Below are positions 1 through 64,000 of a stretch of DNA of 64,000 bases, piece by piece. The DNA is from Candidatus Altimarinota bacterium. Lineage in GTDB: Bacteria > Patescibacteriota > Gracilibacteria > Absconditabacterales > Absconditicoccaceae. The stretch lies in NCBI GenBank assembly GCA_021734475.1, contig JAIPIU010000001.1:124001-188000 (forward strand), given 5' to 3'. The stretch's first letter is position 1. Each line of letters starts with the position of its first letter. Position numbers and translations under genes: made by a program. The notes under the pieces were generated by a model that made no database searches, had not been told where the DNA came from, and saw only the letters and a program-made list of their open reading frames with translations.

Positions 1-658
1 GGAAGATGATTTCAAAAGACAAATTCCCTTAACTCAGGAACTTACAAATGCTCTTTGAATACCAAATTTAGTAGTAGATACTTACGAAGCTGATGATATA
101 ATAGCAACATTAACAAAAAAATATAAGTCAGATCAAGATTTGATTATAGATATATATTCTTCAGATAAAGACCTTAAACAGCTCTTGGATAGAAATGTAT
201 TTTGTATAGATCCATTGAAGTGAATCAGAACTGATACTAAACTTTTTTTGCAAGAATTTATGTTTGATCCTAAGTATATACTTGATTATTTAGCTCTTAC
301 ATGAGATAGTGCCGATAATATAAAATGAGTAGCTTGAATCTGACCAAAAAAAGCATCTGAACTTATAAAAAAATATAATGATATTGATTGAATTTATTCT
401 CATATAGATGAAATATCTTGAGATATCAAAGATAAATTAATACAAAATAAGGAAGAAGCTTATACCAGTAGAGATTTGATTCAACTTCATGATATAGAAA
501 CTTTAAATGAAGAAACTATATCAAATTTTAAATTAGACCTAGATTTTAATAAGTATAAGAAAATATTAATAGAGGAGTATTGATTCAATTCATTCGAAAA
601 ACCACTAAATGAATTAAAAAAGAAATTTGAAACTCCAACTCAAAATTCATTATTTTAA
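1..658 (+). CDS. 5'-3' exonuclease (flap endonuclease family), N-terminus outside window
   Basis: The reading frame is open from the first base, so the start lies upstream. The visible 218 residues are the C-terminal part of a PolA-type 5'-3' exonuclease that trims RNA primers and flaps. Visible marks are the acidic stretch TYEADDIIATL, the metal-binding SSDKDLKQLL and the helix-3-turn-helix DNA-binding motif GDSADNIKGVAGIGPKKA around fragment residue 100. Five glycines of that motif are TGA codons, which fixes the genetic code of the window. The gene stops with TAA straight after the exonuclease domain, so no polymerase domain is fused. A bidirectional hairpin terminator follows. The family is certain; whether a separate polymerase gene exists elsewhere cannot be seen. 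Confidence 0.9.
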
Positions 659-667
659 CATTACACA

Positions 668-700
668 GTCATTCCGGCTTTATTCATTGCAGCCGGAATC
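668..700. repeat. palindromic repeat, GTCATTCCGG family
   Basis: Imperfect inverted repeat: GTCATTCCGGC, a short AT-rich loop, then GCAGCCGGAATC. Related copies lie near 4.55, 30.8, 31.5, 31.8, 36.6, 47.8, 50.4 and 55.9 kb. This copy is between the exonuclease stop codon and its terminator. Confidence 0.85.
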
Positions 701-717
701 TTAGCATAATAAAAAAA

Positions 718-739
718 GACGCGATTAAGCGTCTTTTTT
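718..739. terminator. bidirectional intrinsic terminator
   Basis: GACGC-GATTAA-GCGTC stem with T6 downstream and A7 upstream. It can end both the plus-strand exonuclease gene and the minus-strand membrane-protein gene that converge on it. Confidence 0.85.
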
Positions 740-752
740 AACTTATAAATTA

Positions 753-3700
753 TTAATCTATTAACTCAAATACAATTAATTGACTACCACCTCCAAGGCT
801 TTGTCATAATAGATTATTTAATAATTCTCAGTATTTCTGTTGATCTCAAGATTTCAAAATATTGTATATTCATAAATATTGTCATAAAACAGATTTTTCA
901 TCCTGACTTAGTTCTTTCATTTGCTCTTCTAATTCTTGTATATTGCCTTGATATTCTATATATAATTTAGCTACATCTAATAGTTTATTTTCATCTAAAT
1001 CTTTTCACATTATATCTGCTATATCTCATATAGCTTGACCATCTATTATTCTCTGAGAAAATACATCAGCTATAAATTGAACTAATTGATTAGCATCAGG
1101 GAAGAATCTAGCAACAGCCAATTTAGCTCTCAAGAATAACATTTCATCTTCACTCAAATTACCAAAGCTTTCTCTTATCAAACTATCGTCTATACTATAA
1201 GCATATTTTGCTCATATATTATTTGAATAAATAAACTTGATATATCATTCTCTAAACATTTTTGTCATCATACTCAAAGCTCAATGATCTTGTATAGTTC
1301 AGTTGATTGGATCTCTTTTAGCAAAAAATCTATCAAATAAAGACTGATTTCATTCTCACATTACTACTGTTGCTATATTTGGATCTATTACAAAATATTT
1401 CATATTTTCATTTTTAAGTCTATGATAAGTCTTACATGAATCATTATCAGATGCTTCCTCCCAAAATCGACTTAACATTCAATCTAATTTCAGATTTCTT
1501 TGATTTTTTAAGAAATATTGGATATATGTTCATGCTATCAATACTCAATTACTGTCTTCTCTATCTTCAGTTAGATTAATAAATTTATTATAGTGTGGGA
1601 ACTGTAGATCAAAAACATCTTTCCATCAGTATCAGTATTTTAATACTTCTTGTCATTGGAGAACATCATTATATTCAACAGATTGTCAGACATTCATCCT
1701 ATATCGTAAAAATGGTCATCCTGCTCATTGTGATGAGATTCTAATAAAGTTTAAAACAAATTGTAAACTTATCCATAGTCACAATATAATTATAACTAAT
1801 CGTAACATTATATTATCATTTTCATCTTTTGAATGATCTCGTAAATTTTTCATAAATACAGCAAACACCATAGTGCTCCACATTATAAGTCATATACCAT
1901 ACCATACTATACCTCATCCTATTAACCATCGTATTCATCGTCATACTATAGCTACAACAGATAAACTTACTAGGTTTTTATTATATCTCAAAAATCCGTA
2001 TATTAAAGCTAATATAATAGATATAAACATAAACATCCAAACAAATCATATATCAGTATAGTAACTACTTAAATTTTGAAGAGATCGGTTAAATGTTACA
2101 TTGAATGGTACTAAATATCTATAAGGAATATTAATTTTGGAATATTCAGTTTTGATGCTATGATCTTGATAGTATTGTCTAATTGGAACTATTTCGTTTT
2201 TAAATTCCTGTGGATTGTATTCAGAATCTTTTGTATATCATTTACTATAAAATATATCTAATGAAGATTTTACTAGATTATGAGCTTCACCGTCAATAGA
2301 TAATTTTGTGATTATATCTTCAAGATTTTTTACATCAAAATTATCCACATCATATTTATTATCACATAATATTTTTGCATCATTATTTAAGCCATAGCAA
2401 GTATTATTCTTTGGATATATTAATCTAAGTATATTATATCATAAGCTTAATCATTTTCATTTAGTTATTTCTTTTCGACCATATCAAACATATCTTCAAA
2501 CATCTTCATTACTACTAACAGCTTTTCTTAAGTCTTTTTTTAGTTCATCTTCTGTATAGTTTATATTCAAACATTGATCTACTGATGTATCTTGAAGTGA
2601 AACTAAATCAATCATATTTTGTTCTTCCAATGTTTGTACATCTTCAGTTAACGCTAATTTATTTAATATTGAATCTTTTGTCTTTATTGTATCTACTTGC
2701 CCCATCAATAATCATTTACCAAAATTTCAAATTCAAAAATCTCAATTTAAAATCTGTTTATATGCTAATGTTGGTCATTTTAATATCAATAGACTAATAC
2801 CAAATGATAATACTCGTAAAATAAATCTTCATATATATCACTTTTTATCTTTTAATCATTTAACTAATACAAACACTATTCATATAATAAATATGACAGC
2901 TCATATTAAAATCAATATTTTACCTAATGCTGGATCTATAAAATCTATAGCATTAAATGGTTGTAAAACTCACATAAATCACATAGCTATGATACCAGCT
3001 CAAACTCAAACTATCCAATTAAACCATAGTCCCAATAATAATAATGCAAATAATAATATATCCAAAAATGCAGTTTGCTTTGACATACTAGCAAAAGTAA
3101 AAAATATTCATGAAATTATAATATATTTAGATGTTTCAGATCAGAGTTTTAATCATTTTTCTTTATTATCTTTGATATGATTTATAAATATTATTCATGA
3201 TAATATAGCTAATAATGTCATTGCCATTACTCATAGATCAGTTTTATTATCTACAAATACAAGGAAAGCTCACATTCAACTAGTTAACCAAAGTAATAAC
3301 CAAATTCGTCATGAATAGAAAGATATATTTTTAATTAAATTTCACTCTTTCATGTCATTTATTTTCTTTTCAAAAAAATTCAAAGTTTCTTTTACTACTC
3401 ATAAACCAAAAAACAAAACAAATATTCAGCTTAAAAAATTCATAGATACTGCTATATTGTCAGGAGATAACCAAAACCATCACTTAATAGGTTGAGTCAA
3501 ACTAAACCAAAAAGTTATAAATGCATGTCGTAATTGTGGAGCTGAATTAGCTATTCATATGTTTCATCGCATCACACCAAAACTCTCAGCTAATATTTTT
3601 GTTTCGTACATATATGCATGATTTGCATCCCAAGCAGTAGAATATGGTATAAATGATAGTTCAAAACCATAAAAATAATACATTATAGATATTATCATCA

Positions 3701-4352
3701 ACACTAATCATATCCATTTCCATCGATTAGTTTTTAATTCAGTATTTTTAAATTCTTGTATTATGTCAGATAATATAATCTTATAATTAGCTAATTTCTT
3801 TTTTTGTACGTATATCATAAATCCTAGTCATAGAAATATTATCCAAGTTAAAATAGGATACAAGATGCTAAATGATGCTAATATATAAACTAATAATACT
3901 ACAATTCATATTCACATACCAAAATTCAAAAACATTTCTTGCCATCTAGTTTCCTTAAATTTTAGTATTTTATCTGATATCCATGTCCCAAGAGACAATA
4001 TTCACACTATAAAATAAGCTCATAATGCAAATATCAGTAATGTATTGATCAATAATATTACAAATCCTCATCACAAAATCTGATCTTTGAATGATACGTG
4101 TAAGACAGAAAAAAGTAACACACCTATCAATAACCAAATACTAAATTTTTTTATAGAAAATTTCTTGGTCTTCAAAATATAAAATATCGGTATCATACTA
4201 GATACAATAGCAGATACTAGAATTTTCCAGTTCACTCAAGCATTTAACATATCATTATAATATGTATGATTTACTCGATATTCATTAAAAATTTCAGTTC
4301 AAAAGAAAACCAGAATCAAAATCATAATTGCAAGAAAGATTTTTTGCTTCAT
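753..4352 (-). CDS. large polytopic membrane protein, possible GT-C-type glycosyltransferase
   Basis: A single 1199-residue frame read with TGA = Gly, from ATG at 4352 to TAA. The N-terminal hydrophobic helix (ILILVFFGTEIF) is followed by many membrane segments over roughly residues 1-550. These are interrupted by a loop holding FIPYSTAWDANHAYMYETK, which resembles the first extracytoplasmic loop with an acidic residue in GT-C enzymes. A soluble stretch (about 550-680), further membrane segments, and a C-terminal soluble region of about 330 residues follow, ending in a helical, acidic part. GT-C enzymes move sugars from polyprenyl carriers outside the membrane, which would suit the glycan locus next door. 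The glycosyltransferase call is an inference from fold layout only; the membrane topology is clear. Confidence 0.5.
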
Positions 4353-4465
4353 TATTTCAAAAAACATATAAAAACCCTGATTATTTTCAGGAAGATCTCA
4401 ATCAAGTTAATAATATGCTAATCATTTTCAAGTTCTATTTAATATTTTATGATGACTTTGGCACT

Positions 4466-4543
4466 GTCATTGCGAGGAATATAGTGACGCGGCAATCTAC
4501 TATTTTTCTAAATCTTAAGATTGCTTCGTGCCTCACAATGACT
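4466..4543. repeat. inverted pair of GTCATTGCGAGG-family repeats
   Basis: GTCATTGCGAGG.. GGCAATCT on the left and AAGATTGCTTCGTG..CAATGACT on the right face each other, giving a hairpin of about 78 nt. Part of the roughly 350-nt gap (4353-4709) between divergent genes, which otherwise holds the next repeat and a promoter. Confidence 0.85.
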
Positions 4544-4551
4544 TTAGCACT

Positions 4552-4613
4552 GTCATTCCGGCCTTAATTGTTGCAACCGGAATACGAACGAAGTGAGTCC
4601 CGCTTTAGCGGGA
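4552..4613. repeat. GTCATTCCGG-family repeat with CCCGCTTTAGCGGG hairpin extension
   Basis: GTCATTCCGGCC..GCAACCGGAAT is followed by GAACGAAGTGAGTCCCGCTT and a perfect CCCGCTTTAGCGGG palindrome. The same composite recurs at 36563-36626, which shows the extension belongs to the element. Confidence 0.85.
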
Positions 4614-4650
4614 TAATCTACTTAATTCAAAATATTATTTATTTTTATCC

Positions 4651-4678
4651 TTGAATAAATTATCAATAAAAATATTTA
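4651..4678 (+). promoter_or_regulatory. promoter of the glycan locus, -35 TTGAAT / -10 TATTTA, 16-nt spacer
   Basis: TTGAAT at 4651-4656, spacer of 16 nt, TATTTA at 4673-4678. Predicted start near 4685 leaves about 25 nt to the ATG at 4710. The 16-nt spacing matches the other promoters of this window. Confidence 0.5.
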
Positions 4679-4709
4679 TACACATATTTATATACTAACA
4701 GAAGTTATT

Positions 4710-5147
4710 ATGAAAACAATAGTTATTACTTCAGGATATTTTAATCCAATTCATCCAGGACATATAGAATGTTTGGAATTATGCAAAGAACTCGGAGTTG
4801 AACTGCGAGTAATAGTAAATAATAATAAACAAGTAAGAGATAAAACATGAAAATCTGAAGTATTTCAAGATCAAGACTTTAGAATTAGAATAGTCTCTGC
4901 ATTGAAAGTTGTAGATCAAGTAATTTTATCAATAGATCAAGATGGATCAGTATGTGAAAGTATCAAATATATATCAAACTTGATCAGAAAAAAATATTGA
5001 GAAGATACAAAAATTATTTTTGGTAAATGATGAGATAGATTTGCTAATAATATTCCTGAAGTACAAATATGTAAAGATTATAATATAGAAATTAAAGATG
5101 GTTTATGATCTAAAATACATAATAGTAGCGACTATAGAAAGAAATAA
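4710..5147 (+). CDS. cytidylyltransferase-like nucleotidyltransferase
   Basis: 145 residues. The N-terminus TSGYFNPIHPGHIECLELCK carries the HxGH nucleotide-binding motif (HPGH) of the cytidylyltransferase superfamily, which includes TagD, archaeal FAD synthase and the RfaE/HldE C-terminal domain. Toward the C-terminus, the segment IIFGKGGDRFANN sits where the family's second nucleotide-contacting segment is expected. Such enzymes activate a phosphorylated sugar or alcohol as a CDP or ADP derivative. It is the first gene of the glycan locus behind a recognisable promoter, so a role in activating a glycan building block is likely, but the substrate cannot be read from sequence. Ordinary full length for the family. 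Confidence 0.75.
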
Positions 5148-5209
5148 AAAACTTGATTTTTATTGTATATTATATAATCATTGAATAATTTTATGTTTAC
5201 ATTGAAATT

Positions 5210-6253
5210 ATGAAGAAAACAATTATAGCCGTTCTTTTTTTATCTTTTTTTATATCATTTTCTTTTGCGTATCAACAGCAATGATTTGATAATTATAATG
5301 AAGCTAATTGATCTATAAACTTTAAATGTACAAATCAATGCTTTCTATTGATATGACCTGTAGTAGAAAATGATTTCATAAATATAAATTGAGATATTCA
5401 ATGAAATGGAGTAATTTGATATTGATTTTTGGTTTGAGAACAAATATATCCCGGTGAAACATTGCAAATTAATTGATGAAATATAGATAAGAATTTTGTT
5501 TTAGCGGGTTCTCAAATATATTCCCAAATCCCATGAGAATCTCAATTAGTCCTACTTTTTCAATGAAGTTTACAATGAAATAATATTTGAATAAATTGAT
5601 GAATTATGTGAGTGTTTGATAAGTTTTTTAACTGATTTAATCAATCATTAGAATATAAACCATATAATCCTAGAACAATAAATTTTCTTGAATGACCAAT
5701 GCGAAATTGAAAGTATATAAACCAAGCATTCTTTAAAACTATATTAATCTTAATTCTATTATCTTTTATATCATATATTTTTTCTTCTAAAAAGGATAAT
5801 AAAAGAAAATCAATTTATTTTTGAATTTGAATATTAGTTTTTTTTCGAATCTTTTTTGATTTTTTTTCTACAGTTAATGAAATTAAAATCTATAAAGATG
5901 TGATGGATGCACCAAATATTATGGAAAATTGAAGAGTGGGTAAAGATTCTGATTTTTATCAATTCTTAGATTTTATAAAAACTAAAGTACCAAATTGAGA
6001 AAAATGAGCTTTTATAGCTCCTTATCCATTTTATTTTGAGTGAAAATATCATATCTATCCAGATGTGAAATTCGATTTAATTACATGAGTAAATTACATT
6101 TTTTACTTTAATTCTTATTGATTACAGGCACCATTTGATTTTAAAGATCCTATATATAGTGATTGAATCCTTTTTCGAGAAAAATTAGAGTTTAAAGTTG
6201 ATCAAGAGATTATCCGAAATCCACATGCAAAAATTTATATCTTGAAAAAATAA
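5210..6253 (+). CDS. exported/membrane protein of the glycan locus, unknown function
   Basis: 347 residues. Residues 1-20 form a signal peptide (MKKTIIAVLFLSFFISFSFA). An extracytoplasmic part rich in Gly and Asn follows (about 21-170), then two membrane segments (about 180-200 and 208-226), then a soluble C-terminal domain containing GAFIAPYPFYFEGKYHIYPD. That C-terminal segment recalls the soluble tails of GT-39-like membrane glycosyltransferases, and the next gene encodes such a membrane protein 3 nt downstream. The pair may act together. No enzyme motif recognised. Confidence 0.55.
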
Positions 6254-6256
6254 ACA

Positions 6257-7693
6257 ATGATTTTGATACCAATATTATTATGCTTTTTTACATGACTTCT
6301 AATTTTATGGTTATGTAATCAACATAAATATCTAAATATTTTTGAACAATTGGTTCTATGATTTGTTTCTGCATTATCTTTATTTGTACTAGAATTGTTT
6401 TTTCAATGAATAATATTTGATAAATTATCTTTAATCTTACCTATAATAACATTTATAATTTGTTTACTATTATTTATTTACAAAAACAATAAACATAAAT
6501 GATTAATTAGAGAAATTCTAGAAAATATATGAAAAGATTTCGATAAAATAAAATCTCAATTTAAATGATTAAGAAATCGAAAACAATATTTAACTATATT
6601 AGTTTTGATATATGCTATTTTTAAGATATTTATGGTTTTTTCTATAAATATTAATATGCCTACATTTGATGAAGATGCTGTTGCTTGACGGGATATGAAA
6701 ACTAAAATATTTTCTAGTAATAAAAGTTTAGTATTAGATAATACAAATTCTGAATATTTTTGAACTGATTATGGAAGATATCCATTTGCTTGAATTACTG
6801 ATACATATTTTCTATTACCATATAATACTTTTATAAACGGACTTTGAAATGTTATAGCACCTTTTATATATCTATTATCAATTATTCTTTTGTTAGGTAT
6901 TTTTTTAAGAAAGACGAATTTGTTTTTTGTAATATTGAGCTTATATATTTTCACATCCTTACCTTTTGTTTTTATTCACGGATTTTGATCTTATCGAAAT
7001 TTTCCTGCTGGGGTCTTTTTATTTATATTTATTTTCTATTTAATTGATCAGATACTAAATATAGAAAAAACTGATATATGTAATAAATGAATACTTTTAC
7101 CGTTAATATTGGTATGATTTATTTCTAGTTTTGTGAGAAATGAATGAGTTATGCTAACGTGAATAACTTTATTATTTTCAATTTTTCTATACCATATTTT
7201 TAGAAGGTGAAAAATAAAAGAAATTAAATATCAAATATTTACAATTATACCCATAATCTCTATTTATATTATAAATAAGGTTGTCTTTAGTTTGTATCCT
7301 GCAGGAAATGTTTTGAATACATGATGAACAGAAATAAATTCAAATTTATTTAATTCATTCTTTTCTAATATAGCTAAATCTGATATTTTTCTTGCTCCAT
7401 TTCAGCAAATGTTTTATCATCCAGACTATATTTTACTATTCGTGTTATTTGCTGTGTCATTAATATTATTTTCAATTAATTACAAGAAAATAAAAAGCTT
7501 GTGGATATTTAATATTATTACAGTTTTAATACTACTATTATTTATGTTTGTATTATATGCTAATGTTGAATCATTATGATTATTAAGTCATTTCGCTTTT
7601 ATTAGATATCCAGTAAGTATTATATTGTTTTTGATATACTTTATATGATCGACACTTTATCTTTGAATAAATGAAAATGAAAATTGATTATAA
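6257..7693 (+). CDS. polytopic membrane protein, probable GT-C-type glycosyltransferase
   Basis: 478 residues, about ten or more membrane helices. After the first helices a loop carries INMPTFDEDAVAGRDMKTK, an Asp/Glu-rich extracytoplasmic loop like that of lipid-phosphate-sugar-dependent GT-C enzymes. Gly residues in the membrane segments are mostly TGA. It starts 3 nt after the previous stop and overlaps the next start, so it is in an operon. In context it would transfer a sugar from a polyprenyl-phosphate donor such as the one made by the downstream GT2 (8763-9905). Assignment to GT-C is by loop and topology, not by a full domain match. Confidence 0.55.
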
Positions 7694-8402
7694 TGAACGA
7701 TGGAATAAACAAAAAAACTCACATTCTCACCACCCTTCAGTAAGATTGAGAAATAGATTTATTTTAAAACAATTGAATAATATATCATTTAATAATTTAA
7801 TAGATATTTGATGTGGTGATTGATATTTACTTTCTTTAATTAAAAATAATTATCCACAAAAAAAGTATTCAGGTATTGATATATCTGATCAAACTATTTT
7901 AGAAAATGAAAATAAATATAAAAATTTATGAATTTCTTGGTATCAATGAGATTTAGGAAAAAAAATAGACATTTCTAATACTTATGATATTGTGCTATGT
8001 AGTGAGGTAATAGAACATATAGATGATTGGAAACAAGTTATTGATAATTTATCTAAATTAACCTCACATAAATGATATTGTATATTAACCACTCAATCAT
8101 GAAAAAGATATAATAGTGATATTAATATATGACATATAAAACATTTTAGTCTAATTGAGTTAGAGAAAGAATTTTATAATAATTGATTAATACCAATAAA
8201 ATCATACAAAAAAGGTTTTCCTTTTTATAATTTACAGAAATGGCTATATGATAGAATTCAAAATAAAGCAGAAAAAATACAACAATCTGAATTAACATTT
8301 TTTAGTAAAATATTGTTCAATATTACTTATTTCTTTTTTTTATTGTCAATTAAGTCAAAGATATTATGACCACAAATATTTATGATTTTACAAAAAAAAT
8401 AA
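7671..8402 (+). CDS. class I SAM-dependent methyltransferase
   Basis: 243 residues (241 if the second ATG at 7677 is used; ATG AAA ATG AAA makes both possible). Motif I is LIDIGCGDGYLLSL, with two of the glycines coded by TGA; motif II region SGIDIS; post-motif region VLCSEVIEHIDD. It lies in the glycan operon, overlapping the membrane protein upstream and the GtrA gene downstream, so methylation of a sugar or lipid-linked glycan is the likely role. The C-terminus is hydrophobic (TYFFFLLSI), which may anchor it. Substrate not determinable. Confidence 0.8.
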
Positions 8403-8773
8403 TTAGATTTTATTTAATTTGATGAATTGCTTTAGTTTGAAATGTGATAATTACTTTTTTTATAACAGATGTATTTAAATATTCATATGATATTTCACTT
8501 TTTTTTGTATTTATTTTTAATATAACAATTGTGTTTTATTTACAAAAATATTTTACATTTAAAAACACTAAAAAACAACAAACAACTAAACAAATAATTT
8601 CGTTTATCATATTGGTTGTTGCTATTATGATTTCATTGAAATTATTAGTCCCATTTTTTAATTTATATATTAATAATTATTCATTAAGTACTTTTGTAGT
8701 AGCATGAATAGTTACAATTATAAACTTTTTAATTCAGAATTATTTAATTTTTAATCAAAAATATGACATCTAA
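8366..8773 (+). CDS. GtrA family membrane protein
   Basis: 135 residues with four predicted membrane helices: FYLIGGIALVGNVIITFFI, a second with IFNITIVFYLQKYFTF, a third (IISFIILVVAIMISL) and a fourth ending in NYLIFNQKY. The GtrA pattern (gly-rich first helix, YLxKxFTF after the second helix, NYxxFxxxY near the end) is clear. GtrA proteins are linked to moving polyprenyl-phosphate-linked sugars across the membrane. It overlaps the methyltransferase by 37 nt and the following GT2 by 11 nt, consistent with a GtrA/GT2 pair making and flipping a lipid-linked sugar. Confidence 0.85.
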
Positions 8774-9905
8774 ATTTATTACTGTAGTGATACCAGCTCT
8801 TAATGAAGGAAAAGTGATCAGATATCCTATTAATAGGGTTTTTGAAGCTTTTGAAAAATATAACTTAAAATGAGAATGTTTGATTATGGATAGCTCAAAT
8901 GATAATTGAATAACAAAAAATGAAGCTGAAAAACTTTGAGCTAGAGTTATATCTATACCTAGACAATGACTTGGTAAAGCATACATAGATAGTATACCTC
9001 ATATAAAATGAGATTATATAATAATGTGAGATGCTGACTGAACATATGATTTTATTGAAATGGACTGATTTATCAAAAAACTTGATGCATGATACGATTT
9101 TGTGATGTGAACTAGATTAAAATGAAATATTCACAAGGGCGCTATGCCATGGAAAAATAGACATATATGAACACCATTACTTACGTTTTTTATTAATCTA
9201 TTTTTTAAAGCATGAATTTCTGATTGTAATAGTTGACTTAGAGCTTTAACTAAAAATGCTTTTGATAAAATGCAGATGGAGTCACGATGACGAGAATACG
9301 CTTCAGAAATGGTTGTAAAGGCAAGACTTACTCATATGAAAATGTGTGAAATTCCAGTAAGTTTATTGGCTGATCGTGATTGAAGAAAACCACATCTTCC
9401 TGCATATGCTGCTGGGCGAGCTAATTTAAAGTATATAATGTTGTTAGCTTCAGAATTTATATTTATGAAATTATGATCAATTATTTGAGTTATTTGAATA
9501 ATAATATTATTATCTCAACTTTTTGGTCCAATAAATATATTATGAAAATCTTTTTGAACATTTTATCTCTTTTTGTGAGTTTTATTGCGAAATATATGAT
9601 TCTCTATATTTCAAATGTGAGTTCTAACACAAAATTTTTCATATTTAAATAAATTTAGAATAACCAAGATAAGTAAAAAAATAGCAAAGATTTTTACATT
9701 TGAAAGGGGATTGTTGGTATGATGAATATTAGGATTAATTTGATTTGTAATGGATTTTATAGTTCTTTTAAATCGATTAAAAATATGAACTATAGATGTT
9801 GTTTCTTTTAGAATATGACTATATGCTTTGTTTTTTATTATTACATGAATACAAATTATATATTTTAGTTTCCTCTTTTATCTTTTTAATAAGAAAAAAA
9901 ACTAA
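8763..9905 (+). CDS. family 2 glycosyltransferase, DPM/GtrB-like, with C-terminal membrane helices
   Basis: 380 residues. The catalytic domain (1-230) opens with ITVVIPALNEGKVI, has the nucleotide-sugar site IMGDADGTYDF (DxD) and the conserved GTRLKG and SGLRALTKNAF segments typical of dolichol-phosphate-mannose synthase relatives. After residue 230 come several membrane helices. Enzymes of this type load a sugar from a nucleotide donor onto polyprenyl phosphate. It overlaps the GtrA gene and is followed by an epimerase with overlapping stop/start (TAATG). Confidence 0.85.
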
Positions 9906-10861
9906 TGAAAATACTTATAACATGATGAGCATGATTTGTCGCATCCAATATAACAAAAGTTCTCTTATGACAATGACACTCTATAGTTGCTATAGATAAC
10001 TTTATTTTATGAAAAAAAGAATATGTCGAAAAATTTACAAATAATACAAATTATAACTTTATAGAGGAGAACTTATTAAATTTAGAAAAAATAAAACCCT
10101 ATTTTGAATGAATTGATTTAGTTATACATCTAGCTGCTAATAGCGATATTTCTAAATGAGCAGAAATAACAGACATCGATCTAAAAATTTGAACAATAGC
10201 GACATATAATGTTCTTGAATCTATGAGAATACATCAACTCAAACAAATTATTTTTGCTTCAACAAGTGCTGTTTATGGAGTAGCCAAAAAAGTACCAACA
10301 TGAGAAGATGATGGTCCATTATTACCGATATCTCTTTATGGTGCCAGTAAGCTTGCTTGTGAATCATTAGTATCGTCATTTTGACATAATTATAATATAC
10401 AGTCATGGATATTCAGATTTTGAAATGTTATAGGTAGGAATTCTACACACTGAGCTGCCTATGATTTTGTAAATAAACTTAAAAAGGATCCCAGTCAATT
10501 AACTGTATTATGAAATTGAAAACAAGCCAAACCCTATATTTATATTGATGATTTGGTAGATTGAATGTTGTTTGGATATGAAAATTCAAAAGATGAATTA
10601 AATTATTTTAATCTTACTCCTAAATGAAAAACTTCAGTTACTTTTATAGCAGAATCAATTATTAATCATATATGATTAGAGAATGTAACAATTAACTATA
10701 CTTGATGAGAACAATGACGAAGATGAGATGTTCCACAAGTTGAATTAGATAATTCAAAACTCCATCAATTATGATGGAGTACTAAGTATAACAGCGAAAA
10801 TGCAGTTATACAAGGTACAAAAGATATTGTTGATCAGATTTATTTTTGAAAAGAAATATAA
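9905..10861 (+). CDS. NAD-dependent nucleotide-sugar epimerase/dehydratase
   Basis: 318 residues, extended SDR fold. The N-terminal cofactor motif TGGAGFVASN is built largely from TGA glycines; HLAANSDIS and ASTSAVYG follow, and the catalytic YxxxK is LYGASKLACE. The C-terminal substrate domain is complete. Best compared with UDP-glucose/GDP-sugar epimerases; which sugar it acts on is not visible. Translationally coupled to the GT2 gene and 1 nt before the heptose fusion gene, so it supplies a precursor for the same glycan. Confidence 0.8.
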
Positions 10862-10862
10862 C

Positions 10863-12746
10863 ATGAAAGTTGTTATTATAGCAGGTGGTAAATGAACAAG
10901 ACTTTGACTTACTGATATTCCAAAACCTATGGTTAATGTAGCTGGTAAGCCAATTTTACAGTGGCAAATAGAATTAGCTAAAAAATATAATCTAAAAGAT
11001 ATAATAATCCTTTCATGACACTTAGGTAATGTAATAGTTGATTATTTTTGAGATTGATCAAAGTTTGGTGTAAATATTCAACATATAATAGAAAAAATTC
11101 CATTGGGCACCGCAGGAGCTGTTAAACAATTAGAATATTTATTAAAAGAAAAGTTTTTTGTGTTCTATGGTGACACAATAATGGATATTAATTTACAAAG
11201 TATGATAGATTTTGATAATGATGATAAAAATAGTTTATGAACACTATTAGTTCATCCAAATAATCATCCCTATGATAGTGATCTTGTAGAATCTGATAAA
11301 AAATGATTAATAAAAGCTTTTCATTCCAAGCCACATCCAGAATGAATATATTATCATAATTTAGTAAATGCTGCTTTATATATATTAGATCCTAAAGTTT
11401 TTACTTATATTCAGCCAAATATATCATCTGATTTTGGGAAGCATATTTTTCCTAAAATAATACAAGATAATCAATTATTAAAAGCATATAAAACGCATGA
11501 ATATATCAAAGATATGTGAACTTTGGATAGATTGCAACAAGTAGAAAATGATATAATTTCTTGAAAGGTTGCTGGGTTAAATATAGAAAATAAACAAAAA
11601 GCTATATTTATAGATAGAGATTGAGTTATCAATGAAGAAGTAGATAATTTATCTGATATAAATGATTTAAATATTTTACCATGAGTTTGAGAATGATTAA
11701 AAAATATAAATAAATCTGAATATCTTTCTATTGTTGTCACAAATCAACCTATGATAGCTAAATGATTTTTGAAAGAATCAGAATTAGACGAAATTCATAA
11801 AAAATTAGAGTGGGAGATAGGTAAAGAATGATCTTATATTGATGATATTTATTATTGTCCACATCATCCAGATAAATGATTTGAATGAGAAATACCTGAA
11901 TTAAAAATTGAGTGTGAGTGTAGAAAACCCAAAACTTGAATGATAAAAGAAGCTATTGAAAAATATAATATAAATCCAGATAAATCATTTATAATCTGAG
12001 ACAGTACTACAGATATACAAACTGGAATAAATACATGATTAAAGACTATATTAGTTAGAACGTGATATGCTTGAGATGATTGAAAATATAAATGTGAACC
12101 TGATTTTATATTTACAGATTTTAAGGAAGCTTCAGATTTTGTAATATATGAATATGAAAATTTATTATCAAAAGCTGAAGAAATTATAAAAAACCTACAA
12201 GTAGATTCGGATAGATATATTATTTTAATATGATGATTGTCTCGTTCTTGAAAAACTACATTTACAAATATATTAACTAATCTTTTAACTAAAACTAATT
12301 TTAAATTTAAAAATATAAACTTAGATAATCGACTAATACCCAAAGAAAAACGTAATGATGATATGGATGTAAAAGCTAGATATCAATATGATAAAATAAC
12401 TAATGATATAAAACAGTTTTTGGAGTGAAAAGAAATAGAAATTAATAAATATAATATAAAAGATAGAACTATAATAGAGAATCATAGTAAAATAAGTTTT
12501 GATAAAAAAGATATTTTAGTAATAGATTGAGTAATTTCTCTGGATATAGAATACCTAAGAAAGATTTCAAATATAAAAGTTTATTGTGATATAGAAGAGA
12601 ATAAAAGAAAAGAAAGATTATATAATTTTTATGATTATAAATGATTAACTAGAAGTGATATTGATGATCTATACAATAAAAGACAAAAAGATGAGTTTCC
12701 AATAATAACAAAAACTAAAAGTTATGCAGATGTTATTATTGATTAA
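10863..12746 (+). CDS. three-domain fusion: HddC-like nucleotidyltransferase + GmhB-like phosphatase + P-loop kinase
   Basis: 627 residues in one frame. Residues 1-230: sugar-1-phosphate guanylyltransferase (VVIIAGGKGTRLG, later PKPMVNVAGKP, FYGDTIMDI), closest in type to HddC. Residues 243-430: HAD phosphatase with IFIDRDGVINEE, a Cys/His zinc loop (YYCPHHP..ECECRKPKTG) and IIGDSTTDIQ, the layout of heptose-bisphosphate phosphatase GmhB. Residues 450-627: P-loop domain (LIGGLSRSGKTTF) with LIDs like uridine kinase. With hddA and gmhA next door, the first two domains cover two steps of GDP-D-glycero-D-manno-heptose synthesis. The kinase domain's substrate is unknown. TGA codes several catalytic glycines. 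Confidence 0.8.
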
Positions 12747-12821
12747 TAACATATTGTTTTTTTAAAAAAAATCGATATAAGAATAACATAAAATGCTTTA
12801 ATTTAACATAAACGTATAAAT

Positions 12822-13802
12822 ATGTTTATTTCTCGTACGCCACTTAGAGTAAGTTTTACGTGATGAGGTAGTGATATCGCTAGTTTTTATAGAAAAAATT
12901 GATGAGCTGTATTAAGTACATCTATAGATAAGTGAGTAACTGTTTTGGTTAATAAAAAATTTGATAATAATATAAGATTAGGTTATTCAGAAACTGAAAA
13001 TGTTGGTCATGCAAGTGAATTAAAACATGAATATGCTAAACAAATATTAAATTATTTAGATATAGACTGATGATTAGAAATTGTTTCTGTAGCTGATATT
13101 CCATCTAAATGATCAGGATTATGATCTTCATCTTCTTTTACAGTTGCAATGTTACACGCCTTACATGCTCATAAATGAGAATATGTGTCTGCTGAAAAAT
13201 TAGCACAAGAAGCTTGTATGATAGAAATAGAAAGATGTTGACAGCCAATCTGAAAACAAGATCAATATGCAGCAGCACATTGATGATTGAATTTTATAGA
13301 ATTTAATCCGGATGATAGTGTCTCAGTAAAAAAAATCATCTGTCTAAAAGAGACTAAAGAAAGATTACAAGATAATCTATTGATGATGTTTACCTGAATA
13401 ACAAGAAGTGCTTCAAATATATTATCAGATCAAAATAAAAATATGGTTTCTGATCAAAAGAAAGTAGAAATAATGAAAAGAATGGTTTGACTCACATATA
13501 ATCTAAAAGAGGAACTTGAAAATAATAATTTAAATAATTTTGGGGAGATTCTCCATGAAAATCGAGAATTAAAAAAAGAAATGGCTGGTGGTATATCAAA
13601 TCCTCAAATAGACGATCGATATCACAAAGCAAGAAGAGCTTGAGCTTCTTGAGGTAAACTACTTTGAGCTGGTTGATGATGATTTCTTTTGTTTTATGCT
13701 CCCAAAGAAAAGCATCAAGACATAATACAATCTCTGCCAGAACTTAGAAATATAGATTTTAATTTTGAAAATGAATGAAGTAAAATAATTTTTACATATT
13801 AA
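12822..13802 (+). CDS. hddA: D-glycero-D-manno-heptose 7-phosphate kinase (GHMP family)
   Basis: 326 residues. N-terminus SRTPLRVSFTGGGSDI and the GHMP phosphate-binding motif PSKGSGLGSSSSFTVAML are clear, as is the C-terminal GASGGKLLGAGGGGF. Relatives phosphorylate heptose 7-phosphate at C1; the neighbours gmhA and the HddC/GmhB fusion make this the likely reaction rather than fucose or galactose phosphorylation. A 75-nt AT-rich gap separates it from the fusion gene; gmhA starts 9 nt later. Confidence 0.85.
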
Positions 13803-13811
13803 TTTATAGAA

Positions 13812-14453
13812 ATGAAAAATAATCTTTCTAAAAGATTTGAATATGCCCAAACAACATCAGAACAAAAAGAGGCATTTATAAATCAATATATAGATGATTT
13901 AAGTAGAACTCTTAAAACATTAAAAACAGATGATATAATCAAAACTATAGATATTATAGAAGAAAAATTATTAAGCTGAAAGAAAATATTTATAGCATGA
14001 AATTGATGAAGTGCAGCTACTTCAAGTCACATGGTTTCTGATTTACAAAAAACTACACTTGGGAAAAATCCTCAAGAAAAAAATGAATCAATAAAATTTA
14101 AAGCAATTTCATTAAATGATAATATGCCAGTTATTACTGCTTGGGCTAACGATGAATGATTTGATTATATTTTTTCTGAACAACTTGAAACATTATGAGA
14201 AAATTGAGATTTGTTAATAATAATTACATGAAGTTGAAATTCAAAAAATATTATAATGGCATTGGAAAAAGCAAAACAAATGTGAATAGATACAGTCTGA
14301 TTTTTATGATTTCAATGAGGTAAAGCTAAAGAATTACTAGATCATCATATATTAGTTGAATCTGATAAATATTGACCAATAGAGGATATTCATTGAATAT
14401 TAAATCATCTTATGACTGCCCATTTTCAGAAACAGGTTAAAGAAGTTAAATAA
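13812..14453 (+). CDS. gmhA: phosphoheptose isomerase (SIS domain)
   Basis: 213 residues. SIS-domain motif IFIAGNGGSAATSSHMVSDL and the second phosphate-binding segment LLIIITGSGNSKNI are visible, with TGA at several glycines. GmhA converts sedoheptulose 7-phosphate to D-glycero-D-manno-heptose 7-phosphate, the first step of the pathway completed by hddA and the HddC/GmhB fusion. Full length. Ends 30 nt before the next glycosyltransferase. Confidence 0.88.
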
Positions 14454-14483
14454 ATAGTATATATTTAAATAAAAATAAAACAT

Positions 14484-15608
14484 ATGAAAATATTGTTTAT
14501 ATTAGAATTATTCCAACCACATATTTGATGAGTCGAAATACTTTTTGATAATTTAATAAAATGACTTATATCAAAATGAAATTCAGTTACTGTATTGACT
14601 AGTAAATTTAAGAAAGATTTACCTTCTTATGAAAAAATTTCAGACAAGTTAGAAATATATAGAGTATGACACAATAGATATGATTTTATGTTTTATTGTA
14701 TATCTAAGTGAATAAAATTAGCAAAAAAATGTGATATAATACATACAACAACATACAATGCAGCTATACCAGCTAGTATTATTTCAAAAATAACTAACAA
14801 AAAGATTGTTATTACAGTACATGAAATATTTGGTAAACTTCGATATAGATTTCTATGATGGAAATGATTTTTTTTCAAACTTTATGAAAGTCTGATTTTT
14901 AAATTTAATTTTGATAAATTTATATGTGTATCAAATTACACAAAAAATAGTCTCAGAATTTACTGTTGATTAGAAGATAATAAACTTATTACAGTCTATA
15001 ATTGATTAGATTATGATAATCGAAATTTAGATAATTTCAAACAAGAAGATATAGAAAAAATTATAAAAAAATATAATTTAAAAGATAACTATATCTGACT
15101 TTTTTTCTGAAGATCATGAATATCAAAATGATTGAAATATTTTATACAAGCAATTCCTGATATAATAAAAAAAATACCAAAATTTAAAGCAATATTAATA
15201 GTATCAGAAAGTAGTAATAATAAAGCAGATTATGAAAGAAAACTAATAAACAAATTAAATATTAAAAATAATATTATTCGAGTCCCATGAGTGAAATATA
15301 AAGAATTATGAAACTATATCTTAGCATCAGATTTTGTTATAGTACCATCTTTAGTAGAATGATTTGGCTTTTCAGCTGCAGAGACATGTACTTTGAATAA
15401 AAATTTAATTGTTTCTAATATAGCATCTCTTCCAGAAGTAGTAAGTGGAAAAATAAATTTTGTAGAACCGGCAAATTCAGAAGATATATCCAATAAAGTA
15501 GTAAATTTCTACAATAATAAATATCAAATAATACAAAAAAAAGAATTTTTATGGTCGTCAAATGTAAATCAAACTTTAGATATATACAAAGAAATATTAT
15601 GAAAATAG
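14484..15608 (+). CDS. family 4 glycosyltransferase (GT-B fold)
   Basis: 374 residues. N-terminal LFILELFQPHIGGVEILFDN carries the glycine-rich acceptor-side loop of GT4. The C-terminal Rossmann half shows GLFFGRSGISKGLKYFIQA and the E-x7-E donor region in PSLVEGFGFSAAETCTL. Retaining transferases of this family use nucleotide-sugar donors in the cytoplasm to extend lipid-linked glycans. Its last codons overlap the start of the next GT4 by 10 nt. Sugar specificity unknown. Confidence 0.85.
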
Positions 15609-16747
15609 CAATGTTAAGCGAAGGGTGGGAGCCTTTGATATGATGATGACAATTATATGCAAAATATCTTTCAGAAAATTTAATAAGCAAGCATGATTGT
15701 TATGTAGATATATTTACAAGAAGTTTTGTTTGAGAAGATAATAAAATTTATAAAGAAAAAAAAAATCAATTATCAAAACAGAGAATATTTAGAATAGGAC
15801 CTATAACAAAATTTTTTAATTTATTTTGAAGATTGGGTCGACTAATGAATGTATCATTTTCTTTATATAGATTAGCAAAAAAAGAAAAATATGACATAAT
15901 CCACGCACATGCTCTTTCACCATGACTACCTGCAAAAATCATAGGTGGTATGCTAAAGATTCCAGTTGTATATACTGTTCATTGAACTATGCATATGGAT
16001 ACAGATAAAAAGGGCCTATTGTATTGGTGAGAAAAATTTTTTGTAACAAAATTAAAATATGATCTTGAAATATCTGTTTCTAGTAAAATATTAAATTATA
16101 AAAATATAAACAAAAATATACAGATTATATATCCAGGTTTGAATATAGATAAATTCAAAGCAGTAAATTGAGTAAAAAAATATAAATGAAAACAATTTTT
16201 ATTTGTAGGTAGATTGGATTGGCAAAAATGATTAGAATACCTCATAGAGGCATTAAAAATTATTTGAAAAGAAACTTTAGAAAAAAATGAATTTATTCTA
16301 AATATAGTATGAATATGAGAACTTATGAATGATTTAAAACAATTAATAAAAAAATACTGACTTGAAAAATTTATAATTTTTAAAGGTAAATTATTAGATA
16401 AAGAATTAGTAGAAGAGTATGAGAAAAATAGTTTTTTTGTTTTACCATCATTAGCAGAATGACAACCAATTGTTGTTTTTGAAGCTTTTGCATCCAAAAT
16501 GCCAGTTATTGTAACTAATGTATGAGATAATAGTAATTTTGTAAAAAATAATAAAAATGGTTTTATTGTAAACCCATTAGATTCATCGGAACTAGCTAAG
16601 GCAATTCTAAATATGCTTAGTTTAAAAGAAGATAATATTAATAATATGATTGAAAACTGATATAATCTTGTACAAGAGTATGATCGAGATAAAGTAACAA
16701 ATAGAATTTATGAACAATATAAACTTTTATTAAATAATAAATATTAA
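15599..16747 (+). CDS. family 4 glycosyltransferase (GT-B fold)
   Basis: 382 residues. Starts MKIAMLSEGWEPLIGGGQLY; middle segment DIIHAHALSPGLPAKII; donor-binding half with FLFVGRLDWQKGLEYLIEAL and LPSLAEGQPIVVFEAFA. A second cytoplasmic GT4 overlapping the first, so the glycan probably contains at least two sugars added by GT4 enzymes. Stop and next start share TAATG. Specificity unknown. Confidence 0.86.
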
Positions 16748-17394
16748 TGTTATTTACATGAGAAAGAGCACATTGAGAATCATTTTGGGGAAATAAAAGA
16801 TTTGCAGATCATTACGAAAGATATGATTTTGCAAAGAATTATTGTAAAGATAAAGTAGTTTTAGATATAGCATCTTGAAGTTGATATTGAAGTTTTATCT
16901 TATCTAAAAGAGCCAAAAAAGTAATTTGAGTTGATATTAGTCAGGAAAGTATAGATTATTGTAAAAAAAATATAAAAAATTGAAATTTAGAATTCGTTAC
17001 ATGAAATGGTAAAAATATTCCATTAGAAGATAATTCGTGTGATCTAATTGTGTCTTTTGAAACAATAGAGCATATATTAGAATATGATAATTTTCTTTCT
17101 GAACTTAAAAGGGTTCTACAGCATTGATGAAAGCTAATTATTTCTACTCCAAATTTTAGGTGAGAAATAATAAAAAATAAGTATCATGTTTCAAACTTTA
17201 CCACGGATTTATTTATAAAAACAGTATCAAATTTTTTTAATATAGAAAATATATATTATCAATGAAAACACTTTTATCCATTTCCAGGAAGATGAATTTT
17301 AGAATCATTGTTTGGTATAAGTAGAAATATTAAAATACATAGTGATAAACCAGATTATAATCATCATGTAACTATCATAGAAGCAAGTAAATAA
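16747..17394 (+). CDS. class I SAM-dependent methyltransferase
   Basis: 215 residues. Motif I is VVLDIASGSGYGSFILS, followed by IGVDIS and the ubiE-like LIVSFETIEHILEYDNF. Translationally coupled to the GT4 gene upstream (TAATG). Last plus-strand gene of the glycan locus; the convergent minus-strand genes begin 9 nt later, with no clear terminator between. Likely methylates a sugar residue or end-caps the chain; inference from context. Confidence 0.82.
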
Positions 17395-17403
17395 AAATTA
17401 TAT

Positions 17404-17906
17404 TTATTTATTTCTCATTAGTGATATTATTATTTTATTATAATAGTTACTCATAGTAAAATATTTCTCATAAACACTTCTAATATTTCTTTGAATTTCT
17501 GGTAAGTTTCATTTATTTTTATTTTAAAAAGCATCTATATATTTGTATATATATTTTCTTTTACTAAAAGGTATTATAATAAATAAATCTTTGTAATTTA
17601 TTTCATCAATAAATGGTAAATTTGCTCATGTATCTATATATATTAATATTCTACCCAAACTCATTGCTTCATACATTCTAAAAGAATAATTTCAAAATCC
17701 TCTCATCACTAAGGCAAAATCATTGGAATTTAAATTATCAATATATTCTTTTCTCCTTTTTTTTAATAATAAACACTATAGTCTTTTTATTAGATTTTTT
17801 GTTTTTAAATATATTATATGAATTCTTCTGACTTAAAAAGATATCTTTTATTCGTTGAATTATTGAAAATACGTATAAACAATTTACCTCTGATTATATG
17901 ATTACA
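17404..17906 (-). pseudogene. decayed exostosin-family (GT47-like) glycosyltransferase remnant
   Basis: The C-terminal exostosin signature is readable in one frame (NDFALVMRGFGNYSFRMYEA, then SLGRILIYIDTG). Upstream of a run of eight A's the frame is shifted, the N-terminal two thirds of a normal exostosin are missing, and an in-frame TAA sits after KYIDAF with coding-like sequence (NLPEIQRNIRSVYEKYFT) continuing beyond it to a second TAA. Truncation plus frameshift plus nonsense codon point to a dead gene. It lies just after the stop of the GT2 gene. Confidence 0.75.
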
Positions 17907-18983
17907 TTAAAAAATTCAAAAAAATAATTTTATATATAATCTAAAAATATAATTAGCTGTTTTTATTAGAAGTAGTTTAATTCTATTAAATTTCACATAA
18001 AATATATTATCACTAAGTTTATGTGATAATATATATATCATATTTTTATCTGATAATATTCTATCTTTTTGTATTAGATTTTTCAAAGATGTAATTTTTT
18101 TTCTATTATTAAAAATCCATATCCAGGATTTAATTTTTGCTTTTATTCTTTTCAAAGGTACATCTAAAAATAAATGGGACATTTGATTTATAATAAATAA
18201 TGGAAATAATTTTATAATTGTAGTTATTTTATAAAATACAAGAAAATTTATAATTTGATTTCTATTTCAATAAAATAATTTAAGGTCTGATGGTTTTTTC
18301 CCAAAACTTCAAGATCAGAAATGATTCACTATTGATTTAGGACATATAGCTAACTTATATCAAGTTATTAATAGATATAATCACAACCATATATCTTCTC
18401 AATATCCAAAATAAAATTCCGGGAATGGCTTTTTAATTATATTTTTTTTATACAAAACACAACATCATGATATTACATTAGTATACATAATTCAATTTTT
18501 AATTATAGACTTTTCAATTGCATTCTCTCATAGTATAGTAGAAACAAAGACATCCTTATTTTTAAAGTGAGTGTTTTTAATTTCTTCTTCATATCATTTA
18601 TCTAATATTACACTACCAACTGCTCATAATTCTCCATCTGATTCTATACCCTTTATAAGTTCTTCCAACCAATTTTTTGGAACAGTAGTATCATTATTTA
18701 AAAGACAAATATATTCTGATTTTTTACTAGCATATTTTACTCATAGATTGTTTCATCCTGTGAATCATGTGTTTTCTTTATTTTTAATAATTATAATTTT
18801 TTTAATTTTTATTTCTTCCTCATAAGTTTTTTCAACTTCTTCTAATGATCAATCTGTAGATACATTATCTACAAAAATAATCTCAAAATCTTGATAACTT
18901 TGTAACAAAATTGAATCAATACATTTTTTATTAAATTGTTTTCAATTGTAATTTAATAATATTATTGAAATTTTTTTGTTCAT
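17907..18983 (-). CDS. family 2 glycosyltransferase (rhamnosyltransferase-like)
   Basis: 358 residues. N-terminus ISIILLNYNWKQFNKKCI, then IIFVDNVSTDGSLEEVE, KENTGFTGGNNLGVKYA and the metal site ICLLNNDTTVP (DDT-type); GYGEDIWLGLYL is the acceptor/catalytic segment of rhamnosyltransferase-like GT2. The C-terminal 90 residues are basic and amphipathic, perhaps membrane-associated. Start codon overlaps the stop of the GT4 gene upstream. The frame passes through a TGA near its end and stops at TAA. Confidence 0.85.
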
Positions 18984-20143
18984 TATTTTTTACCTATAAT
19001 ATCTAAATTATTATTTAATTTTTCTATTATTTTTGATCGAATAAAAAAATCAGTACTATACTTTTTTGCTTTTATATATTTATCTTTTAATAAATTAGGA
19101 TTATCTATATAATTTTGAAGAATTTTACTAAATTTATCGCTATCATTTAATCATACAATATCTCATATTTTTCAATTTTTAGTTATGTCTTTTGCTCATG
19201 AAACATTAGTTGTTATTATGTTATTACCAAAATATAATGCCTCTGGAAATATATTTGCAAATCATTCATATCTTGATGTTAATACGAATATTTTTGCCTT
19301 GTTGTAATAGTCATATACTTATTTTTTAGTTTTAGGTCAAGTAAATTCTACTATTGTTTTAAAATGAGGATACTCTTTAAAAAACTTTTTAATTTTTTCA
19401 ATAAAAACATTATCTATAGATCATATTATTTTTATTTTCCAGTTTTTTAAATTTGTATTACTTATTATATTCAATAACATCTCAGTATTTTTTTGATATG
19501 TTCAATTTCTTCAAACGGTTATTATAAGATTTTCTTTTTCCTGAAAAGAATTAATATGACCAATGGCGTTTTTGATATTTATATCATCTGCTCAATTTGG
19601 CATACATATAAGATTTTTTTCAAACCTTTTATTATAATTCTTTAATAAGTTTTCTCATTCTTCTGCCTCTACAGAAATAATATTACATATGTTTATTAAT
19701 AGATTTTCAAATGGAGTCGATATAACATTAATTATTGGATTTATATTATATATCTTATATCCATTATCTTTAAATAGATTGATATTGTAATCTAATTTAA
19801 GATAAATAAATCATCTTTTATTTAACAATTTATATATTAATCAGTAGAATAATGACGGTAGTGAAAAATGAAATAAATTTAATATATCTGTTTTTTTACT
19901 ATTTTTCAATAGATATCCTATTAATCAAAAATGTATTAATCATATTTTAAATCATTTTTTTGAGACTATTTCTACTCAGTTTATAAATTTAGCTTCTGGA
20001 TATTCTTCTCATTTTATCTCTGGTGTTATTATCTTTGATTTATATCCAAATCTTTTATACATATAATATCATATTAATCATGTTTCTTTTGTTAAATGTT
20101 GATTTGTTAATCATAAATAAAATAGAGTTGTAAAGGTTTTCAT
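18983..20143 (-). pseudogene. family 4 glycosyltransferase interrupted by one in-frame TAA
   Basis: A complete GT4 frame of 386 codons except for TAA at codon 275 (19319-19321), within FTGPKTKK-stop-VYDYYNKA. Relatives normally have Glu or another charged residue there, so a single G-to-T change of GAA would explain it. Both halves keep good GT4 sequence: LIITVGRNGTYQKNTEML before the stop, and VLTSRYEGFANIFPEALYFG after it. Either a recent null allele, a sequencing error, or two polypeptides. TAA is not reassigned elsewhere in the window. Coupled to the next GT2 by TAATG. Confidence 0.8.
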
Positions 20144-20171
20144 TATTAATTTAATAAAATAATAAATTAGA

Positions 20172-21101
20172 CTATTTTATTTTAATGGTTAAATGAATAT
20201 TATCTCCAAATCATAATTTATTTATTATCCAATCAATAGGATAAAACACTATATGAAGTCAGATATTATTTAGAAATCAAATATTCAATCAAAATTTACA
20301 TTTTAAATATTGATATAAACTTGTAAAAAATCATCATGCCGATAAATGATTTATTTCTTTTATTTTAAATCATTGTTGAGTAAATAATATTTTTAAAGCT
20401 GTCGGATTATAATTGAAAATATGTCTCGGAATGTCTCTATTAAATCGATATGGTCAAAAGATTTTTGCATATACACTATTGTTATTTGGAACAAAAATAT
20501 GTAATTCTCAAGAATTTTTAAGTATTTTTTTTATTGTTTCGATATATCCTATAGGGTCCAATAAATGTTCAAATACCGCCCATAAAGAAATGAAATCAAA
20601 TTTTTTATTTCATCGATCAACATATTTTATATGGGTATTATATATTATTTTTTCTATTTTATTTTTTACCCCTATTTCAAAGCCATAGCTATTCCATCAG
20701 TATTTTTCTATTATTTTTAGATGTTTACCAGCACCACATCAAATGTCCAAATAATTTCATTCTGGTTTTTTTTTAAGTGGGAATTTTCCGATTCTATTTT
20801 TGAATACTAATGAGAAAAAACTTATTTTCTTATTAATAATATCATCTAAAGTACGATATATGATTCTTTCCATGTATCATTGTTTCTCTTTTGTATCATA
20901 TGAATAATAATTTTTAGGATAGTATTCTAATAGTTTTTCTTGACTAAGGAGTGGATATATTTGTTCTAGTCAACATTTTTTACATCTACATATATCAAAG
21001 CTTTTGCCTGTTGCTGTATAATTAATATCTATTCATTTCATTAAAAATCTCATATCTCCTTTACAAACATAACAATGATTATTTATTATTTTCTTCCCCA
21101 T
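20172..21101 (-). CDS. SAM-dependent methyltransferase with N-terminal zinc ribbon
   Basis: 309 residues. Residues 1-60 hold a Cys-rich zinc-binding unit (HCYVCKGDM..DICRCKKCGLEQ). Then a class I methyltransferase: NYLDIGCGAGKHLKIIEK, GFEIG, FDFISLWAVFEHLLDP. This two-part layout is common in sugar C-methyltransferases and related enzymes of polysaccharide loci. Its ATG lies 16 nt inside the end of the GT2 gene upstream. Ends at TAG. Role in glycan methylation inferred. Confidence 0.8.
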
Positions 21102-22420
21102 TTATTTAATCATATAGATAAAATAATTATGATATTTACGATAATGATTGTGATTAAAGAAGCAATTAAACTTATTATAAATGCAATGATGTTTTTAGCT
21201 CTATAATTATTTTTATATTCCTGTATAGATATCGTGTTGTTAATTAAATTAAACTCATTTATACAGAGAATTTTAGGCGCTAAAAAAAATAGAGGAGTAA
21301 ATACAGTAGAACTTGACGATATTAGTATTCCATGCGTGAATATATTCAAAATCTTATTTGAATATTCTAATTTTTCTATATCAATTCCTGTTATCGATAA
21401 TATTTTTTTATTCCCGTAAAGATATTGTGTTTTTTGTATTAATTTATTACTATCTATTCGTTCTTCTTTTATTTTTTTTTGTGTATCTTGAATAAATAAT
21501 CATATATTGTAAGTATTATTTTTGAAAGAATAATTATTTTTTATAAAATCTATTATTGCGTTGCTATAGGATTTTAGGATTATAGTATCTCAGTAAATAA
21601 TCCATTTTATGATTGCTGTCCATAAATAAAGAAATAAAGTTAGGAAAAATAATATATTTTTACTAATATTCTTTTTTAATGACAATAGTTGGTTTCTTAT
21701 CGAAAAGTAAAATCGAGCATAATTTCAGTTTACAGATTTTAGATAAGGGTGAATATAGTTTTTATCTATTATACAAGTTAGATATCAGAATTTACTTATT
21801 CATTTTTCAATTCTTGATCACCATTCTAAATCTTCTCATCTAAAAAAATATCTAGGATCTATTATTCATATCTTTTCTATAAAATTAACAGGATATCAAG
21901 CTATTTGTACCCGCCAAGATTTTCATTTATCTATAGCGTTTGAAGATGATCGTGTGTTTTTACAATTATTAATAAAAGTTAAAGTTTTATTATCTATGTG
22001 TTCTATCATCGAACTAAATATGTTATTTTCCAAAAAAATAACATCATCTTCGACTATAAAAAAATATTCATAATTCTGACTAATTATGTATTCCATTCCC
22101 AAAGCATAACCTCACGCAGATCATAGATTACCTATAGGATTAATTATAGTTATATAATTTTTATTTTTACAATATGTTTTTAATAAATTTATTTCTTCCT
22201 GTTTAGTACTGTTTTCTACAACAATAATATCAAACTTTTTATTATATTCATTTTCTAAATAGTTTAATAGTTTTTTGATGTTATTTATATTGTTAAAATG
22301 TATGGTTATTATTGCTATTTTGTGTCTTTTCTCTCCTTTTATATTATTAATAAAATCTTTTCGATTTTCTCGTCTGATATTGCTATATTTGTTTTTTACT
22401 TCATAATTTAATTGTCTCAT
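21086..22420 (-). CDS. family 2 glycosyltransferase, GlfT2/rhamnosyl-like, with C-terminal membrane helices
   Basis: 444 residues. Catalytic part: IAIITIHFNNINNIKKLL, IIVVENSTKQEE, NPIGNLGSAGGYALGMEYI, the metal site FFIVEDDVIF and FFRGEDLEWGSRI. The NxGxxGG pattern and EDD resemble galactofuranosyl- and rhamnosyltransferases. The C-terminal 150 residues carry hydrophobic helices (ILFFLTLFLYLWTAIIKWII; a second pair near the end), so it is membrane-bound. Overlaps the methyltransferase downstream. Confidence 0.83.
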
Positions 22421-22440
22421 ATATTATTAATATAAATAAA

Positions 22441-23967
22441 TTATTCCTTTTTTAATTGTTTGATTTCTTTTAAGACATATTGTATGTTTTTATAATTTAC
22501 ACTTCCGATAATAATATAATATCAAATACCAGTCAATACAAAATACATTAAGTTTTTGTATCTATACATATCTTCCAATACAAATATATTATTTTTGTAG
22601 ATAATTATAATTGTAGATAATATAATTATTACTACTAAATTTTTTATTAAATATCATCGATTAAAACTAATTTCTTTGCGTTTATCTATAAGTTTATAAC
22701 TCATAATAAATAACATAATCCGTGATATCATTGTTGCAGATATTACTCAAATAACTCCTCGTAAGTAAATAAAAATCAGATTAAATATAATATTAGTGAT
22801 AAGTGTAATGAATATTATTTTTGCCCTCTGTTTTACTTTTCCCATACCAGCCAAAAAACTCAAGTTTATATTAAAAAGAACATAGAAAATAAGAAAACCT
22901 GCTGAATAGGTAAGGAGTTTTCATGAATAGAGAAATTTTTTTCAAAAGAGTATTGTTGCTATTTCTGGTCAAAATGCTATAAATAATCCTGATATACTTA
23001 TAGCAAATAGAGAAAATAATTTATAGAGAATATTTTTTAGCTTTCTTATTTTTTCATATTCCTTTTTTTCTAATAATTCTGTTGTAAGAGGGAAAAGATA
23101 TCAAAGTAAAGGTGCTGTAAATATACTGAATGATAATATTAAGCTAAGATAATTTGCATAATATCATGCTTTTTCTGCTCAAAGAAAGTATATGATGAAT
23201 TGTTGGTCTATTTGACTAAGTAAGTAGATTACATTAATTCATATAAATATTCGGAACGCGTATTGTATTTGTTTTTTTATTAGTGATTTTTCTAGTTGTA
23301 TTTTTCATTTTTGTAATGTATATCAATATTTTTTTCGAAAAATTATACCTGAAATTATAAGTGATATTCATAATCATAAAATCCACGCTCGAGTAAAATT
23401 TGTTATATTTAAACTTCATAAGAAAAAGAATAGTATCGTAAATATAAGTGTTGTATATCATCTTATACCCTCTATTATTTTATATTGTATGACGTCTTGA
23501 AATGATATATATATAGAATAGAGTATATTATAGAAGTTCATACCTAGAAAGTAGAGACAGAATATCTTGATAATGTGTACTGATTCAGGTGAATGAAAAT
23601 AATATACTCCTAAATAGTTTGCTCCAAAAAATAGTATAAAAGCTATGATTAGTCCTGTTATTGTTTGGATGACCATAGTAAAATATATACTTGTTTTGAA
23701 AGCATTATATTTTTTCTGGATTCGGTATTTCGGAAGATGATATTGAAGTGCTTCGGTGAGTCCAAGATCATGATAAGCTGATAGAATTCATATAAATCAC
23801 ATAATACTGTATATAATTCATACATCTGCTACGCTTACACTATTAGATACTATTACTCTAATAAAATATCATGTTGGAGCTATTAAAATAGTAAAAAAAT
23901 ACAACCAAAATCACTTCTTGATTAATTTCTCTCCCAAGGGTTGATCAGCCAATAACTCTCAATTCAT
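22441..23967 (-). CDS. oligosaccharide flippase (Wzx/MOP superfamily)
   Basis: 508 residues with about 12-14 hydrophobic segments. The N-terminal part (LIKKGFGLYFFTILIAPTGY) and later motifs such as GLTEALQYHLPKY and NYLSLILSFSIFTAPLLGYLFP match the polysaccharide biosynthesis (RfbX/MVF) fold. Such proteins flip undecaprenyl-linked oligosaccharides outward. Placed among glycosyltransferases and followed 3 nt earlier by UXS, it defines the minus-strand half as an export-type glycan cluster. Frame is continuous with TGA read as Gly. Confidence 0.85.
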
Positions 23968-23969
23968 AA

Positions 23970-24905
23970 TTAAATAAATTTTCTAAAATATTCAATTGTC
24001 TTCACTAGCCCTTCTTCCAATCAAATTTTAGGTTCCCATCATAATTTTTCTTTTGCTAATCTATTATCAGCTCTTCTTTGTTTAGGGTCATCTATTGGTA
24101 AATCTTCATAAATTATTTTACTTGTACTTTCTGGAATTAATTTCAAAACTAATTCTGCTAATTCTTTCATACTAAATTCAAATTCTGTTCATATATTTAC
24201 TGGTCATATAAATCAATTGGTGTTTTCCATCATAGCTACCATTCCATTTATTAAATCATCAATATATTGGAAACTTCTAGTCTGTAATCAATCTCAATAA
24301 ATTGTTATATTTTGGTTTCTTAAAGCTTGCATAATAAAATTACTAATCACACGTCAGTCTTCTGGATTCATGTTGGGACCATAAGTATTGAATATTCTAA
24401 TAATTTTAATCTTAGTCTCAAACTCTCTATAATAATCCATAAACAATGTCTCAGAAGCTCTCTTTCATTCATCATAGCACGACCTTGGTCATATTATATT
24501 TACATTTCATCGATACGATTCTGGTTGTGGATGTATATTTGGATCTCCATAAACCTCAGAAGTAGAGGATTGTAATATTTTTGCTTTTACTTTTGTAGCT
24601 AATTCCAACATATTTATTGCTCCAAGTAGTGATGTCTTTATTGTTTCTACTGGATTTTTTTGATAATGTACTGGTGATGCAGGACAGGCTAAATTATAAA
24701 TTTCATCTACTTGGGCCCAAAAAGGCTGAGTAATATCATGTAATATAAATGTAAATTTAGGATTTTTTTCTAGTTCATATATATTAGATTTATTTCCAGT
24801 AAATAGATTATCCAAGCATATTACTTCATTTCATTCATCTAATAATCTTTTACACAAATGAGATCAAATAAATCATGCTCATCAAGTAATTAATATTTTT
24901 TTCAT
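23970..24905 (-). CDS. UDP-glucuronate decarboxylase / UDP-xylose synthase family epimerase
   Basis: 311 residues, extended SDR. Cofactor motif [35 protein letters not shown] and the active-site [20 protein letters not shown] are the hallmarks of UXS-type enzymes, which turn UDP-glucuronate into UDP-xylose; [20 protein letters not shown] follows. First gene of the minus-strand operon; the next gene (flippase) starts 3 nt after its stop. Supplies a nucleotide sugar to the glycosyltransferases downstream. The precise product could be another pentose or a related sugar. Confidence 0.85.
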
Positions 24906-24945
24906 AAAAAAATTTATAAACTAAAAAATCTCCAATTCACTCTAC

Positions 24946-24973
24946 AAAAGCAAATCAAATTTTCAATACAAAT
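24946..24973. repeat. 28-bp direct repeat, left copy
   Basis: AAAAGCAAATCAAATTTTCA plus ATACAAAT, identical to 27243-27270 and in the same orientation. The pair brackets the AbiE island. Located downstream of the 24997-25326 gene. Confidence 0.85.
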
Positions 24974-24996
24974 AATGAGAAACGTAAAAATTATTA

Positions 24997-25326
24997 TTAC
25001 TGATTTGCAATTAGCCCAAAAGCAAAAAAATATTTGTTCAAAAAATTCGGATCTAAATCGTATTCATTTTCTCACCATAGATAGCTACATATACCTTCTC
25101 TAAGTCTAGCTGTTTCTTTTCTCTGAGAGGAAGTACATTTTGGATTACTGAGTGTAAGATCAAAAAGCTCTAGCATTCTATCGCTAGCTTGCTCAAATCT
25201 TTCTGGATATTTTTCTTTTGCTTGTAAACTACGATATATCTCACTACCAATATTTCACATTTGTTGAGCAAATGTTAGTTTATACCATCTTCAGTTGGCT
25301 AAATCTTTATGATAAACTATCTTCAT
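24997..25326 (-). CDS. conserved small helical protein paired with DUF5674
   Basis: 109 residues, no catalytic motif recognised. Predicted all-helical, with MGNIGSEIYRSL, RFEQASDRMLELFDLTL and a conserved-looking end GENEYDLDPNFLNKYFFAFG. Starts one nucleotide after the stop of the DUF5674 gene, so the two are translationally linked. From memory, similar helical proteins accompany DUF5674 in other Patescibacteria, which would suggest a functional pair; this is not verifiable here. Function unknown. Confidence 0.7.
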
Positions 25327-25327
25327 A

Positions 25328-25684
25328 TTATGGTACAATAAATAAATTTACAATTTTTCTTATTTTCTTCTGAATATTAATATCTTGGATACCTCTTGTA
25401 CGATTATTTAATCTTGGTCTGATATTGATCATAGAATCAAATTCTATAAAAGAATCTTGACCAAAATGCTGAGGATAAATATTTATTCCTCGTAAATGTT
25501 CTTGCTGTGATCATTTATCCAAAAGCAAAGATTCTTGATCAGCGTGAAGTTCTCATCCTATAGCTATAATAACATTTTCTATATCTACTACTGCTTTTAC
25601 AAAATCACCAAATTGTTTTTTGGCTAATGTCTCTATTTCTTCAAATTTTATCGGTTCCCTTATGATTTTTGTGACAAATGGCAT
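25328..25684 (-). CDS. DUF5674 family protein
   Basis: 118 residues. Contains IAIGGELHADQESLLLDKGS, GINIYPQHFGQDSFIEFDSM and INIRPRLNNRTRGIQD, the pattern I associate with DUF5674, a small family common in Patescibacteria. No known activity; the conserved His/Glu/Asp residues would fit a hydrolase or nucleotide-binding role but that is speculation. First gene of a two-gene unit within the repeat-bracketed island. Confidence 0.7.
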
Positions 25685-25791
25685 AATAAAATAGTATAAA
25701 TAAATATATTACAATATATCTAGATATATAATAAAAAAATACAAGTAAATTTTTATATAAACATATAATAAATGTTACATGACTCTAGTCC

Positions 25792-26568
25792 TTATTCTTC
25801 AAATTTAGTTTGTTCTATAGTCTCTTTGAAATGAAGAACTCTTTTGTCTTCATCTCTAAAAATAAATGGCTCTACATCTTTTTGTAACTGTTCAAAATCA
25901 TAGTCTTTAATCTTTTCTAATATGCTATTTTTTAATTTAATTGAATCCTTTATTCATTGTTTTGCTTGTAAATATCAGTAATCAGGGGTTTGTGTAAGAT
26001 TCAATAAAAAAGATATATCAAAAAGGTCTCTTCCTTTGTATCTATCAAATAAAGTATTAATCTTGTGAGCTAATAATAAATTAACGCTAGCAACATTACA
26101 ATAAAAATCAAAATTAAATCTATTTAATTGTTTTTTATCAGGAACAAAATTATAACCCTGACCAAATGTATCTATTTTTATTAAAATTTTTTCTGTTTTC
26201 ATATTGGTGATATTGTTTTGATATAGTATACTAGGTATCTTGATATTACAATGATATGCTCATTTATACAATACCCTCATTTCTATTTCATATCAATTTT
26301 TTTCTAGATGTTTTTTCAAATCTTCCATCATAATTTCAAATTCTTCTTTTTTTAGGTCAAAATTATCAAAATCCAAATCTTCTGAAAATCTAGAATTATT
26401 GTAAATTAGTCTTAGAGATGTTCATCATATGAAACATATTTTATTAGCAAATTTATGTGAAAATAGATAACTCAATATTTCACATTGAATATATTCTCTC
26501 AAGATATGTCTAGTCTTACCATGTAATATTGGAGGATAGAATTGTTGAATATCTTTTATATTAAGCAT
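25792..26568 (-). CDS. AbiEii/AbiGii-type nucleotidyltransferase toxin
   Basis: 258 residues. The nucleotidyltransferase core is CFIGGTSLRLIYNNSRFSED followed by LDFDN, the GGTxLR..RxSxDxD motif of AbiEii. A C-terminal helical part follows with INTLFDRYKGRDLFDISFLL. AbiEii toxins act by nucleotidyl transfer to RNA acceptors (shown for relatives such as MenT on tRNA). Overlaps the upstream antitoxin gene by 8 nt, the usual order for type IV TA modules. Two TGA codons and ordinary AT-rich codon use: it follows the host code. Confidence 0.88.
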
Positions 26569-27181
26569 TTTTTTGAATTGTAGTAAATAAAAGTTGTGCT
26601 CTTTGGGTTAAAGTCTTTTTATTAAATTGTTTCAAATATAATTCTCGTCTAGAATAATCAAAACCATCAAAAAATTCATCAGAATCAATCCTCAGATCCA
26701 AAAAGTCTTTTTCAGTTTTTAGTTGAGATTTAAGATACAAAAAATCTAATATTGCTTTTTCTTTGTATGCTATTTTAAATTTTCAATTGATTCAATTTAC
26801 CAATTTAAACCCAAATAATAGTCTTGCTGATATCTTATTATAACGAAACTTGCCAATATCTGTTTGATAGTCTATGGTTTTTTTGCTTGTAATTGATGTA
26901 GTCATAAAGACTCATTCAGGTATTAAATTATAATAATACAATGCTGACTCACAAGAAATATATGATGGTTGATTAATAATATTTGCTATAATAAAATAAT
27001 CTTCATCTCATAAAGTCTTTTCAGAAAAAGTATATCGTCATTTACTTACAGATTTTATATATCACTTTTTCTTCCATTCAGATATTCTTCTTTTATCAAA
27101 ATTTGGTTCTATGATATATATCTCTTGAATAGAAAAAACAGTTTTGTTTTTGAATAAGTTATACAATTCTATATATTTCAT
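26561..27181 (-). CDS. AbiEi-type antitoxin / transcriptional regulator
   Basis: 206 residues. N-terminal winged-helix-like segment (VFSIQEIYIIEPNFDKRRI, then WKKKGYIKSVSKGRYTFSEK), then the AbiEi core YISCESALYYYNLIPE and TSITSKKT, ending in a long helical tail (KEKAILDFLYL). AbiEi proteins repress their own operon and block the AbiEii toxin. Coupled to the toxin gene by overlap. The 28-bp repeat copy at 27243 lies about 60 nt upstream of its start. Confidence 0.85.
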
Positions 27182-27242
27182 TACAATTCTTATAGATGTT
27201 AAAAATAACATTTATAAGAAATATAATACTCTTTTTTTTTCA

Positions 27243-27270
27243 AAAAGCAAATCAAATTTTCAATACAAAT
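27243..27270. repeat. 28-bp direct repeat, right copy
   Basis: Identical to 24946-24973. Lies in the roughly 240-nt gap upstream of the AbiEi gene; the gap also holds a GTCATTGCGAGG-type hairpin and nothing else that I recognise. Confidence 0.85.
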
Positions 27271-27313
27271 TTTCCATTGAATCCGAAAATAATAACACTA
27301 AAAATAATCAACC

Positions 27314-27390
27314 GTCATTGCGAGGCACGAAGCAATCTTGTCTTTTGTTGTTTATTTATAAGATCGCCACGCCTACGACTCGCGATGACT
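27314..27390. repeat. inverted pair of GTCATTGCGAGG-family repeats
   Basis: GTCATTGCGAGGCACGAAGC on the left and AGATCGCCACGCCTACGACT plus CGCGATGACT on the right. Ends 30 nt before the murA start. Confidence 0.85.
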
Positions 27391-27419
27391 TAGACTTTTT
27401 TTATTATTTTACTCATACT

Positions 27420-28649
27420 ATGTTTCAAATATCCTATTCTCCCAATCTTAAGTGAGAGGTATCTATATCATGAAGTAAAAATGCAGCACTACCAATAGTA
27501 GTAGCAAATTATCTTATTTGAAATAAAGTTAAATTACTAAATAAACCAAATATAGTAGATATAGCTAACATGGAAAAACTTGCCGATGAAGCATTAGAGA
27601 AATCACAAGATTTCTTTGATCTTACTTCAGAACTTGCTACCAAATTTAGAGCATCTATATTACTTATACCATTATGACTTCATAGATATGGGAAAGTAAA
27701 ATTTGTCGGTACTTGATGATGCAAAATAGGTAAAAGACCATTAGACTCTTTTGATGATGCTCTTACAAAGGCGTGAATAACTATCACAAACGATGAATTC
27801 AAAACATATCAAGTTACATGAAAGCCAAAAAAAAATATAATGCTACAAGAATTTTCTGTAACGACTATAGAAGCTTTGATTACATATCTGGCATTTTTAC
27901 CTGATGTAGAATATGAAATTAATATTTATATGGTAGCTACAGAACCTCACGTAAAAAATCTGATTTGATTTTTGAATAATGCTTGAGCTAATATCAAATT
28001 ATGAATAGATCATACAATCACTATTAGACCGACAAAAATTAATATACAAAATTCTGAATTTAAAATAATTTCAGATTATATAGAAGCTGGTACTTATTTT
28101 GCTATCTGAGCTTGAGCTGATAATAGTGAATTAATCATAAAAGATTTTGATGTAGATGATTTATCATCTATATATAGTGTGTCAGACAAAATTTGAATAA
28201 ATTTCAAAATATTAGATAAACATTCTATTAGGGTAAATTCAAACAATAAAGCAAATTACAAAGCTATAAAATTTGAAACCAGAATTTATCCATGATTTGC
28301 TACTGATTTACAGTCAATATTTGGTACATTGCTTACACAAGCAAACTGAATATCAAAAATATTTGAGACTTTATATGAATGAAGATTTGGATATTTAACT
28401 GAGCTTGAAAATTTATGAGCAAAAGTAGAAATTTTAAATCCTCATGAAGCAATAGTTATTTGACCTAGTAAATTACATTGATGATATGTAACTAGTACAG
28501 ATCTTAGATGATGATGAGCTATGGTTCTAGCATGAATTATGGCTAAATGAATTACCAATATTATGAGTGAAGAAATTATAGCTAGATGATATGCTGATAT
28601 AGTTGCTAAATTAAAATCAATTTGAGTAAATATAGAACAAGTAACCTAG
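27420..28649 (+). CDS. murA: UDP-N-acetylglucosamine 1-carboxyvinyltransferase
   Basis: 409 residues. First committed step of peptidoglycan synthesis: transfer of enolpyruvate from PEP to UDP-GlcNAc. Evidence: VSISGSKNAALPIVVANYL at the N-terminus, the catalytic cysteine at about residue 101 in VGTGGCKIGKRPLD, and the C-terminal LHGGYVTSTDLRGGGAMVLA. Length is normal. Stops at TAG, which is the first base pair of a repeat cluster (CTAGTCATTGCGAGG), so a repeat abuts or supplies the stop. Not part of a cell-wall operon here. Confidence 0.9.
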
Positions 28650-28826
28650 TCATTGCGAGGTACGAAGCAATCTTCTTCTCATCGTCATTGCTAGGTACGA
28701 AGCAATCTTATATAATACAGTAAGATAGCTTCGTCGTTTTACTTCTCGCTATGACAGTTTGTTAGTCATTGCGAGGCACGAAGCAATCTTCTTCTGATAG
28801 TCATTGCGAAGTATGAAGCAATCTTA
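28649..28826. repeat. cluster of five GTCATTGCGAGG-family units
   Basis: Four direct units (TCATTGCGAGGTACGAAGCA at 28650, variants from about 28684, 28764 and 28800) and one inverted, diverged unit (AGATAGCTTCGTCG..CGCTATGACAG) in between. Fills the whole gap between murA and the GIY-YIG gene. Confidence 0.88.
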
Positions 28827-28842
28827 TATATTAATTAAATAT

Positions 28843-29133
28843 ATGTTTAAAACTTGATATATTTATATATTAGCAAGTAAAAAAGACTGAGTTTTATATG
28901 TTTGAGTTACTAGTAATTTAGAAAGAAGAATTTACGAACACAAAGAATGATTGGTTGACTGATTTACTAAAAAATATTTTGTTAAGAATTTGGTGTATTT
29001 TGAAGAATGTTCCAATATGGAATCGGCAATATTAAGAGAAAAACAAATTAAATGATGAAATAGAGAAAATAAAATACAATTAATAGAATCTATAAATCCA
29101 GAACGAAATGATTTATATAATGATCTTATTTAA
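28843..29133 (+). CDS. GIY-YIG domain protein (UPF0213/YhbQ-like)
   Basis: 96 residues. MFKTGYIYILASKKDGVLYV has the Y-I-Y spacing of GIY-YIG nucleases, followed by GVTSNLERRIYEHKEG and the C-terminal REKQIKGGNRENKIQLIE with the conserved KxLKxW-type helix. Stand-alone small GIY-YIG proteins are common and their cellular task is often unknown. It is framed by palindromic repeats on both sides, which raises the possibility that a mobile nuclease is linked to them; no direct proof. Confidence 0.85.
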
Positions 29134-29175
29134 GATTGCTTTGTCGTTCGCCTAAGCGAACTCCTCGCAATGACT
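29133..29175. repeat. GTCATTGCGAGG-family repeat, inverted orientation
   Basis: AAGATTGCTTTGTCGTTCGC, CTAAGCGAA, then CTCCTCGCAATGACTTTT. It contains a nested TTCGCCTAAGCGAA palindrome, which also occurs inside the 47834-47878 repeat. Begins at the GIY-YIG stop codon. Confidence 0.85.
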
Positions 29176-29196
29176 TTTAGAACATAATTAAACTAA

Positions 29197-30804
29197 ATGA
29201 AAGTAAGTATAGCATTCTCTTGACCAGCATGAACATGAGTAAATACAGCATGATTGTTGCTTTGAAACCTTCTATCTTCTAAATGATATCATATCCTCGG
29301 AGACAAAGAATATGCATCTATTATCAAATGAGATAATAATGACTTTATTATTTATGTTTCTGATGAAAATTTATTCATTTCCAAAAAATTGGATTATTTT
29401 TTTGCACAAGATGATTATTCTGTTTCCAAAAACGAAAAAATATACGATCTAAAAAATATCTATAATCTCAAATCATGTGATTGTAAATACAAAAATACTT
29501 TCTCTTTTGGTGCTAGTCTAAAAGTCCTTTGAATAGATATCCAAGAATGAATAGATCTAATAAACAAAACTTTTGAGTGAAAACCAAGTCTAGATCAGAA
29601 TTTAATTGATTTACAAAAATGATACGATTATATTGATACTAGTACCTTCGACCTTTCATCTAACATATGAAATCCCAAAGAATTTAAATTTTGAAATCAA
29701 ATAATAGGGGAGTGAGCAATTGCAAGTGGACTAGAATGGTATAGTGCATATCCCATGACTCCTGCATCATCCTTAATTGACGTAATTGTTCAAGATAAGA
29801 ATGTTATTTTTTTTCAATGAGAAGATGAAATAGCAGTTGCAATGTCTATGCTCGGATCTAAATTTGCATGAAAAAGAGCTATGTGTGGAACTAGTTGATG
29901 ATGATTTGCTTTGATGAGTGAGAGTATCTCATTTTCAAATCAGACAGAAATATGATGAGTTTACATACTATCACAACGTGATTGACCAAGTACATGAACT
30001 CCGACTTTTACATGACAATGAGATTTTAAATTTTCTTTGACTCCAACATTTGGTGAAACATCTCCGATAGTTATAGCTCCTTCATCATATGAAGATTGAT
30101 ACACATTAATCTGAAAAGCACTCAATCGATCAGATATATATCAACATCCAGTGATATTTTTATTGGACAAACAATATTCAGAATCTTACATGTCTATTGA
30201 TAATTCTAAATTTAAAGCAGAAGTAATAAATAGGGGAGAACTAGTAAAGTGAAAAGAATGATATAAAAGATATGAATTTACTAAATCATGAATATCTCCA
30301 TATACCATTCCTGGTACAGAAAACGGCGAGTTTATAGCAAGTTCTTATGAGCACGATGAATATTGAGCTACTAATGAAGAACCAGATATGAAAAAAAAGA
30401 TGATGGAAAAAAGATTCAAAAAAATGGAAACTTTTATTCAAAAAGAATTTAATTCTGATTTTTATGGATACGAAATTATCAATCCAGAAGCTTCAAGTTT
30501 CTTTGTAACTTTCGGCTTCAATTCATACGTCCTAAAGTCATTCTGAGCGTCAGCGAAGAATCTAGGCGATTATTGAATTATTATTATAAAAATCATGCAA
30601 CCATTCGATATGAGATTAAAAACCCGATTAGAAAATAATAAAAAAAATATTCAAAGTCTGACTTTTGTAGAAATGAATTATACCTGACAATTACAAGAAT
30701 TAGTCACAAATATTTGTTTACTAAATACACCAGATCGAAATCCCAAAATCAAAAACATTAGGAAATATGATTTATATCCTATCTTTGAAGAAGATATTAT
30801 TTAA
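29197..30804 (+). CDS. korA: 2-oxoacid:ferredoxin oxidoreductase, alpha (gamma-alpha) subunit
   Basis: 535 residues. Residues 1-150 form the gamma-type domain (VSIAFSGPAGTGVNTAGLLL); from about 165 the alpha domain begins (GNQIIGEGAIASGLEWYSAY, PMTPASSLIDVI, FQGEDEIAVAMSMLGSKFAG, MCGTSGGGFALMSE). This is the KorA layout; with korB it oxidises a 2-oxoacid to acyl-CoA and reduces ferredoxin. Near residue 447-457 the sequence SFGASAKNLG is encoded by a GTCATTCTGAGCG-type repeat inserted in frame. A repeat block separates it from korB. Which 2-oxoacid is used is not certain. Confidence 0.87.
30537..30566 (+). repeat. GTCATTCTGAGCG-family repeat inside korA, in frame
   Basis: GTCATTCTGAGCGTCAGCGA, AGAATCTAGG. 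Read as K-S-F-G-A-S-A-K-N-L-G, the TGA within the repeat serving as a glycine codon. Relatives of this element are widespread between genes in many bacteria (established knowledge). Confidence 0.8.
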
Positions 30805-30810
30805 CCTACA

Positions 30811-30900
30811 GTCATTCCGGCGTCAAGTATTGCAGCCGGAATCTAAAGAAAAGATAATAATAGTAGATTCCCGCTTCCAAACAATAATCCGGGAATGACA
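30811..30900. repeat. two GTCATTCCGG-family units head to head
   Basis: GTCATTCCGGCGTCAAGTAT, TGCAGCCGGAATCT, then the inverted unit AGATTCCCGCTTCC..CCGGGAATGACA. Fills the gap between korA and korB. Confidence 0.85.
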
Positions 30901-30921
30901 GTTTAATCCCTTATATAAAAC

Positions 30922-31524
30922 ATGAGAACATGACTTAATAAATTCCAGCGATGTCCTTGATGTTGAGATTACCTCATACATCTGGCAGTCAAACAAGCTA
31001 TACAAGAATTAAATATTCCAAAACATAAAGTAGTTTATGTTACATGAATTTGATGTAATAGCAAAATGAGTCAGTATTTAGATTGATATTGATCTGAGAC
31101 TTTACATGGTAGAGGACTGCCTTTTGCCACTGGAATAAAATTATCAAATCCTGATCTAACAGTTATTTCAATTGCATGAGATTGAGATTCTTATGGAATC
31201 TGACTTTGACATCTTCTTCATTCTGCAAGAAGAAATATAAATCTTGTACATATAGTATGCGATAATGAAAATTATTGACTCACTACAGGACAGGCTTCAC
31301 CTACTACTCCTTTGGATATAGAAACCAAATCTACTCCAGATGGTAATCAAACCAGACCATTTGACCCTATATGATTGCTCCAATCTGCTTGATGTGGATT
31401 TACTTATTCGATGATAGACAAAGATATGAAATGATTAAAAGAAAAAATCAAGGAGGCTATACAATATCCATGATTCGCTCACATAGATGTAAAACAACAA
31501 TGTCCTTCTCGAAAAACTTGGTAA
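30922..31524 (+). CDS. korB: 2-oxoacid:ferredoxin oxidoreductase, beta subunit (short)
   Basis: 200 residues. Cofactor-binding start FQRCPGCGDYLIHLAVKQA, VTGIGCNSKMSQYLDG, LHGRGLPFATGIKLSNPDL and the thiamine diphosphate motif SIAGDGDSYGIGLGH are all present, as is GLTTGQASPTTP. The usual length is about 270-290, so the C-terminal 70-80 residues are missing: the frame ends at TAA after CPSRKTW and a palindromic repeat starts 9 nt later. Short natural variant or truncation next to a repeat; active-site parts are intact. Partner of korA. Confidence 0.82.
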
Positions 31525-31532
31525 TTTTATAC

Positions 31533-31582
31533 TGTTATTCCGGTCCAACACCTCAAGAGGTGTAGGATTGCAACCGGAATCT
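31533..31582. repeat. GTCATTCCGG-family repeat with nested CACCTC-AA-GAGGTG hairpin
   Basis: TGTTATTCCGGTCCAACACC, TCAAGAGGTGTAGGATTGCA, ACCGGAATCT. A smaller perfect palindrome sits in the loop of the larger one. Directly follows korB. Confidence 0.82.
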
Positions 31583-31600
31583 TAACAATATTTCTTTTCT

Positions 31601-32437
31601 ATGTATAATAAATGATTCCGAATAAAGAAAAATACCTGAAATAACTCATTTTCTTATAATTTAAGAAAAGAAAATAATCCTGAACCTCAAATTTACGTTA
31701 CAAATTTAATTGAATGAACTATCGATGATATTCAGATTTGAGATAAAATTGTCTTTGAAGAAATTGATTCAAAATGACAAATACAATCTTTTGTATGACT
31801 TAAAAATTTCATAAAATTCTTTTTTAACCGTCATTCCGGTGTTATTATGAAATTACAACCGAAATCTATTAATTCAGATTTTATTCCAATCTACATTATT
31901 GACAACCACAACCATGCATTATTTTTTCGATATCAAGAATTATTCAGTTGAAATATCTCTAAATGAATAGATCTTATCCACATAGACCAACATACAGACA
32001 TGAATGTGGCCCCCTTAAGAAAGGGGGGTAGGGGGGATTCGTTTAATAATTTACAAGACATTTTCCACTTCACAAACTATGATTGTAATGTATGAAATTT
32101 TATACAACCCGCCATCCAAAACTGACTAATTTCTAAAATAACTCAAATAAATACTGAGTATAAATTAAATAACTATAGTCATTGCGAGGAGTATAACGAC
32201 AAAGCAATCTTAAATAAAAAAAAGATTGCCACGCCTACGGCTCGCAATGAAAGTGGATTTATCTTAGATATCGACTTAGATTTTCGACATCCTCAAATGT
32301 GAATAGAGGAGTATAACAAAACAATTCAAATAACAAAAAGTCTGATCTCACAAGCAAGTTTAGTTACAATAGCAACCTCACCATATTTCCTAGATCAGAC
32401 TTTAGCTATCAAAATTTTAAAAGATATTTTTGTTTAA
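31601..32437 (+). CDS. UPF0489-like protein carrying three in-frame repeat insertions
   Basis: 278 residues, single open frame. The core pattern is UPF0489: IDNHNHALFFRYQEL, LIHIDQHTDMN, NVGNFIQPAIQNGLIS, FILDIDLDFRH (metal-binding Asp/His of an arginase-like fold) and IATSPYFLDQ. Three segments do not belong to the family and coincide with palindromic repeats in the DNA: residues about 77-89 (NRHSGVIMKLQPKS), about 136-147 (APLRKGGRGDS) and about 193-217 (SHCEEYNDKAILN..IATPTARNES). All preserve the frame. Function of UPF0489 is unknown. N-terminal 60 residues are family-specific or additional. Confidence 0.78.
31830..31867 (+). repeat. GTCATTCCGG-family repeat inside the UPF0489-like gene
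   Basis: GTCATTCCGGTGTTATTATG, AAATTACAACCGAAATCT. First of three repeats in this reading frame; lies between the N-terminal part and the IDNHNH motif. Confidence 0.85.
32008..32040 (+). repeat. GGGGG-type palindromic repeat inside the UPF0489-like gene
   Basis: GGCCCCCTTAAGAAAGGGGG, GTAGGGGGGATTC. Very GC-rich against its surroundings and self-complementary (CCCCCTT..AAGGGGG). Related GGAGG elements lie at 48.7, 50.4, 53.6 and 57.4 kb. Confidence 0.85.
32178..32252 (+). repeat. inverted pair of GTCATTGCGAGG-family repeats inside the UPF0489-like gene
   Basis: GTCATTGCGAGGAGTATAAC, GACAAAGCAATCTT, short A-rich loop, AAGATTGCCACGCCTACGGC, TCGCAATGAAAG. 75 nt, a multiple of three, translated throughout. 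Confidence 0.86.
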
Positions 32438-32440
32438 TAA

Positions 32441-32475
32441 AAAAACCGCATTAAAACAATGCGGTAATGTTTTTT
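32441..32475. terminator. bidirectional intrinsic terminator
   Basis: ACCGCATT-AAAAC-AATGCGGT stem with T-rich tract after it and A5 before it. Serves the UPF0489-like gene and the convergent 32482-32958 gene. Confidence 0.8.
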
Positions 32476-32481
32476 AATCTA

Positions 32482-32958
32482 TTAGAATAATTCCCTAAGA
32501 AGAGATTTAGCTTTTTTTCTCAAAGCTATTTTTTTTTCATCAGAAACAGTTTGCATTCTAGATGGAGATGATAAAAGACTACGAATCTTTTTCCACCATA
32601 CATAATCAAGATATTTCTGTTGAGTTAATCTGTCTGAAACGTATTTAGGATCTATTTCAGTCCCCAATAAATAAGATGTTTTTAAAACAGACGTAGTGAT
32701 AACGATTCTTTCATCATCGTTTTTTGGGTTTCTTTGGTTAATGATTTTATCAGCCCAAGAAGTAGTGATTTGATTTACGAAATCTGAAAGTTTATCATCA
32801 TCTTCTATTAAGACACTCAAAAAGAAATTATCTCCCAATTTAAAGTTCAACATAGATTCGATCCAGTTTTTTTTACTCATCCAATCTATATCTTCTTTAT
32901 CAAAAAGTTTAATAAGACCATTAACTCTTTTTTTGTAAATTTTCATGTGTTTTTCCAT
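32482..32958 (-). CDS. unknown soluble protein, TGA-free autonomous gene
   Basis: 158 residues, not recognised. Starts MEKHMKIYKKRVNGLIKLFD (M5 is an alternative start), contains Trp-rich DWMSKKNWIESML and VWWKKIRSLLSSPSRM, and ends in a basic helix (KKIALRKKAKSLLRELF). Mostly helical. Its three glycines are GGN and no TGA occurs. It has its own promoter (TTGATA-N16-TATAAA, 32997-33024) and an intrinsic terminator, so it is transcribed alone between two unrelated genes. One of a set of such units in the window. Confidence 0.75.
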   Translation of the reverse strand: MEKHMKIYKKRVNGLIKLFDKEDIDWMSKKNWIESMLNFKLGDNFFLSVLIEDDDKLSDFVNQITTSWADKIINQRNPKNDDERIVITTSVLKTSYLLGTEIDPKYVSDRLTQQKYLDYVWWKKIRSLLSSPSRMQTVSDEKKIALRKKAKSLLRELF

Positions 32959-32996
32959 AATTTATGATTTTTTTAATTTTTGTTTTATTAAATTAG

Positions 32997-33024
32997 TTTA
33001 TAAAGAAAAAGGAGATAATATCAA
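32997..33024 (-). promoter_or_regulatory. promoter, -35 TTGATA / -10 TATAAA, 16-nt spacer
   Basis: On the minus strand TTGATA is at 33024-33019 and TATAAA at 33002-32997. Predicted start near 32990, about 30 nt before the ATG at 32958. The -35 hexamer lies inside the gyrB terminator hairpin. Confidence 0.7.
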
Positions 33025-33038
33025 TTAAACATATCTCC
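33002..33038 (-). terminator. gyrB intrinsic terminator overlapping the next promoter
   Basis: Minus strand: GGAGATA, loop, TATCTCC paired in the full element GGAGATATGTTTAATTGATA followed by TTATCTCC and TTTTTCTTT. The loop and 3' arm contain the TTGATA -35 box of the downstream gene. Confidence 0.75.
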
Positions 33039-33067
33039 TAATATCTTATTTAATTATTTCTTGGTTA

Positions 33068-34972
33068 TTAAATATCAAGATCTCTTACTGTTTTAGCATG
33101 AGTTAGAATAAAATGTTTTCTAGATTGTACATCTTCTCACATTAATATTCTAAATAATCTATCAGTATCTTCTGCATCTTCAATAGTAATTTGATTTAAT
33201 TGTCTAGTAGTAGGATCCATAGTTGTTTCTCGAAGTTGTTCAGCATTCATTTCTCAAAGTCATTTATATCTTTGTATCTCTGTTTTATTTTTATCCATTC
33301 ACATATCTTCAGGAGTTTTATCTTCTTCGTATACGTAAACTTCTTTTTTACCCTCATTAAATTTATATATAGGAGGACATGCTGCATAAACATGTCATGC
33401 TTCAATCAATGGTCTCATAAATCTAAAAAAGAATGTTAATAATAATGTTCTAATATGTGCTCAATCCACATCAGCATCAGTCATTATTATTATTTTATCA
33501 TATCTCAGTCATTCAATATCAAAACTATCTTTTATACCACATCATATAGCGGTTATCAATGCTTTTACTTCATTATTTGCCATAATTTTTTGAATAACAG
33601 CTTGTTCTGTATTTAATATTTTACCTCTAAGTGGTAATATAGCTTGAAATTTACTATCACGACCCTGTTTAGCACTTCCACCAGCAGAATCTCCCTCGAC
33701 TATATATAATTCTGTTCATTCTCTTTTTTTATTTGCACAATCAGCTAATTTACCAGGCAAAACTCATCAAGCTAATGTATTTTTTCTAAGAACAGTTTCT
33801 CTAGCAAATTTAGCAGCTAATCTAGCTCTTGCAGCTAAATCAATTTTTTCAAATACTTTATCAAATTCTGCTTCATTATTCGCAAAAAAATCTCTTAGAT
33901 AGTCATAGACTATATTTTCTACTGCAGCTCTAACATAGCTATTACCTAGTCTTCATTTGGTTTGTCATTCAAATTGTGGTTCAGCTATTTTTACTGTAAC
34001 TATACCATATAGTCAATCAGTTACATCGCTATATTGATATTCTCATATTTTTTTGTCAATTTTCTCTTTTTCTTTCCCTATCTCATTTATAATTTTTAAT
34101 AAAGCTGATTTAAATCAAAGTATATGAGTTCATCCATCTTTAGTTGGGATATTATTTACAAATGATAATGTATGATCATTTGTTGTGTTTACAAATTGGA
34201 AAGAGATTTCAGCTAAACAATTATCTCATTCTTTGTTTATATAATGAGCTGAAGATAAAGTTTGTTGTTCTCAAACCAAATTTCTTAACCAGGTTTTGAT
34301 TCATCATTGAAAATAAAATCTTTGACAGACTCAAGTTTTTTTACTTACAAAAGTAAAAGTAACTCCAGGAGTTAGATATGCTGATTGTTTCATTCTAGCT
34401 ATTTCTACACTTTCAGAAAAATCTAATGTTTCAAATACCGTATCATCAGGTTTAAAACTTACAGTAGTTCCTGTTTTATCTGTATCTCAGATGATTTCCA
34501 TTTCTCATTGTGGTATTCATCTAGCATATTTTTGTTGATATATTTTTCATCATTTATGTACATTTACATGTAACCATTCTGATAAAGCATTTACTACTGA
34601 TGCTCAAACTCCATGTAATCAACCAGATACCTTATAAACTTCTTTATCAAATTTTCATCAAGCATGAAGAACAGTAAAAATTGTTTCCAAAGCTGATTTT
34701 CATGTTTTTGAATGTTTATCTATAGGTATTCATCTACCATTATCATGAACAGTTACAGATCAGTCTTCATTTAAAATAGTAGTTATATTTGTACAAAATC
34801 AGCCTAAAGCTTCATCTACAGAATTATCTACTATTTCTTGTACCATATGATAGAGTCATTTTGCATCTGTTGATCATATATACATTCATGGTCTTTGCCT
34901 AACAGGTTCCAATCATTCCAACACTTTAATATGGGAGGCATCATAATTTTTAGAGGCGTTGTTTACTGACAT
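33068..34972 (-). CDS. gyrB: DNA gyrase subunit B (type IIA topoisomerase ATPase subunit)
   Basis: 634 residues. ATPase domain: [95 protein letters not shown] and the metal site [21 protein letters not shown]-terminal IQRYKGLGEMNAEQL is typical of GyrB. Length is normal for a GyrB without the enterobacterial insertion; ParE is possible in principle but no second copy is seen. Glycines are a mix of TGA and GGN, unlike the TGA-free small genes beside it. Confidence 0.92.
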
Positions 34973-35007
34973 TAATAAGATATTTAAAATTTAAATTTTT
35001 ATTGTAA

Positions 35008-36297
35008 TTAATCTTCTCTTAGTTTTTGTGGTCAAAAGTTATCATCATAAATATCATCATCTGCTAAATTATTACTTTCATCATCATCATTAATATATTT
35101 AATTTTAATTTTACCTTTCTTTTTCTTTTTTCATCATCATGAAGAATCTAATTTAGCTACATCATCTTCAATTCATAATATTTTTTGTAATCCAGCATGC
35201 TCTTTTAGTTTCTGTATTACTTTTTGTTCTATCTGTCTTACTCTTTCTCTAGTTACATCAAATTCTTCTCAAACTTGTTCTAATGTATATCTAGGTCAAT
35301 CTATACCATATCTCATTTTTACTATTTTTGCTTCTCTTTCATCTAGCATTTGAAGTATCATATCCAAATTTTTTCTCAATGTATTTTTTTCTGCAAATTG
35401 ATCTGGTCTAAGAGTATTTGGATCTTCTAATAAATCAGCCAAAGTATCTCTTCATTCATCTCAGACCTCTCTATCAAGAGACACATTTCCAAATATCACT
35501 TCTTCCAATTTTTTAATCTTTTTTATAGGAAATCATAGTTTTTGTCATATTTCTTTGGATGTTGGTTCTCTTCATAATTTTTGGAAGAGTAGTTGATATG
35601 TTTTATTATAAGAATTGATTTCATCTATTAAATGTACAGGTATTCTAACATGTTTACTCATATCTGCTATAGCTTTTGTAATACTTTGTTTAATCCACCA
35701 AGTAGCATAAGTAGAGAATTTGAATTCTTTATCAGGATCAAATTTTTCTATAGCTTTTATAAGTCATATATTTCCTTCTTGAATCAGATCTGAGAAACTC
35801 AATCTAGATCCAAAGAATCTTTTCGCAATACTAATTACCAATCTAAGATTAGATTCTATAAGTTTTCTTTTGGCATTTTCATCTCACTTTTTAATTCTTC
35901 TAGCGATATCTCTTTCGTCTTCAGCAGATAATAATGGTATTTTAGATATATCGTTGAAATATAATTTTATGAAATCCTTATGTTGACCTTCACCTACTGC
36001 ATGAGTCTTTTCATATAATTGCAATTTTCAAATTTTACTTTCTTTTACAAGTTCTCTAGCTTCTTTTTCTAATATTTCTTCTATGGTAATTATTTTTACT
36101 CATAATTTTTCAGCCAAATCATAGAATCTTTCCAACATTTTTATACTACCATCCATATCATCGATTTCTGCTATTATATCTTCTTCATTTACAGTACCAG
36201 TTCTAACTCATTGTTCTAATATTTTTTGTATAGCCTTATTTAATTCTGATATATCATCTTGAAATTTATCCCAAAGTTGTTGTTTGATTTTCTGCAT
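35008..36297 (-). CDS. rpoD: RNA polymerase primary sigma factor (sigma-70)
   Basis: 429 residues. Region 1.1-like N-terminus, region 1.2/2 ([60 protein letters not shown]), region 3, and region 4 with [20 protein letters not shown] followed by [12 protein letters not shown]. The C-terminus carries an acidic/Gly tail after region 4 ([16 protein letters not shown]). Principal sigma factor that should read the TTGACA-N16-TATAAT promoters listed here. Divergent from the small RNA at 36.4 kb. Confidence 0.92.
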
Positions 36298-36356
36298 AGT
36301 TATAATAGAGGAATAAAAATAATATAAAATCTGAATAAACCAAATATAAGAAATAA

Positions 36357-36384
36357 TTGACAATATGTATTTTTTATGTATAAT
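36357..36384 (+). promoter_or_regulatory. consensus sigma-70 promoter, TTGACA / TATAAT, 16-nt spacer
   Basis: Perfect hexamers TTGACA (36357-36362) and TATAAT (36379-36384). No ORF starts within 250 nt downstream; instead a short hairpin RNA with a U tract follows. Confidence 0.85.
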
Positions 36385-36390
36385 ATATTT

Positions 36391-36460
36391 TGTGGTAGGA
36401 TCACACTAATATATAATTTAGGATCTCTTGAGAAATCAAGCGGTCCTTCTTTTAATTTTT
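36391..36460 (+). ncRNA. candidate small RNA, about 70 nt, two hairpins
   Basis: Follows a perfect promoter. First hairpin TGTG-GTAGGAT-CACA, second AGGATCTCTTGA-GAAA-TCAAGCGGTCCT with a GNRA loop, then a T-rich tract (CTTTTAATTTTT) as terminator. No coding potential seen. Could be a regulatory sRNA, or a very short stable RNA such as a minimal SRP-like RNA, although the SRP core sequ­ence is not recognisable. The rest of the 36298-36653 gap holds a repeat. Confidence 0.55.
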
Positions 36461-36562
36461 AAAACAAAAAAAATCACGTCAAAATTACAATAGCGATATT
36501 AATTTCAAAATCAATATTAAACTTATAATTGCAAATCAATCAATTTTCCTTATTTTTTAAAA

Positions 36563-36626
36563 GTCATTCCGACATTATTTGTTTGCAGTCGGAATCCGAA
36601 CGAAGTGAGTCCCGCTTCAGCGGGAT
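36563..36626. repeat. GTCATTCCGG-family repeat with CCCGCTTCAGCGGG extension
   Basis: GTCATTCCGACATT..GCAGTCGGAATCC, then GAACGAAGTGAGTCCCGCTT, CAGCGGGAT. Same composite as at 4552-4613. The CCGAC/GTCGG arms show a compensatory change relative to CCGGC/GCCGG, supporting selection on pairing. Confidence 0.85.
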
Positions 36627-36653
36627 TATATCATTTATTCTATAATTTAAGTT

Positions 36654-37205
36654 ATGTTCCATTATTTCAAATGAAATATCAAAGTATTATGAAATAAAAA
36701 ATATCTAATTAATGATTTACTTGGTATCCAGGTACATTATTTATGAGCTCAAAAGAAATGAGAATTTTTTCTCTATCCATATTTAGATGATAATAAAAAG
36801 TCAGTTTTTTATTTTTGTTTTGATACATCAGAACAGAAAGAAATGTTTGAAGAAACACTCAAAATATCTTGAGTCTGACCCAAAACAGCTTTTCAAATAG
36901 TTCAATTACCCAAATCTGATTTACAAAAAGCAATCAAAACTTTGGATGCTAAATACTTTCAATCAATACCATGAATTTGACCAAAGTCTGCAAAAAAGAT
37001 TTTACTTGAACTTAAATGAAATTTTGATATAGACGATATACAAAAACTAGATATCGATCAAAAACTTTATAAATCCATAGTTACATCACTCAAGTGATTT
37101 TGATATGAAGCTGATACTGTCAAAAAAGCATTACAAAAGTACGATGGTAAAATCACCAAAGAAAATATATCTACTGTGATAAAATGGATAATATCCAATA
37201 TCTAA
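36654..37205 (+). CDS. ruvA: Holliday junction branch migration protein RuvA
   Basis: 183 residues. N-terminal OB-like domain, then two helix-hairpin-helix motifs ISGVGPKTAFQIVQ and IPGIGPKSAKKILLELKG, and a C-terminal domain that would contact RuvB (SIVTSLKGFGYEADTVKKAL). RuvA binds four-way junctions and loads RuvB. ruvC is in the same window (44.95 kb) but not adjacent. Many key glycines of the HhH motifs are TGA. Confidence 0.88.
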
Positions 37206-37286
37206 AAAACTAACATCCTCAAATACTAATTCCTAATAAACCAATTCCTAATTCCAAATTTATTTAATTAGTTAATTTTTATAAAC

Positions 37287-37973
37287 ATGTTTAAAAAAAC
37301 TTTATTAGCTTTATTAGCTTTTTCATTATTGTTTTTAGTTGCCTGTGCTCCCAAAATTCAAGAACCCAATCAAGAAGAAATTTCACAAAATCAAAATCAA
37401 GAAATAACAAACAATGAATCTTCTCTAACTTGGAATACTTGTTGAGAATTAACAGATCAAAAATGATTTTGACCAGACTCCTACTTAATTCGAGATGTTA
37501 AAAAAGTATGATGATTTCATACAGGTACAGTACCATTAGAATGATTTATGTCAGTTTGTAACTGAAACTTTGTTTGAACTCAGATTACATTTAATTTTGC
37601 TAATCTAACTGTTTCAGATATTACAGATCAATGAATGAACCAGAAACTTGTTGATCATTTAAAAAGTGACGATTTTTTTAGTACAGAAACATTTCCTACA
37701 TGAGTTTTTGTATCAAAATTATTAACAAAAAATTCTGACTGATATAACATTGTCTGAGATCTTACCATCAAATGAATTACAAATGAAATTACATTTCCTA
37801 TCAAAGTAACTCAAGAATGAAATGAATATAAAGTCTCTTGAAGTATAGATATAGATAGAACGCTTCGAGATATCATGTATTCATCTACAAAACTTGTTGA
37901 TACTCTAAAAGACAAAGCTATAGAAGATACTATCAAAACATCATTTGAAATTATAACTTCCCCAGCCCTTTAA
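37287..37973 (+). CDS. YceI-like lipoprotein
   Basis: 228 residues. Signal peptide with lipobox FLLVAC-like segment (LLFLVAC, Cys20), then a low-complexity Gln/Asn/Glu linker (about 22-45), then a domain with FHTGTVPLEGF, TFNFANLTVSDI, DFFSTETFPTGVFVSK and GDLTIKGITNEITFPIKV, the YceI lipid-binding beta-barrel pattern. Anchored outside the membrane; would bind isoprenoid-type lipids. Stands alone; a repeat follows its stop. Confidence 0.82.
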
Positions 37974-37978
37974 AATTC

Positions 37979-38004
37979 GTCATTGCGAGGCACGAAGCAA
38001 TCTT
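37979..38004. repeat. single GTCATTGCGAGG-family unit
   Basis: GTCATTGCGAGGCACGAAGC, AATCTT. Half-site without an inverted partner, in the 60-nt gap after the lipoprotein gene. Confidence 0.8.
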
Positions 38005-38033
38005 TTTTAATCTTTTAATTCGTGAATCTTTTT

Positions 38034-38585
38034 ATGAAAACTCTAATAATCACAGCTCATCCAGAAAAATGATGAACAGTAAATTTGATAGCCCAAACCT
38101 ATGCAGAACAACAAGAGAAAAATTGAAATCAGACTGAAATTATAGATCTTTACAATACGGATTTGAAATTAGATTTTTTCAGCTTTAGTAGTAAAAATAA
38201 CGAAAAAAACATATCTATTCGACAGTCCAAGATATTAGAAGCAGATGAATTAGTTTTTGCTTTCCCAGTACGACGATGAGATAGTCCTGCAATATTTAAA
38301 AATCGATTTGATAATGTATTAGCTCCTTGATTTGCTTACAAATACAAAAACAATAAACCAGTCTGATTGCTCAATAAAAAAGCTAAAATGTTTCTAACTT
38401 GTGATTGACCAAAAATATTTTTTAGTATATTTCCTATATCAATCAAATATTTTTGGAAGTATATGAGATTATGATTTTGTTGAATCAAATTGACTGATTT
38501 TGTACTATTTGATACTATGAGAAAAAGAAAAAAGAAATATTGACGAGAAAATAAGATAATAGAAAAAGTAAAACAATATTCATAA
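38034..38585 (+). CDS. flavodoxin-like NAD(P)H oxidoreductase
   Basis: 183 residues. Starts KTLIITAHPEKGGTVNLIAQ, as in the NQO/MdaB flavodoxin-like family, then DELVFAFPVRRGDSPAIFKN and VLAPGFAYKY, which correspond to the FMN/FAD-binding and active-site loops (usual FPxxW..P...K..D). Here the usual Trp is Arg. C-terminus has KYFWKYMRLGFCGIKL. Probably a quinone or flavin reductase. Electron donor and acceptor unknown. Confidence 0.75.
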
Positions 38586-38587
38586 AA

Positions 38588-38616
38588 TAAAAAAGCCCAC
38601 CGAAATTCAGTAGGCT
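38588..38616 (-). terminator. intrinsic terminator of the 38626-38880 gene
   Basis: Minus strand AGCCTAC-TGAATTTCG-GTGGGCT followed by T6. Also overlaps the end region of the convergent oxidoreductase gene. Confidence 0.7.
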
Positions 38617-38625
38617 TAGTAAATT

Positions 38626-38880
38626 TTACTTAAATTTTTGGAGTTTTTCTCTAAGATTTTGGTTATCCAAAAGTCTTTTATTCCTTGTTTTTTGATCTAA
38701 AGACATCCAATTTGATATCTCTTGATTAAGTTTAGCCAAGGCAATTTCTTCAGATTCTAATAGTGCATTGCCAAATATTGACCCATCACTACCATCTACA
38801 CCATAGCCCCATCCATTTTCATCTTGAGAAATAATCCCCTTAAATTTAATTCCATCGATTTCTTTATCGAAGTTTTTCAT
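38626..38880 (-). CDS. unknown small protein, TGA-free autonomous gene
   Basis: 84 residues from ATG at 38880 (a TTG 12 codons upstream would also be open but overlaps a promoter). Sequence begins MKNFDKEIDGIKFKGIISQD; a Gly/Asp-rich centre NGWGYGVDGSDGSIFGN and a helical basic end NQNLREKLQKFK. All eight glycines are GGN, none TGA, which is unusual here. Two candidate promoters are seen on the minus strand (TTGATA..TATGTT at 38944-38917, and TTGACT..TAATAT at 38916-38889, the latter giving an almost leaderless mRNA). No family recognised. Confidence 0.72.
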   Translation of the reverse strand: MKNFDKEIDGIKFKGIISQDENGWGYGVDGSDGSIFGNALLESEEIALAKLNQEISNWMSLDQKTRNKRLLDNQNLREKLQKFK

Positions 38881-38962
38881 TTGAAAAAATATTAGTTGAT
38901 TTTGTGTTGTAGTCAAAACATAATGATTTCTTTATAAATATCAATCTTTTATAAATTTAATA

Positions 38963-38990
38963 TTGACTTAACTTAAAATAAAAATATTAT
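38963..38990 (+). promoter_or_regulatory. promoter, TTGACT / TATTAT, 16-nt spacer
   Basis: TTGACT 38963-38968, TATTAT 38985-38990. Predicted start near 38997, 25 nt before the ATG at 39022. Confidence 0.7.
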
Positions 38991-39021
38991 AAATCTGAAA
39001 TATAAACCAAAAATAAAAACT

Positions 39022-39396
39022 ATGTCAGAAAAATATGATGTATCGATTCCTTGTGTAGAAAGTAGGATTATGTTAAAATTTCCAAAAGATGCTGATCTTT
39101 TTATAACTTTCAAAAAGCTATTCAAAAAAAAAGGTTTTTCAATTAGAGCTATCGATAGAGATTGTGAACTCATAAAAATTCCACCAGAACTTCCGGCTGG
39201 TTTTGTTGATCGAGTTTATAATGCTTATTTCTTTGTAACTATTATGAAGGATGAAGAAAAAGAGTTTTACGAATTTCTACAAGAATTCTGTAACAGAAGA
39301 AAAATTTCTTTTAGAAATCCTCTTGAAGATCCTGAATATATCAGAGAACAAGAGATTCTTCAGGAAGCATTCAATAAAAGTTTCCCTGGTGTTTAA
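39022..39396 (+). CDS. unknown soluble protein, TGA-free autonomous gene
   Basis: 124 residues, not recognised. MSEKYDVSIPCVESRIMLKF, two lysine-rich segments (TFKKLFKKKGFSIRAIDRDC), then an acidic helical C-terminus (EYIREQEILQEAFNKSF). No membrane segment. Its three glycines are GGN. Own promoter and a strong terminator make it a single-gene unit, back-to-back with the similar unit 38626-38880. Codons such as GAA/GAT/AAA dominate, so base composition is not very different from the surroundings. Confidence 0.75.
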   Translation: MSEKYDVSIPCVESRIMLKFPKDADLFITFKKLFKKKGFSIRAIDRDCELIKIPPELPAGFVDRVYNAYFFVTIMKDEEKEFYEFLQEFCNRRKISFRNPLEDPEYIREQEILQEAFNKSFPGV

Positions 39397-39413
39397 TTAA
39401 GATCAGGAATAAT

Positions 39414-39440
39414 TAGTCAGTTTTTACTGACTATTTTTTA
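39414..39440 (+). terminator. intrinsic terminator
   Basis: TAGTCAGT-TTTT-ACTGACTA followed by T6. Downstream of the 39022-39396 gene; the roughly 110 nt from here to the next gene hold nothing I recognise. Confidence 0.85.
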
Positions 39441-39547
39441 TTTTATTACATATGAATTTAAAAATCCCTATTCAGTAAGTTGGATAAATAAGACCTTGAA
39501 CTTCTTCTTCTTTGACTTCGTGACAATAGAAGTTCTAGCATCTTATA

Positions 39548-40051
39548 TTACAATTTTCTAGAATCATAGGCTCGATGAAGGAGTGCTTGTCTTTGTTTTT
39601 TTCTACATTCCCAATCCATAGGATAACAATTGTTTTTCACAGCCATCCAATGTCTTTTGATAGCTCTTCGTCTTTTTATTTGTCTATTATCTTCATCTTC
39701 TATTCTTCTTCACATGTAATATCTACAATACCATTGAAATCGTCATCTAGGATCATCGGGATATATTCGTCATTTTTCAGTCCATTCTTTCAAACTCAAG
39801 GAAGCATTTATTCAAAAGAAATTTATCTTAGCATCTTTTTTATCAGATAATTTTGCATTTTTAAACCATTCACTAGGAAATTCATTTTTACAATCATTCA
39901 TATATTTACCCCCAAATACTCATGCTTCCAGCATTTCTTTGGGACTTAGTTGAGGAATAAAATCTTCACGAAAATTTTTACCCATCTCTTCGACTAGATA
40001 ATATTCATATAATTTTTGCATTTTATCATTTACCAAAACTTTCTTTTTCAT
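39548..40051 (-). CDS. conserved hypothetical protein
   Basis: 167 residues. The recognisable segment is RIYPDDPRGRFQWYCRYYMG followed by RRIEDEDNRQIKRRRAIKRH, a pattern I recall from uncharacterised proteins of bacteria, algae and fungi in which IxPxDPRGWFQWYCRYYxGRR is conserved. Very basic C-terminal third with two Cys, so nucleic-acid binding is conceivable. Stop is 1 nt after the start codon region of no other gene; the ITPase gene ends 1 nt upstream of its ATG, so the two form an operon. Confidence 0.7.
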
Positions 40052-40052
40052 T

Positions 40053-40592
40053 CTATTTTTTATTATCCAAAAAGTCTTTCAATTTAGCTAAAGCCTGTCA
40101 TCTCATACTCATTTTATTTCTTTCTTCTATACTTAGTTCCGCAAAACTACAATTATATCAATTAGGACAAAATATTGGTGCCCAACCAAAATCACTTTCA
40201 ACTTCAGGTTTGATTATTTTTCATTCTAAATTACCTTCAAAAAATCTTATTTCTCAGCTACTATCTCAATATCATATCAAAGTTTTTGCAGTCACTTTGT
40301 AATTATTAAACTTTTTAGCTATCTCAAAAATTCATTCATTTCATAATTTTTCTAGAAACCATTTAATCAATGGTCATGGTAATCAATTTAAACAATCCAT
40401 ATATAGTGATGTATCTTCAACAATAAATTCCCCATCATGATGTTTGCGAGCCTCTATAAGTTTTGCTTCAATAATCTTATACGGATCTATTTCTTGAAGT
40501 TCTGGTAAATCAATATTAAGCTGTTCAATATCTTTGATTATAGCTTTTACTTCAGAAAACTTATTTTTATTTCAGGTTATAAAGTAGAGCAT
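40053..40592 (-). CDS. RdgB/HAM1-like non-canonical purine NTP pyrophosphatase
   Basis: 179 residues. MLYFITGNKNKFSEVKAII (substrate-binding TxNxxK), then EFIVEDTSLYMDCLNGLPGP (DDSGL-like acidic segment) and FFEGNLEGKIIKP..FGWAPIFCPNG. The family removes ITP, XTP and dITP from the nucleotide pool. The usual DSGL is DTSL here, as in the archaeal/eukaryotic-type branch. C-terminus MSMRGQALAKLKDFL is the normal family end. Upstream gene 11 nt away is a histidine phosphatase. Confidence 0.85.
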
Positions 40593-40603
40593 TAAATTTA
40601 TTT

Positions 40604-41149
40604 TTATTCTAAAATATATTCTCGACCAGGCTGTCGTGCTTTCTTTTTTCTCCAATCATCAGTAAATGCTTCTTCTCGGGTTTTTCATTTAATTATTACA
40701 TCCAATACTAACTGTGGAGCTTTGTGAGCGACTATAGCAATATGTTTATTGTTATAATTACTTTTCAAATCATTCAAAAAATTCTGAATCCTGATTTTTA
40801 CATCTTCATAGGATTCTCATTCTGGAAATTTTTTATTAATACTTTTTTCTTGTAATGGTTCTACTATATCAGAATCTTTGGCATTATATATTCCATAATT
40901 ACATTCTCTAAGTCTAGAATCTATTATAATTGGAACTTTATCTTCAAATGTTAATTTAGCAGAATCAGTAGCTCTTTTGAGATCAGAACAAAAAACCACA
41001 TCAAAAGCTGAAACATCTACCTGATTTTTTAACTCAATAGATTGTTTAATTCACAACTCAGAAAGTTCTACATCATATCGTCATGAAGAAATATTTTTTT
41101 CATTATCGGTAGTTGTCCCATGAACAAAATAAGTAATTTTTATTGACAT
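40604..41149 (-). CDS. histidine phosphatase (phosphoglycerate mutase-like) with altered RHG motif
   Basis: 181 residues. Fold markers: VELSELGIKQSIELKNQV, VVFCSDLKRATDSAKL (SxLxRAxxTA), RLRECNYGIYNAKDSD and the second catalytic His in IAIVAHKAPQLVLD. The N-terminal catalytic motif, normally RHGET, is VHGTT, so the first arginine is replaced by valine while the nucleophile His stays. Activity may be reduced or substrate changed. Upstream of the ITPase gene and probably co-transcribed. Confidence 0.8.
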
Positions 41150-41241
41150 GATTATTAATAAATACTAAAGGTTAATAAAGTCAGCTAAAGGGCTAATTAT
41201 TGGTTGCTAGACAAGGAGCTTTAGACAATAAAGAGTTGATG

Positions 41242-41685
41242 TTATTGTCTATTTAAATGGTTATTAATTATTTCTGCTTTATTTAACATACCTAATCTAA
41301 TATACGCATCTCTATCAGATTCTAACGAAAAACAAGGAATTCTCATATTCCCTATTAAAATTAATATTGGATTTTTCATAACAACCCAATATGTTCCATG
41401 TGAATATTCTGCACAAACCATTACATCAACATCATCAATTTTCATAACAAATTCTTTTGCTTCACCATTTTCTAATTCAATGATTTCAGATCTTTCGTAA
41501 TCAGAAAATAATTTACAAAATTTATCTAAATCAGTATCATGAATTAGTATTCATAAATGTGATGGTTTGATTTTAATTCCTTGTAATGATAAATTTGTTT
41601 TCCCGGTAATATATCGTTCGATACCAGCATCGGACAACTTTGAATAAAGTATTTTAATTGCTTTGAGATATGTTAGATTTACCAT
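41242..41685 (-). CDS. nucleotidyltransferase-fold protein (predicted)
   Basis: 147 residues. NLTYLKAIKILYSKLSDAGI, a D-x-D type acidic centre (LIHDTDLDKF; VMKIDDVDVMVC) and the end PCFSLESDRDAYIRLGMLNK are the layout of small minimal-nucleotidyltransferase-like proteins whose C-terminus has SLESExxAYxxLGRxxK. Contains a single TGA (in SHLGIL). The canonical GS motif is not obvious, so it may be a non-catalytic relative. A perfect inverted repeat (TAGACAATA..TATTGTCTA, 41222-41251) overlaps its 3' end. Confidence 0.55.
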
Positions 41686-41778
41686 TTGATTTATTATTAA
41701 TTAAAGAGATAGAGACAATTAAGTTAATTTCCTCTAACTAAGTGCTAACAGCTAAGTGCTAATATAATAATCTCGTAC

Positions 41779-41806
41779 TTGAATTCAAAGTCAGAATAAA
41801 TAATTT
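41779..41806 (+). promoter_or_regulatory. candidate lepA promoter, TTGAAT / TAATTT, 16-nt spacer
   Basis: TTGAAT 41779-41784, TAATTT 41801-41806. About 34 nt to the ATG at 41840. The remaining gap contains a tandem AAGTGCTAA / TAAGTGCTAA repeat at about 41740-41762. Confidence 0.45.
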
Positions 41807-41839
41807 ATACAGACTTATAAATTTAATTATAATACAGAT

Positions 41840-42379
41840 ATGTTAGATAAAATACGTAACTTTTGCATCATTGCACATATAGATCATGGTAAATCAACAT
41901 TAGCAGATAGAATGCTAGAACTTACATGAACTATCAGAAAATCAAATAAAAATCAAGTCTTGGATCGTATGGATATAGAACAAGAGAGATGAATCACTAT
42001 CAAACTTACTCCGGCTAGGATGCAGCGGAAATGATATGAACTCAATCTGATAGATACTCCAGGACATGTAGATTTTCAATATGAAGTATCTCGTTCGCTT
42101 GCTGCTGTAGAATGAGCAATTTTACTTATTGACGCAAGTCAGTGAATACAAGCTCAAACATTGTCAGTACTTTATCAAGCAATAGATCAAAATCTGACTA
42201 TTATTCCAGTTTTAAATAAAATTGATTTACCCGCTGCCAATCCAGAAAGAGTCGCTAATGAAATAGAAAATATAATATGAATAGATAAATCTGAAATACT
42301 TTTAGTATCATGAAAAACAGGGGAGTGAGTTGAACAAGTTTTGGATACTATTATAGAAAGGATTCCTCAACCAAAATAA
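41840..42379 (+). CDS. lepA: elongation factor 4 (LepA), G-domain fragment
   Basis: 179 residues: a complete translational GTPase domain and nothing else. G1 [19 protein letters not shown], switch region ERGITIKL, G3 [18 protein letters not shown]4 VLNKIDLP, G5 LLVSGKTGEGV. Ends at TAA right after IIERIPQPK, precisely where normal LepA continues into domain II. The remaining domains are a separate ORF 543 nt downstream (42923-44335). LepA back-translocates or remodels stalled ribosomes. Either a two-piece protein or an inactivated gene; both halves keep conserved motifs, which favours function. Confidence 0.9.
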
Positions 42380-42388
42380 TCATTCTTC

Positions 42389-42416
42389 GTAGGGAACGGT
42401 TTAAAACCGTTCCTTA
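42389..42416. repeat. palindromic repeat GTAGGGAACGGTTT / AAACCGTTCCTTAC
   Basis: Near-perfect palindrome starting 9 nt after the lepA G-domain stop codon. Not related to the other repeat families here; similar GTAGGG..CCCTAC palindromes are known as dispersed repeats in other bacteria. Confidence 0.8.
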
Positions 42417-42421
42417 CAAAT

Positions 42422-42453
42422 AAAAAAATCCCCAAGCTAATAAAGCGAGAGGA
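42422..42453 (-). terminator. intrinsic terminator of the inserted gene
   Basis: Minus strand TCCTC-T-CGCT-TTATT-AGCT-T-GGGGA followed by T7. Lies between the inserted gene and the lepA G-domain fragment. Confidence 0.7.
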
Positions 42454-42474
42454 CTCTTAGAATAATTTTTTTGC

Positions 42475-42792
42475 TTACTTTTCGCCAAACATTTCTTTGA
42501 ATAAAGAAATAATTTGATCAAATTTGTATTTTGAAATAATATTAAACGGAGGACCTCCTTTCTCGGTTGGAAGCGAGATATATATTCTTATCTCATTTTC
42601 AGATATAAGCTCTGCTTCCTTTTGAAGTCCACTAAAACTGAAGATTTGATCTTTGTCTCCTACATTAATTAAGTAAAGACCTCCCAGTCCACGACCATCA
42701 GCTGGTTTGCCAAGCTGATAAACCATAAATCCACTTTTATCGTCAAACCAGAAATAGGCTTGTTTATAAACTTTCATTGCTTTTGCTTCCAT
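42475..42792 (-). CDS. unknown protein inserted in lepA, TGA-free autonomous gene
   Basis: 105 residues, not recognised. MEAKAMKVYKQAYFWFDDKS, a Gly-rich centre (LGKPADGRGLGGLYLINVGD), LISENEIRIYISLPTEKGGP and a helical end. Looks like a small beta-rich domain. All eleven glycines are GGN (including GGC) and none TGA; CTG, CTC and CCG codons are more frequent than in neighbours. Transcribed opposite to lepA from its own promoter, with its own terminator. Base and codon use differ from lepA on both sides, which fits an inserted unit. Confidence 0.75.
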   Translation of the reverse strand: MEAKAMKVYKQAYFWFDDKSGFMVYQLGKPADGRGLGGLYLINVGDKDQIFSFSGLQKEAELISENEIRIYISLPTEKGGPPFNIISKYKFDQIISLFKEMFGEK

Positions 42793-42816
42793 TATATATT
42801 TTTTTATATATATCTA

Positions 42817-42844
42817 CATATAACTATTTAAAATAAAAAGTCAA
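42817..42844 (-). promoter_or_regulatory. promoter of the inserted gene, TTGACT / TATATG, 16-nt spacer
   Basis: Minus strand TTGACT 42844-42839, TATATG 42822-42817; start near 42810, 18 nt before the ATG at 42792. Confidence 0.65.
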
Positions 42845-42859
42845 TACAAATGCAATGAC

Positions 42860-42887
42860 TTGAAAAATACAGGATTATCAATAATAA
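42860..42887 (+). promoter_or_regulatory. candidate promoter for the lepA C-terminal fragment, TTGAAA / TAATAA
   Basis: TTGAAA 42860-42865, 16-nt spacer, TAATAA 42882-42887; start near 42894, about 29 nt before ATG 42923. Would let the second lepA piece be transcribed independently. Confidence 0.4.
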
Positions 42888-42922
42888 TAGCTTGAATTTA
42901 TTTTTCTTTCTAAAAAAACTAT

Positions 42923-44335
42923 ATGCAAACTTGAATATCTAGAGCTCTAACTTTTGACTGTGTTTATGATACTTACAAATGAGTAGTAGCTTATGTAAAA
43001 GTAGTAGAAGGTAGTTTCAAAGCGTGAGATGAACTATATCTTATACATACAGATAAATACGTAGATATTACAGAAGTATGACACTTCACTCCAGAATACA
43101 AATCAGACAAAACCATTTCTCATTGACAGGTGGGTTATTTAGTAACTTGAGAAAAATCTGTTAGAAATGTTCAAATATGAGATACTTTTGTCGGTGGTAT
43201 GTCAAAAAAAGCTGATATCCAAGAAAAAAAGAAATTTGCTATACCAGGATTCAAGAGAGTAAAACCATTTGTTTATGCTGGAGTTTATCCTGTAGATACA
43301 AATGATTATGATAAACTCAAAGATTCACTAGAAAAATTATCTCTCAATGATAGTGCAGTAGAATATGAAATGGAAGACTCCAAAGCGTTGTGATTTGGAT
43401 TTCGTTGTGGGTTTCTAGGAATGTTGCATATGGATATTATCAAAGAGAGACTATATAGAGAATATAAAATAGAAACAATATTTACTATCCCTACAGTAGT
43501 TTATCTAATAAAATCCAAAAATTTATCTATACTACAAATCAAATCTTGAAATAATGTAGAAACTATAATCAAAACATGATTTTATAAACAGATATTAAAA
43601 CATGAAAAATCTGATTTAGATTTTATGAATATGACAGAAATAGATTTATTGGAAAATATTCAAATAAAAGAAATGTTGAATCCATGGTTGATTATCAGAT
43701 CATGAGTAGATATGATAGATTATTGATTGATAGATACTATACTTGAACCTATAGCAAATGTAGAAGTAGTTTGACCACAAGAATATGCTGGTAATATAAT
43801 GTCTCTATGTCAGGAATATAGATGAAAAATCTGAAAAATGGATTATATAGATGAGACTAGGGTAGTACGACATTATGAATTACCTATGTGAGAAATTATT
43901 ATAGATTTTTATGATAGACTCAAATCAGCAACCAAAGGTTATGCGACCATGAATTATGAATTTAGAAACTATCAAGAAGCAGATTTGGTTAAATTAGATA
44001 TATTCATAAACAATGAAAAAGTAGAAGCTTTGAGCCGAATTGTTCACAAAGATAATGCTTACTATAAATGAAAAGACGCAGTAGAGAGATTAAAAAAATT
44101 AATACCCAAACATCTTTTTGCTATCCCTATTCAAGCTTGAATCTGAAATAAAATGATAGCCAGAGAAAATATTTCAGCTATTAGAAAAGATGTAATAGCA
44201 AAATGTTATGGTGGAGATGTAAGTAGAAAGAGAAAACTCTTGGAAAAACAAAAAGAATGAAAAAAGAAAATGAAGGCTATAGGGTCTGTAAATGTACCTT
44301 CAGATGTGTTTATAAAAATGGTAGCTAGAAATTAA
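42923..44335 (+). CDS. lepA: elongation factor 4 (LepA), domains II to C-terminal domain
   Basis: 470 residues beginning [20 protein letters not shown], the normal start of LepA domain II, followed by [60 protein letters not shown] and the LepA-specific C-terminus ([48 protein letters not shown]). Lacks the G domain, which is encoded upstream. About 50 residues longer than the matching part of typical LepA because of an extra segment near residues 215-260. Both pieces together reach 649 residues. Confidence 0.9.
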
Positions 44336-44418
44336 TATTATTAAACAATAACAGATAAAATTTGCATTTTTCTCGATTTCAAATAAAATATATTAGCTTT
44401 TAATAATATTTCTAGCTA

Positions 44419-44949
44419 ATGAAATCTTCTTGAAAAAAGTTTTTTAGTAATCTACTACTCATAGAAATCATTGTAATTATTCTGGTTATAATAATCTGAG
44501 CAGTTATTTTTCATTATATAGAATGATTACATTTTTGAGATGCTCTATATTTTACAGTAACTACTATGTCTACTATATGATTTGGAGATATCACACCTCA
44601 GACTGATTTAGGTAAGATATTTGTATCTATTTATGCGATCATATGAGTACCATTATTTATATCTGTTTCATGATTGATATTAGAATCTAGATTCAATAGA
44701 CATATAAAATCTTACGTAAGTAAATTTCACAAAGAACTTCATATGGCACAAGAAGAAGTTGAGGCACTTGAAAAGAAAGTAAGTCATGAATTATGAGACG
44801 TTATCCAACAAAATGAAGAAACATGAGAAAAACTAGATGAAACAGCCCAAGATATCAAAAAAACCAAGAAAAAAATAGAAAAAATACAAAAAACTATCGA
44901 AGATAATATTACAAACAAAAAACCTCGATGGAAATTATGGAAAAAATAA
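44419..44949 (+). CDS. two-TM potassium channel with coiled-coil tail
   Basis: 176 residues. TM1 about 12-33, pore loop with selectivity filter TTMSTIGFGDITP (first filter Gly is TGA), TM2 about 68-88, then a charged helical tail of about 80 residues (heptad-like EEVEALEKKV..ETAQDIKKTKKK) probably forming a cytoplasmic coiled coil. No RCK domain. Expected to be a tetrameric K+ channel. Its stop touches that of the convergent ruvC gene (1 nt apart). Confidence 0.85.
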
Positions 44950-45420
44950 TTATTTAATTTTAGATACTATATAAGCCAATCCCAGAGCATCTGCAGCGTC
45001 ATGATACTTTGGGATATTTTTTAATCAATATAATTTCATTATAAAATTCTGAACAATCTTTTTATCTGCTTTGCCATTTCCAGTTATAGTTTTTTTTAAT
45101 TGTATAGGTGTGTATTCTTTTATATTAATTCAATTTTTTAGACATAACATTATCAAAGCTCATCTAATACCATATACAAATTCAGCATTAGATTGATTAA
45201 ATTTAGTAAAAAATAATTTTTCTATACTCATTATTTTAACTTTATATTTTTTTATTAAATCTTCAAAAAAATCGTATATTTCCACAATCCTATTGAATTG
45301 ATCATCTCTAGATGGTGATTTTTGATCTAATAAAAGTATACCAGAATCAACAATATTTAAATCTGACTCTATCAAAGCATATCATAGTTTTCTTACTCCA
45401 GGATCTATTCATAGAATCAT
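44950..45420 (-). CDS. ruvC: crossover junction endodeoxyribonuclease RuvC
   Basis: 156 residues. RNase H-like fold with catalytic acids: ILGIDPGVRKLGYALIE (first Asp), IMSIEKLFFTKF (Glu), and KYHDAADALGLAYIV (HDAxDAL). Resolves Holliday junctions made accessible by RuvAB. Full length. Not operonic with ruvA. Confidence 0.88.
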
Positions 45421-45449
45421 TTATTCAATTAATAATCAAGAATTAAAAA

Positions 45450-45806
45450 TTAAGAATTCAAATTTGCTTTTGTTGTATTTACTATTTTTACAAGTATAGC
45501 GATTATTTCATTATTTTCTTTTATATAATTAGAAACATCTAAATCAACCAAATCACTTTTCTCTAATAAATTCAATCGATATAAAGTTTCATTAGCCTCT
45601 TTCAATGCAATACTAACCTTGTTTAAAAAATCTTTTTTTGAAGATCCAAATTTTGATTCAGTCAAATTAGCACCAATACTAGTTCCAGATCTTAAAATCT
45701 GTTTTGAAATAATAAATTCTTTTTTGTCTTTTAATTGTTTGTATAGCTTTATTATATTAATAGAAAACTCAAAACTTTTATCCATTATTATATTTTCTTT
45801 TACCAT
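45450..45806 (-). CDS. four-helix bundle protein (23S rRNA IVP/S23-like)
   Basis: 118 residues (111 if translation starts at MDKSFEFSINIIKLYKQLKD). Family pattern: KQILRSGTSIGANLTESKFG and FLNKVSIALKEANETLYRLN. Members are found as free-standing genes and inside rRNA intervening sequences; the function is unknown. Three GGN glycines, no TGA. Flanked by AT-rich AATTCTTAATT-type direct repeats on both sides (about 45435-45455 and 45830-45845), as if carried by a small mobile cassette. Confidence 0.85.
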   Translation of the reverse strand: MVKENIIMDKSFEFSINIIKLYKQLKDKKEFIISKQILRSGTSIGANLTESKFGSSKKDFLNKVSIALKEANETLYRLNLLEKSDLVDLDVSNYIKENNEIIAILVKIVNTTKANLNS

Positions 45807-45857
45807 AATTTAGTGTAATTAAAGTAAAATAATTCTTAATTCTTAATAAGCTTGCTC

Positions 45858-46631
45858 TTAATTATTAATTTGCTGGATACCAGCAAGTATTTCACATCAT
45901 TTATCAGTAACTACAACTGTATATTCTCGCTGAGCTCATAGATCTCAATTTTTTGTATATAAATTTCGTCAATTTCATCATTCTACAAAATCATCAGAAC
46001 TTATTGCAGTTATAGGTTCCAACGCTATTACCATTCAGGATTTAAAATCTATTTTTTGTGTATCGGGATGTGGTCGATTGTAAATATATGGTCTCTCATG
46101 CACAGCATTACCTACTCCATGTCCTGTTAATTTTTTTATCACTTTAAAACCTGATTTCTTAATCTCATCATTTACAGTTCTAGAATAATCATATATTTTT
46201 TTTCAACTTATTATTTTTTTAATTCATTCATCCAAAGCGTTTTTTGTGGCTTGTATCAATTCCCAAGCATTAGGATTAGTCATTTCTCATCAAATTAATA
46301 CACTTATAGCCGCATCAGATATTCATCACTTATAATTTACCCCACAGTCTATCTTCAAAAGATCTCAATTTTTCAAAACATAATCATCCGGTATTCCATG
46401 GACTATACAGTTATTTACCGATAAACATAAATTAGCAGGAAATCATTGATATCATTTAAAAGCTCATTTTACTTTATTTTTTTTCATAAACTCTTCAGCT
46501 ATAATTTCTAGCTCTATTAGAGCAATCCCAGCTCTACTATAATCTCTCAACATTATCAAAAGTTCAGTCAAATATGCCCCAGATTGACGAATATTATCTA
46601 TTTGTTGTTTGGTCTTAATTAGATTATCCAT
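45858..46631 (-). CDS. map: type I methionine aminopeptidase
   Basis: 257 residues. Metal-binding residues in LLKIDCGVNYKGGISDAAIS (two Asp), LTGHGVGNAVHERPYIYN (His), IALEPITAI (Glu) and QREYTVVVTDKG (Glu). Removes the initiator methionine from new proteins. Ordinary length and motif order. The roughly 195 nt upstream (46632-46828), shared with divergent thyA, is AT-rich with no clear element. Confidence 0.9.
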
Positions 46632-46828
46632 AAGTATATAGTATATAATTAATATTTATAAACGATAAAGTTTTTTACTTTTTTTTCGTCTTTTTACAAC
46701 CTAATTTTGAACTGACTAAACTTTTTATGTTTGATTTTCTTCCAAATTTTCTTAAACAAAAAAATAACTAAAACAAAAATCTGATTTAATTTTCTTAATT
46801 CTTAATTTTTAATTATTAATTTAGTAAA

Positions 46829-47827
46829 ATGTCCAAACATCCTGAATATCAATACCTTGATTTACTCAAGGATATTATGGAAAATGGTTCAGACAAAAAG
46901 GTTTTCTTCACACCAGAAGTACTAGCTCAATATGAAAAGGATTGAGAACAACCACCATTTATACGTTCAGTATTTGGACGTCAAATCAGATTTGATTTAT
47001 CTAAATGATTTCCATTATTAACTACCAAAAAGGTGTTTTTTAGATGAATTCTTCATGAACTTATTTGGTTTCTAAAATGAGATTCAAATGTAAAATATCT
47101 AGTAGATAATGATGTACATATACGAGATGAACGAGCTTGGAAAAGATATCATAAATATTGTCTAGAAAACGACCCTTCTCAAGATATGGAACAGGCTGAC
47201 TTCATAGCAAAACTCAAAGCAGAAGATAAAGATAGCGATTTTGTGAAAAATCGATGAGAATTGATTACAATCTACGGTAGAATGCGAAGAAGACGACCTG
47301 CATCTGATGGTCGTGAAATAGATCAATTGGGTCGAGTAGTAAATTGACTAAAAGATAAACCATTTAGAAAATCTTATGTGGTATCAGCACGAAATCCTGA
47401 TTTTATTTATGCTATGGCATCAGAAGGAAATAAAAGCGAAGTACCTCCGTTTTGTCATACTACATTCCAATTTGCAGTTACACAAGATAATAAACTCAAT
47501 CTATGATTATATCAAAGAAGCGCTGATTCATTTTTATGAGTACCTTTCAATATAGCTTCATATGCATTATTATTACTTATGGTAGCTCAAGTAACATGAT
47601 TAGAGCCAGGCGAATTTGTGCATACATTTGGAGATGTGCACATTTATTCAAATCATTTTGAACAAGTAAAATTACAGTTATCCAGAGAAGCAAAAGATTT
47701 TCCAACAATAAAATTAAATCCTGAAATAAAAAGTATAGATGATTTTAAATTTGAAGATATTACTCTTGAAAATTACGATCCACATCCAGCTATCAAAGCT
47801 CCTATAGCAAATATTGGTGGTTCTTAA
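46829..47827 (+). CDS. thyA: thymidylate synthase
   Basis: 332 residues. [40 protein letters not shown], the catalytic Cys in [12 protein letters not shown] (about residue 209; usual PPCHxxFQF), [20 protein letters not shown] and [11 protein letters not shown]. Converts dUMP to dTMP with methylene-tetrahydrofolate; folA is 1.4 kb away. Contains an insert of about 60 residues between [14 protein letters not shown] and [11 protein letters not shown], present in a subset of ThyA proteins. Ends at the edge of a repeat block. Confidence 0.9.
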
Positions 47828-47833
47828 AAGACT

Positions 47834-47930
47834 ATCATTCCGGTGTTATTTTCGCTTAGGCGAATGCAACCGGAATCTACTAGTTAATTAATTTAAGATT
47901 CCGGCTGCAAAACTTGACGCCGGAATGACT
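47834..47930. repeat. two GTCATTCCGG-family units in opposite orientation
   Basis: ATCATTCCGGTG, a nested TTCGCTTAGGCGAA hairpin, GCAACCGGAATCT, then the inverted unit AGATTCCGGCTGC..GACGCCGGAATGACT. Fills the thyA to CYTH gap. Confidence 0.86.
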
Positions 47931-47950
47931 TTAGAATTTAAAACATACTC

Positions 47951-48685
47951 ATGACATCTACTCAGACCAAAACTTCAACTAAACAAATTAGCTATACAAA
48001 ACCAAATATAAATTTAATTGAGATTGAAGTAAAAGTTCTTCTATGAGAAGAAAAAAATGCAACAAATCTCATAGAAAAATTACTTGCACATACAGATACC
48101 AAAGAAACTTGATGAAGTAATCAGCTTAATCATTATTTTTTGGCAGATTGAAATTTTGAAATATTAATAGGAGTATTGAAAGAATATATAAATTCAGATC
48201 ATCATAGTAAACTTGAAAATATATTACTAAACGCAAATAAACATTCTATCCGTACAAGAGATGCAGATTGAAAGGTTTTGTTTGTTGTCAAAGCTAGCAA
48301 AGACGACACAAGTAGTGAAAATGGTACAGCTAGATTAGAATTTGAAGAACAAACTCCTAATTTAACTATCAATCAATTAGATCAAATAATTCTTGATGCT
48401 TGATTTTCTTATCAATCTAAATGGTCCAGAAATAGAAAAGATTTCTCTTACAAAGATTTCAATGTCTCTATAGATAAAAATGCTTGATATGGTTATGTGG
48501 CAGAATTTGAAAAAATAATTTCAGAAGATGGTGATATAAATCAAGCTAAAGAGTCTATTAGACAAGAACTAAATTCATTAGGAATAGAGGAGTTGGCTCA
48601 AGATAGATTAGAAAGAATGTTTAAATATTATAACGAAAATCGACCAGAATATTATGGTACAGAAAAAACTTTTACTATTCTTTAG
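47951..48685 (+). CDS. CYTH domain protein (triphosphate tunnel fold)
   Basis: 244 residues. NLIEIEVKVLLG (ExExK), LNHYFLADGNF, HSIRTRDADGKVLFVVKAS (R..R....F..K), SRNRKDFSYKDFNVSIDKNA and GYVAEFEKII place it in the CYTH superfamily of tripolyphosphatases, thiamine triphosphatases and class IV adenylate cyclases. C-terminal helix-rich part with EELAQDRLERMFKYY. Reaction not determinable from sequence; it may hydrolyse inorganic triphosphate. Stop TAG, then a GGAGG-type repeat. Confidence 0.8.
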
Positions 48686-48697
48686 CTTTCTGACTAA

Positions 48698-48733
48698 TAC
48701 CTCCTTGATAAAGGAGAATGCAGGAGGATTTAA
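48698..48733. repeat. GGAGG-type palindromic repeat
   Basis: ATACCTCCTTGATAAAGGAG, AATGCAGGAGGATTT. Shortened form of the elements at 50438-50487 and 53624-53667; lies between two genes. Confidence 0.75.
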
Positions 48734-48742
48734 AAAATTTCT

Positions 48743-48985
48743 ATGCAACTCAAAATCCTAGACTGAGCAAATATGGACATAAATCTAGCTTCATCAGAAA
48801 ACACATCTTGGAAACAGATGAAATGTCCTCGAAATGAATCAGAAAAAACTAATACTCACAAATGTGCAGTTAAAAATATTTCTATCTGTCCATATTTTTG
48901 TTGAATTGAATATTTGGATAATGTCCTTTGTTGCTATCCTAATAAAAATACAAGTATAGATAACAAACAAAATAAAAGCTCATAG
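48743..48985 (+). CDS. small cysteine-rich protein, unknown
   Basis: 80 residues. Starts MQLKILDGANMDINLASSEN and carries eight-odd Cys/His/Trp ligand candidates: MKCPRNESE, HKCAVKNISICPYFCGIEYL, VLCCYP. Spacing C..C..C-PYF-C..CC suggests a metal or disulfide cluster. One or more TGA glycines, so it uses the host code. No signal peptide. Not recognised; the short conserved look hints at a real gene but expression is unproved. Confidence 0.6.
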
Positions 48986-49081
48986 CAATATATACGTATA
49001 TAATTACAGCTGGAAAGATTATATTGACTAAGCAAAACAAAGAAAAATCAAAATGGCGGATGATTTTTCTAGACATTTTTT

Positions 49082-49230
49082 GAACTTGTCCTAAGCAAAG
49101 TCTTAGGGTACTTTTTAGGGCAATGCTAAAAAGTATTTTGTCGCCCCGATAAATCGGGATAAATCTGGAGGCAAGACCCCAGTTAAAAAATAAATAAAAA
49201 AATAAGATTGCTTCATGCTTCGCAATGACA
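49082..49230. repeat. mosaic of at least four different palindromes
   Basis: In order: GAACTTGTCCTAAGCAAAGT-CTTAGGG (relative of the widespread GAACTTGTCCTGAGC repeat); TACTTTTTAG-GGCAATG-CTAAAAAGTA, a perfect 10-bp hairpin; CCCCGATAAATCGGG; CTGG..CCAG; and an inverted GTCATTGCGAGG unit (AGATTGCTTCATGCTTCGCA, ATGACA). Occupies most of the 274-nt gap 48986-49259. Confidence 0.75.
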
Positions 49231-49259
49231 TTTTGGTCGAAATGACAAAGAAGTATGTT

Positions 49260-49727
<468 letters not shown>

Positions 49728-49816
49728 TGTTTAAAATTAATAAGATAAATTTTGTTTACTAGTTTATTAGGAATTTGTTTATCGGGAAAACATACCAATT
49801 ACCATTTCCAAATAAA

Positions 49817-50410
49817 CTAATTCCCAATATTTAATTCATTCCAATTATAAAACTTCGTAATTCACTTATTTAATTCTGGATCAAATTTCTTATTCCATGG
49901 TTTATCCAATAAATACATTTTAATACCCTCATTAGCCATTTCGATAGCATAGTCCAAATTATCTTCTATCATTATATTTATTCAATTCTGTTTACATAAT
50001 TCAGATTTATTTATTTGTTTATCAGTGAAATGACTAGCAAAAAGTATATCATCCCACAATCATGGAAAATGATGATCGAGCCAGCTAATTGTAATATCTT
50101 TAATATCTTCTCTTCTAGCAGTTACTATAACTATTTTCCATCAATTTTTTTTTAATCTTTTTAATCAGTCAGCAGATCATTTGATAGCTGGTATATCATC
50201 ATTGCTTTGAGTTTGATCATAAAAACTTCTAAAATATTTTACAGCATCTTCCTGTGATATTTTATATTTCTTGATGTTGAAAATATAATAGTCTGATATA
50301 TCTTCTTTGTATATAGACATACCATTTATCATATTGTTGTGAGATTTTAGCATAGTCTCTACTGTTTCTGACAATACCTCATCCAAATCTATTCCTATAA
50401 TTTTTTCCAT
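49817..50410 (-). CDS. HAD family 5'(3')-deoxyribonucleotidase-like protein
   Basis: 197 residues. Motif I IIGIDLDEVLSETVETML, a cap region, motif II IVIVTARREDIKD, and later NIMIEDNLDYAIEMANEGIK (motif III/IV). This resembles the 5'-nucleotidase (NT5C type) branch that dephosphorylates dNMPs. Pairs by function with thyA, folA and the ITPase in nucleotide metabolism, though not operonic. Stop TAG. Confidence 0.78.
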
Positions 50411-50423
50411 AATAAATACATAC

Positions 50424-50487
50424 AGTCATTCCGGCAGTTTGTCCTCCTTTGAAAAAGGAGGGGTGGTGCAAAGCACAGGAGGATTTT
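50424..50487. repeat. chimeric repeat: GTCATTCCGGC half-site joined to a GGAGG-type palindrome
   Basis: GTCATTCCGGCAGTTT runs straight into GTCCTCCTTTGAAAAAGGAG, GGGTGGTGCAAAGCACAGGA, GGATTT. Suggests one element inserted into another. The rest of the 154-nt gap is plain AT-rich DNA. Confidence 0.8.
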
Positions 50488-50564
50488 TCTCATGGCTTAT
50501 TTACAGAAATCTTAAAATATTTTTACCTTTTTAATTTTTCTAATCTTTAATTCAAACCCAAACT

Positions 50565-51566
50565 CTATATATTCCAATCTAAATTAAATTGATACTTAAA
50601 TTTATCAATTAAATACTGATCTATCAATATTATTCCAATCTCTCTATTATTATCTAATGAATTTTGAGAAAGGTTCATACTTCCTAATATTAAATACTTG
50701 TTATCAATTAATATCATCTTTGCATGCACGTATGGTTTTTTTAATTTTTTAACTTTTGCTGGTCCAAAATAGTTTAATAAATCATCATTATCATCTGTAT
50801 TTGCAACTATAATTTGAAATCAAGATAAGTTACTTTTATTTTTCAATATTTCAAAAATACTAGGATCGGTGATATATTGAGTTTGGATAAAAATCGATTC
50901 TTCAGCATTATTTAATAAATTTTCAATTCCAGCTCTACAATTGATATTACATACGAGTAAATTTGGATGAATATCAGATATTTCTATTTTTTCTCCACTC
51001 CAATCTTTATCAAAAATTTTATCCAGACTTTCTTTTACTTTTATATCATAACTATGAAACATATATTCACGACTGGACTTAAATGCTGATGCTGTAATAT
51101 TATTTGTCTTGATCCAGAAACTATCATCAAGCAAATCTACCTTGCTATGTATATATTCAGTTCACATTTGTTTATCAGATTTTACTTGAATATTTTGATA
51201 TCATGTAAATAATTCAATCAAATCTTTATAAGTATTCCTATATTGTTGATATTTTCTATCTTCAATGATTATATTGATATCAGCTCATTTTTTAGCTAAA
51301 CTTTTCATAAGTTCTCTGATTCTTTTCTCAGTAAATTCATAAACCTGTATTTTTAATCAAACATTCGTTTCAGCCAAACTATCATAATAGGACTGAAAAT
51401 TTCATGGAGTAATATATATTTCTCAAGTAATATTTTGTATGCCAGATATACTTCGAGATATCGTATTGTTTACTTTTGGATAATATCAGTCTCATAGCTG
51501 TATTTCAATACATCACGATAAAAATAATAGCATAAAACCTAAAATCAAAAATCTGATTTTTTTCAT
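50565..51566 (-). CDS. phospholipase D-like lipoprotein
   Basis: 333 residues. Lipoprotein signal peptide with lipobox FLSGC (Cys19). Two HKD-type motifs: EYIHSKVDLLDD near residue 140 and YVHAKMILIDNKYLILGSMN near residue 280, the second followed by LSQNSLDNNREIG. Typical of exported nucleases or phospholipases of the PLD superfamily, anchored outside the membrane. In a host-dependent bacterium a surface nuclease or lipase would be useful, but this is inference. Confidence 0.83.
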
Positions 51567-51571
51567 ATTTT

Positions 51572-51599
51572 TTGACAAATATTAAATTTTATGTAAAAT
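51572..51599 (+). promoter_or_regulatory. promoter, TTGACA / TAAAAT, 16-nt spacer
   Basis: TTGACA 51572-51577, TAAAAT 51594-51599; start near 51606, 24 nt before ATG 51630. Divergent from the phospholipase D gene. Confidence 0.65.
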
Positions 51600-51629
51600 A
51601 TTGATGTTTACTTTATTTGCAAGTTCAAT

Positions 51630-52919
51630 ATGTCAAAAGAATTTGATCCATCTAGGAGAGATTTTCTAAAAAAGCTTTGATTAATAGCTTGATGAGCTGT
51701 AATTTTGGGTACATGATGAAAATTATTATATGATGCTCTAAGTTCAGATTGAGAAGATGAAGAAACAATAGAAGTAAATATAAAATCTATAAAAGATAAA
51801 CCAATTGACTTATGATATCAGGAAATAATAAAAGACAAAGATATAAATTTTATTACTTCTACATGAGATAAATTTAGCAAACTTTCCAGAATTTCTAGAT
51901 CACTAAGACGAAAACCAGTTACTGATGTAGTAGAAGATAGATATAATATTCCGCGCTGACTCTTGATGGCTATGATGGCTCAAGAATGAATGTGAGATCC
52001 TACAATGCCAAATTTACCTGTAAAAGGTTCTAAATATGGAGATGGTTGATTGGGGTTAATACATATTCAGGCTATTAATGCTCATGATTTTGGTCTAAAA
52101 ACATTACCTAGATATACAAAATGAATGAAAGATATGCAACATGGTAAACTTATAGAAGAAACACTAAAAAAATGTAAATATAATTTAGCAAAACTAGTTA
52201 AATATGATGATAGATTTCATCCTATATTAGCAGTAGATTGTGCCGCTAGATTTTTGGTAAATTGTAAAAATCGCTCATGAAGTGGTACTGATGATCGAAT
52301 TCATGCACTAAAATTATATTCATGAAGATGATATAGTTGAAAATCATGATATGGATACAAAGTTATAGAATATCGAGCTACTATAAATAATATTACTTGA
52401 GATTGATTTCCAAATAACTTTTCAAAAAATATATACAAAGACATTAAAAATTGTAAAAATAAAAATTCATATATAAAAAATGAATTAGATGAACTTAGAT
52501 TTTATATAGATTGAGAAAGATGTTGATATGATGAATACCTTGCCTATTTCGAAGAATTAATGCAAAACTTTGAATTACAAAAATATATGAAAATTTGAAC
52601 ATATGCAGAAAATATAGCTAGTAAAGGTAAAAAAACACCAATTCCAAAAGATAGAGAAATTACACCAGAAAACACATTAATTAAATCTGAATTTGTAGAT
52701 ACCAAACAACATAATTCTGAGTGATTTAGACTGTATCGTTACAAAATTAAAAAATGAGATACTCCACTAAGTATTAGTGATAAGTTCGATGCTCGAGATA
52801 AACAAAATTGAGATAAATACGCAAATGCTGGTAATTTAAATATTGTAAAATTTAATTGAAAATTAGCAAAAAGTATAAAAGAAGGTGATGTTGTTTATGT
52901 CAAAGCAAGAAAAAAATAA
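51630..52919 (+). CDS. lytic transglycosylase-like protein with Tat-type signal
   Basis: 429 residues. N-terminus SRRDFLKKLGLIAGGAVILG has the twin-arginine motif and a hydrophobic stretch. Domain around residues 105-260: IPRGLLMAMMAQEGMGDP (catalytic Glu about 118), GDGGLGLIHIQAINAHDFGL, AVDCAARFLV, resembling SLT/goose-type lysozymes. C-terminus has a LysM-like segment RYKIKKGDTPLSISDKF, expected to bind peptidoglycan. Likely cleaves cell wall outside the membrane, own or host. The Tat assignment needs Tat genes elsewhere. Confidence 0.7.
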
Positions 52920-52945
52920 AATTTATTTTTTAAAAAATTATTAAA

Positions 52946-53404
52946 ATGTTAAATCGTCCATCAGAAAGTCCAGAAAAATTATCAGACAAAGAAAAATTAA
53001 AGGATGTACAAAATTTTGTAAAAGATATGAATGAAATCTGATTTGAACAATGAGATAGATCTATAAATCAATGAAACACAAAATTAAAAATAGAAAGTGT
53101 ACGATGAGATGGCTGATCTTTTGTAAAATTAAATTTAATTAAAAATTGAAAAGAAGTTTTCGTTTATGATATGCATGCTAGTATGTTTCATCAAGAGAAT
53201 TGAGAAGATCGACCAGTATGAGTAACTATGAAAATAGATTGAAAAACTATGTCATATAGCTGAGATGAAAATAATGAACACTGAATTTATAATAATTATC
53301 ATCTACTAGAATGAGCAAAAAAACATCAAAAAGAAATTTTATCTATGATAGAAATAGATAATAACAAAAGAAAAGAAGCTAAACTCAAAAAAGAAATCAA
53401 ATAA
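52946..53404 (+). CDS. unknown soluble protein downstream of the transglycosylase
   Basis: 152 residues, not recognised. MLNRPSESPEKLSDKEKLKD, a middle with alternating beta-like strands (KLKIESVRGDGGSFVKLNLI; KEVFVYDMHASMFHQ) and a basic helical end. Many TGA glycines, so it is a host-code gene. 26 nt after the transglycosylase stop, probably co-transcribed; its terminator hairpin (53427-53455) lies inside the convergent rsmI 3' end. Confidence 0.65.
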
Positions 53405-54115
53405 TTAATTCTTTAATCATATCACAAACTCTCATTTAATTGGGAGTTTTTTTTCTTTTACGAGATTTATTACTTCATCCAGAGTTCAAGTAATTTGTTG
53501 TTCAAACATTTTACTCAATTCTCTAGAAACCGAAATCTGACCATTAAATCAGAGTTCTTTCAACTCTTTCAGTAACTTCTCAAATCTATGTACAGACTCA
53601 TAAAAGAATACAGGAATTTTTTTGTCCTCCTTTTTTAAAGGAGGGGTGGTGCGAAGCACAGGAGGATTTATAATATTTTTTAAAGCTGTTTGTCTCCCTT
53701 TCTTCTGTGGTAAAAATCATAAATAAACAAACTCTGATGTATCAAATCACGCTCATACTACAGCCGGAATTAAAGCATTAGCTCAAGGTAATATAGAGTA
53801 GGGGATTCAGTTTTCATTACATAGCTTTATCATAGATTTTCATGGATCAGAAAGTCCAGGTGTTCCAGCTTCAGATACAAGTCATATATCGTTTTCTTTT
53901 AATATATTTAAATAATGATTTAGTTTTCACTGACTAGTAAAACTAGTTAATGACAAAAATTGTTTATCTTTGTAATCTATTTCATACATAGCAAGAAGTT
54001 TCATAGTAGTCCTAGTATCCTCGCATATTAGATATTTAAGCTCTTTAAATAGATTCAAAGCACGAACTGTAATATCATCTTTATTTCAGATAGGAGTAGG
54101 TATAAAATATAACAT
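53405..54115 (-). CDS. rsmI: 16S rRNA (cytidine-2'-O)-methyltransferase RsmI with in-frame repeat insertion
   Basis: 236 residues. MLYFIPTPIGNKDDITVRAL, YLICEDTRTTMKLLAM, ENDIGLVSEAGTPGLSDPGK, ILPGANALIPAVVGAGFDTS and FFYESVHRFEKLLKEL are RsmI motifs of the tetrapyrrole-methylase fold; it methylates C1402 of 16S rRNA. Between GRQTALKNI and KKIPVFFYES, about residues 150-165 (NPPVLRTTPPLKKED) are encoded by a GGAGG-type palindromic repeat and have no counterpart in the family. Adjacent to, and convergent with, the previous gene with no gap. Confidence 0.88.
53427..53455 (+). terminator. intrinsic terminator inside the rsmI 3' end
   Basis: AACTC-TCATTTAATTG-GGAGTT followed by T8. Terminates the plus-strand gene 52946-53404 and is translated on the other strand as the RsmI C-terminus (EKKLPIKGEF region). 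Confidence 0.75.
53624..53667 (-). repeat. GGAGG-type palindromic repeat inside rsmI, in frame
   Basis: Plus strand GTCCTCCTTTTTTAAAGGAG, GGGTGGTGCGAAGCACAGGA, GGAT. Nearly identical to the intergenic copy at 50438-50487. Nested GTGC-GAA-GCAC hairpin. Confidence 0.88.
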
Positions 54116-54140
54116 TTACAAAAGAATAATTTAAAACTGA

Positions 54141-54168
54141 TTGAAATATAATATTTTTTCTTTAAAAA
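54141..54168 (+). promoter_or_regulatory. candidate promoter of the structured RNA, TTGAAA / TAAAAA
   Basis: TTGAAA 54141-54146, 16-nt spacer, TAAAAA 54163-54168; predicted start near 54175, at the base of the first hairpin. Confidence 0.45.
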
Positions 54169-54173
54169 ACAAT

Positions 54174-54411
54174 TGCTTAATAGAGCATTAAGATTTATAT
54201 CAAAAGATGCTAAGGGAAAGCTCAGATCTTTGGATTATTATCCAAGACCGCCGTCAGCTAATTGAGACACAATAAAAACTTGAAAGTTTCTGAAAGTTTT
54301 TATGATGTCGAAATTATACCGATGATTTTAGATGCATCAACTTTGAATATAATGAAAAGTTTATGATTTCTAAAACAATCGGTATAAATATTGTGCTTGG
54401 ACGGCTTTTTT
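54174..54411 (+). ncRNA. candidate structured non-coding RNA, about 235 nt
   Basis: No ORF. Helices visible: CTTAAT/ATTAAG (54176-54192); TTGGA/TCCAA (54230-54245); closing stem GCCGTCAGC (54250-54258) with GCT-TG-GACGGC (54395-54405); within it ATAAAAACT/AGTTTTTAT (54272-54303) and ATACCGAT/ATCGGTAT (54316-54385), plus GATGCATC. A T6 tract follows the closing stem, so it ends like an intrinsic terminator. Purine-rich AAGGGAAAGCTC sits between hairpins. Not recognisably RNase P, tmRNA, SRP or 6S RNA, although a diverged form of one of them remains possible. Confidence 0.6.
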
Positions 54412-54412
54412 A

Positions 54413-54440
54413 TTGACATTTATTTCTAAATTTATATATT
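54413..54440 (+). promoter_or_regulatory. promoter, TTGACA / TATATT, 16-nt spacer
   Basis: TTGACA 54413-54418, TATATT 54435-54440, right after the U tract of the structured RNA; start near 54447, 18 nt before ATG 54465. Confidence 0.7.
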
Positions 54441-54464
54441 AATCAAAACAAATACATATATTAT

Positions 54465-54716
54465 ATGAATCATATTGAACAATTAAAGCAAACATTAAAA
54501 AAAAACTTAGCTAAAATCTTAAAGCAAAAGACTATTTACAAAGCTGATGTAATGCGTCTAAAAAAACAGGCAAAAAAGTTAGCTGAGTACGATTCATCTT
54601 TTAATTCTTTACGAAATAGCATTACTACACATGTTAATGCTATGAATGGAACATTGAATGAAGAAAGAAGAACTAAACTTAAAGAATTATTCGAAAAACA
54701 TTTTGGAGAAAATTAA
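54465..54716 (+). CDS. small basic helical protein, TGA-free autonomous gene
   Basis: 83 residues. MNHIEQLKQTLKKNLAKILK, then VMRLKKQAKKLAEYDSSFNS and NEERRTKLKELFEKHFGEN. Lysine-rich, wholly helical by appearance, about a quarter Lys/Arg: nucleic-acid or ribosome binding is plausible but not shown. Two glycines, both GGN. Own promoter and terminator; the structured RNA lies immediately upstream. Confidence 0.72.
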   Translation: MNHIEQLKQTLKKNLAKILKQKTIYKADVMRLKKQAKKLAEYDSSFNSLRNSITTHVNAMNGTLNEERRTKLKELFEKHFGEN

Positions 54717-54724
54717 TCTAAATA

Positions 54725-54752
54725 TATCTGGGTTTATAATCCAGATTTTTTT
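54725..54752 (+). terminator. intrinsic terminator
   Basis: ATCTGG-GTTTATAAT-CCAGAT followed by T6, ending the 54465-54716 gene. Confidence 0.85.
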
Positions 54753-54780
54753 AAAAAAAGGAAGCCTAAAAAAGACTTCC
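54753..54780 (-). terminator. intrinsic terminator
   Basis: Minus strand GGAAG-TCTTTTTTAGG-CTTCC followed by T7, ending the 54796-55464 gene. Confidence 0.75.
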
Positions 54781-54795
54781 TAATCATTACTAATA

Positions 54796-55464
54796 CTATT
54801 CATCCAGATACACATCAAGTTCTTCCCAGTCAATTTCATCTTCAGAAGATATAAAGTGTTCAATAACACTCTCTTCTTCATTTGAATCTTCTCCAATTTG
54901 ATAGGTAGGAATGGTGTAGTCTGTTACACTATCCAAGAAAGAAAGAATTTCTTTTACGGTTAGTAAATTAACATCTTTGGATACTATCAACACAAAATCA
55001 AAATCAATGTGTGGATATTCATTAGTTTTTGAACTAATTATTAATTTTACTTTCTCCAAATCATCAACAGATATTACATCAACATGATTTTGATTTAATT
55101 TTGCTGTTAATTCTGGCGATAATTTAAATTCACCTAAAATAAACAATGTCTTGGAAAACAGATTCTCTGCTGATTCAATAAGTTTCTTTAATTCTTCATG
55201 AAATGATTTAATTGCTTCTAAATGATTTTCATTTTCTTTGTTTTCATCATCACTTAGAAACTCCTCAATACTATTCAAAAGATCATCAGATTGTTCAATA
55301 GGTATAAAAAGTTCAAATTCTTCATCACAAACATCAGGAAGTTTACCATCAAATTGTTTCTTAACCTTATTTACCTGATCTTCAGCTTCAAACCCTAAAT
55401 GATAGGTATCATGAATTAAAAATAAAACAGCCATTTGGGCTGCAGTTAATCTAATTTTTTTCAT
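54796..55464 (-). CDS. acidic protein of unknown function, TGA-free autonomous gene
   Basis: 222 residues. Starts KKIRLTAAQMAVLFLIHDTY, then very acidic (DDLLNSIEEFLSDDENKENE; EEESVIEHFISSEDEIDWEE). An alpha/beta-looking middle (LFILGEFKLSPELTAKL; FDFVLIVSKDVNLLTVKEIL) may be a small Rossmann-like domain. Four glycines, all GGN. Own promoter and terminator. Not recognised. The largest member of the TGA-free set. Confidence 0.75.
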   Translation of the reverse strand: MKKIRLTAAQMAVLFLIHDTYHLGFEAEDQVNKVKKQFDGKLPDVCDEEFELFIPIEQSDDLLNSIEEFLSDDENKENENHLEAIKSFHEELKKLIESAENLFSKTLFILGEFKLSPELTAKLNQNHVDVISVDDLEKVKLIISSKTNEYPHIDFDFVLIVSKDVNLLTVKEILSFLDSVTDYTIPTYQIGEDSNEEESVIEHFISSEDEIDWEELDVYLDE

Positions 55465-55497
55465 ACTAATTTATTTTATTTTTATTTTTACAAAAAT

Positions 55498-55525
55498 AAT
55501 ATAGTTAAATTACTTAAAAATACAA
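55498..55525 (-). promoter_or_regulatory. candidate promoter, TTGTAT / TATATT, 16-nt spacer
   Basis: Minus strand TTGTAT 55525-55520, TATATT 55503-55498; start near 55491, 27 nt before ATG 55464. A TTGACT also lies upstream (55543-55538) but lacks a matching -10. Confidence 0.5.
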
Positions 55526-55549
55526 GATATATAATAAAGTCAATATCTG

Positions 55550-55819
55550 CTATATATTAAACAATACAACAATAGCCAATACTATCCACAAAAATATAAT
55601 CAACCAAAATCAAGTTAAAAATTTTCACTTAATTGTTTTATGACGAAATAATTGCATTCATATCAATGCTCACAAAAATCAACCAATAAGTGTTAAGATA
55701 AATAATAATTTTTCACTAATTCTCCATTTAGCTTTTCTAGCTTTCCATTTATCTAATCATCGAACAACAAAAGTAACTATATTTATCAATACAAAATACC
55801 AAATTAAAATCTGATTCAT
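55550..55819 (-). CDS. DUF1294 family membrane protein
   Basis: 89 residues, three hydrophobic segments. NQILIWYFVLINIVTFVVRG, LDKWKARKAKWRISEKLLFI, LTLIGGFLGALIGMQLFRHK, TIKGKFLTWFW: the DKxKAxxxxWRIsE and GMxxFRHKTxKxxF motifs define DUF1294. Function unknown. Several of its glycines are TGA (host code), in contrast with its TGA-free neighbours. Confidence 0.88.
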
Positions 55820-55850
55820 TTTTATTTATTAAGTATAAAATACACTACAA

Positions 55851-55883
55851 GTCATTCCGGCGATTTTTGTTGCAGCCGGAATC
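55851..55883. repeat. GTCATTCCGG-family repeat
   Basis: GTCATTCCGGCGATTTTTGT, TGCAGCCGGAATC, followed by a decayed version of the GAACGAAGTGAGTCC extension (AACGTAATTAGTCCAGCTTC). The 55820-56005 gap holds this and the next terminator. Confidence 0.85.
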
Positions 55884-55966
55884 TAAACGTAATTAGTCCA
55901 GCTTCAATAGAATAGAATAATCACTTTGTATCTTTTCACTATCTACTTTCAACTAAATTCAATTAA

Positions 55967-55989
55967 GAAAAAATCTCCTAAAATAGGAG
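55967..55989 (-). terminator. intrinsic terminator of the PspC gene
   Basis: Minus strand CTCCTA-TTT-TAGGAG followed by a T-rich tract (ATTTTTTC). Confidence 0.8.
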
Positions 55990-56005
55990 CTATATACGAT
56001 AAAAA

Positions 56006-56173
56006 TTATTCAGATGGTATTGCTATCCAACAGATAGCATAAATAAGCAGACCCGTCCCATAAAGTAAGCTTAACGCTACCCAAAGAGTTCTTATAATTA
56101 TAGGGTTTATACCCCATGCCTCGGCTATGCCTCCGCATACGCCACCAATAATTCGATTTCTAGATCTAAACAT
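56006..56173 (-). CDS. PspC domain membrane protein, TGA-free autonomous gene
   Basis: 55 residues from ATG at 56173. PspC pattern: RSRNRIIGGVCGGIAEAWGI, then RTLWVALSLL and one membrane segment YGTGLLIYAICWIAIPSE. An ATG nine codons upstream (56200) is open but lies before the predicted transcription start near 56196, so 56173 is preferred. All seven glycines are GGN, with GGC and GGG used, and GCG/GCC codons occur, unlike neighbours. Own promoter and terminator. PspC proteins sense or buffer membrane stress. Confidence 0.82.
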   Translation of the reverse strand: MFRSRNRIIGGVCGGIAEAWGINPIIIRTLWVALSLLYGTGLLIYAICWIAIPSE

Positions 56174-56202
56174 AATTTTATTTTTTGTTTTATATACCAT
56201 GA

Positions 56203-56230
56203 TTTATATGTATTTTAAAACAAAAGTCAA
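56203..56230 (-). promoter_or_regulatory. promoter, TTGACT / TATAAA, 16-nt spacer
   Basis: Minus strand TTGACT 56230-56225, TATAAA 56208-56203. It decides the PspC start codon: the nearest upstream ATG would be too close to the -10 box. Confidence 0.7.
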
Positions 56231-56278
56231 TAAAAGTTAATTTATTCTAATTATTAAATATTATTTATTGTTTACTAA

Positions 56279-58945
56279 TTATCTTAGTTCTTCCTTAATT
56301 TTATTTAATATATCCATAGCTTGTAGGGGAGTAATATTATCTATATCAAATCATTTCACTATGCTTTTTACTTTCTCAAGTTGGGGATCAACTCTAGTAC
56401 TAAATGCTCATAATGGTAAAGTCGGACTACGAAATCCATTTCATTGTTTTTTTTCTTCGTTCTTTTTTTCTAATTCTCATAGATTACCTCTAGCTCTATC
56501 TATTATAGTTCTCGGTATTCATGCTATAGTTGCTACATCTAGTCCATAACTTTTACTAGCTCATCATTTCACAATTTTCTTCATAAAAACAACTTCTTTA
56601 TCGGTTTCATAGACACTTACAGAAAAATTCTTCACTCAATCTAAATGATTTTCAAGAGCTATTAATTCATGATAATGTGTAGCAATCAATGTTTTAGATC
56701 AAATATTCATTACTATATATTCCAATATTGCTTTGGTTAAAGCCAATCCATCATATGTAGAAGTTCCACGTCCTAGTTCATCAAAAATTACAAAACTTTT
56801 GTCGCTAGCGTTATTCAAAATATTCGCAACTTCTATCATCTCAGTCATGAAGGTTGATTGATTTTTGGCTATTATATCACCACTTCATATACGTGCGAAT
56901 ATTCAATCTACCAAACACATATTCACTTTTTTTGCTGGTACAAATAATCCACAATGACTCATCAAAACTATCAATGCATTTTGACGTAAATATGTAGATT
57001 TTCATCACATATTTGGTCAAGTAATAATATGCAAAAATCATTCTTCTTCTTTTGTATCATCATCACTAGATATTGAAATATTATTGGGAATAAATTGTTG
57101 ATCTTGAGGTAAAAATTCTTCTATTACAGGATGTCTTCATCCCAATATTTCCATAATTTTTCAATTTATAAATCCTGGTCTAATATAGTTTTTTTCTTTT
57201 GCTAACAAGGCTTGTGATGTAAATATATCCAACCATCATATTTTTTCATTAAATTCATTTAATGCTACGGAGATTTTAGTAATTTTATTTTTAGCTTCTT
57301 CTAGTAATTCAAATTCCTTTTTTTTCAAAGCTTCCTTTGCTTCCAAAATTTTAGTTTCTATACTACTTAGATAATCAGATATATATCTTTGTTCTCATTT
57401 CAAAGTATTTCTACGCACAAGATTAAACTTCCCTTCATCTATGCTCCCCTGAGAAGGGGAGGTGGGAGGGGTTTGTTTATAGTTTCAAAGCGCTTTTTCA
57501 AAAGTTTCAATATCCTTATTTGTAACACCGATAAAATATCACTGATTCATTACATATTTCAATTTTATGTTATTTACTCATGTTAATCTCACAAGTTCTT
57601 GCTGATAATCCAAAAGCAATTCATCAGAATGATAGGCTACTTTACTTAATTTATCGATTTCCTCATTGTATCATTGATTAATAAAGTTTATATCATCATT
57701 AAAATCATCATCTTTTTTTATTAAATCTACAAGATATTGATATAAATTTGATACATTATCAAAATATTCTTTTGCTATTCCAAGTCTAAGTATTTCATCT
57801 CTCATCAAAGATCAATTAGCAAAAAATATTTCTAATGTTTGTCTAAGTTTCACAAAACTAGACGCTAATAATTTCTTATACAATATATTACTTACTAGTT
57901 TAGATATATCTTTCACTCCTCACAAAAAATTATGAATTTTTTTAGCTTTTTCCAAATCACCAAAATAATGCTGAATATTATCCAAGCGGTAGTTCAATTC
58001 ATGTAAATCATTTATAGGATTTCATAATATATAGCGCAAACATCTAGATCATACAGCGGTCTTATTTTTATCCAAAATTCATATCAAGCTGTATTTTTCA
58101 CTCTGTTCATAACTAGAAGCAAAGATTTCCAAATTTTTATTTGTAATATCATCCAATAATACCTGACTATCTTGATTATGAAAAGATATACGAACAATAT
58201 TATTCAGATTTTTTTTCTGTGTATTTTTTAGATAACTAATAAGTAATCCAAATACTTTTAATCTACCATCTTCCAAAGCTTTTCCATAACTAGAAATAGT
58301 TTGCACATTACATTGATTGGCTACATATTGATCAGTATTTACTGGTATATCATGTACTGATATTAGACTTGGTAGATATCTTTTTATACTTCATATTATT
58401 TCATCTTTTGATGGAAAATCTACATCTACCACAATTTCTATAGGTTTGATAGATAATATAAATCTTTGCATCTGACCTATATCTCTAAAACTTTTGGTTT
58501 GATATGTTCCTACTCAAAAATCTCATCGAGCAATATGAAAATTATTCATATCTTTTTGGACTTGAAAATATATTCACAGTATATAATTATAATTTTTACT
58601 ATTTTCCTGTATATAAGTTCATGGAGTTATAATTTCGCTTACTTCTCTTTCTACTATTTTTCATGGAACAGGATCTGAAATTTGTTCAGCAATAGCTATT
58701 TTATAGCCATTTTTTACAAGTTTAGTTACATATTTATCAGCGCTATGATAGGGTATTCCTGCCATAGGGATAGGATTTTCAGCATTTTTATTTTTACTAG
58801 TAAGTACTATATCAAGTAATTTACTACATAGTTTTGCATCTTCCCAAAATGTTTCATAAAAATCTCCCATACGAAAAAACAATATACAGTCACTGTATTG
58901 CTTCTTCATATCTACATATTGTTGCATAGCAGGAGTTAAAGCCAT
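56279..58945 (-). CDS. mutS: DNA mismatch repair protein MutS with in-frame repeat insertion
   Basis: 888 residues. Mismatch-binding start [20 protein letters not shown] followed by [17 protein letters not shown] (Phe-x-Glu motif GDFYETF), connector and core domains, Walker [20 protein letters not shown], Walker [18 protein letters not shown] and ATHYHEL. Complete and of normal order. Within the lever domain, about residues 488-503 ([16 protein letters not shown]) are encoded by a GGGGAGG palindromic repeat inserted just before [14 protein letters not shown]. Catalytic glycines are largely TGA. No mutL in the window. Confidence 0.93.
57444..57475 (-). repeat. GGGGAGG-type palindromic repeat inside mutS, in frame
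   Basis: Plus strand CTCCCCTGAGAAGGGGAGGT, GGGAGGGGTTTG. A strongly GC-rich island in AT-rich mutS, self-complementary at CTCCCCT/AGGGGAG. Confidence 0.85.
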
Positions 58946-59016
58946 TTCAAAGAGTTAGTTAAATATTGTAATTTATATACCTTTACAATTTACGAATTTG
59001 TTTTTTAATTTCAATT

Positions 59017-59042
59017 TAAAAAAAGCGATCGAAACGACCGCT
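59017..59042 (-). terminator. intrinsic terminator
   Basis: Minus strand AGCGGTCG-TTT-CGATCGCT followed by T7, ending the 59049-59321 gene. Confidence 0.85.
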
Positions 59043-59048
59043 ATAATC

Positions 59049-59321
59049 TTATTCTAAATTTTGACCTCTAAAAGTTTTCTTTCTTTTTTTTAACCAAATT
59101 TGGTAATCTTTATCACTAAATTTTTGAGCTTTTTTACCATCGACAAATATAACTAAAACACTATCTCCATCAACAATAGAAACAGATTTAATTCCATTTC
59201 GTGGTACATATTTATTTATACTATCAGAATTTAAATTCCGATTAGGAGATAAAGCAGCACATATAACAATAAATGTTGCAAAAGCCCATACTAATAAAAA
59301 AATCTTTCCCTTCTTATCCAT
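59049..59321 (-). CDS. small single-pass membrane protein, TGA-free autonomous gene
   Basis: 90 residues. MDKKGKIFLLVWAFATFIVI is an N-terminal anchor, followed by an outside part SPNRNLNSDSINKYVPRNGI and beta-like VSIVDGDSVLVIFVDGKKAQ, ending basic (LKKRKKTFRGQNLE). Five GGN glycines, no TGA. Own promoter (TTGACT-N16-TATAAA) and terminator, upstream of divergent pilB. Unknown function. Confidence 0.72.
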   Translation of the reverse strand: MDKKGKIFLLVWAFATFIVICAALSPNRNLNSDSINKYVPRNGIKSVSIVDGDSVLVIFVDGKKAQKFSDKDYQIWLKKRKKTFRGQNLE

Positions 59322-59351
59322 AATAATATTTTTATTTATATTTACATATAT

Positions 59352-59379
59352 TTTATATTTATTTTAGGTATAAAGTCAA
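59352..59379 (-). promoter_or_regulatory. promoter, TTGACT / TATAAA, 16-nt spacer
   Basis: Minus strand TTGACT 59379-59374, TATAAA 59357-59352; start near 59345, 24 nt before ATG 59321. Confidence 0.7.
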
Positions 59380-59480
59380 GTAAAGCTTTTAAAATACAAA
59401 GCCAGCAATTTGCAAAAACTATAATTCTGAATATAATTTATACGTATTGAAAATATCAATTTTTAGTACTTTAATACATT

Positions 59481-61064
59481 ATGTGAGAAGAAGTAATCAA
59501 GACTATTTTGGAATTGGAGGATATTCAAAAGATCCAGCCAGATTTTAGTCAATTAAAAATTATAAACAAAGAAACTGCCGAAAGGATACAGGTTCTAATT
59601 TTTGCAAAAGAAAACACTACATTACAGATACTTACTACTAATAACTTTACAAAAAGTTTAAATAAAATATTGAGTACATTAGAAGAGAAATGATTTAAAC
59701 ATCAAGAACACTATACATCCATAGAATGATTTAATTTTGCTCTTACACGATATGATAAATTAGAAGAAGAAAGAGCTCAAACACAAAAAGATATTAAAGA
59801 ACAAAGACAGGCATGATGAAAATCAGCCATAGAAATGATAAGAAAATTATTTGACACTAGATCTACTATGGATCCATGACAATTTATTACAGAAGTAATT
59901 AGACTGTCTTTTCAAACATGAGCATCAGATCTACATTTTCAACCAGAATTGGATAAAGTAGAAATGTTAATCAGAATAGATTGAGTAATACAAAAAATAG
60001 TAGAATTCACTATAGATGATTTTGAAAAATACCTACAAAAAATAATGTTTCTATCATGAGCAAAATTGAATGTAGATTATATACCACAAGACTGAAGATT
60101 TTCATTTGAAGCAATAGATCTAGAATGAAAAACCAGACAAATAGATGCCAGAGTAAGTTTAATACCAAGTTTAAAATTACCATCAACTGTTATAAGATTT
60201 TTGGATGCTACTATGTGAATCAAGTGATTTGAAGAAATATGATTTAGCGGTAGAAATTATGATACACTCAAAAGAAATATTCTAAAAAATACATGAGTAA
60301 CTATATTTACTTGACCGACATGATCAGGTAAATCTACAACACTTTATTCTATATTAAATTATTTAAATAACTGAGAGAAGAAAATAATAACACTAGAAGA
60401 TCCTGTGGAATATCAAATAGCGTGAATTCAACAATCACAAATAAATAGTGCCAAATGATATACTTATGAATTATGACTCAAAGCAATACTCAGACATGAT
60501 CCTGATATAATTTTAATATGAGAGATAAGATCAAAAGAAACAGCAGAAATTTGAATAAATGCAGCTCTGACATGACATCTCGTATTTACTACGCTTCATA
60601 CCAATTCTGCTATAGAATGAATATCTAGACTAATAAATATGTGAGTAAAATTATATATGATAGCCCCATCTGTAAACTTAATAGTTGGTCAAAGATTAGT
60701 TAGAAGAGTTTGTCCTCATTGTAATATCAAAATAGAAGCTTCATATGGAGAAAAAGAAGAAATAATGGAATCTGTAAAAAGAATAAACGAATCCAACGCA
60801 TGAATGAATTTAGAATTTGATTGAAGAACTACTCAAGCTGTTTGATGTGAAAAATGTAACAAAACATGATATATATGAAGAATTACAGTTGTTGAAGCTT
60901 TTGAAATTACAGAAGATATCAAAAGAGCTATTATAGAATGAAAATCCACCCTTGATTTATATGCTATAGCAAGACAAGCTTGATATTTAACGCTCAAAGA
61001 AGATTGAATTATAAGAGTATTAAACTGAGAAACTACTATGGATGAAATTAGAAGAGTTTTATAA
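59481..61064 (+). CDS. pilB: type IV pilus / type II secretion assembly ATPase (PilB/GspE family)
   Basis: 527 residues. N-terminal MshEN-like region is short; ATPase core has FITEVIRLSFQTGASDLHFQ, Walker A FTGPTGSGKSTTLYSILNYL (about 275-290; glycines by TGA), Asp box LRHDPDIILIGEIR, His box ALTGHLVFTTLHTNSA and a four-Cys zinc site CPHC..CEKC near the end. Powers pilus extension, needed in Patescibacteria for DNA uptake and host attachment. Followed 12 nt later by an unknown small gene; no other pilus genes here. Confidence 0.9.
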
Positions 61065-61076
61065 TTTATATTATCA

Positions 61077-61445
61077 ATGTACAAAGAAACTTTTGAAGAT
61101 AATGATCTTAAAGAAACAGATATTCAAAGTGAAATGTCTCAGATAGTTGAATCAGTTTCTGATTGAATAGAAAATATTTTTATGCCACAAAAATGAGAGA
61201 TAAAACATTGTTTTTTCAAAGTAAAACTACTCAACCATCAAGAAGCTAGTAATATATCAAAAAGATTTAAAATAGATTTACCAAGTAAGTCTGATTCAGA
61301 TTTTTTTATTTATGATAAACAGATTTCAAAAATATTCCCATTCAATAAAAACGACTTTTTAATTTCACAAGACTGATACTTCAGATGTACTTGAAAAGAT
61401 ATTTTTTGTTATGATTCATTTTGAAACGAAATAGGATCTTTCTAA
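61077..61445 (+). CDS. unknown protein downstream of pilB
   Basis: 122 residues, not recognised. MYKETFEDNDLKETDIQSEM, a middle KGEIKHCFFKVKLLNHQEAS and an end RCTGKDIFCYDSFGNEIGSF. Four Cys, no membrane segment. Contains TGA glycines. Only 12 nt after pilB, so probably co-transcribed; may be an accessory of the pilus system or of the next gene, rnhB. Confidence 0.6.
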
Positions 61446-61521
61446 ATAATATTTTCCATTTGAATTTATTTAATTTTCACTAAACAGTATTTATAATATT
61501 TACAGTATTTACATTTTTTTT

Positions 61522-62133
61522 ATGAAAGTTTATATAGACGAAGCAGGTAGATGACCATTAGCATGACCTCTTTATGTTTGACTAGTTATCCCTCTCAAAA
61601 GATTTTCCACAAAAAATTTCAAAGATAGTAAAAAACTCTCAGAAAAAAAAAGAGAGGAGTGTTTTATTGAAATTAAAAAATTACAATCACAGTGAAAGTT
61701 AATTTATATTACATGATCAGTTTCACCAAAGCAAATAGATAAATACTGAATCACAAAATCAATCAATCTCGCAATCAAATCCTGACTCAAAAAGCTGATC
61801 ATATTGAGTAAAACGAAATATCCAGGTATATTTTTAAAATTTCAAAAGTTAATCATTGATGGTAATACAGATTTTTGACTTTCAAAAGATCTAAAAATAC
61901 CAGTCAAGACCGTTATCAAATGAGATGATAAAGTTCCTTATATTTCTATGGCTTCTATTGTTGCTAAAGTATCTAGAGATTGTTTGATGAAAAAAATACA
62001 TAAGAAATACCCACAATATTGATTTGATATTCATAAATGATATGGGACAAAACTTCATTACAATAATATCAAGAAATATTGAATATCCGACATTCACAGA
62101 AAATTATTTTTAAGAAATTTAAAAGATAAATAA
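61522..62133 (+). CDS. rnhB: ribonuclease HII
   Basis: 203 residues. KVYIDEAGRGPLAGPLYVGL with catalytic Asp-Glu, KDSKKLSEKKREE, a third acidic residue in LIIDGNTDFGLS, and VAKVSRDCLMKKIHKKYPQY with the fourth (Asp). GYGTKLHYNNI is the family C-terminal region. Cleaves the RNA strand of RNA/DNA hybrids and single ribonucleotides in DNA. Three of the four glycines in the first motif are TGA. Confidence 0.9.
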
Positions 62134-62196
62134 TATATTTTTATACGTTAAAATTTTCTGATTCCAGATCTCAAATAAATCAATTCCTAGTTAATA

Positions 62197-62224
62197 TTGA
62201 CATTAATTACTAAATAAGTATAAG
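62197..62224 (+). promoter_or_regulatory. promoter, TTGACA / TATAAG, 16-nt spacer
   Basis: TTGACA 62197-62202, TATAAG 62219-62224; start near 62231, 22 nt before ATG 62253. Confidence 0.7.
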
Positions 62225-62252
62225 ATATTGATTTATCTTGTTATTTTTTTAT

Positions 62253-64000
62253 ATGAATTCAAAAGAATCTATAGCTCTATATGCTTTTTCTTGAGATCCA
62301 ATAACCTATGGTCATGAAGATATCATAAAAAGAATAGCTCCTAAATATGATAAAGTAATAGTATGAATTTGAGTTAATCCAGATAAAAAGCATTTTTTTT
62401 CTTTACAAGAAAGAAGAGAAATGGCAAAAGATGCTCTATTAGATATATTAAACGTAGAGGTAGTAGATTTCAAATGATTACTATCTACCTTTGCTACAGA
62501 ACAAAATGTTGATCTAATAATTAGATGAATTAGAAATACAACAGATATGGAAGCAGAGAAACAACTTTTCCTTGCTCTCAAAACACAAAAAATGCCAATA
62601 GATATAGCTTGTCTTTTCTGTAGTCCAGATAAAGAACATATCAGTTCTAGTACAGCAAAAGTAATACTAAAAGAAAATTGAAAAATACATGAATTTGTAA
62701 GATTAAATGTAAAACAAGCAATGGAGGCTAAAATGAATTGATATTATAGTGTGGGTATAACATGAGAAATCTGATCATGAAAATCATATATAGCAAACCA
62801 ACTTGTCCAGTTTTGAAATACCTTTGGCGTAGCTACAACAAATATAGAAATGGATAAAATATGACACGAAATATTATGAGAATTACAAGAACCAATATAT
62901 GTGAGTACTAGAGAAAAGATAATAAAAGAGTTTTGAGAAGAAGTGAGATTATCTAATAATTTTATAAATAGAAAAGCCTTGTGAAAAATTATTTTTGAAG
63001 ATTCTTCTAAAAGAGAAAAATTAAACGAACTTATGCAGACTGCAATAGCGGTCAGATTTGAAAGATTATGATACAAATCCTCATGACTACATTTAATAAA
63101 TGCAGCATTACTTATAGAAGCAGATAGTACATATCGCACAAACAATAATACAATCATAGTTGAAACTGACGAAAAGACTCAAATACAAAGAATAAATCAA
63201 AGAGATAATTTAGACTCAGATCAGATAAAAAGAAGAATAGAAAGTCAATTTAGTACAGAAAAGAAAAAATCTTTACTCCAAGAAAGAATCAAAAAAGACA
63301 ATCGATGAACAATGATAAATTATCAAAATTATAATAATACAAATCCTGATCAGATTGCTGAACTATTTTTTCAGACTCTTATAGCATCAGATATAGACTG
63401 ATGATTACGTGTCAAATGACTACTAAAAAGGAATAACATCCAATGAGATTATGATAAAATATTTAAAGATATTCAGAGTCTTTATTTTCAAAATGAAAAC
63501 TTTTATCATCATCGATTACATATAATATCATGTTTAAATGATTTTTATGAAATCAGAAATATATCAGAAAATCCTGATGCTCTAGAGCTAGCAATTATTT
63601 TTCATGATATTGTTTATATACCATGAGCAAGTGATAATGAAGAAAAAAGCGCAGAATTAGCTGATAAATATCTAAGCAATTTATGATATGATGCTAATTT
63701 TATAGCCCAAGTAAAACATTTGATTATGATGACGAAACACGATAAAGTACCACAAACAATGGACGAAAAAATTATCATAGATATCGATCTTGCAATATTA
63801 TGAAAAGATAACAAATTCTATAAAAGATATATCTCCAATATAAGAGAGGAATATAAAAGGAATATTCCCTGATTAACAAATGTAAAATTTAATCAATGAA
63901 GACTAGCATTTCTTGAAGATTTTTCTAATAGAGAAAACATCTATCATACTCCTTATTTCCAAAATAAGTATTGAAATCAGGTAAAAGAAAATCTAGAATA
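62253..64000 (+). CDS. fusion: phosphopantetheine adenylyltransferase + dephospho-CoA kinase + HD domain (3' end outside window)
   Basis: At least 582 residues; the frame runs off the window. Residues 1-160: CoaD, YAFSGDPITYGHEDIIKRIA (TxxH nucleotide motif), LIIRGIRNTTDMEAEKQLFL and ISSSTAKVILKENG. Residues about 165-375: CoaE, YSVGITGEIGSGKSYIANQL (P-loop about 168-178), later VETDEKTQIQRINQRDN. From about 385: HD-type hydrolase with YHHRLHIISCLNDFYEIRN, ALELAIIFHDIVYIP and HD-like LIMMTKHDK. The first two domains are the last two steps of CoA synthesis, in the order of animal COASY. The HD part is of unknown substrate. Confidence 0.85.

Follow-up and report, generated by a model that had tools for sequence, protein, structure and literature searches.

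The UPF0489 gene and its three inserts

The window analysed here, a stretch of 64,000 nucleotides within contig C3, belongs to a 1.17 Mb genome in which TGA is read as glycine. It contains a gene whose product matches the UPF0489 family of Pfam with 56.9 bits, against a curated cut-off of 27 (Table 1). The frame is open under code 25, with 11 TGA codons read as glycine. With regard to function, the NCBIfam model of the specific peptide arginases FlmR/OhkR (NF052474) matches the protein with an E-value of 2.5e-14, but the score of 53 bits is below the cut-off of 350, which is why the enzyme is named arginase-like only. The best fold match of the predicted structure in the PDB is likewise a peptide arginase, OspR (8brp), at a distant level (E 5e-5, TM-score about 0.45). 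The HxDxHxD and DxDxDF motifs are conserved in the alignment with homologues.

Table 1. Genes and repeat elements discussed in the text, with positions in the window.
Feature	Position	Strand	Description
Intergenic family C copies	28647-28833	+	Tandem duplication of half-element pair; repeat-listing families D1 and D4
Intergenic family A copy near the UPF0489 gene	30808-30869	+	Repeat-listing family D3
Family A element with nested hairpin	31537-31583	+	Intergenic; ATTCCGG..CCGGAATCTT; nhmmer match to the 3' half
UPF0489 / peptide-arginase-like gene	31601-32437	+	278 aa, code 25; Pfam PF12640, E 4e-15
Site 1: family A half-element	31830-31866	+	Residues ~77-89 (RHSGVIMKLQPKS); nhmmer E 0.0022 with the family A model
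Site 2: family B element	32009-32039	+	Residues ~136-147 (VAPLRKGGRGDS); stem CCCCCTTAAGAAAGGGGGG, CCCCCTT..AAGGGGG
Site 3: family C full palindrome	32178-32250	+	Residues ~193-217 (SHCEEYNDKAILNKKKIATPTARNE); two half-element matches, E 7e-8 and 7e-4
Family B copy outside called genes	50438-50486	+	Repeat-listing family D6
rsmI (16S rRNA 2'-O-methyltransferase)	53405-54115	-	Interrupted in frame; NCBIfam TIGR00096 above cut-off
Family B element in rsmI	53621-53669	+	Read on the minus strand; 92% identical to 50438-50486; repeat-listing family D6

Three segments of this protein, each corresponding to a different repeat family, are missing from most homologues, which align across the sites. The insert at site 1 is a weathered half-copy of GTCATTCCGGC..GCAGCCGGAATCT; it is degenerate, gives the weakest match of the three, and its own stem is not above shuffles. 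In the structural model, it lies in the loop of a beta-hairpin (strands 70-76 and 94-100), where the pLDDT falls to 83. Element B at site 2, with a folding energy of -13.8 kcal/mol, immediately follows the metal-site motif HIDQHTD, and the pLDDT is 66 over residues 141-150. Element C at site 3 is the palindrome GTCATTGCGAGG..GCAATCTT..AAGATTGC..CTCGCAATGA, which folds with -25.1 kcal/mol and is located between helix 186-190 and strand 220-225, with a pLDDT of 55-67 over residues 191-220. As the mean pLDDT of the model, based on a 29-sequence alignment, is 90, the inserts appear as low-confidence loops in an otherwise confident structure. The initial annotation had described in-frame inserts of three families at these residues and had raised the question of their placement in surface loops. 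The repeat matches, the open code-25 frame, the Pfam match and the alignment to homologues bear out the former, and the structure prediction is in line with the latter.

A coding score of 11.9, under that of the neighbours, and the failure to find a UPF0489 match in the genus-mate G002 and in several family members, which indicates that the gene is dispensable, would both fit a decaying pseudogene that gathers repeats where selection is absent. We consider this reading very improbable: none of the three insertions breaks the frame, the metal-site motifs are intact, the model reaches a confidence of 90, and a like pattern is observed in valS, alaS, pheT and other core genes. The coding statistics, the intact frame and the conserved metal-site motifs argue instead for a gene that is probably translated. 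When the 24 in-gene elements of the genome (see below) were placed at random over the coding sequence, 0.2% of trials yielded a gene with all three families, and 0.9% yielded at least one gene with three hits. Such rarity suggests that the UPF0489 gene is a favoured or unusually permissive target. Directly upstream of its start codon lies the family A element with a nested hairpin, which could affect expression.

Repeat families in the genome

The survey, which covered all but about 1.5 kb of the genome sequence, gave approximately 94 merged loci for family A, 17 for family B and 40 for family C. Most are intergenic (82 A, 10 B and 34 C loci), in agreement with the initial annotation, according to which these families also occur between genes. 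Exact core motifs were found 67 times for A and 48 times for C, compared with 0 in the reversed genome, and the B stem was found at 8 places with at most one mismatch (control 0). Most elements are either half-elements, about 35 nt long, or full palindromes with a length of about 73-105 nt. Rfam gave no match within the 64-kb window. At 28647-28833, the two copies of the C half-element pair are 90% identical and 116 bases apart.

Elements inside other genes

A simple gene caller predicted 1043 genes, with 86% of the sequence coding, and elements located at least 30 bases from each gene end were counted as in-gene. In this manner, 24 elements were found inside 20 predicted genes. The hosts identified by family models include valS, alaS, pheT, uvrC, ruvB, rsmI, rsmA, trmD, rimO and xth, as well as tatD, comEC, dus and a pyruvyl transferase; several of them should be indispensable. 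Two A elements are present in valS, and uvrC (C4:135244-137017) comprises two A elements in frame together with a C-like peptide, VIAKNEAIS, adjoining one of them. The insertion had initially been presented as a case of one gene. This remains valid for the meeting of three families in the UPF0489 gene but not for in-frame insertion as such, which is genome-wide.

The density of elements is 24 per Mb in coding sequence and 781 per Mb outside, so insertion within genes is strongly depleted, with frame-breaking insertions being under-counted since genes were called on the basis of open frames. A blastx search around the 126 intergenic elements, covering the genes with an orthologue in the genus-mate G001, showed no gene clearly split by an element. 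Nine pairs of hits were rejected as split genes: the two that span an element were antisense noise, and the remaining ones looked, by their coordinates, like paralogues or weak overlaps.

These observations bear on whether the inserts, although present in the DNA, are skipped, being either excised from the RNA or bypassed by the ribosome at a hairpin. Bypassing elements of such a kind are known in some mitochondria, and the hairpins of elements C and B in the UPF0489 gene are strong. A skipped insert would nevertheless be free to break the frame or to carry TAA or TAG, yet the search around the intergenic elements yielded no clear split gene. The in-gene elements found also keep the frame, but this is not decisive against skipping, as gene calls favour open frames. 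Taken together, we regard skipping as very unlikely. We infer that the inserts are translated and would be retained in the protein.

Comparison with a genus-mate

The genome G001, of which 0.99 Mb were compared, belongs to the same genus, and its orthologues are about 75% identical. For valS, ruvB, trmD, rsmI and rsmA, the G001 orthologues show no counterpart of the element, whereas the inserts of alaS, xth, dus, the pyruvyl transferase gene and site 3 of the UPF0489 gene are common to both genomes. Analysed on its own by the same method, G001 exhibits elements of families A, C and D within its genes, 17 in all. At site 3 of the G001 UPF0489 gene (L009), two palindromes of another family are nested inside element C. 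These nested palindromes, CCTGCC..GGCAGG with the peptide PAGRQ, also occur inside other G001 genes. At the rsmI site, the terminal part of another type of repeat, CTTCGCTCAGAATGAC, can be read by eye in G001. Target-site duplications for A, B and C were not found in this comparison, in which the boundaries are too diverged.

Five genes have an insert in common with G001. Where their codons specify the same amino acid in both genomes, the third base agrees in 69 of 76 cases inside the inserts and in 856 of 1181 outside (p 2e-4 for codons pooled over the five genes). This higher likeness is not what the simple neutral decay of an old insertion predicts; it points to gene conversion among copies, to a later insertion at a site common to both genomes, or to DNA-level constraint. 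The last of these is related to the idea that the inserts have been recruited, as a useful peptide or as a DNA or RNA signal, and are retained by selection. Indeed, the shared inserts of xth, alaS, dus and UPF0489 are unusually alike at silent sites, which suggests DNA-level constraint or repair. However, gene conversion among copies would also account for the silent-site identity, and the peptide is not conserved, since families, frames and peptides vary between species at one loop. Recruitment thus appears unlikely. We infer that the elements move at the DNA level and that the inserts are neutral for function.

The same loops in other homologues

In the class, 59 homologues were compared; their extra segments of at least 7 aa are located mainly at residues ~46, 57, 76, 117, 142 and 194. 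A stem above shuffles (p <= 0.05) is present in 13 of the 23 homologue inserts, those of the window included, compared with 19 of 219 core windows. A further, independent set comprised 80 named loci and the window. Here, segments of at least 8 aa occur in 14 of 39 sequences from Patescibacteria, a few of these records being assigned by inference, and in 0 of 42 from other phyla, at four loops only; the Fisher p of 8e-6 treats the sequences as independent and is hence optimistic.

Individual homologues illustrate how one loop can hold different elements. At site 2, a canonical B element is found in G047, whose genome holds four further copies at other places, and two B-like palindromes are found in G123. 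At site 1, L099, from genome G003, carries an element of the C type. The families, frames and peptides found at one loop differ between species. The stem types of the homologue inserts recur elsewhere in several host genomes, with controls at or near zero. Homologues with the same segments and no relation to repeats, which would have spoken against the initial annotation, were not encountered: most of the extra segments at these sites are other palindromes, and those checked recur in their own genomes.

Ordinary loop variation, repetitive by chance, can be given almost no weight as an explanation of the extra segments. The degenerate match of element A in the UPF0489 gene (E 0.002) would be compatible with it, but it is contradicted by the absence of exact core motifs from the reversed control and by the excess of stems in homologue inserts over core windows.

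Origin and retention of the elements

Families A, B and C are very probably non-autonomous palindromic elements whose in-gene copies are kept if the frame and the fold are spared. Elements of this REP/RPE-like type may have spread through the genome of this member of the SR1/Gracilibacteria group, landing mostly between genes. A copy within a gene would be retained only if it preserves the frame, contains no TAA or TAG and lies in a tolerant surface loop, and selection would remove the copies that break the frame or the fold. The UPF0489 protein may offer several tolerant loops, which could account for the three elements that it has collected. Reading TGA as glycine would widen the set of tolerated insertions, because one palindrome end (..AATGAC) supplies TGA in some frames.

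For none of the three families was an autonomous partner found. The genome contains Y1 (RAYT-like) transposase genes, one intact (C4:122911-123412) and one broken (C1:2613-2969); copies of A, B or C flank neither of them, and a RAYT link was not found. The intact gene is located near CACCCGGGTG palindromes, which may be its own elements.

TGA as a glycine codon within the repeats

The sequence CCGGAATGAC is the end of element A on one strand, and CTCGCAATGAC is the end of C. For family A, the antisense frame DSG..PEG is open under the standard code in 18 of 88 intergenic copies, and in another 59 it is open only when TGA is read through. Inspection of the codons revealed an in-frame TGA supplied by the element itself in about 12 of the 24 in-gene elements (7 of 12 for A, 3 of 7 for B and 2 of 5 for C). 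As TGA is a stop in the standard code, these copies would end the protein there. None of the three UPF0489 inserts contains an element-supplied in-frame TGA, so recoding explains part of the genome-wide pattern and not the UPF0489 gene. Both the number of affected genes, about 20, and the opening by code 25 of frames which, in the standard code, the repeats would close go beyond the initial annotation.

Based on these observations, we tentatively propose that the reassignment of TGA to glycine may have altered which palindromes genes tolerate, and that recoded Gracilibacteria might thereby gather translated repeats, with their proteins repeatedly gaining loops at the same places. We hold this to be possible, though somewhat short of probable. 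If it were true, element ends that elsewhere supply a stop would become coding sequence. The system offers a direct way to ask whether a change of genetic code alters the tolerance to mobile DNA.

Comparison with known palindromic elements

The closest known kind appears to be the Rickettsia palindromic element (RPE) or intragenic REP, likened here by kind. RPEs, including RPE-4 and RPE-6, are short palindromes that form several families in one genome and lie both between genes and, in frame, within them; their host proteins work, and tRNA and DNA repair functions are among them (PMC10969869, PMC3733652). The elements described here are similarly dispersed palindromic families, located between genes and in frame in otherwise normal protein genes. 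The parallel with RPEs drawn in the initial annotation is thus supported by elements that are dispersed, in frame, missing in most homologues and situated in low-confidence loops. They differ from RPEs in host group and genetic code, in size (about 35 or 73-105 nt here, compared with about 150 bp cited for RPEs), in that about half of the in-gene copies need TGA to be read as glycine, and in the presence of three families in one gene. Genes hit twice have been described, namely uvrB of R. conorii and uvrA of O. terrae (PMC3733652).

The CGTC REPs, which lack a transposase (PMC3733652, Di Nocera et al. 2013), appear to resemble families A and C in several respects: a GTC tag followed by a stem starting with AT, frequent inverted dimers, no flanking transposase and genic copies. 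The tag of the CGTC type is CGTC or a variant, TGTC or CCTC. In A and C, GTC is constant and the preceding base is T, A or C, with C as the first tag base in a minority, 17 of 112 for A and 9 of 48 for C, unlike CGTC REPs. As for the 8-9 bp AT-start stem of the CGTC type, ATTCCGGC/GCCGGAAT of family A fits, whereas ATTGC/GCAAT of family C is shorter and its continuation is broken. The loops are longer and variable here, compared with 4-5 bases in CGTC REPs, and the tail is CTT or CTA in place of CCA. Patescibacteria are not listed in the CGTC REP paper (PMC3733652). With the GTAG REP/RAYT systems, the genome shares the Y1 transposase genes, one intact and one broken; in contrast to those systems, there is no GTAG tag, and the intact gene lies near palindromes other than A, B or C. 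Wolbachia palindromic elements and Coxiella MITEs, which are small palindromes in or near genes (named in PMC3733652, PMC5896051), are likened here by description.

A literature search, with most subscription journals outside its scope, found no report of palindromic insertion in Patescibacteria or the candidate phyla radiation, and a search with the C core sequence returned nothing relevant. What appears to be new, relative to the literature searched, is the host group, the recoded organism, the three families in one gene and the recurrent use of the same loops. The best-known cases of in-frame palindromes come from Rickettsia and a number of other bacteria rich in REPs; here they are found in core genes of a distant, recoded lineage. 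Unrelated families converge on the same loops of one protein, and orthologous sites in a genus-mate are without the element. These provide natural replicates, partly datable, for the old question of whether such inserts are carried along neutrally or supply new protein sequence.

DNA repair genes are frequent hosts of REPs in a published survey (PMC3733652), and uvrC, with its two A elements and C-like segment, is a DNA repair host of the same sort.
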